Source of the DNA: Nostoc sp. GT001
GTDB taxonomy: Bacteria > Cyanobacteriota > Cyanobacteriia > Cyanobacteriales > Nostocaceae
Reading direction: 5' to 3'
Assembly: GCF_030382115.1 (NCBI RefSeq)
Contig: NZ_JAUDRJ010000003.1
Coordinates: 3,147,523 to 3,170,731 of the forward strand
DNA length: 23,209 nucleotides
The first letter of the stretch is position 1, and each line of letters begins with the position of its first letter. A program made the translations under genes and the position numbers. The notes under the pieces are model-generated. The model was not told where the DNA came from and searched no databases. It saw nothing but the letters and a program-made list of their open reading frames with translations. Shown here piece after piece: positions 1 through 23,209 of this stretch.

Positions 1-467
1 TCGCTGAGAGAATGACTCATCGCACCGAGTTCCAACCCCAAAAACAGGGCGACATATTCAGTATCGTATTGCACGAGCGATCGCCCCACAGTTTGTCCCA
101 AATCCTGCCAACTAAAACTCAGATTCCACAACCTTTGAGCGATCGCTAAAACGACAATTGCCAAAATAGCAAGCAAACACCCCAGATAAATCACCCGCAA
201 AATCGTACCAATAATCGGCCCGTGGGATAAAAAAGAACGATGGCGGAGACTTTTTTGATAAGGTAGCCAAATCCAGCGCAAGAAACCCCAGCGTTGGAAT
301 TGCACAGAGTAAATATCCAAATCGGGGCCAAACATCAGCCCACCAAAGAGAAACCCACCTGCAACCAACAAAGTCGCATTGCTACTGCGAGTTTGCCAAA
401 AAGTAACGCCCGCCACCAACGGCAGAGCATACATAGTAATGCGATCGTGCGTCCGACCAGAGGGCAT
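1..467 (-). CDS. DUF2227 putative metal-binding membrane protein (3' part outside window)
   Basis: An open frame runs on the minus strand from ATG at 467 to the window edge, 155 codons with no stop. The protein begins MPSGRTHDRI and carries GGLMFGPDLDIYS and KSLRHRSFLSHG, the conserved Asp/His motifs I recognise as the cyanobacterial DUF2227 family of putative metal-binding membrane proteins. Visible hydrophobic segments lie at about residues 30-45 and 85-110. The family's function is unknown; metal binding is inferred from the conserved His and Asp. It lies outside the integrase and is divergent from the tRNA, so I read it as host chromosome flanking the element. The ATG is chosen because this N-terminus matches the family. 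The C-terminal end is cut by the window edge, so the full length cannot be judged. Confidence 0.85.
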   Translation of the reverse strand, partial: MPSGRTHDRITMYALPLVAGVTFWQTRSSNATLLVAGGFLFGGLMFGPDLDIYSVQFQRWGFLRWIWLPYQKSLRHRSFLSHGPIIGTILRVIYLGCLLAILAIVVLAIAQRLWNLSFSWQDLGQTVGRSLVQYDTEYVALFLGLELGAMSHSLS

Positions 468-518
468 CCTAAATCCTGTTAATGATAGCGGGGCGTTTAA
501 CTCGTGCTGAGTAACTGA

Positions 519-533
519 ATACTGAGTCAGTAT
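519..533. repeat. 15-bp palindrome between DUF2227 gene and tRNA
   Basis: ATACTGA and TCAGTAT form a perfect 7-bp inverted repeat around a single G. It lies in the divergent spacer between the DUF2227 gene and the tRNA-Val gene, where an operator could sit. No regulator can be named. Confidence 0.35.
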
Positions 534-582
534 AAGAGAAAAAAAGATTTTCTTGAAACTACTAGCGCAATGCGAAATCTTT

Positions 583-591
583 TGCTATATT
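583..591 (+). promoter_or_regulatory. extended -10 promoter element of tRNA-Val
   Basis: TGCTATATT fits an extended -10 element (TGn followed by TATATT) and ends 19 bases before the first base of the tRNA. A TTGAAA at 553-558 is too far upstream for a normal spacer. The match is by eye only. Confidence 0.4.
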
Positions 592-610
592 AGTTAAGGA
601 TTAGTCAAAC

Positions 611-688
<78 letters not shown>

Positions 689-690
<2 letters not shown>

Positions 691-715
691 AAAGCCGTCG
701 CTCTGACGGCTTTTT
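689..715 (+). terminator. Rho-independent terminator after tRNA-Val
   Basis: AAAAAGCCGTC and GACGGCTTTTT form an 11-bp stem around the loop GCTCT, with the T-run in the 3' arm. It follows the tRNA by five bases. The A-run and T-run are symmetrical, so it could act in both directions. Confidence 0.85.
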
Positions 716-774
716 AATTGGAAGCATAACTTTGCCGCCGCGATTTACGGTAATATTATTGTCTTAAATCACCC

Positions 775-783
775 AATATCACC
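775..783 (+). promoter_or_regulatory. candidate repressor half-site upstream of integrase
   Basis: AATATCACC here recurs exactly at 2470-2478 in the repressor/early-operon control region. Its position upstream of the integrase start would allow the element's repressor to control integration. The motif is short and may be chance. Confidence 0.3.
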
Positions 784-820
784 TGTAACCACAGAGTAAT
801 TTTAGCTCAGGTTTAGCACA

Positions 821-1936
821 GTGAAATTGACGGTTGAAATCATAAACCAACGGCTCAAAGCGGCCAAGATTGGGGTAAGAGTTGAGGTTAGGGGCGATCG
901 CTTATCATTGCGGGCCACACTGCCACCCAAGCCAGGAAGCAACAAAACTAAACCTTATCAGCAGTATCTCGCACTGGGCATTTACGCCAATCCTGCTGGA
1001 CTGCAACGGGCAGAGGCAGAAGCCAAAATTGTTGGTGGGCTGTTGGCGCGGGGTGAATTTGATTGGAGTCGATATCTTGCTTCGGAGCAGGAATTGGGGA
1101 CTTGTACTGAGCGCAGCCGTTCGCGTAGCGTCTCGCAGAGAAGTATTGGGGATTGGGCGCAGTGGATAGAAAAGCTACGCAATAATTACTTCGCCCAAAA
1201 AGGTGACACGCCAAATACCCAATTTACTTGGAAGAACGACTACGAAGCAGCTTTTAAAAACTTGAAGGGAGAAGTTACCAACACCTCACTTATTGTTGCT
1301 GCTACTTCAACCACTGCTAATAGCCGCAGCCGCAAACGGACTTGTGAAAAGTTGCAGCTTTTAGCCGAGCTTGCTGGAATAAAAGTTGACCTCAAACTCT
1401 ACATTGGTAATTACGGCAACGCCCAAACCAAGCCACGCCAAATTCCCACTGATGACCAGATAATTCAGGTGCGATCGCTTTTCGATAATTCCCCGAAGTG
1501 GCTTTGGGCATACAGCGTAATGGCAACTTACGGATTGCGAGATCATGAGATATTTTTTTGTGAAATCTCGCCTACACCACCCCACACTTGCTATGTAAGA
1601 GAAGGAAAAACAGGGGAAAGAATCTGCTACCCTTTGCATCCAGATTGGCCAACACAATGGCAACTTTGGGAAATTAAAAAGCCAAACTGTACGGGGAAAA
1701 TGTATCGGGATTACGGGCAAAGAGTAAGCCGAACCTTTGATCGCAAAGATGCACCCTTTAATCCCTACGACCTTCGTCACGCTTACGCAATTCGCGGCAG
1801 CGTGCGTCACAAAGTGCCAGTGGCGACAATGGCCGCATGGATGGGACACTCACCCACAGTTCACTGGAATACTTACAATAAATGGATATCTCAAGTCGAA
1901 CACGCGAAAGTGTTTGAGGGATTGCTCAACAATTAG
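821..1936 (+). CDS. int: site-specific tyrosine recombinase (phage integrase)
   Basis: This 371-residue protein is a tyrosine recombinase that would integrate and excise the element. Catalytic-core motifs are visible: Arg240 in YGLRDHE, Arg319 and His320 in DLRHAYAIRG, His343 in WMGHSP and the presumed nucleophile Tyr352 in NTYNKW. The box-II histidine seen in XerD is replaced by Tyr (YDLRH). The N-terminal 80 residues probably form the arm-binding domain. The start is GTG at 821, the first start of the open frame; no strong Shine-Dalgarno is visible. Residues about 94-109 are encoded by an in-frame dispersed repeat (1101-1144). It is the first gene after the tRNA, as expected for an integrase at its attachment site. 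It is shorter than XisA-type excisases and no nif or hup gene is nearby, so a phage role is preferred. Confidence 0.93.
   Translation: MKLTVEIINQRLKAAKIGVRVEVRGDRLSLRATLPPKPGSNKTKPYQQYLALGIYANPAGLQRAEAEAKIVGGLLARGEFDWSRYLASEQELGTCTERSRSRSVSQRSIGDWAQWIEKLRNNYFAQKGDTPNTQFTWKNDYEAAFKNLKGEVTNTSLIVAATSTTANSRSRKRTCEKLQLLAELAGIKVDLKLYIGNYGNAQTKPRQIPTDDQIIQVRSLFDNSPKWLWAYSVMATYGLRDHEIFFCEISPTPPHTCYVREGKTGERICYPLHPDWPTQWQLWEIKKPNCTGKMYRDYGQRVSRTFDRKDAPFNPYDLRHAYAIRGSVRHKVPVATMAAWMGHSPTVHWNTYNKWISQVEHAKVFEGLLNN
1101..1144. repeat. dispersed repeat inserted in frame within integrase
   Basis: The segment begins CTTGTACTGAGCGCAG and continues with CGTTCGCGTAGCGTCTCGC, a type I recognise as a short dispersed repeat of Nostoc genomes. 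Bases 1118-1140 match 21 of 23 positions of the reverse complement of 6718-6740. The octamer ATTGGGGA occurs just before (1093-1100) and just after (1145-1152), resembling a target duplication. It adds a Ser/Arg-rich stretch to the integrase without breaking the frame. Confidence 0.7.
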
Positions 1937-1949
1937 TTTAGTTTTAGCT

Positions 1950-2011
1950 GTCCCATGCGCGGATATCTTTGTCTATCCGATAGCACAAGGCAGTGCAAGA
2001 GCGCTTGGGAC
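1950..2011. other. structured inverted-repeat element between int and repressor
   Basis: GTCCCATGCGC (1950-1960) pairs with GCGCTTGGGAC (2001-2011) at 10 of 11 positions. Two smaller hairpins lie inside: GGATA/TATCC at 1961-1978 and GCAC/GTGC at 1983-1996. Together they would form a three-way junction on either strand. It lies between two convergent genes and has no U-tract. It could be a bidirectional transcription stop, a small RNA or a recombination site; the role is unknown. Confidence 0.45.
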
Positions 2012-2020
2012 GGAAAGCTT

Positions 2021-2350
2021 CTACAAATCCTCAAGCATTAGTTGAATCAGCCTTTTGCGCTGCTTCTTGCTTAATCCCTTAGCCAGCAAAAGTATTTCCT
2101 CTGGCGACATCGGAGATTTTGCTGTTGCAACCTCCCCCTTGAGGTAATTCCTTAATGCATCCACGCCACTCAATCCAGCAGACTTGGCGATTTTCTCTAG
2201 GTTGTCTGAGGATGGAAACCCATTCCCAGCCAACCACTTCTGAACAGTAGACGAACTGACACCAAGTTCACGAGCAAATTCACTTTGGGAGCGATCGCCC
2301 TTCGCCCGATTTACAATTTCCTGAAAACGCTCCGCAAATTGATCGCTCAT
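2021..2350 (-). CDS. XRE/cI-type helix-turn-helix repressor
   Basis: The 109-residue protein has a classic XRE helix-turn-helix near its N-terminus: SQSEFARELGVSSSTVQKWL, followed by GFPSSDNLEKIAKSAG. The C-terminal half (MSPEEILLLAKGLSKKQRKR) is short and helical, so there is no LexA-like autocleavage domain. It is divergent from the early operon and next to the integrase, the usual place for a lysogeny repressor. The start is uncertain: ATG at 2350 gives MSDQFAERF, while an upstream ATG at 2383 adds eleven residues (MMWMEIFEQAL); neither has a clear ribosome-binding site. The DNA between it and the next gene holds repeated TCACC-type motifs that may be its operators. Without an autocleavage domain, induction would need another trigger, and the antirepressor at 5433 is a candidate. 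Confidence 0.85.
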   Translation of the reverse strand: MSDQFAERFQEIVNRAKGDRSQSEFARELGVSSSTVQKWLAGNGFPSSDNLEKIAKSAGLSGVDALRNYLKGEVATAKSPMSPEEILLLAKGLSKKQRKRLIQLMLEDL

Positions 2351-2406
2351 TAACGCTTGTTCAAAGATTTCCATCCACATCATGATAATTCAGCATCTAG
2401 CTGATT

Positions 2407-2478
2407 TTGATATTACGCGTGTCACCTTATAGACTCTTGTGATATAGTTTATGGCAACCACATCAAGAAAATATCACC
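2407..2478 (+). promoter_or_regulatory. early promoter and operator region
   Basis: TTGATA (2407-2412) and TATAGA (2428-2433) could be -35 and -10 boxes, though the 15-base spacer is short. Related motifs lie around them: GTGTCACC (2419-2426), GTGATAT on the other strand (2439-2445) and AATATCACC (2470-2478). This is the divergent spacer between the repressor and the early operon. The assignment is by inspection. Confidence 0.4.
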
Positions 2479-2492
2479 ATAGTAGTGGCAAC

Positions 2493-2669
2493 ATGGCTAA
2501 AAAATCATACACTACCTCAAACGCTATAGCAGAAGAGGTTGCAAAGGTATCGGAAGAGATGGGCATCCCTGAGTCCTCGATAGTTACTTTTGCCCTGAGA
2601 CAGTTCTTGCTGAACTATCGAAAAGAGCAGCATGAAGCCAGAGAGCGAATGCTTTCAACGGCGCAATAG
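2493..2669 (+). CDS. small ribbon-helix-helix-like DNA-binding protein
   Basis: The 58-residue protein starts MAKKSYTTSN and continues with AIAEEVAKVSEEMGIPESSI and VTFALRQFLLNYRKEQ. This fits a short basic beta-strand followed by two helices, as in CopG/Arc-type ribbon-helix-helix regulators. It is the first gene of the rightward early operon, opposite the repressor, so a Cro-like regulatory role is a reasonable inference. An in-frame ATG at 2451 would add 14 residues (MATTSRKYHHSSGN), but that start would sit almost on the predicted transcription start and over operator-like motifs. I therefore prefer 2493, although the ribosome-binding site is weak in both cases. Confidence 0.65.
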   Translation: MAKKSYTTSNAIAEEVAKVSEEMGIPESSIVTFALRQFLLNYRKEQHEARERMLSTAQ

Positions 2670-2675
2670 TGGGGA

Positions 2676-3047
2676 ATGCATCTACACCAAGCACACAAAA
2701 TGGAGCAGTCAGACAGTAAATACAAAATTGAGACTGAGCGTTTTATTCCCGAATCCCAACTCAGGGAGGCCATCAAAAAAATCCTGGCAGAAATGCTAGG
2801 AGTAAATGCCACTACTCAATCACAAAGGCAGTGGTATGACACAGAGCAAGCCTATCCTCTCTTAGGACTCAATTCAGTTAAGCAATTACGAGAAATGGTA
2901 CGAAGCGGCATATTGCGAGTTGGGCATGAAGTACGTGATGTGCGGAGTCCCTCTTCTGCCGTACCTCGCTATCAGTTTCATATTGAAAAATGCGAGGCTA
3001 GACTTGCCTTGCCGCCTGAAAAACGGCGGGGCAAAAAAATAGCGTAA
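2676..3047 (+). CDS. winged-helix/excisionase-like DNA-binding protein
   Basis: The 123-residue protein has a helical N-terminal region (RFIPESQLREAIKKILAEML) and then a MerR/excisionase-like segment, WYDTEQAYPLLGLNSVKQLR followed by EMVRSGILRVGHEV. The tail is very basic (PPEKRRGKK). The segment resembles the winged-helix fold used by recombination directionality factors and small regulators. Its place between a small regulator and the ParB-like gene suits an excisionase or a replication accessory protein; no specific family is certain. The ATG at 2676 has GGGGA close upstream; an ATG at 2700 (MEQSDSKY) is a possible alternative. Confidence 0.6.
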   Translation: MHLHQAHKMEQSDSKYKIETERFIPESQLREAIKKILAEMLGVNATTQSQRQWYDTEQAYPLLGLNSVKQLREMVRSGILRVGHEVRDVRSPSSAVPRYQFHIEKCEARLALPPEKRRGKKIA

Positions 3048-3064
3048 TCAGGCACGATTACGCT
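3041..3064. other. perfect 9-bp hairpin overlapping a stop codon
   Basis: AGCGTAATC pairs perfectly with GATTACGCT around the loop AGGCAC. The stop codon of the gene at 2676-3047 lies within the left arm. Poly-A runs flank both sides, so the hairpin followed by Ts exists only on the minus strand, where no gene needs terminating. It could be a binding site, for example for the downstream ParB-like protein, or an mRNA element. Confidence 0.5.
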
Positions 3065-3093
3065 CAAAAAAAGTTCTTTCATAGACTCAGATT

Positions 3094-4452
3094 ATGACAC
3101 AATCCTTAAAATCACGAAACCTAGATGTTTCGGTACAATCAAGCACCCGTGCGGATTTACGCCCCATCAATCCCATAGATGTTCAAGTGCCACAAGGCAC
3201 AATTGCTGATACAAAAGAAGTAGAAAGAATCATTCAGATTTTAAAAAATAAAGGCTCACTACCGGAAGTAATTATCACACCAGACAATGTATTAATTCGC
3301 GGAATTGACGCAATAGAGGCCGCCAAGCAAATGGGGCAAGGACTCATTTTAGCATCTGTTCAAAAAGCAAGAATTGAGTCTTTAAAAATACAGATAGCTG
3401 TTATCAAGTTAGACGGTGGGACACAATCTCGCGCTGGTATCAATCAACAAGTAATTGATGAATACGCATCTGCTTGGCGGGATGGTGCAAAATTTCCGCC
3501 GATTATTGCCTTTTACGACGGCGAGAATTACTGGTTAGCAGACGGGTTCCATCGCTGCATTAGCGCAAAACAAGCAAATGTGGTGGAAGTTGAAGCCGAT
3601 ATTCGCCAGGGCACTCGCAGAGACGCGGTGCTGTATTCAGTGGGAGCTAACAGCAATCACGGCTTGAGGAGAACCAACGACGACAAGCGCCGCGCCGTAT
3701 CTACCCTGCTCAGTGATGAAGAGTGGGTGTGCTGGAGCGACAGAGAAATCGCTCGGCGCTGCGGCGTGCATCACGACACTGTTAGTAGGATTCGCGCCGA
3801 GATTGGACGCAGTTCGGTACAGTCCAACACAACTGTCCAAGCAGAATCTAGTGGTCTATCTGGCGGTTTCCGCCAGATAGATGGGCAAGGGAGCCAGGGA
3901 GCAGGGACGGGGAGAAGAGTTAGCAGAGGCGGTTCAACCTACACCCAAAAGCCCAGGAAGGAGAAACCCTGGCTTCCCAAAGAAACAGAAGTAGTGTTCG
4001 TGACGGATGGCGAACATAAAGGCAAGTCCGCCGAGGTGCGAGTCATCACGGGCAATACAGCTCTCTGCTTCGTAGAGGGTGACACAGCTAAACACGCCCA
4101 CATCTACCTCTCGCACATGAAGCCTGTCGTTGAGAAGTCGCAAGAACCACCCACATCCGTAAAACAGGAATTGCAGCAAAAACAAGAAGAAATGGGATTT
4201 GGCAAAGGGGAGCAATTATTCCCGGAAGCCCCCCGCAATGAGGAGCCAATACCAGAGCAACTTCCAGCATCTATGCCCAACTTTGCCGCCATTGGCGATG
4301 CACTGGTGGTGGAAGCGGCGATCGCATTATCTCGCTTGTCTCCAGAGCAATTAAATCAGGCCATCATCAAAGCCTCTACCACTTGGAGCAAAGCCCAGAT
4401 TGAAGCAGTCTATCAAGCCCTTCTTCAGAGTTCAACAAAGGCGGTAGCATGA
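3094..4452 (+). CDS. ParB-like protein with helix-turn-helix and KOW-like segment
   Basis: The 452-residue protein contains a ParB N-terminal-type domain at about residues 105-185, with LADGFHRCISA (a form of the conserved HR motif) and the following IRQGTRRDAVLYSVGAN. A weaker ParB-N-like unit (VIITPDNVLIRGIDAIEAAK) precedes it at about 20-95. A helix-turn-helix, SDREIARRCGVHHDTVSRI, lies at about 214-235. After a low-complexity Ser/Gly linker comes a KOW/SH3-like stretch (VVFVTDGEHKGKSAEV). Such proteins act in plasmid or phage DNA partition, replication or transcription control. No ParA partner is seen in the window, so strict segregation is doubtful. The linker contains an in-frame 27-bp palindrome (3855-3881). 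The gene overlaps the next one by ATGA. No strong ribosome-binding site precedes the ATG. Confidence 0.8.
   Translation: MTQSLKSRNLDVSVQSSTRADLRPINPIDVQVPQGTIADTKEVERIIQILKNKGSLPEVIITPDNVLIRGIDAIEAAKQMGQGLILASVQKARIESLKIQIAVIKLDGGTQSRAGINQQVIDEYASAWRDGAKFPPIIAFYDGENYWLADGFHRCISAKQANVVEVEADIRQGTRRDAVLYSVGANSNHGLRRTNDDKRRAVSTLLSDEEWVCWSDREIARRCGVHHDTVSRIRAEIGRSSVQSNTTVQAESSGLSGGFRQIDGQGSQGAGTGRRVSRGGSTYTQKPRKEKPWLPKETEVVFVTDGEHKGKSAEVRVITGNTALCFVEGDTAKHAHIYLSHMKPVVEKSQEPPTSVKQELQQKQEEMGFGKGEQLFPEAPRNEEPIPEQLPASMPNFAAIGDALVVEAAIALSRLSPEQLNQAIIKASTTWSKAQIEAVYQALLQSSTKAVA
3855..3881. repeat. 27-bp palindromic repeat, copy 1 (inside ParB-like gene)
   Basis: TCTATCTGGCGG and CCGCCAGATAGA form a perfect 12-bp stem around TTT. 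The identical stem with loop AAT is found at 17923-17949. At 27 bases it adds nine codons and keeps the reading frame, in the linker between the helix-turn-helix and the KOW-like segment. Confidence 0.75.
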
Positions 4453-4640
4453 CTATCGAAATTCCTTTGGATACCGACACCTATCTCAACATCATTGCTG
4501 GCAAGCAAGTATTGATTTCTCCTGAGATTATTGCAATAGCTCAGGGGCAGCGCTGCAAATTGGTCAACTCATTGACCAAAACTTATATGTTTTACCGTTT
4601 GCAAACAGTTGTTGGTGATTACGGTTATTGGGTGAAATGA
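4449..4640 (+). CDS. small hypothetical protein of early operon
   Basis: The 63-residue protein begins MTIEIPLDTDTYLNI and ends with aromatic-rich sequence (TYMFYRLQTVVGDYGYWVK). I do not recognise it. Its ATG overlaps the stop of the ParB-like gene (ATGA) and its own stop overlaps the start of the next gene in the same way. That places it firmly in the operon and suggests coupled translation. A GGCGG sequence a few bases upstream may act as a weak ribosome-binding site. Confidence 0.65.
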   Translation: MTIEIPLDTDTYLNIIAGKQVLISPEIIAIAQGQRCKLVNSLTKTYMFYRLQTVVGDYGYWVK

Positions 4641-4831
4641 AAATTCGAGATCGATTAAACAACTTGGCAAGAGAGTTCTACCGCCAGATGGGTTACGCGG
4701 TGAGGGAAGGATTTGACTTTTCTGCATCACAACATCCCCAAGAACTGATGTGTTACCGCATGGCTGAGATTGCCTACGAAGAGTTTACAGGCGACAGACC
4801 CGACTATGCAGAGGATGAGGAGGATCTATGA
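4637..4831 (+). CDS. small acidic hypothetical protein
   Basis: The 64-residue protein (MKIRDRLNNLAREFYRQMGY) ends in a very acidic tail (RPDYAEDEEDL). It has no recognised domain. ATG at 4637 is chosen over a TTG at 4628 because it forms an ATGA overlap with the preceding stop and has GGGTGA just upstream. Its own stop again overlaps the next start by ATGA. It is probably a phage accessory protein of the coupled early operon; no function can be assigned. Confidence 0.65.
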   Translation: MKIRDRLNNLAREFYRQMGYAVREGFDFSASQHPQELMCYRMAEIAYEEFTGDRPDYAEDEEDL

Positions 4832-5121
4832 GCTATTGGAGAGAAAAAGCAGCATCGGTGATTGAAGAAGCGATCGCGAATTTCAGCGTCGATTTAGAAA
4901 ACCTGACCGACCAACAAAAGCAGGATTTGAGGAGTGCAATTGACGCATCCTACCCTTTTGGAATGAGGAAAAACCATCCCTACCAGATTTGGTTGGACGA
5001 GCGACGCAAAGCCTTTTATCGGCTTGGACTAGCTGAAGCTGAGACAGGGCGTAGGGGAGCCAAAAGGAAGTCAGCTATTGGGTGCGATTCAACAGTCCCA
5101 GGACAACAATCATTATTTTAA
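4828..5121 (+). CDS. phage hypothetical protein with possible C-terminal beta-clamp motif
   Basis: The 97-residue protein contains SAIDASYPFGMRKNHPYQIW followed by LDERRKAFYRLGL, a signature I have seen in small phage-encoded proteins of unknown function. The last residues are GQQSLF. QQSLF is close to the QL(S/D)LF pentapeptide by which bacterial proteins bind the DnaN sliding clamp, and it sits at the exposed C-terminus, a common place for that motif. Clamp binding is inference from five residues. A strong GAGGAGG ribosome-binding site precedes ATG at 4828, which overlaps the previous stop (ATGA). The next gene starts directly after its TAA. Confidence 0.7.
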   Translation: MSYWREKAASVIEEAIANFSVDLENLTDQQKQDLRSAIDASYPFGMRKNHPYQIWLDERRKAFYRLGLAEAETGRRGAKRKSAIGCDSTVPGQQSLF

Positions 5122-5358
5122 ATGAGCAACAGACCTGATTCACCCTGGTACTATGCGATCGCTTTCTTTGCTTTGGTGAGAGCGTATGGAAAGTTACACA
5201 GGTTGATTAGATTCGTTGGTAGAACCGATTCCTTTCAAAAGTCGGAATCTGATAATGAAGCGATTATTGAAACCCTTGATGACATTGAGGGCGAACTTGA
5301 TTCTGTACGCCAGAGCATTGACGAGCAGCCAGGCGTTGAAAACTCAGATCAGGATTAA
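5122..5358 (+). CDS. small hypothetical protein with hydrophobic N-terminus
   Basis: The 78-residue protein has a short hydrophobic stretch (WYYAIAFFALVRAYG, about residues 9-23) and a strongly acidic C-terminal half (IIETLDDIEGELDSVRQSID) that is likely helical. The hydrophobic stretch is short for a membrane span, and peripheral membrane contact is possible. The ATG follows the previous TAA with no gap. It is the last gene of the tightly packed 3094-5358 block; a 74-base spacer with a small hairpin follows. I do not recognise a family. Confidence 0.55.
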   Translation: MSNRPDSPWYYAIAFFALVRAYGKLHRLIRFVGRTDSFQKSESDNEAIIETLDDIEGELDSVRQSIDEQPGVENSDQD

Positions 5359-5363
5359 TTAAC

Positions 5364-5389
5364 AGCTATCTTCCCAAAAAAAGATGGCT
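5364..5389 (+). other. hairpin in spacer before antirepressor gene
   Basis: AGCTATCTT can pair with AAGATGGCT (nine pairs, one G-U) around an A-rich loop. No T-run follows, so it is not a typical terminator. It lies in the only sizeable gap of the early operon and may mark a processing or regulatory point. Confidence 0.3.
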
Positions 5390-5432
5390 TCCTGTAGACA
5401 ATGCAATCCACAAGGAAACCAATCAAAGCAAT

Positions 5433-6143
5433 ATGATTATACCATTCTCTAAACCAGAAATATCCTTAGAAATAGCAATTTACCTATGGAATTCAGTTGA
5501 GCAATTCCCTGTAGATTTTGAGTTAGCGTGGCAATGGTTGGGATACACAAGAAAGGATTCAGCCAAGAAAAAGCTCACTAGAAACTTCGTTGAAAATGAA
5601 GATTATATGCTCCGCCATTTGGCGGAGTCGGCTCCAGATAAGGGATTAACCCATAGAGATGATATCTGGCTCTCTTGTAATTGCTTAAAAGAAATGGCAA
5701 TGATGGCGGGTACTGAAAAAGGTAAAGAAGTACGCCAATATTTTCTTGAGTGTGAAATCTTGGCTAAACAGGCAGTCAAGGTAATTCCCCAACTCCAGCA
5801 GCAGATTCAGCAGATGCAAGAGAATTTTGATCGCCTCCAATCCCAAGTACAAAAAATACTCCCACCATCATCTGATTTCATCCCGCCAGGATGGGATGCA
5901 AGCACCTGGGCAACACTACCATCACAAGATAAACGTCACTTTCGCTATCTATACCAAAATTTCAATTTTCATCCAGAGTCTGAGGCGATCGATCATAAAC
6001 TGATTTCCGCAGAGGCGAAGTTGCAACAAAGACAGGAGGTTGAACAAATCATCGGTGAGGTAACGTCTGTTGAAATCTGGAGAATAGAGGATGCAAAGCA
6101 AGAGTTATTAGCGCGATTCTGGGCAGAAGGAGGAGAATCATGA
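5433..6143 (+). CDS. AntA/MSV199-type phage antirepressor-like protein
   Basis: The 236-residue protein has an N-terminal domain (about residues 20-115) with FELAWQWLGYTRKDSAKKKL, NFVENEDYML, CLKEMAMMAGTEKGKEVRQY and FLECE. This pattern is typical of AntA/MSV199 (KilA-N-like) domains found in phage antirepressors. A glutamine-rich coiled coil (IPQLQQQIQQMQENFDRLQS) follows at about 118-143, then a C-terminal region of unknown fold. Antirepressors of this kind bind DNA or neutralise phage repressors and favour the lytic switch; the partner here would be the XRE repressor at 2021-2350. A short palindrome (CTCCGCC/GGCGGAG, 5610-5627) lies within the gene. The stop overlaps the next ATG (ATGA). 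Confidence 0.75.
   Translation: MIIPFSKPEISLEIAIYLWNSVEQFPVDFELAWQWLGYTRKDSAKKKLTRNFVENEDYMLRHLAESAPDKGLTHRDDIWLSCNCLKEMAMMAGTEKGKEVRQYFLECEILAKQAVKVIPQLQQQIQQMQENFDRLQSQVQKILPPSSDFIPPGWDASTWATLPSQDKRHFRYLYQNFNFHPESEAIDHKLISAEAKLQQRQEVEQIIGEVTSVEIWRIEDAKQELLARFWAEGGES
5610..5627. repeat. short GC-rich palindrome inside antirepressor gene
   Basis: CTCCGCC and GGCGGAG form a 7-bp stem around ATTT. It shares the GGCGG/CCGCC core of the 27-bp palindromes at 3855 and 17923 but with the halves in opposite order. It could be a degenerate relative or chance. Confidence 0.3.
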
Positions 6144-7243
6144 ATAATTTTACCTCTGCAATGCTGGGGCAAATTAGCGCCCCAGTCAATATCCTCAAAG
6201 AATTTTTGGAGATTTTCAATCGTCGCCACAAATGCAAAGCAGCGATACTCTCATGGCTTGATGGCAAGCATTTCTATGGTCAAGAGTGGGTCAGGATAAC
6301 TAACGAAAATCTGGGCGAAATCTTAGGGTATTGTCGGGAAACGATCAGCAAACATCTCAGAGAATTGGTGACAGACAATCTGGTGAGTGAGTTGCCAGCA
6401 CAGCGCTTTCCCAAGGATACAGCCAATATGTACAGGCTAAATCCCAACTGGCTGCCACCGATAGAATTTGATAAATCTGAGTGGGCTGAATTATCAAAAG
6501 TGCTTGGCTTCTGGAAACATTTGGATATGCTGCCAAAAATACTTTTTTTCAGTCGATGCGAAAAAATTGACATAGATAGGCCAATTAATCAGCCTATCAA
6601 TGCGAATAATCCGCCAACATTAGAAACTAACTTAAAGCTTTTTAAAAACAACAACACTGCTGTTGGTGAAAAAAAAGTTGTGGTGAAGGAAGAAGAGGAA
6701 TCAGATTGGGAATCCATCTCTACGAGACGCTGCGCGAACGCTGCTGCAACCGATGATTGGGAGCAAACCCAGATTACTCACTCCGTTGAAAACTTAGAAC
6801 AAGTAACTCCTGCTGACGAGATAGATCCTCATGATGATTTATCTTCCGCGCCAGAAATTAAGCAAACTTCAACTCAAAATAAGCCCACAAAGCAGGAAAT
6901 TAAGGATACTTGTGTCGAACTAAAAAGGCTGCGAATTAATCCAGACCCGTGCTTGGGGGTAATTAAGAAATATTGGGGTAATGTGGCAGGTGCGATCGCT
7001 CGTGTCAAAGAGGCGCTATCAGAGGGTTGGTGCGACAATCCCACGGGATTATTCATCAACAGCTGCAAGAGTGGAGTCAAGGCAAAAACTACTGTCACGA
7101 CTGATGTCAGTGATTGGTTTAACTGGGCACGCAAGCAAGGGATAGTGCTTGCGATGACGGGAGGACAGTGGGCTTACTTGCCAGATGGAAGCCAAGCCTC
7201 GCTTGAGGAAATGATGCGAAATTATCCAATGGGAGAGCTATGA
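6140..7243 (+). CDS. winged-helix protein, putative phage replication initiator
   Basis: The 367-residue protein starts with a winged-helix region (about residues 20-110): FNRRHKCKAAILSWL, then VRITNENLGEILGYCRETIS and KHLRELVTDNLVS, the layout of a MarR- or replication-initiator-type helix-turn-helix. A long polar linker (160-245) contains a dispersed repeat encoding STRRCANA. The C-terminal domain (about 250-367) has RLRINPDPCLGVIKKYWGNV and NPTGLFINSCKSG. The two-domain design, linker and position resemble phage replication-initiation or DnaD-like proteins, but I cannot name a family. The ribosome-binding site GGAGGAG lies upstream of ATG at 6140, which overlaps the preceding stop. Its own stop overlaps the ASCH gene start. 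Confidence 0.6.
   Translation: MNNFTSAMLGQISAPVNILKEFLEIFNRRHKCKAAILSWLDGKHFYGQEWVRITNENLGEILGYCRETISKHLRELVTDNLVSELPAQRFPKDTANMYRLNPNWLPPIEFDKSEWAELSKVLGFWKHLDMLPKILFFSRCEKIDIDRPINQPINANNPPTLETNLKLFKNNNTAVGEKKVVVKEEEESDWESISTRRCANAAATDDWEQTQITHSVENLEQVTPADEIDPHDDLSSAPEIKQTSTQNKPTKQEIKDTCVELKRLRINPDPCLGVIKKYWGNVAGAIARVKEALSEGWCDNPTGLFINSCKSGVKAKTTVTTDVSDWFNWARKQGIVLAMTGGQWAYLPDGSQASLEEMMRNYPMGEL
6718..6742. repeat. dispersed repeat inserted in frame within replication-like gene
   Basis: The sequence CTCTACGAGACGCTGCGCGA and its continuation match, in reverse complement, the repeat inside the integrase (1118-1140) at 21 of 23 bases. It lies in the polar linker of the protein, where extra residues are likely tolerated. 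Confidence 0.7.
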
Positions 7244-7827
7244 AAGCCATCACAGTTAAAGCCACCCTAGCATGGGCCATATTCAACGCCAATCTCACTG
7301 TTATTAGGCGTTATGAGTCCATAGGTTTCCTGAAACAAGTAGCGATTCATGCAGGAAAACAATGCACGCGTTCGGATTGTGAGAATTTTTTCAGGATGAC
7401 GGGAATTAAGCCTCCTCACCACAATCGTTTACCGCTTGGTCAGGTTATCGGGCTTGTTGATGTTGTGGATTGTCAACAAGTGGATAGCAGTCGTTGGGAC
7501 TGGAAGATCGCCAACCCCAAACCTATCAACCGATTTCACCACAAAGGACAACTTGGAATTTACGAAATTCCAGACGACTGGATTGATTATGACTGCTCTA
7601 AAAACTGCATCCTTGAGGAGTGTGGCTACAAATCACAAGGTAATCCCAGAGGGCAATGGCGGGTTACAGTGTGGCCGCATCCATACGAAGAAGAACATTA
7701 TTGTTTTGCAGTGGGTATGGGCGGTGGGGTAATGAGTGGCGGCATTCTAGGGCTTAGCACACTACACGGGTGCTATTTGGAGGCAGAAGAGGCGCTTCAG
7801 GCAGGTATAAAGGAGCTTTACTCATGA
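7240..7827 (+). CDS. ASCH-like protein with C-terminal extension
   Basis: The 195-residue protein shares the layout of the ASCH protein that follows it: an MKAITVKATLAWAIF start, a central GQVIGLVDVVDCQ strand-turn and WDWKIANPKPINRFHHKGQL with a final GIYEI. ASCH domains have a PUA-like fold and are thought to bind RNA or modified nucleotides; some act on N4-acetylcytidine. Residues about 115-195 form an extra segment with several Cys (DCSKNCILEECGY) and a Gly-rich patch (GMGGGVMSGGILG); it resembles nothing I recognise. GGGAG precedes the ATG, which overlaps the previous stop; the stop overlaps the next start. The tandem arrangement suggests duplication and divergence. Confidence 0.65.
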   Translation: MKAITVKATLAWAIFNANLTVIRRYESIGFLKQVAIHAGKQCTRSDCENFFRMTGIKPPHHNRLPLGQVIGLVDVVDCQQVDSSRWDWKIANPKPINRFHHKGQLGIYEIPDDWIDYDCSKNCILEECGYKSQGNPRGQWRVTVWPHPYEEEHYCFAVGMGGGVMSGGILGLSTLHGCYLEAEEALQAGIKELYS

Positions 7828-8291
7828 AAGCTATTAGTTTGTGGCAGCCTTGGGCGTCGTTTATTCCTTTGGGCATGAAGCGGTATGAGACGCGATCTTG
7901 GGAAACTAATTACCGAGGTGATTTACTGATTTGTTCGGCGAAAAAACAGTCTAGAGAGCAAGAGCGGATTTACGACAAAATTTTATACAAATATCAGGAT
8001 CGATATCCCGATTTACTCATAGACGATGAGTGGTGTAGGGAATGGGATGATTTGCCTAGAGGTTATGCGATCGCCGTTGTCACCCTTAGCGACTGCTTCC
8101 ATTTGACCGAAGAATTTATCGCCCAACAATCAGAAGTTGAGATTGATTGTGGAGATTGGCGAGTTGGACGATGGGCATGGAAGTTGGAGGATATTGAGAA
8201 GATTGTTGAGCCATTTCCTGTTTGTGGCAAGCAAGGATTTTTTGAGGTTGAGTTTGATCCTTCTTGTCTTGATTTGGAGGCAGTTGCATAA
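7824..8291 (+). CDS. ASCH domain protein
   Basis: The 155-residue protein begins MKAISLWQPWASFI, the usual start of phage and bacterial ASCH proteins. It continues with ETRSWETNYRGDLLICSAKK, RGYAIAVVTLSDC and WAWKLEDIEKIVEPFPVCGK followed by QGFFEV, which covers the full ASCH fold. These PUA-like proteins probably bind RNA or modified bases; the exact reaction is not known. ATG at 7824 is preferred over an upstream start because it gives the family N-terminus, has AAGGAG upstream and overlaps the preceding stop (ATGA). The stop codon shares a base with the next start (TAATG). Confidence 0.88.
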   Translation: MKAISLWQPWASFIPLGMKRYETRSWETNYRGDLLICSAKKQSREQERIYDKILYKYQDRYPDLLIDDEWCREWDDLPRGYAIAVVTLSDCFHLTEEFIAQQSEVEIDCGDWRVGRWAWKLEDIEKIVEPFPVCGKQGFFEVEFDPSCLDLEAVA

Positions 8292-8590
8292 TGTTTGGAT
8301 TTGATGGCGAAATTGAAGGGTTTCAGAAAATACTTCGGCGAATTGCAACCAATCCAGGCGAGGGCGGAATCACACACAAAGAGGTTAGGGCATACGGCAG
8401 ATGCCTGCTGCCACTGGTTTCAGTGATGAATTTAGGCAAATTTGAGTCAGAAATCAAACTTATGCTGGTGGCGATTTCAGCATCTGGATTGCCCCATTAC
8501 GATCGCTCGTTCCTAGCCTCTAAGATACTGAAATTGTTAGAGGAGATCCCAAACTCTAAGTCTGAATCAACAAATGCAGAATATTTCTGA
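8291..8590 (+). CDS. small hypothetical phage protein
   Basis: The 99-residue protein (MFGFDGEIEGFQKILRRIAT) appears mainly helical and has no motif I recognise. A GGAGG sequence about ten bases upstream and the TAATG junction with the ASCH gene support the start and coupled translation. The C-terminal tail (NSKSESTNAEYF) is polar. Gene size and position match the many unknown early genes of temperate phages. Confidence 0.65.
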   Translation: MFGFDGEIEGFQKILRRIATNPGEGGITHKEVRAYGRCLLPLVSVMNLGKFESEIKLMLVAISASGLPHYDRSFLASKILKLLEEIPNSKSESTNAEYF

Positions 8591-8606
8591 TGCGGGAGTA
8601 TTAACA

Positions 8607-8771
8607 ATGCCAATTGAATCTTGCAGAGGTAGGGAAATTGAGACAAGTTGGGAACCGGGAGAGGGATGGTACTACAGGCTTGATTCTGGTGAGTGGTACG
8701 GCCCTTTTGATGCCGAGGAAGAAGCGATGGAAGCAGCAGAAGACAGGATTGACTCGGAGGATTGGGAATGA
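8607..8771 (+). CDS. small acidic tryptophan-rich protein
   Basis: The 54-residue protein contains SWEPGEGWYYRLDSGEWYGP followed by FDAEEEAMEAAEDRI and ends SEDWE. The W-x-x-x-SGEWYGPF pattern followed by an acidic helix recurs in small phage proteins of unknown role. ATG at 8607 is chosen over 8574 because GGGAG lies nine bases upstream and because it avoids overlapping the previous gene. Its strong negative charge could allow DNA mimicry, but this is only a possibility. The stop overlaps the next start by ATGA. Confidence 0.6.
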   Translation: MPIESCRGREIETSWEPGEGWYYRLDSGEWYGPFDAEEEAMEAAEDRIDSEDWE

Positions 8772-8983
8772 CTAAATCTTGCCTCAATTGCCTCATGGGA
8801 GAATTTCATCCAGTAATTGATAGCGGGTTGTTCTCTTACTCTGGCGAGTGCTGTCATTTTGAGCGCGGCATCCGCGAACAGGTTCTAGGAATTATTGAGG
8901 TGGAGAGCGAGTACCTGACAGAAGTTGAGGAGATGTTTGAGGGAATCGGGCAACAATGCCCAATGTGGGAGCCAAAATCATGA
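8768..8983 (+). CDS. small cysteine-containing protein
   Basis: The 71-residue protein begins MTKSCLNCLMGEFHPV and contains further cysteines (GECCHFERG, QQCPMWEP). The pairs CLNC and CC could bind a metal as a small zinc finger; this is inferred from spacing only. ATG at 8768 overlaps the previous stop and has GGAGG upstream. A TTG six bases earlier is unlikely. The stop overlaps a 23-codon reading frame. Confidence 0.6.
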   Translation: MTKSCLNCLMGEFHPVIDSGLFSYSGECCHFERGIREQVLGIIEVESEYLTEVEEMFEGIGQQCPMWEPKS

Positions 8984-9051
8984 TTGCCATGCCAGCTTCT
9001 TCCGATTCCGCGCATAATCATCCGGCGATCGCACAGGAGTGGGACAAATGA
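8980..9051 (+). CDS. 23-residue mini-protein linking two genes
   Basis: A 24-codon frame (MIAMPASSDSAHNHPAIAQE then WDK and TGA) starts on the ATGA of the upstream stop and ends on the ATGA of the next start. It therefore bridges the only gap in this stretch and would keep ribosomes coupled through it. The peptide has no recognised motif. It may serve only as a translational coupler. Whether the peptide is stable is unknown. Confidence 0.4.
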   Translation: MIAMPASSDSAHNHPAIAQEWDK

Positions 9052-10154
9052 CTGAATTAGCTGCACCCAACCTTGGTAAATTTTTTACCAGTTGCACCAA
9101 GCGTCCGGCTACCGCAGAAGATATTACCTTGCTCCAGGTAGGTGATTGGATTAGTGAAAAAGAATGTCCCTGGTCTTTTCAGTTCAAGCGCTGGGATGGG
9201 AATATGTGCATTGGTGCATGGGAGGAAAAAGAATTCCCTATCCCACGCCACCTACTGATGGTTTGCCAGATCATAGAGGGACAAGTTGTTGAAAAATTTT
9301 TCAGGAGCGAGGTTGTCGCCTCTTATAAAATTTTCAACAAGCTCATAAACCAACTGGGTTTCACTTCGATTTTTGAGCTATCAGACTTGACTTTTGAACT
9401 AGTTGAAGATTTTGGTGTATGTGCTTACTATGTGAGGAAAAAAGACACTCAAGTAACTATCAGAAAATTGGCTGTTCTACCTCAGCATCAAAAACAAGGA
9501 TGGGGACGGCTTTTAATTTATCGAGTAATTTGTAAAGCTATCGAGCAGCAAAAAACCAGTATTTTCCTCAAATGCCCTGCCGATTTATCGGCTAACGATT
9601 TTTACAAAAATCTTGGTTTTGAACTGGAAGCAACAGAGCAAGATAGAACGCGACCTCTTAATCATTGGCGATACCATATTAAATTACCTTTACTCTTTTA
9701 CTGCGGTGGTGGTGGAAAGAGTAAGTATGATGCGATCGCTACTGAGCATGGCTGGAATTTAGGAATAAATAGCAGCGGCAAGAACAAATCTCACCAGCAC
9801 ATGATGATGATCGACAATGATTGGGAGAATTACGACCACGAAAAGCACCTTGCGATGGTGAAACAGAACAAGCCACTAATTGCCACGGCAAGAGACATAG
9901 AACACCCCGATCAACTACCAGAAATTTTAGACCAGGCAACAGAATTAGCTAAATACGCTGGTCGAGTGTTACTGATTCCTAAATGTGATGTAACGCTGCC
10001 TGATAGTTATTGGTTAGGTTACAGTGTCGAGTCAGGGTATGGAAAAACGGATCTTAAGCCAGAGTGGTTTGGTAAAAGACCTGTACATCTACTGGGCGGC
10101 AGTCCCAAAAAAACAAGCACTTCTGTATCCTCAGATGAACGTAATCAGTCTTGA
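9048..10154 (+). CDS. GNAT acetyltransferase fused to DUF6610-like domain
   Basis: The 368-residue protein has three parts. Residues 1-110 are unassigned. Residues about 120-200 form a GNAT domain with the acetyl-CoA loop VLPQHQKQGWGRLLI and the C-terminal DFYKNLGFELE. Residues about 217-355 match my recollection of DUF6610: YCGGGGKSKYDAI, MIDNDWENYDHEKHL, RDIEHPDQLPEILDQATELA, LLIPKCDV, YWLGYSVESGYG and RPVHLLGGSP. The last blocks recall the TIM-barrel end of tRNA-guanine/DpdA-type transglycosylases; that link is inference. A modified base or an acetylated intermediate could be the product. ATG at 9048 has AGGAG upstream and overlaps the preceding stop. The methyltransferase gene starts within its last codons, suggesting joint action. 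Confidence 0.75.
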   Translation: MTELAAPNLGKFFTSCTKRPATAEDITLLQVGDWISEKECPWSFQFKRWDGNMCIGAWEEKEFPIPRHLLMVCQIIEGQVVEKFFRSEVVASYKIFNKLINQLGFTSIFELSDLTFELVEDFGVCAYYVRKKDTQVTIRKLAVLPQHQKQGWGRLLIYRVICKAIEQQKTSIFLKCPADLSANDFYKNLGFELEATEQDRTRPLNHWRYHIKLPLLFYCGGGGKSKYDAIATEHGWNLGINSSGKNKSHQHMMMIDNDWENYDHEKHLAMVKQNKPLIATARDIEHPDQLPEILDQATELAKYAGRVLLIPKCDVTLPDSYWLGYSVESGYGKTDLKPEWFGKRPVHLLGGSPKKTSTSVSSDERNQS

Positions 10155-11994
10155 TGCAAACTACGCCATGAACTTGGCTAGCAACTATTGCAAGGCGGTT
10201 TGGACTGACGGAAAGAAAAATATTGAACACCAAGAACAGGGGTGCTACCAGGCACTATCTCTTTCTTTAAAAGAGCAGTTTCAATTTTGGGCAACTCAAT
10301 GCCCTGTCAATGCAACCAAGTCCGAACAATTAATGGATGAAGTGAATACACAGCAATTCAAGATAGGCGATCGCGTCAAGTGGAGGGATGTCCCCGAATC
10401 TATCTATCAGATTGCAAAACCAGAGCGCGGGGGTCACGTAACAATTGAACTAATTGAATCTAGCACCAAGCCCAAACCTCCGCGCAGAAAACGAGTTACT
10501 TTGTGGGAAATTCAATTACTAGCGAAAAGACCCTCCAGTGGCACGGATTTAGGCTTTAAAGTAGGCGATCGCATTATCTCCAAGCATCGCTTAAGCTTGG
10601 GGCAAACCTTTGAAATCGCAGAATATCCAAATGTATACGCCGATGGCTTAGTCAGTTATGAGTCACTGGTAACTACTACGAATTTAGTGCTTGGTACAGA
10701 TCAAGTGGAGAAACTTAATCCCAAACCAGTTCTGCCACCAGATGCGCCGATCGCAGTAATACTATTCGCTGGCGGCGGTGGCGTGGAAGCCGGCATGGTG
10801 GAAGCTGGGATTCGACCACTTACCGCTGTCGAGTTTGACCCGAAGAAGCCCAAACTCAGCAGTGCGATCGCTGATTGTCACGAACGCAATTTTGGCGAAT
10901 ACGGTTGTCAGGTAGAAAGGAAAACTGTTCAGGAAATCTCAAAATTAGGATTTCCTGTTTTCCCGCGAAATACCGAGTTTCTCCATGCTTCCCCAATGTG
11001 TTCTAATTTTAGCAATGCCAAAGCGGGTGAGGCTATTGAAACAACAGAAGATATCGAGATGGCGTCAGCTGTTGCGGATGCGATTCGCCATCTCCAACCC
11101 AAGTTTTTCACGCTTGAAAACGTCAAGTGCTACCGCGATTCCCAAAGCTTCAAAATTATTGTCCAGGCGCTAGAAGTTGAGGGCTATATCTGGCAAAGGC
11201 AAATTATGACTTTGCTCGATTGTCAAGCCAGGGAGCGGTTTATTGTCTGGGCGGCTAAAGGCTGGTTGCCGCCGTTACCGGAGCCAATTCAACCAGTTGG
11301 CTGGTATGAAGTAGTGGCTGATCTCATCCCCAAAATGGCGGATTCAGAATTAGTCCTAGGACAGCAGAAATCGCTTGAAGAATTCCTCTCAAAGAACGAA
11401 CCCACACCATTGCTGATTCAAAGAACAGGGGCAAGAGAAAAAGAGTACAGAATCAAACCCGCTCACCTCCCATGCGATACCATACTGCGATCACACTTCA
11501 CCGACGGTAAAGGCTGCAATCGCAACAAGTTTGCTGATATCTGGCTACCGGATGGCACTGTAAAGTCACTGTCAATAGAAGCAGCAGCGCGGTTGCAAGG
11601 GTTTCCAGATTGGTACGAATTCCCCCCAGATACCGCCACTGCTGGCTCGATTATTGGCTATTCAGTGCCGCCAAAATTTGCAGCGCAATTGTTTAAATCC
11701 CTCCAACAACCCCCGCCAATTGAAGTACAAATTCTGCAATCCCTAGAGCGCATTATCCAACACAACTGGCACATCCAAAACCTAGAAACCGAATCCAGAC
11801 AAACCAACATCATTAAAGAAGCCATCAAATCTGACAAAAACGCGATCACTTCCGTTCAAGAACACATTAATCAACTGCTGGAAGAACTGATTATCTACCG
11901 CCAGTTAAGGGAGTTAGTTGGTGCGGATGAAGCTAAAATCAGAACGCTTAAGATAATTGCAACTCAAAACCACAATCAGTCAACTTCTGATTAA
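10135..11994 (+). CDS. C5-cytosine DNA methyltransferase
   Basis: The 619-residue protein carries the ordered motifs of C5-cytosine methyltransferases: motif I FAGGGGVEAGM (about 211), motif IV ASPMCSNFSNA with Cys289 as likely nucleophile, motif VI LENVK (328), motif VIII QARERF (364), a target-recognition stretch, motif IX RLQGFP (486) and motif X GYSVPP (508). Motif IV is SPMC rather than the common PPCQ. Upstream are two similar barrel-like units beginning KIGDRVKW and KVGDRIIS. It would methylate cytosine using SAM, probably to protect phage DNA. No restriction endonuclease gene is adjacent. ATG at 10135 is preferred; a start at 10024 would overlap the previous gene by 131 bases. The 3' end overlaps the convergent gene by 47 bases. 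Confidence 0.88.
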   Translation: MNVISLDANYAMNLASNYCKAVWTDGKKNIEHQEQGCYQALSLSLKEQFQFWATQCPVNATKSEQLMDEVNTQQFKIGDRVKWRDVPESIYQIAKPERGGHVTIELIESSTKPKPPRRKRVTLWEIQLLAKRPSSGTDLGFKVGDRIISKHRLSLGQTFEIAEYPNVYADGLVSYESLVTTTNLVLGTDQVEKLNPKPVLPPDAPIAVILFAGGGGVEAGMVEAGIRPLTAVEFDPKKPKLSSAIADCHERNFGEYGCQVERKTVQEISKLGFPVFPRNTEFLHASPMCSNFSNAKAGEAIETTEDIEMASAVADAIRHLQPKFFTLENVKCYRDSQSFKIIVQALEVEGYIWQRQIMTLLDCQARERFIVWAAKGWLPPLPEPIQPVGWYEVVADLIPKMADSELVLGQQKSLEEFLSKNEPTPLLIQRTGAREKEYRIKPAHLPCDTILRSHFTDGKGCNRNKFADIWLPDGTVKSLSIEAAARLQGFPDWYEFPPDTATAGSIIGYSVPPKFAAQLFKSLQQPPPIEVQILQSLERIIQHNWHIQNLETESRQTNIIKEAIKSDKNAITSVQEHINQLLEELIIYRQLRELVGADEAKIRTLKIIATQNHNQSTSD

Positions 11995-12460
11995 TACTGG
12001 CGATTTCTTCACTCGTAAAATCGCCAACTCCAGAGATACCTGTCATCGCTTCTCTGAGTTTAGCGATCGCAAAAATCAGGGTTTCTACTTTTCTCAGGTT
12101 AGTGAGGGTGGTAAGCAGAGTGGTAAATGCCGTATTGGCTTTCAGGGTCTTTTCAGCCGCAGCGTACACTCGTCCCCATTCTGGGGAGCTATCTAAAAGC
12201 AAGATGAGCTTGTCCCAGTTCTCTACCTTGATTTGAGGAATAGTAATTAATTGGGGGAGTTGCCAAGTGTTAGTGGTACTGTCCCAGTAATGCTCCAAGG
12301 ATGGCTGGGGAGGCTTGGGAAGCACGGCTTCTCCATCCCAATAAACCTCGTATGGAAGCAAGTTCGGCCCTTCAATGCATTTGTACCCAGTTGGTAATTC
12401 TGATTCCAAGTAGACATCTGTTATGCCTGCGATTTCGTTATTGCAGATTAAAAAAATCAT
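11948..12460 (-). CDS. tail fibre-associated protein (gpG-position, possible assembly factor)
   Basis: The 170-residue protein begins MIFLICNNEIAGITDVYL and has an N-terminal part rich in short strands with GPNLLPYEVYWDGEAVLPKP, then a helical C-terminal half. It lies directly downstream of the fibre genes, the place of P2 gene G (fibre assembly chaperone), and such short N-terminal WDG-type segments occur in fibre-associated proteins. I assign the role by position, not by a firm family match. It starts three bases after the stop of the glycine-rich fibre gene. Its 3' end overlaps the methyltransferase gene on the other strand by 47 bases. Confidence 0.6.
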   Translation of the reverse strand: MIFLICNNEIAGITDVYLESELPTGYKCIEGPNLLPYEVYWDGEAVLPKPPQPSLEHYWDSTTNTWQLPQLITIPQIKVENWDKLILLLDSSPEWGRVYAAAEKTLKANTAFTTLLTTLTNLRKVETLIFAIAKLREAMTGISGVGDFTSEEIASINQKLTDCGFELQLS

Positions 12461-12462
12461 AT

Positions 12463-13827
12463 TTATATAGGTAGAAACGATTGTAAAACTAACTGCCCCG
12501 AAGTCCCGGAACCACCATTGCCATTAGAAGGAGCGCCCGATTGCCCACCGTAGGAGCCACCAAGTGATGAGCCGATTCCTGGCGGAGTGCCTGCACCTAT
12601 TCCTCCAGCCCCACCTACCAAATTTATAGTTGCGCCTGTGGTGTTGGTGCTTGGACTTTGCAAGACGATGTAGCCACCGCCACCGCCAGCTCCTCCACCA
12701 GCACTGTTGGCATAATTAAATCGGCTCCCTGCGGCTCCATTGCCACCTTTAGCGCTAAGTACAGCAGCAGCTGTCGCTGTAATCCCTAAAAGAGATTTAA
12801 GCCATATAAGCCCGCCGCTGCCGCCACCACCTCCAGCCAAGGCAATACTTGCACCATCATCACTATCGACTACACCGGAAATGGCATCGCCACCATTGCA
12901 ATATATGCCTCCAGTAATGGTAATTGTGCCAGCAGCATCGCAAGTGAAGAAGCCGCCGCCAAAGCCGCCCCTAGATGTCGCAAAGGCCGGGGTAGCAGAA
13001 ATTGATAAAGTGGCAATCCCAGCCGCCCCACCAGATCCTGGATTTGGGCTACCAGAAAAGCTATAGGGGTAGATAGGGGCAGCAGAAGAATTATGCCCAC
13101 CGCCTCCGCCATACCCTAATCCAGAATCAGCTACCACAAGCCCAGGAGAGGGAAAATTTCCGCTAAAGCCTCTGCCCCCCGGAATTGCTGGGGTGATGGT
13201 AATAGTGCCATCAATCGCGATATTTCCAGAAGCGATGATTTGTAAAAATCCAGAGACTGTAAGGGTTACGCCAGCAGAAACAGTAAAATTTCTGACAAAT
13301 CTTACTCCAGATAGAGACTGATTCGAGCTAATCGTCAAATCACCCTCGTAGCCACCCGAACCAAAACTGGCAATTGTATTTGCCCTTGGCTGGATTTGAA
13401 ATCGAGGGCGCAAATCCACAATAGAACTGATACTGCCAGCGCTAGTTATCACCTTAGCAAGTGGCGTACACCGCACAAGCAATAATACGCCAACGACTAC
13501 TGTGCCAGCCTCGTTTACATAAATATAGTTTGTAGTATTATTGGCGACTGATAAATTAGCGGGTGAGATGGTAGCGATCGCGCCGTCTGCTAGTATTACA
13601 CTGCCACCAAGGTGCGAACAAGTTAATCCAGTCGCTGCTTGTACTTTGAGGGTATCTCTAAAAGTCGTCCACTCTGGTTTGATTTGTCCTGCGGTATCGC
13701 TCAAATCATCGTTGGTGATTTTTGCAAAATGCCCATCCAAATCTTGTCCGTCAAAAGTTGGATCATTAATTGCATTGAGAAAATCTGGAGTTACTGTAGT
13801 CCCATTTACAAAAGTTGTTTTTACCAT
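12463..13827 (-). CDS. glycine-rich tail fibre/adhesin
   Basis: The 454-residue protein opens with VKTTFVNGTTVTPDFLNAIN, a common start of phage fibre and appendage proteins, followed by a beta-rich region. Its C-terminal half is full of glycine clusters (GLGYGGGGGHNSS, GGFGGGFFT, LAGGGGGSGGLIW, GGGAGGGGGYIVL, GGSYGGQSG). This resembles polyglycine-II sandwich adhesins such as phage S16 gp38, which bind host surface receptors; the resemblance is in composition and layout. ATG at 13827 follows the previous stop by two bases; a TTG at 13836 would overlap it. It lies between another fibre gene and the gpG-position gene, which supports a host-recognition role. The repeats may be prone to length change. 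Confidence 0.78.
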   Translation of the reverse strand: MVKTTFVNGTTVTPDFLNAINDPTFDGQDLDGHFAKITNDDLSDTAGQIKPEWTTFRDTLKVQAATGLTCSHLGGSVILADGAIATISPANLSVANNTTNYIYVNEAGTVVVGVLLLVRCTPLAKVITSAGSISSIVDLRPRFQIQPRANTIASFGSGGYEGDLTISSNQSLSGVRFVRNFTVSAGVTLTVSGFLQIIASGNIAIDGTITITPAIPGGRGFSGNFPSPGLVVADSGLGYGGGGGHNSSAAPIYPYSFSGSPNPGSGGAAGIATLSISATPAFATSRGGFGGGFFTCDAAGTITITGGIYCNGGDAISGVVDSDDGASIALAGGGGGSGGLIWLKSLLGITATAAAVLSAKGGNGAAGSRFNYANSAGGGAGGGGGYIVLQSPSTNTTGATINLVGGAGGIGAGTPPGIGSSLGGSYGGQSGAPSNGNGGSGTSGQLVLQSFLPI

Positions 13828-13829
13828 AA

Positions 13830-15302
13830 TTACCAATAAAGCTTGCTACCAGAAAATCGGGTCATGTAAATATCAGTTAAAGCATTGCGATTAGTTGTCG
13901 TGCCATCGCTAACGACGTATGGCTTGAATTGTGCTGTAGAGGCTGCTACAAGATAAATTTGTGCAGTACCCGAAGCGTACATTAAAGTCTCGGCTCCGCT
14001 GATTTGCCAGAGCCGATATTCTGTGGCTCCCACATAAATAGAGCCGATAAAAAAGCTTACGATCGTACCAGTAGTTCTTTCTATGCTTGCGCTAGCATGA
14101 AATTCATACCAGCCAGATGTAGGGGCAGTAAATGTTGCTGTTGAGGGAACAAAAGCATTATCGGTATCTAGCAATTCTGAATCAAAATTCAGAATATTTA
14201 AGCCTGCTGTAAGAGCTTGATCGGTTGTTTTGACTGCCGCAAATGCAGTGCTTGCTAGTTTATTTTTTACGTATAAAGTTGTTGCTAACTTATTACTTTC
14301 ATCGCTTATCGCTTGGGTTGGCGCTGCTGGATTATTAGTAAAAATTGGGCTATCTTTAGTGGCAAATTCATTTCCCACCCATTGAGTGGTAGGTATAGCG
14401 AGTGAGCGATCGCCCAAAAGTGGATTGCTATTGCGGCTAGGCGAACCAGTCAGGTTAGGGCTATCTAGGGGTGCATAAGTTGCAAGCTGGGCAATTGTTG
14501 CCAATTGCACAATGATGTCGCGCACGGCATTTTTGCTAGGAGCATTTGTGTCTCCGTTCCACCCAGTCGCATCGTAAGCAGTGTCATTCCCCCCGGTTCC
14601 TCCAGGGTCGCCAATTTGTGCAAGGATTTGCCAGTAAGCTGTGTTCACCAGCGAAGGAGTTTGGTTTGCGGCAGGATCGGGATTAATATACACCCACGAG
14701 GAGCCGCCATAAGTTACGGAATCATCCCTCTGGTAATAAGTAGCAGATGAATAAGCTCCCTTGAATCGCGGCCCACCACGCAGCGCTTCTACAAAATCAG
14801 CATCAGTAGTCAGCAGTTCGGCAAGCTGTCTGACTGCTCTTGGTAGCGAATCTGTGGAAATGCGTGTTGGGATAAGAGACGCAAATTCAACTGATGAGGT
14901 ATTGGGTACAAGCGCATGGAAATCCATCACCACACTTGATTCTGCGGTGGTGACTTGCCCTAGTTGCTGTGAGGTATCGGCATCGTAAAACGTACCAGTG
15001 TAGTAAAGACTGCTCTCAATGACTACTGGCCCGTCATACTGCGTACCATCTGCCAACCAGTAAGTGATTCTCGTAGTGTGCTTACTGACTACAAAGTGGT
15101 ATGTAACGTTACTTGTGGCGCTTTCGACAACGTTCACGCCACTCAACGTGCCAGAACTAAAAGTGAAGGTGTGAGGCGTGAGAGTATAAATTGAATCAGG
15201 TGTAGTGCCGACATCAACCAATGGCGCATCAAGGGTGACGGTCAAATCGCCGTCAAACGTCACCCCACCCGAATCTACGAATTTTCCTGTTATTTGCGTC
15301 AC
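13830..15302 (-). CDS. tail fibre/appendage protein with C1q/TNF-like end
   Basis: The protein starts VTQITGKFVDSGGVTFDGDL, a beta-rich domain typical of cyanophage fibre or baseplate-plug proteins. A middle part contains GAYSSATYYQRDDSVTYGGS (a carbohydrate-binding-like unit) and repeated fibre segments with QWVGNEFATKDSPIFTNNPA. The last 130 residues, with FTAPTSGWYEFHASASIE, look like a C1q/TNF jelly-roll, a receptor-binding tip in many fibres. I choose GTG at 15302 (490 residues) because an upstream GTG at 15362 would add 20 residues coded by a tandem heptamer repeat. It would correspond to P2 gene H. The next fibre gene follows after two bases. Confidence 0.75.
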   Translation of the reverse strand: MTQITGKFVDSGGVTFDGDLTVTLDAPLVDVGTTPDSIYTLTPHTFTFSSGTLSGVNVVESATSNVTYHFVVSKHTTRITYWLADGTQYDGPVVIESSLYYTGTFYDADTSQQLGQVTTAESSVVMDFHALVPNTSSVEFASLIPTRISTDSLPRAVRQLAELLTTDADFVEALRGGPRFKGAYSSATYYQRDDSVTYGGSSWVYINPDPAANQTPSLVNTAYWQILAQIGDPGGTGGNDTAYDATGWNGDTNAPSKNAVRDIIVQLATIAQLATYAPLDSPNLTGSPSRNSNPLLGDRSLAIPTTQWVGNEFATKDSPIFTNNPAAPTQAISDESNKLATTLYVKNKLASTAFAAVKTTDQALTAGLNILNFDSELLDTDNAFVPSTATFTAPTSGWYEFHASASIERTTGTIVSFFIGSIYVGATEYRLWQISGAETLMYASGTAQIYLVAASTAQFKPYVVSDGTTTNRNALTDIYMTRFSGSKLYW

Positions 15303-15306
15303 TTGA

Positions 15307-15337
15307 AGGCAGTAGGCAGGAGGCAGGAGGCAGGAGG
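15307..15337. repeat. tandem heptamer repeat (AGGCAGG)n
   Basis: Four heptamers (AGGCAGT then three AGGCAGG) and a partial fifth stand in a row. This is the style of short tandemly repeated repetitive (STRR) sequences known in heterocystous cyanobacteria. It abuts the likely start of the fibre gene. Confidence 0.75.
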
Positions 15338-15390
15338 AAAGATGCCTATTTGTCCTAGCCACTAAAGAACAGTGTTAGATTTCCCTTCTG

Positions 15391-15441
15391 CCACGCCACT
15401 TGCTTTATGCAGGGTTTCCCGTCCACCGCAGTGACTCCTCT
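15391..15441. repeat. Nostoc-type dispersed repeat between fibre gene and HU
   Basis: The stretch holds ACGCCACTTGC, GGGTTTCCC and ACCGCAGTG, an arrangement I remember from intergenic dispersed repeats in Nostoc genomes. TCCTCCTGCCTTCT just beyond it is an inverted relative of the heptamer at 15307-15337. The 159-base gap (15303-15461) contains nothing else I can name. Confidence 0.45.
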
Positions 15442-15461
15442 GCTCCGTCCTCCTGCCTTCT

Positions 15462-15737
15462 TCAGGGTGCTACCGATTCCCTAAACTGTTTCCCCGCTGA
15501 AAAGCCAGGTACTCTAGTTGCTTTAATTTCCATCTTTTCATTGGTTTTGGGGTTACGCCCTTCACGGGCGGCTCGGTCACGGGGTTCAAATGAGCCAAAC
15601 CCTACCAGTGTTACCTTGTCACCGCCAGAGACAGTTTCAATGATTGTGTCCAAAGTGGCGGTTATTACCGCATCCGCCTGTTTTTTGGTGACGCCAGTCT
15701 TGTCAGCTATAGCATCTATCAATTCACCTTTGTTCAT
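15462..15737 (-). CDS. HU-family histone-like DNA-binding protein
   Basis: The 91-residue protein is full length for HU: MNKGELIDAIADKTGVTKKQ at the start, the body VTLVGFGSFEPRDRAAREGR followed by NPKTNEKMEIKATRVPGFSA and GKQF. RNPKT and the arm residues are those that bend DNA. HU dimers compact and bend DNA and help recombination and replication. GAGGAA precedes the ATG. It sits in the tail operon between gpI and the fibre genes, which is unusual; it may be a phage copy that aids integrase function or DNA packaging, or a host-derived gene captured here. No sign of decay is visible. Confidence 0.92.
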   Translation of the reverse strand: MNKGELIDAIADKTGVTKKQADAVITATLDTIIETVSGGDKVTLVGFGSFEPRDRAAREGRNPKTNEKMEIKATRVPGFSAGKQFRESVAP

Positions 15738-15770
15738 ACCGATTCCTCACGATTTTGGTATGAATTGTAA

Positions 15771-16400
15771 CTAAAAGGCGACAGAACTATCAAAAACTGG
15801 GTCGCCAGCGATCGAAAAACCTGTTACGAATTGGCTGTAACACACAGTTGATTTGACGTAAACTGGCCCGTACAGCCGATTGAATTTAACTGCTAACCGC
15901 CACTGGTAAGAAGTTCGCAGATAAGCAAGTGGCAATAACAAGAAGTATTCCAGAGGTTCGCCACCGAGAGCATCCCCTGCCACGTTGCGCCCTGCCAAGA
16001 ATTCGCCCAAAAGGTAAATTTTACCTTGGATGCCAAAGGTTAGGAGCAAAAATTCTAGTACTGCTCTTGTCCCTTTTGATTCCCAAATGAAGGTAAAGGC
16101 ATTGGTAATGAGCGATCGCTTCTGCGCTTCAGTCCACGATGTTTCCCAGTACTCCCCTGTGAAGCCGCACAGCTGCGCTAACCAGTCTAAGTTCTCGGAT
16201 GCGGCTGTTGTTGGATCAAGGTAATCAGCATAAAAATTATCCACTGCTGCCTTAATTGCCACCAGATACTCATCCACTGGCAATGTTAGCCAATCCGCCA
16301 CAGGATCAAGTTCTGGGTCATCTGGTGCAACTTGATACTTCTCTTCAGCGATCGGCAGGCGTTTGTAAATTGGTCTTCCTTGTTCCCACGCTGATGGCAT
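15771..16400 (-). CDS. phage tail protein I (baseplate wedge)
   Basis: The 209-residue protein contains LDWLAQLCGFTGEYWETSWT, EAQKRSLITNAFTFIWESKG and TRAVLEFLLLTFGI. The LxxLAxxxG...W...R.LI....xxxxKGT pattern is typical of the tail protein I family, which joins gpJ and the fibre in the baseplate of contractile tails. A near-perfect ribosome-binding site (AGGAGGA) lies five bases before the ATG at 16400. It is followed by the HU gene after 33 bases and is preceded by gpJ, across a repeat-filled spacer. Confidence 0.85.
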   Translation of the reverse strand: MPSAWEQGRPIYKRLPIAEEKYQVAPDDPELDPVADWLTLPVDEYLVAIKAAVDNFYADYLDPTTAASENLDWLAQLCGFTGEYWETSWTEAQKRSLITNAFTFIWESKGTRAVLEFLLLTFGIQGKIYLLGEFLAGRNVAGDALGGEPLEYFLLLPLAYLRTSYQWRLAVKFNRLYGPVYVKSTVCYSQFVTGFSIAGDPVFDSSVAF

Positions 16401-16416
16401 TAGTCCTCCTAATTAC

Positions 16417-16469
16417 TAATTCGTAATTCGTAATTCGTAATTGGGGAGTTAATTACGAATTACGAATTA
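16417..16469. repeat. tandem heptamers forming a 19-bp perfect hairpin
   Basis: TAATTCG is repeated three times with a partial copy (16417-16442). Its inverse follows (16451-16469), so 16424-16442 pairs perfectly with 16451-16469 around GGGGAGTT. It fills the 80-base spacer between the gpJ and gpI genes, just upstream of the gpI ribosome-binding site. Such repeats are common between cyanobacterial genes and may affect mRNA stability. Confidence 0.8.
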
Positions 16470-16480
16470 TCAATTACGAC

Positions 16481-17671
16481 TCAATCTAAATCCCCTCCCT
16501 CACCGTAACTGTAGGTAAAATTCTGTCCTCCTAGCACCAGGTCAACTGTGAGGTCGAGTAGGTAAGCTGCACTGTAGCTGTTGGGTAATTGAATGTCTGC
16601 ATACGAGACATCCTGCGCTGTATGCGTCGAAACTGATTGCACAAACTCGACTCCCGCCAGCTTCACCTGAAATTCTAGTTCCTTAAGGTTGATGGTTTCT
16701 CCCAACGCCAGATTCCCAGGTTGTAGGTACTCCTGAAGTCGTTGGTAAATCGCAAGTGCGATCGCCTCTGGATTACTCCCAGGTAGCAAGGAGGCGATCG
16801 CGTATACCTCCAACGGCACAAGCTCGATACTGGAAACGTACACCAGTACCCCAATCGGTGCTTTACCCGGCGCTCTTAAGGCTGATTGCAGAACGTTAAT
16901 TTGAGCTTGGTTTAACTCTGTACCGTCTGGATTTAAGCCGAAAACGTGTACCGCACCCTTTTCAAAACTGATTTTATCAGCTGCCAGCAACCCCACTGCT
17001 TTGGTTACACTCCCCTCACCCAGTAGCAACTTCGTCTCTTGCTCGTAGTCATCGGCGCTCGTCAACCCCCGCCGTCGCAGTGCTACAAATCCTCTGGCTC
17101 TCGCTTCGTCTTCTGTCTCTTCGTCGATTCCGCCACTCGCAAGCGAAGTGTTGGTCACGGATTGCAGGAAAGCCCGCGACTCGCTCAAATTCTTAATGGT
17201 GTAGGCAGGCAAGTTATAGCTGCGTCCCAAATTCTCAGCCGTTGCACTTACCACCCCACTTATTGACCCAGCCGGAATCACCAAATCTTCATCAGTTAAG
17301 AAGTTATAGGTATTGCTCACGTCACTCACCATGTACCCCGCACTCAGGTAAAATGGACTGCCGAGCGGTGCTGACAACGTGAAGGTGAGCGAGACCTGCG
17401 CCGCCTTTCCCAATCTTCGCTGTATCCCGGCAATTTTCAAAAACTCCACTGCCAAGGCTGACGGCAGCTTGTTGGTATAGTACAAATGCTCTAAAACAGC
17501 AAACAAGTGACCCTCGTACAAAGCCACAATAGGGCTTGCTGCTGAGAAATCGTTGAGAGTGCGATCGCTTGCCGTGTAACATCTATCCTGCATTGCTTGC
17601 AGAATCAGTTTAGGGTCTGCTGGATAAAGAGGTTCTGGTTGTAGGGGGGTGAATCTGGTAGGATTAGGCAT
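16481..17671 (-). CDS. baseplate J family protein
   Basis: The 396-residue protein has the hallmarks of baseplate J/gp47-like wedge proteins: a helical N-terminal region, the beta-domain VSLTFTLSAPLGSPFYLSAG, the junction NLGRSYNLPAYTI, and SLASGGIDEETEDEARARGF with ALRRRGLTSADDYEQ, which is the most conserved segment of the family. The C-terminal part (PIGVLVYVSSIELVPLEVYA) is also typical. It helps build the wedge ring around the hub of a contractile tail. It is separated from the gp25 gene by a membrane-protein gene and two plus-strand genes, unlike the adjacent W-J order of P2. Just 21 bases separate it from the divergent gene at 17693. Confidence 0.92.
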   Translation of the reverse strand: MPNPTRFTPLQPEPLYPADPKLILQAMQDRCYTASDRTLNDFSAASPIVALYEGHLFAVLEHLYYTNKLPSALAVEFLKIAGIQRRLGKAAQVSLTFTLSAPLGSPFYLSAGYMVSDVSNTYNFLTDEDLVIPAGSISGVVSATAENLGRSYNLPAYTIKNLSESRAFLQSVTNTSLASGGIDEETEDEARARGFVALRRRGLTSADDYEQETKLLLGEGSVTKAVGLLAADKISFEKGAVHVFGLNPDGTELNQAQINVLQSALRAPGKAPIGVLVYVSSIELVPLEVYAIASLLPGSNPEAIALAIYQRLQEYLQPGNLALGETINLKELEFQVKLAGVEFVQSVSTHTAQDVSYADIQLPNSYSAAYLLDLTVDLVLGGQNFTYSYGEGGDLD

Positions 17672-17692
17672 AGCTCAAGATTTCCCACCGTA

Positions 17693-17920
17693 ATGAGAAT
17701 CCTGACAATAGCAAGATTATCACTCTTTCAGAAATGCCCGAAATGCGCCCGTCCTTTGTCTAAGCATGAAATGTTTTGCTATGGCAGGTATTGGGATTGG
17801 AAAACCTGCGTTGAATGTGGTCACACGATTAACCCACCACCTTTTTTGCCGAGAGGAAGTTCCGGGGCATTAATTGTCAAAAATGGGATTGGGAAAATTG
17901 ATGAAGGGTTATCTGATTAG
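17693..17920 (+). CDS. small zinc-ribbon protein on opposite strand
   Basis: The 75-residue protein contains KCPKCARPLSKHEMFCYGRY and TCVECGHTINPP; Cys15, 18, 39 and 42 fit a zinc ribbon. It is read against the direction of the tail operon, starts 21 bases from gpJ and ends two bases before a 27-bp palindrome. Any promoter must lie within the gpJ gene or in that short gap. Position and orientation suit a separately expressed cargo gene (moron). The function is unknown; such small ribbons often bind nucleic acid or proteins. Confidence 0.6.
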   Translation: MRILTIARLSLFQKCPKCARPLSKHEMFCYGRYWDWKTCVECGHTINPPPFLPRGSSGALIVKNGIGKIDEGLSD

Positions 17921-17922
17921 GT

Positions 17923-17949
17923 TCTATCTGGCGGAATCCGCCAGATAGA
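17923..17949. repeat. 27-bp palindromic repeat, copy 2
   Basis: TCTATCTGGCGG and CCGCCAGATAGA flank the loop AAT. The stems are identical to those at 3855-3881, where the loop is TTT. It lies two bases after the stop of the zinc-ribbon gene and could work as a transcript end, though no T-run follows. Confidence 0.75.
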
Positions 17950-17971
17950 TTGAAATTAGGCGTAGTCGCTT

Positions 17972-17999
17972 TTGTACAATAAGTATACAATCGCACTAT
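17972..17999 (+). promoter_or_regulatory. possible promoter and operator of gene at 18021
   Basis: TTGTAC (17972-17977) and CACTAT (17994-17999) are spaced by 16 bases and could be -35 and -10 boxes. TTGTA and TACAA form an inverted repeat (17972-17990) over the same bases. A seven-codon frame at 18005-18028 overlaps the start of the main gene. Confidence 0.35.
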
Positions 18000-18020
18000 T
18001 GTTTATGAGCAAAACGCGTA

Positions 18021-18500
18021 ATGATTAAATTTGTTTCCGCGCTGCAAGGCGGTGGAAATCTATACGGATTCGGATTGTCGGAAGCCAACCTCAATAGATT
18101 GGAGTTCAACGATGAACCTATATTTTTTGACTTCGGCTATACAGGGCATCCCGAATTATTTGGATTGATTTTATACTTTGGCGAATTTGAAGAACCTGTT
18201 GAAATTACTGCAAATGCTGATGCAGTCAACAATCGCTGTATTCCTTTTATTGACGAAAAGCGTGGCGTAACAGGAGAAACGCTAAGAGTCTTCCCGATCG
18301 CAAAAAGAATCATGCGGGAACTGAGAGGAACCCCGCTCTGGAGCTTTCAAGCTAAGACTCAGATCACCAATCCCAACGATATGCAAATGTTCTTTTCTGG
18401 TCGTACTGAACATGAGATTGAACAGTACTTTTTGGAGAAAGGACTAATCAGCCCTCAGACAAAACGGACATACAAGGGATTTGGAAAACGCCTCCATTAA
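18021..18500 (+). CDS. hypothetical protein, candidate cargo gene
   Basis: The 159-residue protein (MIKFVSALQGGGNLYGFGLS) has an alpha/beta look with LNRLEFNDEPIFFDFGYTGH and a basic, helical C-terminal end (EIEQYFLEKGLISPQTKRTY). I do not recognise it. It lies on the plus strand inside the minus-strand tail module, between the membrane-protein gene and gpJ, with its own promoter-like sequence upstream. Its 3' end overlaps the convergent gene by four bases. It is therefore likely expressed separately from the tail genes, as expected for a lysogeny-expressed moron such as an exclusion or defence gene; that role is inference from context only. Confidence 0.65.
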   Translation: MIKFVSALQGGGNLYGFGLSEANLNRLEFNDEPIFFDFGYTGHPELFGLILYFGEFEEPVEITANADAVNNRCIPFIDEKRGVTGETLRVFPIAKRIMRELRGTPLWSFQAKTQITNPNDMQMFFSGRTEHEIEQYFLEKGLISPQTKRTYKGFGKRLH

Positions 18501-18763
18501 TCATCTCTTGCTTGTTCAGCTTCTTCCATCGCTTCCTCGAACCAGTGAAAAACGTAAGCCAGATAGACGCAAGATATCAGCCATTCAACCGGGTAAAAGG
18601 GTAGGCATTGAATCCCAACCAGTTTAGCTGTGAATTGGTATCCGCTAATATCAAAGTTGACATTCCAGGTTGGCTCCTTGTAAGCAAGCATAATGCTGAC
18701 TGCGATCGTCCCTAGTATTGCGCCAACAAAAATGGTGAAAGCGTGATGTCGCCAGTTTCTCAT
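18497..18763 (-). CDS. small two-span membrane protein
   Basis: The 88-residue protein has two hydrophobic stretches: HAFTIFVGAILGTIAVSIML (about 7-26) and LPFYPVEWLISCVYLAYVFH (about 54-73). The tail (EEAMEEAEQARDD) is acidic. Size and layout would fit a holin or other phage membrane protein, but no lysis enzyme is beside it and a firm match is lacking. Its start overlaps the stop of the gp25 gene by ATGA, so it belongs to the tail operon. It ends at the convergent gene of the plus strand. Confidence 0.65.
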   Translation of the reverse strand: MRNWRHHAFTIFVGAILGTIAVSIMLAYKEPTWNVNFDISGYQFTAKLVGIQCLPFYPVEWLISCVYLAYVFHWFEEAMEEAEQARDD

Positions 18764-19107
18764 GATTTTAGTACTAAACTAATCGACGGCTGTGGCACAT
18801 CTGCAATGCTCCACTCAATTCGCACATTGAAGCCGCCATCTTCTTTGATATTCCCTGTCACCTCAAACCCAACATCGGGGATTTGTTCTTCGAGTGCCAC
18901 TTTGATGCGGGAAAGAACTACTTGAGGTTGGGTGACAGCATCAAAGATGAAGTCAGGACAACCGAATTGTTGCCGCATAATTCTTTCCGAGGGGCGGGTT
19001 TCTAAAACTCCGAAGATCGCATCTCTAATCGTGTCGAAATCTTCACTTAATTTCAGGGAGCCATTGAAAACTTGAAGCGGGTAAGCCAGTCCCCTAAGCT
19101 TTACCAT
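18760..19107 (-). CDS. baseplate wedge protein, gp25/gpW family
   Basis: The 115-residue protein has the gp25-like core: GSLKLSEDFDTIRDAIFGVL followed by ETRPSERIMRQQFGCPDF, then the helix-strand end RIKVALEEQIPDVGFEVTGN. The ETRPGER-type motif is the family signature and is here ETRPSER. Proteins of this family form the core of the baseplate wedge and start sheath assembly in contractile tails and related secretion systems. It overlaps the small gene upstream by 14 bases and the membrane-protein gene downstream by four. Confidence 0.9.
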   Translation of the reverse strand: MVKLRGLAYPLQVFNGSLKLSEDFDTIRDAIFGVLETRPSERIMRQQFGCPDFIFDAVTQPQVVLSRIKVALEEQIPDVGFEVTGNIKEDGGFNVRIEWSIADVPQPSISLVLKS

Positions 19108-19288
19108 TACTCACCTCGATTGCTTTTAGTGCAGCATCTTGCCACGCTGCTTTTCGTTCTTCTTCAAGAGTTGTATTCCACAGACTTTCTAATTTATCAC
19201 GGGTGGCAGGGAATGCTGCGGACTGTTTTTTTGGCAAGGATAAGTTAAAGGCTATAAATGCAGCTTTCCCTAAATCCAAATTATCCAT
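19094..19288 (-). CDS. small helical protein of tail operon
   Basis: The 64-residue protein (MDNLDLGKAAFIAFNLSLPK) is mainly helical and charged (LESLWNTTLEEERKAAWQDA). It lies between gpV and gp25, starts one base after the gpV stop and overlaps the gp25 start by 14 bases, so it is almost certainly translated with them. I do not recognise a family. Confidence 0.6.
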   Translation of the reverse strand: MDNLDLGKAAFIAFNLSLPKKQSAAFPATRDKLESLWNTTLEEERKAAWQDAALKAIEVSNGKA

Positions 19289-19289
19289 A

Positions 19290-20078
19290 TTAGTAACCCC
19301 GGTTGATTATATGGTCGCCATCGTCATCGATAGCACCAACGACTGCAACCTCTTTACCATTAATTTGAAAACCGCCAGCATTTAAAACATTTATAGTTGC
19401 CCCCGCTGCATTCCACACCCAGCTTGTGCCGGATGCTCCCCCTAGTTGCCACTCTTGCCCAGAGGCATTGCCAAAACGTAATTGTCCGCCACTCATAACG
19501 ATGTAACCGCCACTGCCATCTTCTAATCGCACTTCAGTGAGTCCGGCGATGGTGACTCTGTTGTTAGCGGCTTCTAGGTTGATTTCGCCCACAGAGGTAG
19601 TTAGGGCATAGTTTTGCTCGACTTTCACCACGTGGTTTTGGTCAGTTTCGTCGATGCGATCGCCTACCGTCTGGTGCGTACTGGAGCCGATGATTGTGCG
19701 GCGATCGTTCCCGGCTACTTCCACGGCACAGTCACGCACTGGGTCAGATTGCGTTGGGTCTGGCGGATTGGTGTCATTGTGCGTTACGCCCAGCCACACC
19801 CCATCATGGGGGTCGCCGTCCAAAGATTGGAAGTACACGGTAGAGCCAACCACAGGAATGGGAGCGTCCATCGCGGGGGCTGGGTTGCAGTGCGATAGCC
19901 AATCCGTTGGCGCTAAACCTGCCTTGGATTGGGGGCTTACTTTGATCCGGCGTTGATTGAGAGGATCGGCATTATCAGTTACAATGCCAATTTGCAAGCC
20001 ATACACGCGGTTGGGGAGTTCGGCGAGTTGGGCTTTAAGCCTGTTTAGTTCGGCAAGGGTGCTTAAAATTTGGGACAT
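19290..20078 (-). CDS. baseplate assembly protein V (tail spike)
   Basis: The 262-residue protein has an N-terminal OB-like domain (YGLQIGIVTDNADPLNQRRI, VPVVGSTVYFQ-type strands, GDPHDGVWLGVTH) and a C-terminal repetitive beta-helix with GEINLEAANNRVTIAG and GGYIVMSGGQLRFGN. It ends with the apex-like NGKEVAVVGAIDDDGDH. This is the plan of gpV/gp5-type spikes that form the puncturing tip beneath the hub. The gene order spike-gp25-J-I agrees with P2-type tails. It is preceded by two AT-rich genes that separate it from the hub gene. Confidence 0.9.
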   Translation of the reverse strand: MSQILSTLAELNRLKAQLAELPNRVYGLQIGIVTDNADPLNQRRIKVSPQSKAGLAPTDWLSHCNPAPAMDAPIPVVGSTVYFQSLDGDPHDGVWLGVTHNDTNPPDPTQSDPVRDCAVEVAGNDRRTIIGSSTHQTVGDRIDETDQNHVVKVEQNYALTTSVGEINLEAANNRVTIAGLTEVRLEDGSGGYIVMSGGQLRFGNASGQEWQLGGASGTSWVWNAAGATINVLNAGGFQINGKEVAVVGAIDDDGDHIINRGY

Positions 20079-20082
20079 GGGC

Positions 20083-20976
20083 TTAGGCTTCCCCGTTCTT
20101 TATTGCTCCTACCCAATCAGTTAAGGCAAATATTTCGATCAACTCATTAACGCATAAGTGAATAAACTTTGTATATTGTTCGTCTTCCTGGTTTTTGGAA
20201 AAAACCTTAGAAACATCTATTAAATTAGATATATTTTTATTGTGTAAAGCCAATCGATGAAAGGCTAGTTCAAATAACTGTAAGGCGATCGCCTTACAAG
20301 CATTCGTTTTTAAAAAAGAAATCGCCTCTCCTACAAATATTGTTTGCATATCAATGTCAAGTTTGTTTAGCCATATTAAAAAACTTTTGGTAGCTGCTTC
20401 ATCGACAAAGCTTGCATCAACGCAATTTAATGGGTTTTCTTCTGCTTTGATTTCTTCTAATCTCATCCTACTTGCTTCTTTAAAAATTTCAGGATTAAAT
20501 TTAACCGCTAATCCTAAAAAATCAGTAGCAGTAGACTTTTCAACTGCTTTAGCTGCTTTGTTATTGCAGTTATTAACTTTTTTAAAAGCATTGAAAAAGC
20601 ATCCTCTCATACTATCTTTATCGTATCCCACAATTTCTAGAAATCTAGAATTGTATATTTTTAGCCTTTGCTCTCGATTTTTTGCATTGAATCTATTAAT
20701 ATCAACTTGGCTTATTTGACTGTTAAAGTTCTCACAAGTTGCATCAGCCAAGCTTTTAAAATGAGCAAATGAAGGTCTAACTTCGGCGCTTTTTACCAAA
20801 ACTATTTGTTTTGATTTTGGCGCTAATCTTGTGTGTTCTCGGCGCTTAGATGCGCCGATTAAGTAAATAGGTTCTCCACATTTTGGACATCTTAGTTGCC
20901 AGTTTGCGTAATCACGGTAGCTAGATTCAGAGGCATCTACAATTACGCCATACAACAAGCTTTTAGCGTAGCGCAT
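20083..20976 (-). CDS. AT-rich hypothetical protein with CoiA-like zinc motif
   Basis: The protein (297 residues from ATG at 20976; a TTG lies six bases earlier) begins MRYAKSLLYGVIVDA. Its N-terminal part has RCPKCGEPIYLIGASK and SFAHFKSLADATCENFN, a CxxC plus HF...C arrangement resembling the zinc-binding start of competence protein CoiA-like nucleases. The rest is helical with many Lys and Asn and has no motif I know. The gene is clearly richer in A and T than the neighbouring tail genes and sits between hub and spike, so I read it as recently acquired cargo. A nuclease or defence role is possible but not shown by catalytic residues. Confidence 0.6.
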   Translation of the reverse strand: MRYAKSLLYGVIVDASESSYRDYANWQLRCPKCGEPIYLIGASKRREHTRLAPKSKQIVLVKSAEVRPSFAHFKSLADATCENFNSQISQVDINRFNAKNREQRLKIYNSRFLEIVGYDKDSMRGCFFNAFKKVNNCNNKAAKAVEKSTATDFLGLAVKFNPEIFKEASRMRLEEIKAEENPLNCVDASFVDEAATKSFLIWLNKLDIDMQTIFVGEAISFLKTNACKAIALQLFELAFHRLALHNKNISNLIDVSKVFSKNQEDEQYTKFIHLCVNELIEIFALTDWVGAIKNGEA

Positions 20977-21034
20977 AGGCAAGCATCAAGAACTATAAAC
21001 TTTACGGACAAGTAAATTATCGAGCGATCGCCAC

Positions 21035-21889
21035 TTAATCTACTCTTTCTTGAAAATCATGACAAGGCATATCAAGCAACCCCATCGGGTAAATTGCACA
21101 TAAAAATCCTTTTGGTGTTGAACAGCCAGAAGCGCATTTTAAACACATTTTAGTTTGTTCAATTGCTGCATTACGTTTTGCAAATATCTTATCTCGATTG
21201 GCTTCAAAAATAGCTATATATTTATCGCGTTTATCCAACCACTCAGCGTAGGCTTCGGCGTTATTTGCTAAGAATTGCTCAACTCTTTTTCTAGAATAAA
21301 GCTTGATAGTTGGCCCATTAGGATAGCGTTGATTTACTAATTCTTTATCTGGTTCTCCTAGTTGCTTAATCCACCCTCTCGAAAGTAGGTATGTTTTTTG
21401 TAATTGAAACTTGGTAATCCATCCGTCTTTGGGATTCCACTTGCAATCATCTTCATGATAAAGCGGAATCCACACACCCCATTCAATATCTTTGTCCCAC
21501 ACCCAGGCAACTGCACGAGGCTTCGTATCTTCACTTGGAGTTAAATTTATTTTCTTGAGTTGCCCTACGGTTTTAAGTTCGCCTATGTCATCCCACTGGA
21601 CGATGGGTGGTAGTTGCGTGTCTGCTATTTCACAATCATTTTCATCATAATACCAAGTCCAATCGTTACGCTTCATTGAGTAGAAGCAACCACTTGGATT
21701 TGCGCCTTTTTTAGGTTTTAGATTTTGCTTATGAAGGCTAACCCTGTCTTTTAAATGAGGAGGTTGGCTGCCCCAGTTATAGCGAATGCAACCAGGACAA
21801 AAAGTGTTTGTTTTGCTTGCCCAATTCCACTTGCAAACTTTGCATTCTAGTCTTTTGTCTGGGCGTTTAATAAAATTATGCGCTTGCAT
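21035..21889 (-). CDS. AT-rich hypothetical protein with two cysteine clusters
   Basis: The 284-residue protein starts MQAHNFIKRPDKRLECKVCK and has a zinc-ribbon-like set (CKVC...CPGC, residues about 16-34). The middle holds a segment seen in many otherwise different proteins, LQKTYLLSRGWIKQLGEPDK followed by KLYSRKRVEQFLA (about 175-215), which looks like a small winged-helix module. The end carries four or more Cys (CLKCASGCS, FLCAIYPMG, MPCHDF). These features suggest nucleic-acid binding, but the function is unknown. It has the same AT-rich composition and orientation as its neighbour and forms a two-gene insert in the tail module. The upstream region 21890-22004 is very AT-rich and could hold a promoter. 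Confidence 0.65.
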   Translation of the reverse strand: MQAHNFIKRPDKRLECKVCKWNWASKTNTFCPGCIRYNWGSQPPHLKDRVSLHKQNLKPKKGANPSGCFYSMKRNDWTWYYDENDCEIADTQLPPIVQWDDIGELKTVGQLKKINLTPSEDTKPRAVAWVWDKDIEWGVWIPLYHEDDCKWNPKDGWITKFQLQKTYLLSRGWIKQLGEPDKELVNQRYPNGPTIKLYSRKRVEQFLANNAEAYAEWLDKRDKYIAIFEANRDKIFAKRNAAIEQTKMCLKCASGCSTPKGFLCAIYPMGLLDMPCHDFQERVD

Positions 21890-22004
21890 GTTTTGTGTTG
21901 TTAAGAGTTAATTAATAACTAAAACAAGCTAGCTAAATCTGTCAAGTATTTTCTAATATTTTTGTTGAGCTATTGATAGTATTCAAAGCATGATTAGATA
22001 ATAA

Positions 22005-22127
22005 AAATTCGCCCCACGAGCGGCAACTCTGGGCGATCGCACTTTGCACATCGCCCAGCAGTTTGGCATAACTCAAACAGGTGTTTCTGGGATCGTCCGA
22101 AAACGTTCTTGGAAGCACATAGACTAA
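22005..22127 (+). pseudogene. 3' fragment of helix-turn-helix gene (HNH endonuclease-like tail)
   Basis: After a stop at 22002-22004 an open frame without a start codon encodes KFAPRAATLGDRTLHIAQQF, then GITQTGVSGIVRKRSWKHID, and stops at 22125-22127. The IAQQFGITQTGVSGIVRKRSWKHI part matches the C-terminal helix-turn-helix of phage HNH/homing endonucleases and related proteins (usual form: LA..FGVS..TVS.I..GK.WKH). No HNH domain or start remains, so it is a remnant. It lies antisense to the end of the hub gene and at the edge of the AT-rich insert. Confidence 0.6.
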
Positions 22128-23209
22128 TATTTATCGCAGGTTTTATTGAATCGTTGTACTGGTAAGCCTATTTTTAGGACATCGATTCCAACTTGAGAAA
22201 GCAAGCAAGGGCTGCCATTAAGCAGGAACCGAAGATGCAGGTGTGGCCCTGAACTGTCTCCAGTTGAACCGCACTTAGCAACTACTTGTCCTTGTTTTAC
22301 TTGCTGCCCCTGCTGCGCTAAAATGCCGCCATCCATGCAGTGCATATAGGTGGACTCGTACCCGCCACCGTACTGGATAGTAATCATATTTCCAGCACCG
22401 CCATTACGCAATTTAACTGCTGTAACAATGCCATCTGCCATCGCAACAAACGGCGTTCCCATTGGCGCGGCGACATCCAATATCTTGTGTAAATAGCCGG
22501 GTTTTCGCCCTGGGCGTGTCCCCAACCCATCTCCAATACTTTGCGCTCCTTTGGGAACTGGGAAAATGAATTTACCAGGCGCAGCAACAGAAGCGATCGC
22601 AGTAGTCCCCGCCGCCGTCGCCACAGGTGCGGACTCCACGGCAGGTGCAGCTTGTGGGGTGTAGAACTGCAACTGCGTCACCCCGCCCGGAAACTTGTGA
22701 GATACGCTGCTGACTCGCCACTCCCGATTAAATGGCGCTGGTACAAGTTCACCAGAAATGCCGATAATTTGCCCAGGCGCGATCGCCAAATACTCAGGCG
22801 TAGTAATAACAGTCGCTTCCGACTCATACCCCTTGATTCTTTTGGCTTCATCCGCGATCGCCTCCCCTTGTGCCCTGCCATCAGCCAAGTCAATCGCGCC
22901 AATCGCCTGTCTCGGCATTCCCGCCCCATCTTCACTTTTTCCAGGGTTGGCCGTGACTGGTGCTGAAGGCGGATCTTCTGCTTTGAGAGTGAGGCTAGCT
23001 AGCGCCGCTTTAGAAACTTGACTGTTGCTGGTCGTGGACTTGGTGATGACACCATTGGCGGCAATGTCTTCGGTTTCAATGGTCGTTCCTTTGGTCGTTT
23101 CTGTCGTCGTCACCACTTTTTTGATGACAGTCGCTCCCGTCTGCCACTTCGTTAAAACTGTTGTCTCCACCTTGCCGCGCTCAATGGTTTTATTGGTGAT
23201 AGTGGTAAT
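22124..23209 (-). CDS. tail hub (gpD-like) fused to M23 peptidase (5' part outside window)
   Basis: The frame is open to the right edge, with 361 residues visible; a GTG at 23170 is internal rather than the likely start. The part around PEYLAIAPGQIIGISGELVP and FNREWRVSSVSHKFPGGVTQ is the beta-barrel end of gpD/gp27-like hub proteins. A Pro/Ala linker leads to an M23 (LytM-type) domain with HKILD, YMHCMD and GPHLHLRF. Counted from the GTG, H228, D232 and H312 fit the zinc site. The peptidase would cut peptidoglycan during infection, in the role of the lysozyme domain of T4 gp5. The stop at 22124 lies next to the antisense helix-turn-helix remnant. The N-terminal hub domains are outside the window. 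Confidence 0.85.
   Translation of the reverse strand: MTTITNKTIERGKVETTVLTKWQTGATVIKKVVTTTETTKGTTIETEDIAANGVITKSTTSNSQVSKAALASLTLKAEDPPSAPVTANPGKSEDGAGMPRQAIGAIDLADGRAQGEAIADEAKRIKGYESEATVITTPEYLAIAPGQIIGISGELVPAPFNREWRVSSVSHKFPGGVTQLQFYTPQAAPAVESAPVATAAGTTAIASVAAPGKFIFPVPKGAQSIGDGLGTRPGRKPGYLHKILDVAAPMGTPFVAMADGIVTAVKLRNGGAGNMITIQYGGGYESTYMHCMDGGILAQQGQQVKQGQVVAKCGSTGDSSGPHLHLRFLLNGSPCLLSQVGIDVLKIGLPVQRFNKTCDKY

Follow-up and report, generated by a model that had tools for sequence, protein, structure and literature searches.

Background

Among described systems, the DpdA1 enzymes of phages 9g and CAjan come closest to the DUF6610 family considered here. Both are found in the company of preQ genes such as FolE and QueD, and each has one invariant Asp in an early conserved block and another in a late one, the latter preceded by a His, but there is no similarity between them at the usual thresholds, DUF6610 is shorter (about 220 vs 278-346 residues) and, unlike DpdA1 of 9g and CAjan, it is accompanied by modules of the ParB, GNAT or DNA methylase kind. 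Cui et al. reportedly named, in 2023, a subfamily DpdA4 that is confined to archaeal viruses; the obvious candidates for it would be two DUF6610 proteins, gene 69 of HVTV-1 and gene 68 of HCTV-5. If gene 69 is indeed a DpdA4, the activity of DUF6610 would already be partly known; and if DpdA4 equals DUF6610, the family extends to bacterial viruses (mycobacteriophages, the window analysed here, and locus L068 of Nostoc sp. CHAB 5844) and to new fusions. About 30% of the G in HVTV-1 DNA is present as dPreQ1; no DpdA was found in this virus, and a host enzyme or another route was proposed (Hutinet 2019).

GNAT proteins, occasionally fused to a TGT, occur in BREX-related capture (BRC) systems, for which acyl and 7-deazaguanine DNA marks are proposed (PMC12839542). 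BRC serves cellular defence and includes PglZ and HerA, whereas here a prophage has one gene for both DUF6610 and a C5 methyltransferase. Literature searches returned nothing for DUF6610, PF20314 or DpdA4; the DpdA3 term retrieved only work on lactic acid in yeast, and a link between preQ1 and an acetyltransferase, or DpdA fusions, led only to the BREX-related paper. Since the GNAT-TGT pairing has already been published for those systems (PMC12839542), what is new here is the GNAT-DUF6610-methylase triple fusion and the probable role of DUF6610.

We read positions 9048-11994 of the window (the whole stretch of 23,209 nucleotides that was analysed) as one split, three-module DNA-modification enzyme, with a probability of roughly 0.72. 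DUF6610 would cut guanine out of DNA and insert a 7-deazaguanine (preQ0 or preQ1); the C5 methyltransferase would methylate cytosines of that DNA and perhaps contribute to the choice of site; the GNAT would probably acylate the free amine of preQ1, a substrate at which we can only guess; and the combined marks would keep nucleases off the phage DNA. What computation shows comprises the three modules, the split between two frames, the existence of relatives with a single frame, the fold predicted for DUF6610 and the preQ linkage of the relatives; we infer the base exchange in DNA, the supply by the host and the protection. DUF6610, a domain without assigned function, would thereby gain a testable job and would account for the dPreQ1-rich DNA of HVTV-1, for which no DpdA was visible in 2019, although a later paper may already have closed that gap.

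Results and discussion

The locus and its prophage setting

The prophage around the window is that of a tailed phage: baseplate proteins J and V, a P2-type tail protein I, tail fibres and an M23 peptidase are encoded on one flank of the locus, and replication-O-like, antirepressor and ParB-like proteins on the opposite flank. The host, with a genome of 7.9 Mb, is probably a cyanobacterium, judging by the match to Nostoc, by the resemblance of the methylase to Planktothrix and Aphanizomenon phages and by the GCGATCGC sites in the window. No preQ genes were found in the window or within 20 kb on either side, whereas a search of the host genome recovered TGT, QueF and QueC, so that preQ0 and preQ1 should be available, presumably from the host's own queuosine pathway.

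ORF1 (9039/9048-10154) matches a GNAT model (Acetyltransf_7, 2.2e-9) and DUF6610 (PF20314, 1e-30, profile positions 1-136 of 198), and ORF2 (10024-11994) matches the C5 DNA methylase family (PF00145, 3e-28, profile positions 6-323 of 324). Pfam profiles thus bear out all three modules of the initial annotation, which had proposed a GNAT-DUF6610 protein preceding a C5 methyltransferase. The features are collected in Table 1.

Table 1. Positions in the window of the domains, residues and other features discussed in the text
Feature	Position	Strand	Basis or remark
N-terminal extension of ORF1, about 85 aa	9048..9302	+	Missing from the N-terminus of fused relatives L011 and L068; no Pfam match
GNAT acetyltransferase domain	9303..9698	+	Acetyltransf_7 2.2e-9 and three further GNAT models above cut-off
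DUF6610, first two thirds, predicted TGT fold	9699..10106	+	PF20314 1e-30; window-free profile 2-148
First invariant Asp of DUF6610	9813-9815	+	Codon position counted by hand
Invariant His of DUF6610	10086-10088	+	Conserved column among relatives
A run, site of reading-frame change	10107..10113	+	L011 and L068 single-frame through the equivalent place
DUF6610, last third, in the frame of ORF2	10114..10305	+	Profile positions 144-217, 1.5e-14
Last invariant Asp, putative nucleophile	10153-10155	+	Frame of ORF2; counted by hand
Linker between DUF6610 and methyltransferase	10306..10761	+	No Pfam match above cut-off; differs in window, L011 and L068
C5 cytosine DNA methyltransferase domain	10762..11706	+	PF00145; motif IV (SPMC) and motif X (GYSVPP) both atypical
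C-terminal extension of the methyltransferase ORF	11707..11994	+	Outside the PF00145 match

One gene in two reading frames

The overlap that had been described between the two reading frames is there, and amounts to 131 nt, but the two separate overlapping genes that it seemed to imply were ruled out, since the DUF6610 profile runs from ORF1 on into ORF2. A profile of 21 relatives from which the window was left out matched ORF1 at positions 2-148 (9e-64) and ORF2 at positions 144-217 (1.5e-14), both E-values referring to a search of five sequences, and the third frame across the same stretch scored -2.2 bits. Over 76 residues the DUF6610 piece of ORF2 shares 70% identity with L068, and over 62 residues it shares 77% with L011, a viral contig; by hand count the stop codon of ORF1 (10152-10154) overlaps an invariant Asp codon in the frame of ORF2 (10153-10155). 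Going by these sequence matches, ORF1 and ORF2 are one gene, split by a frame change within DUF6610 at the A run.

As deposited, ORF1 alone is without the last invariant Asp of DUF6610, so that the transglycosylase would be off in the window copy unless slippage joins the frames. It may be that this copy is a decaying remnant, in which the GNAT-DUF6610 half is dead and the methyltransferase alone works, started inside ORF2, and we would put this at somewhat under even odds. Besides the early stop of ORF1, it is favoured by the methyltransferase end of L068, which also seems shifted to another frame, and by loci L069 and L044, where DUF6610 is spread over two ORFs. Against it, dN/dS relative to L068 stays low across the break (0.104 before and 0.109 after, with 0.074 for the GNAT), although the synonymous distances to L068 are 1.4-1.6 and thus near saturation, and those to L011 are saturated in the part after the break. 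Any decay would therefore be recent, and the break itself would be recent, an error, or bypassed. Decay of the window copy would also leave the function of the DUF6610 family unaffected.

A bypass by programmed frame change, also a matter of the window copy only, would mean that slippage on the A run yields some full-length triple fusion and otherwise a GNAT with a truncated barrel. We consider this improbable. Purifying selection of equal strength before and after the break, as measured against L068 at near-saturated synonymous sites, is consistent with it, but a recent mutation or a local sequencing error would leave the same trace, and the fused relatives L011 and L068 have no comparable break at this place. 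Such overlapping pairs are rare in the host, which again speaks for it: same-strand overlaps of at least 60 nt between ORFs of at least 150 aa numbered two, ORF1/ORF2 included, in 423,209 bases (21 stretches of the host genome, the window among them), and by this crude measure the assembly is not generally error-prone. On the other hand, the run at 10107-10113 is short for transcriptional slippage, and 49 A/T runs of at least seven sit inside uninterrupted mechanical ORFs of at least 200 aa in 360 kb.

Single-frame relatives and a different methyltransferase end

The gene pair recurs in related elements, as the initial annotation had led one to expect, and there it also takes the form of a triple fusion in a single frame. 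In L011 a single 829-aa ORF covers GNAT, DUF6610 and methylase and matches positions 1-197 of 198 of the DUF6610 profile and 6-322 of 324 of the methylase profile; a single-sequence structure model of the whole protein had a pLDDT of 33.5 and no usable fold. L068 has all three modules in one ORF of 586 aa, the methylase covering only profile positions 31-168 of 324. Later methylase-like motifs of L068, read by eye, lie downstream in another frame, in an ORF without a Pfam match. The window GNAT is 79% identical to that of L068 and 62% to that of L011, and the GNAT-DUF6610 part as a whole is about 80% (78-82%) identical between the window and L068, whereas their methylases share only 31% identity over 134 columns, compared with 55% over 364 columns between the window and L011. 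Judged by these identities, the window and L068 have the same front joined to a different back.

Fusion to a C5 methylase was seen in L011, L068 and the window, and fusion to an N6/N4 methylase in L034; in L030 the start of DUF6610 is overlapped by a protein of 808 aa that has both a helicase and an N6/N4 methylase domain. In a phylogenetic tree, in which the window is represented by the first part of DUF6610 only, the three C5 fusions form one clade (support 100/98) inside a group (98/90) that joins the clade of ParB- and preQ-linked members (97/92). Most GNAT-adjacent members fall in a separate group (99/96), with L055 elsewhere, and the GNAT label requires at least four changes, with labels set by hand and a long-branch warning for L010, L039 and L055. 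The triple fusion suggests that viruses unite base-swapping, acylation and methylation in one protein, perhaps as a new kind of DNA armour.

A predicted transglycosylase fold

The link between DUF6610 and transglycosylases that had been suspected from motifs gains from structure prediction. The DUF6610 domain of a close relative is predicted to form a compact TGT-type (beta/alpha)8 barrel (pLDDT 93), and the 50 PDB matches listed for this model are all TGTs, at 8-13% identity, by Foldseek and by VIA-align alike. Three Asp and one His are conserved in 42 of 42 aligned members, and the stretch RPVHLLGGSP is strongly conserved across the family. Two of these residues, Asp44 and Asp157, are in the order expected for a catalytic pair of general base and nucleophile, with residues mapped from a weak hhalign match (E 0.2), the only one obtained, which places His135 and Asp157 of DUF6610 on His196 and Asp215 of 9g DpdA.

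PF01702, the Pfam TGT model, had no match in ORF1, ORF2 or 18 DUF6610 records, and no PDB sequence was matched at E up to 10 by either HCTV-5 gp68 or the DUF6610 profile. Apart from the weak hhalign match, profile-profile comparison of DUF6610 with TGT and with DpdA1 detected no relation, but its positive control, DpdA1 against TGT, failed likewise, indicating that the method is too weak here. The Pfam TGT tRNA enzymes have a zinc-binding Cys cluster, whereas in the 42 DUF6610 members no fully or almost fully conserved column is a Cys, so that the zinc part of TGT seems to be absent, and the DUF6610 domain has 219 residues against approximately 350-380 for bacterial TGTs.

Linkage to preQ genes and the probable target

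A first-pass viral scan with the window protein alone returned no relative, and a plasmid collection gave no match. The DUF6610 scans yielded 57 viral loci and five loci in genomes; within the phylum of the window the domain was present in 2 of 386 genomes, and in 1 of 148 relatives, the window's own genome being counted. Our census comprised 71 ORFs in 69 loci, forming 48 clusters at 90% identity; its profiles were grown from their own hits, window pieces included, the ORF2 fragment of the window counts as a member, L001-L003 and L006 are left out, and viral records may be fragments. At least two of QueF, QueC, QueD, QueE and FolE were found on the same strand within 8.5 kb in 13 of the 48 clusters and one such gene in two; as only same-strand genes count, L050, with four on the opposite strand, falls outside the 13. 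A fused ParB-like domain is present in 15 clusters and a GNAT in 12 (fused in four, within 200 nt in eight), and 16 have neither a GNAT, a fused ParB nor same-strand preQ genes nearby. The linkage to preQ0/preQ1 genes that characterises DpdA is therefore a property of the family, with 17 loci having at least two preQ genes, and is not seen at the window locus.

Fourteen of these 17 loci were searched with a DpdA1 profile (L023, L041 and L007, the last from the same genome as L067, being omitted), and 13 had no DpdA1-type enzyme; the Pfam TGT model matched none. Mycobacteriophage Funsized was the only DpdA1 carrier among the 18 DUF6610 records searched, 14 of them preQ-linked. In 13 of 14 loci DUF6610 is thus the sole candidate transglycosylase that we saw; since the Pfam TGT model also misses the named DpdA of Funsized, and since DpdA1 was the only DpdA profile used, these records may hold another transglycosylase, such as a DpdA2, a DpdA3 or a bacterial DpdA. 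HVTV-1 belongs to the 13, and its gene 69, annotated as hypothetical, directly follows a GTP cyclohydrolase. The TGT-like predicted fold, the preQ clusters without DpdA1 or Pfam TGT and the dPreQ1 of HVTV-1 together indicate that DUF6610 is very probably a DpdA-type DNA guanine transglycosylase, a conclusion drawn from a predicted fold and gene context.

The initial annotation had left phage DNA and tRNA side by side as targets; DNA is favoured, in view of the viral preQ clusters and of the fusions to two classes of DNA methyltransferase, C5 and N6/N4, and tRNA was set aside as the main reading. Were DUF6610 to act on tRNA like a classical TGT, with the GNAT or the methylase modifying the same tRNA, this would agree with a predicted fold common to tRNA-guanine transglycosylases and with the existence of GNATs that act on RNA. 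We nevertheless regard this as very improbable, given the DNA methylase fusions, the location of dPreQ1 in the DNA of HVTV-1, and the small domain of 219 residues, without conserved Cys and seemingly without the zinc part. Still harder to credit is an action on protein, in which DUF6610 would, like Cap10 of type IV CBASS, join a 7-deazaguanine to a protein or bind one there, and the GNAT would modify protein amines. Cap10 belongs to the TGT family and has been remodelled towards a nucleobase-protein conjugate (PMC11996544), and QueC lies near DUF6610 in many loci, but the three Asp and one His kept in all 42 members are as expected for catalysis, and the methylase fusions and the HVTV-1 data again favour DNA.

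The GNAT module

The window GNAT matches four Pfam GNAT models above cut-off and has the acetyl-CoA motif, which we take to be Q/R-x-x-G-x-G/A. That motif is shortened or altered in several short GNATs adjoining DUF6610, and three of the eight GNAT candidates scanned near DUF6610 were without a Pfam GNAT match, so these adjacent proteins look degenerate and the GNAT may be a mere binding module in some phages. With a GNAT profile grown from the same hits, 19 matches were obtained in 955,187 bases, 13 of them fused to DUF6610 or at most 200 nt away from it, two some 370-630 nt upstream, and four about 60 to 1,100 nt upstream of QueF in preQ clusters, two of these four being on near-identical contigs.

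The fusion, the adjacency and the GNAT genes upstream of QueF are what led us to guess that the GNAT acylates the aminomethyl group of preQ1, a guess weakened by the finding that only one of ten GNAT-linked records has its own QueF; the acetylated base and the joint function put forward in the initial annotation are hypotheses. If the acylation is true, a new DNA base awaits discovery. One could go further and imagine single-polypeptide "hypermodifiers" in which the GNAT N-acylates preQ1, DUF6610 exchanges guanine for the acylated base, and an interchangeable methyltransferase end provides the site and a second mark, the product being N-acetyl-dPreQ1 beside a methylated cytosine. This is a speculation that we think unlikely to hold in full, and we know of no source for such a DNA base; if it were true, a change of that end, of the sort seen on comparing the window with L068 of Nostoc, would retarget the enzyme.

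The methyltransferase module

ORF2 combines its PF00145 match with a catalytic Cys and with ENV, QxRxR and LQGFP motifs, presumably those by which C5 methyltransferases are known, and it can be classed as a C5 DNA methyltransferase. In an alignment with DNMT1 the catalytic Cys is kept, and the preceding Pro and the Asn of motif X, which we assume to be Asn304 of HhaI, are replaced. The cytosine C5-carboxymethyltransferase CmoX of phage S-B43 has an Arg in place of the motif X Asn (PMC12783734); it shares with the window methylase the C5-methyltransferase fold and the loss of this Asn, with Tyr in the window vs Arg in CmoX. None of the 19 window ORFs scanned had a CmoA-like Pfam match, and the window methylase matched 16 PDB sequences, none of them CmoX. 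In sequence comparison, the window methylase matches phages of Planktothrix and Aphanizomenon.

Atypical motifs in the C5 methyltransferase

The C5 DNA methyltransferase domain of the window departs from its family in two of its motifs, since the usual Pro-Cys is replaced (SPMC here, SSVC in the one-frame triple fusion of viral contig L011) and it carries GYSVPP as against the usual GN(S/A)VPP. Judged from these motifs, it may have an altered donor or activity. According to PMC12783734, CmoX is a carboxymethyltransferase that has an Arg at the place of HhaI Asn304.

Location of the features discussed
Locus	Positions	Feature
Window	7240-8291	Tandem ORFs, each matching phrog_3193
Window	10762-11706	C5 methyltransferase domain
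L005 (preQ-cluster phage)	1-1299	DUF6610 preceded by fused ParB-like domain
L008, L009 (Hafunaviridae haloviruses HF2 and Serpecor1)	5938-6852 in each	DUF6610
L034 (viral contig)	7681-8669; 13391-15190	Two DUF6610 genes
L068 (Nostoc sp. CHAB 5844)	4916-7169	Triple fusion
L069 (Thermosporothrix hazakensis)	7995-8687	DUF6610 over two consecutive ORFs

Gene contexts of DUF6610

One of the two L034 genes lies downstream of a GNAT gene and the other is fused to an N6/N4 DNA methylase, on a contig that also has QueF. In T. hazakensis a C5 methylase is found about 500 nt ahead of DUF6610, which spans two consecutive ORFs; viral contig L044 shares this layout. Like the split gene of the window, the triple fusion of Nostoc sp. 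CHAB 5844 apparently changes frame, here so that its methyltransferase end runs on in a different one.

The ParB-like fusion of L005 is also observed in five other preQ-cluster phages (L017, L022, L031, L033 and L052); in bacterial Dpd systems, as described in PMC12839542, DpdA is accompanied by the ParB-like DpdB. In HF2 and Serpecor1 a DNA polymerase B gene lies about 800 nt downstream of DUF6610, and no annotated preQ genes were found within the examined stretch of either. Among the control genomes, Haloferax volcanii gave a DUF6610 match above the Pfam cut-off.

Upstream in the window, the tandem ORFs match phrog_3193 over a near-identical profile range, and the second contains an ASCH domain, a group of proteins that includes acetylcytidine amidohydrolases.
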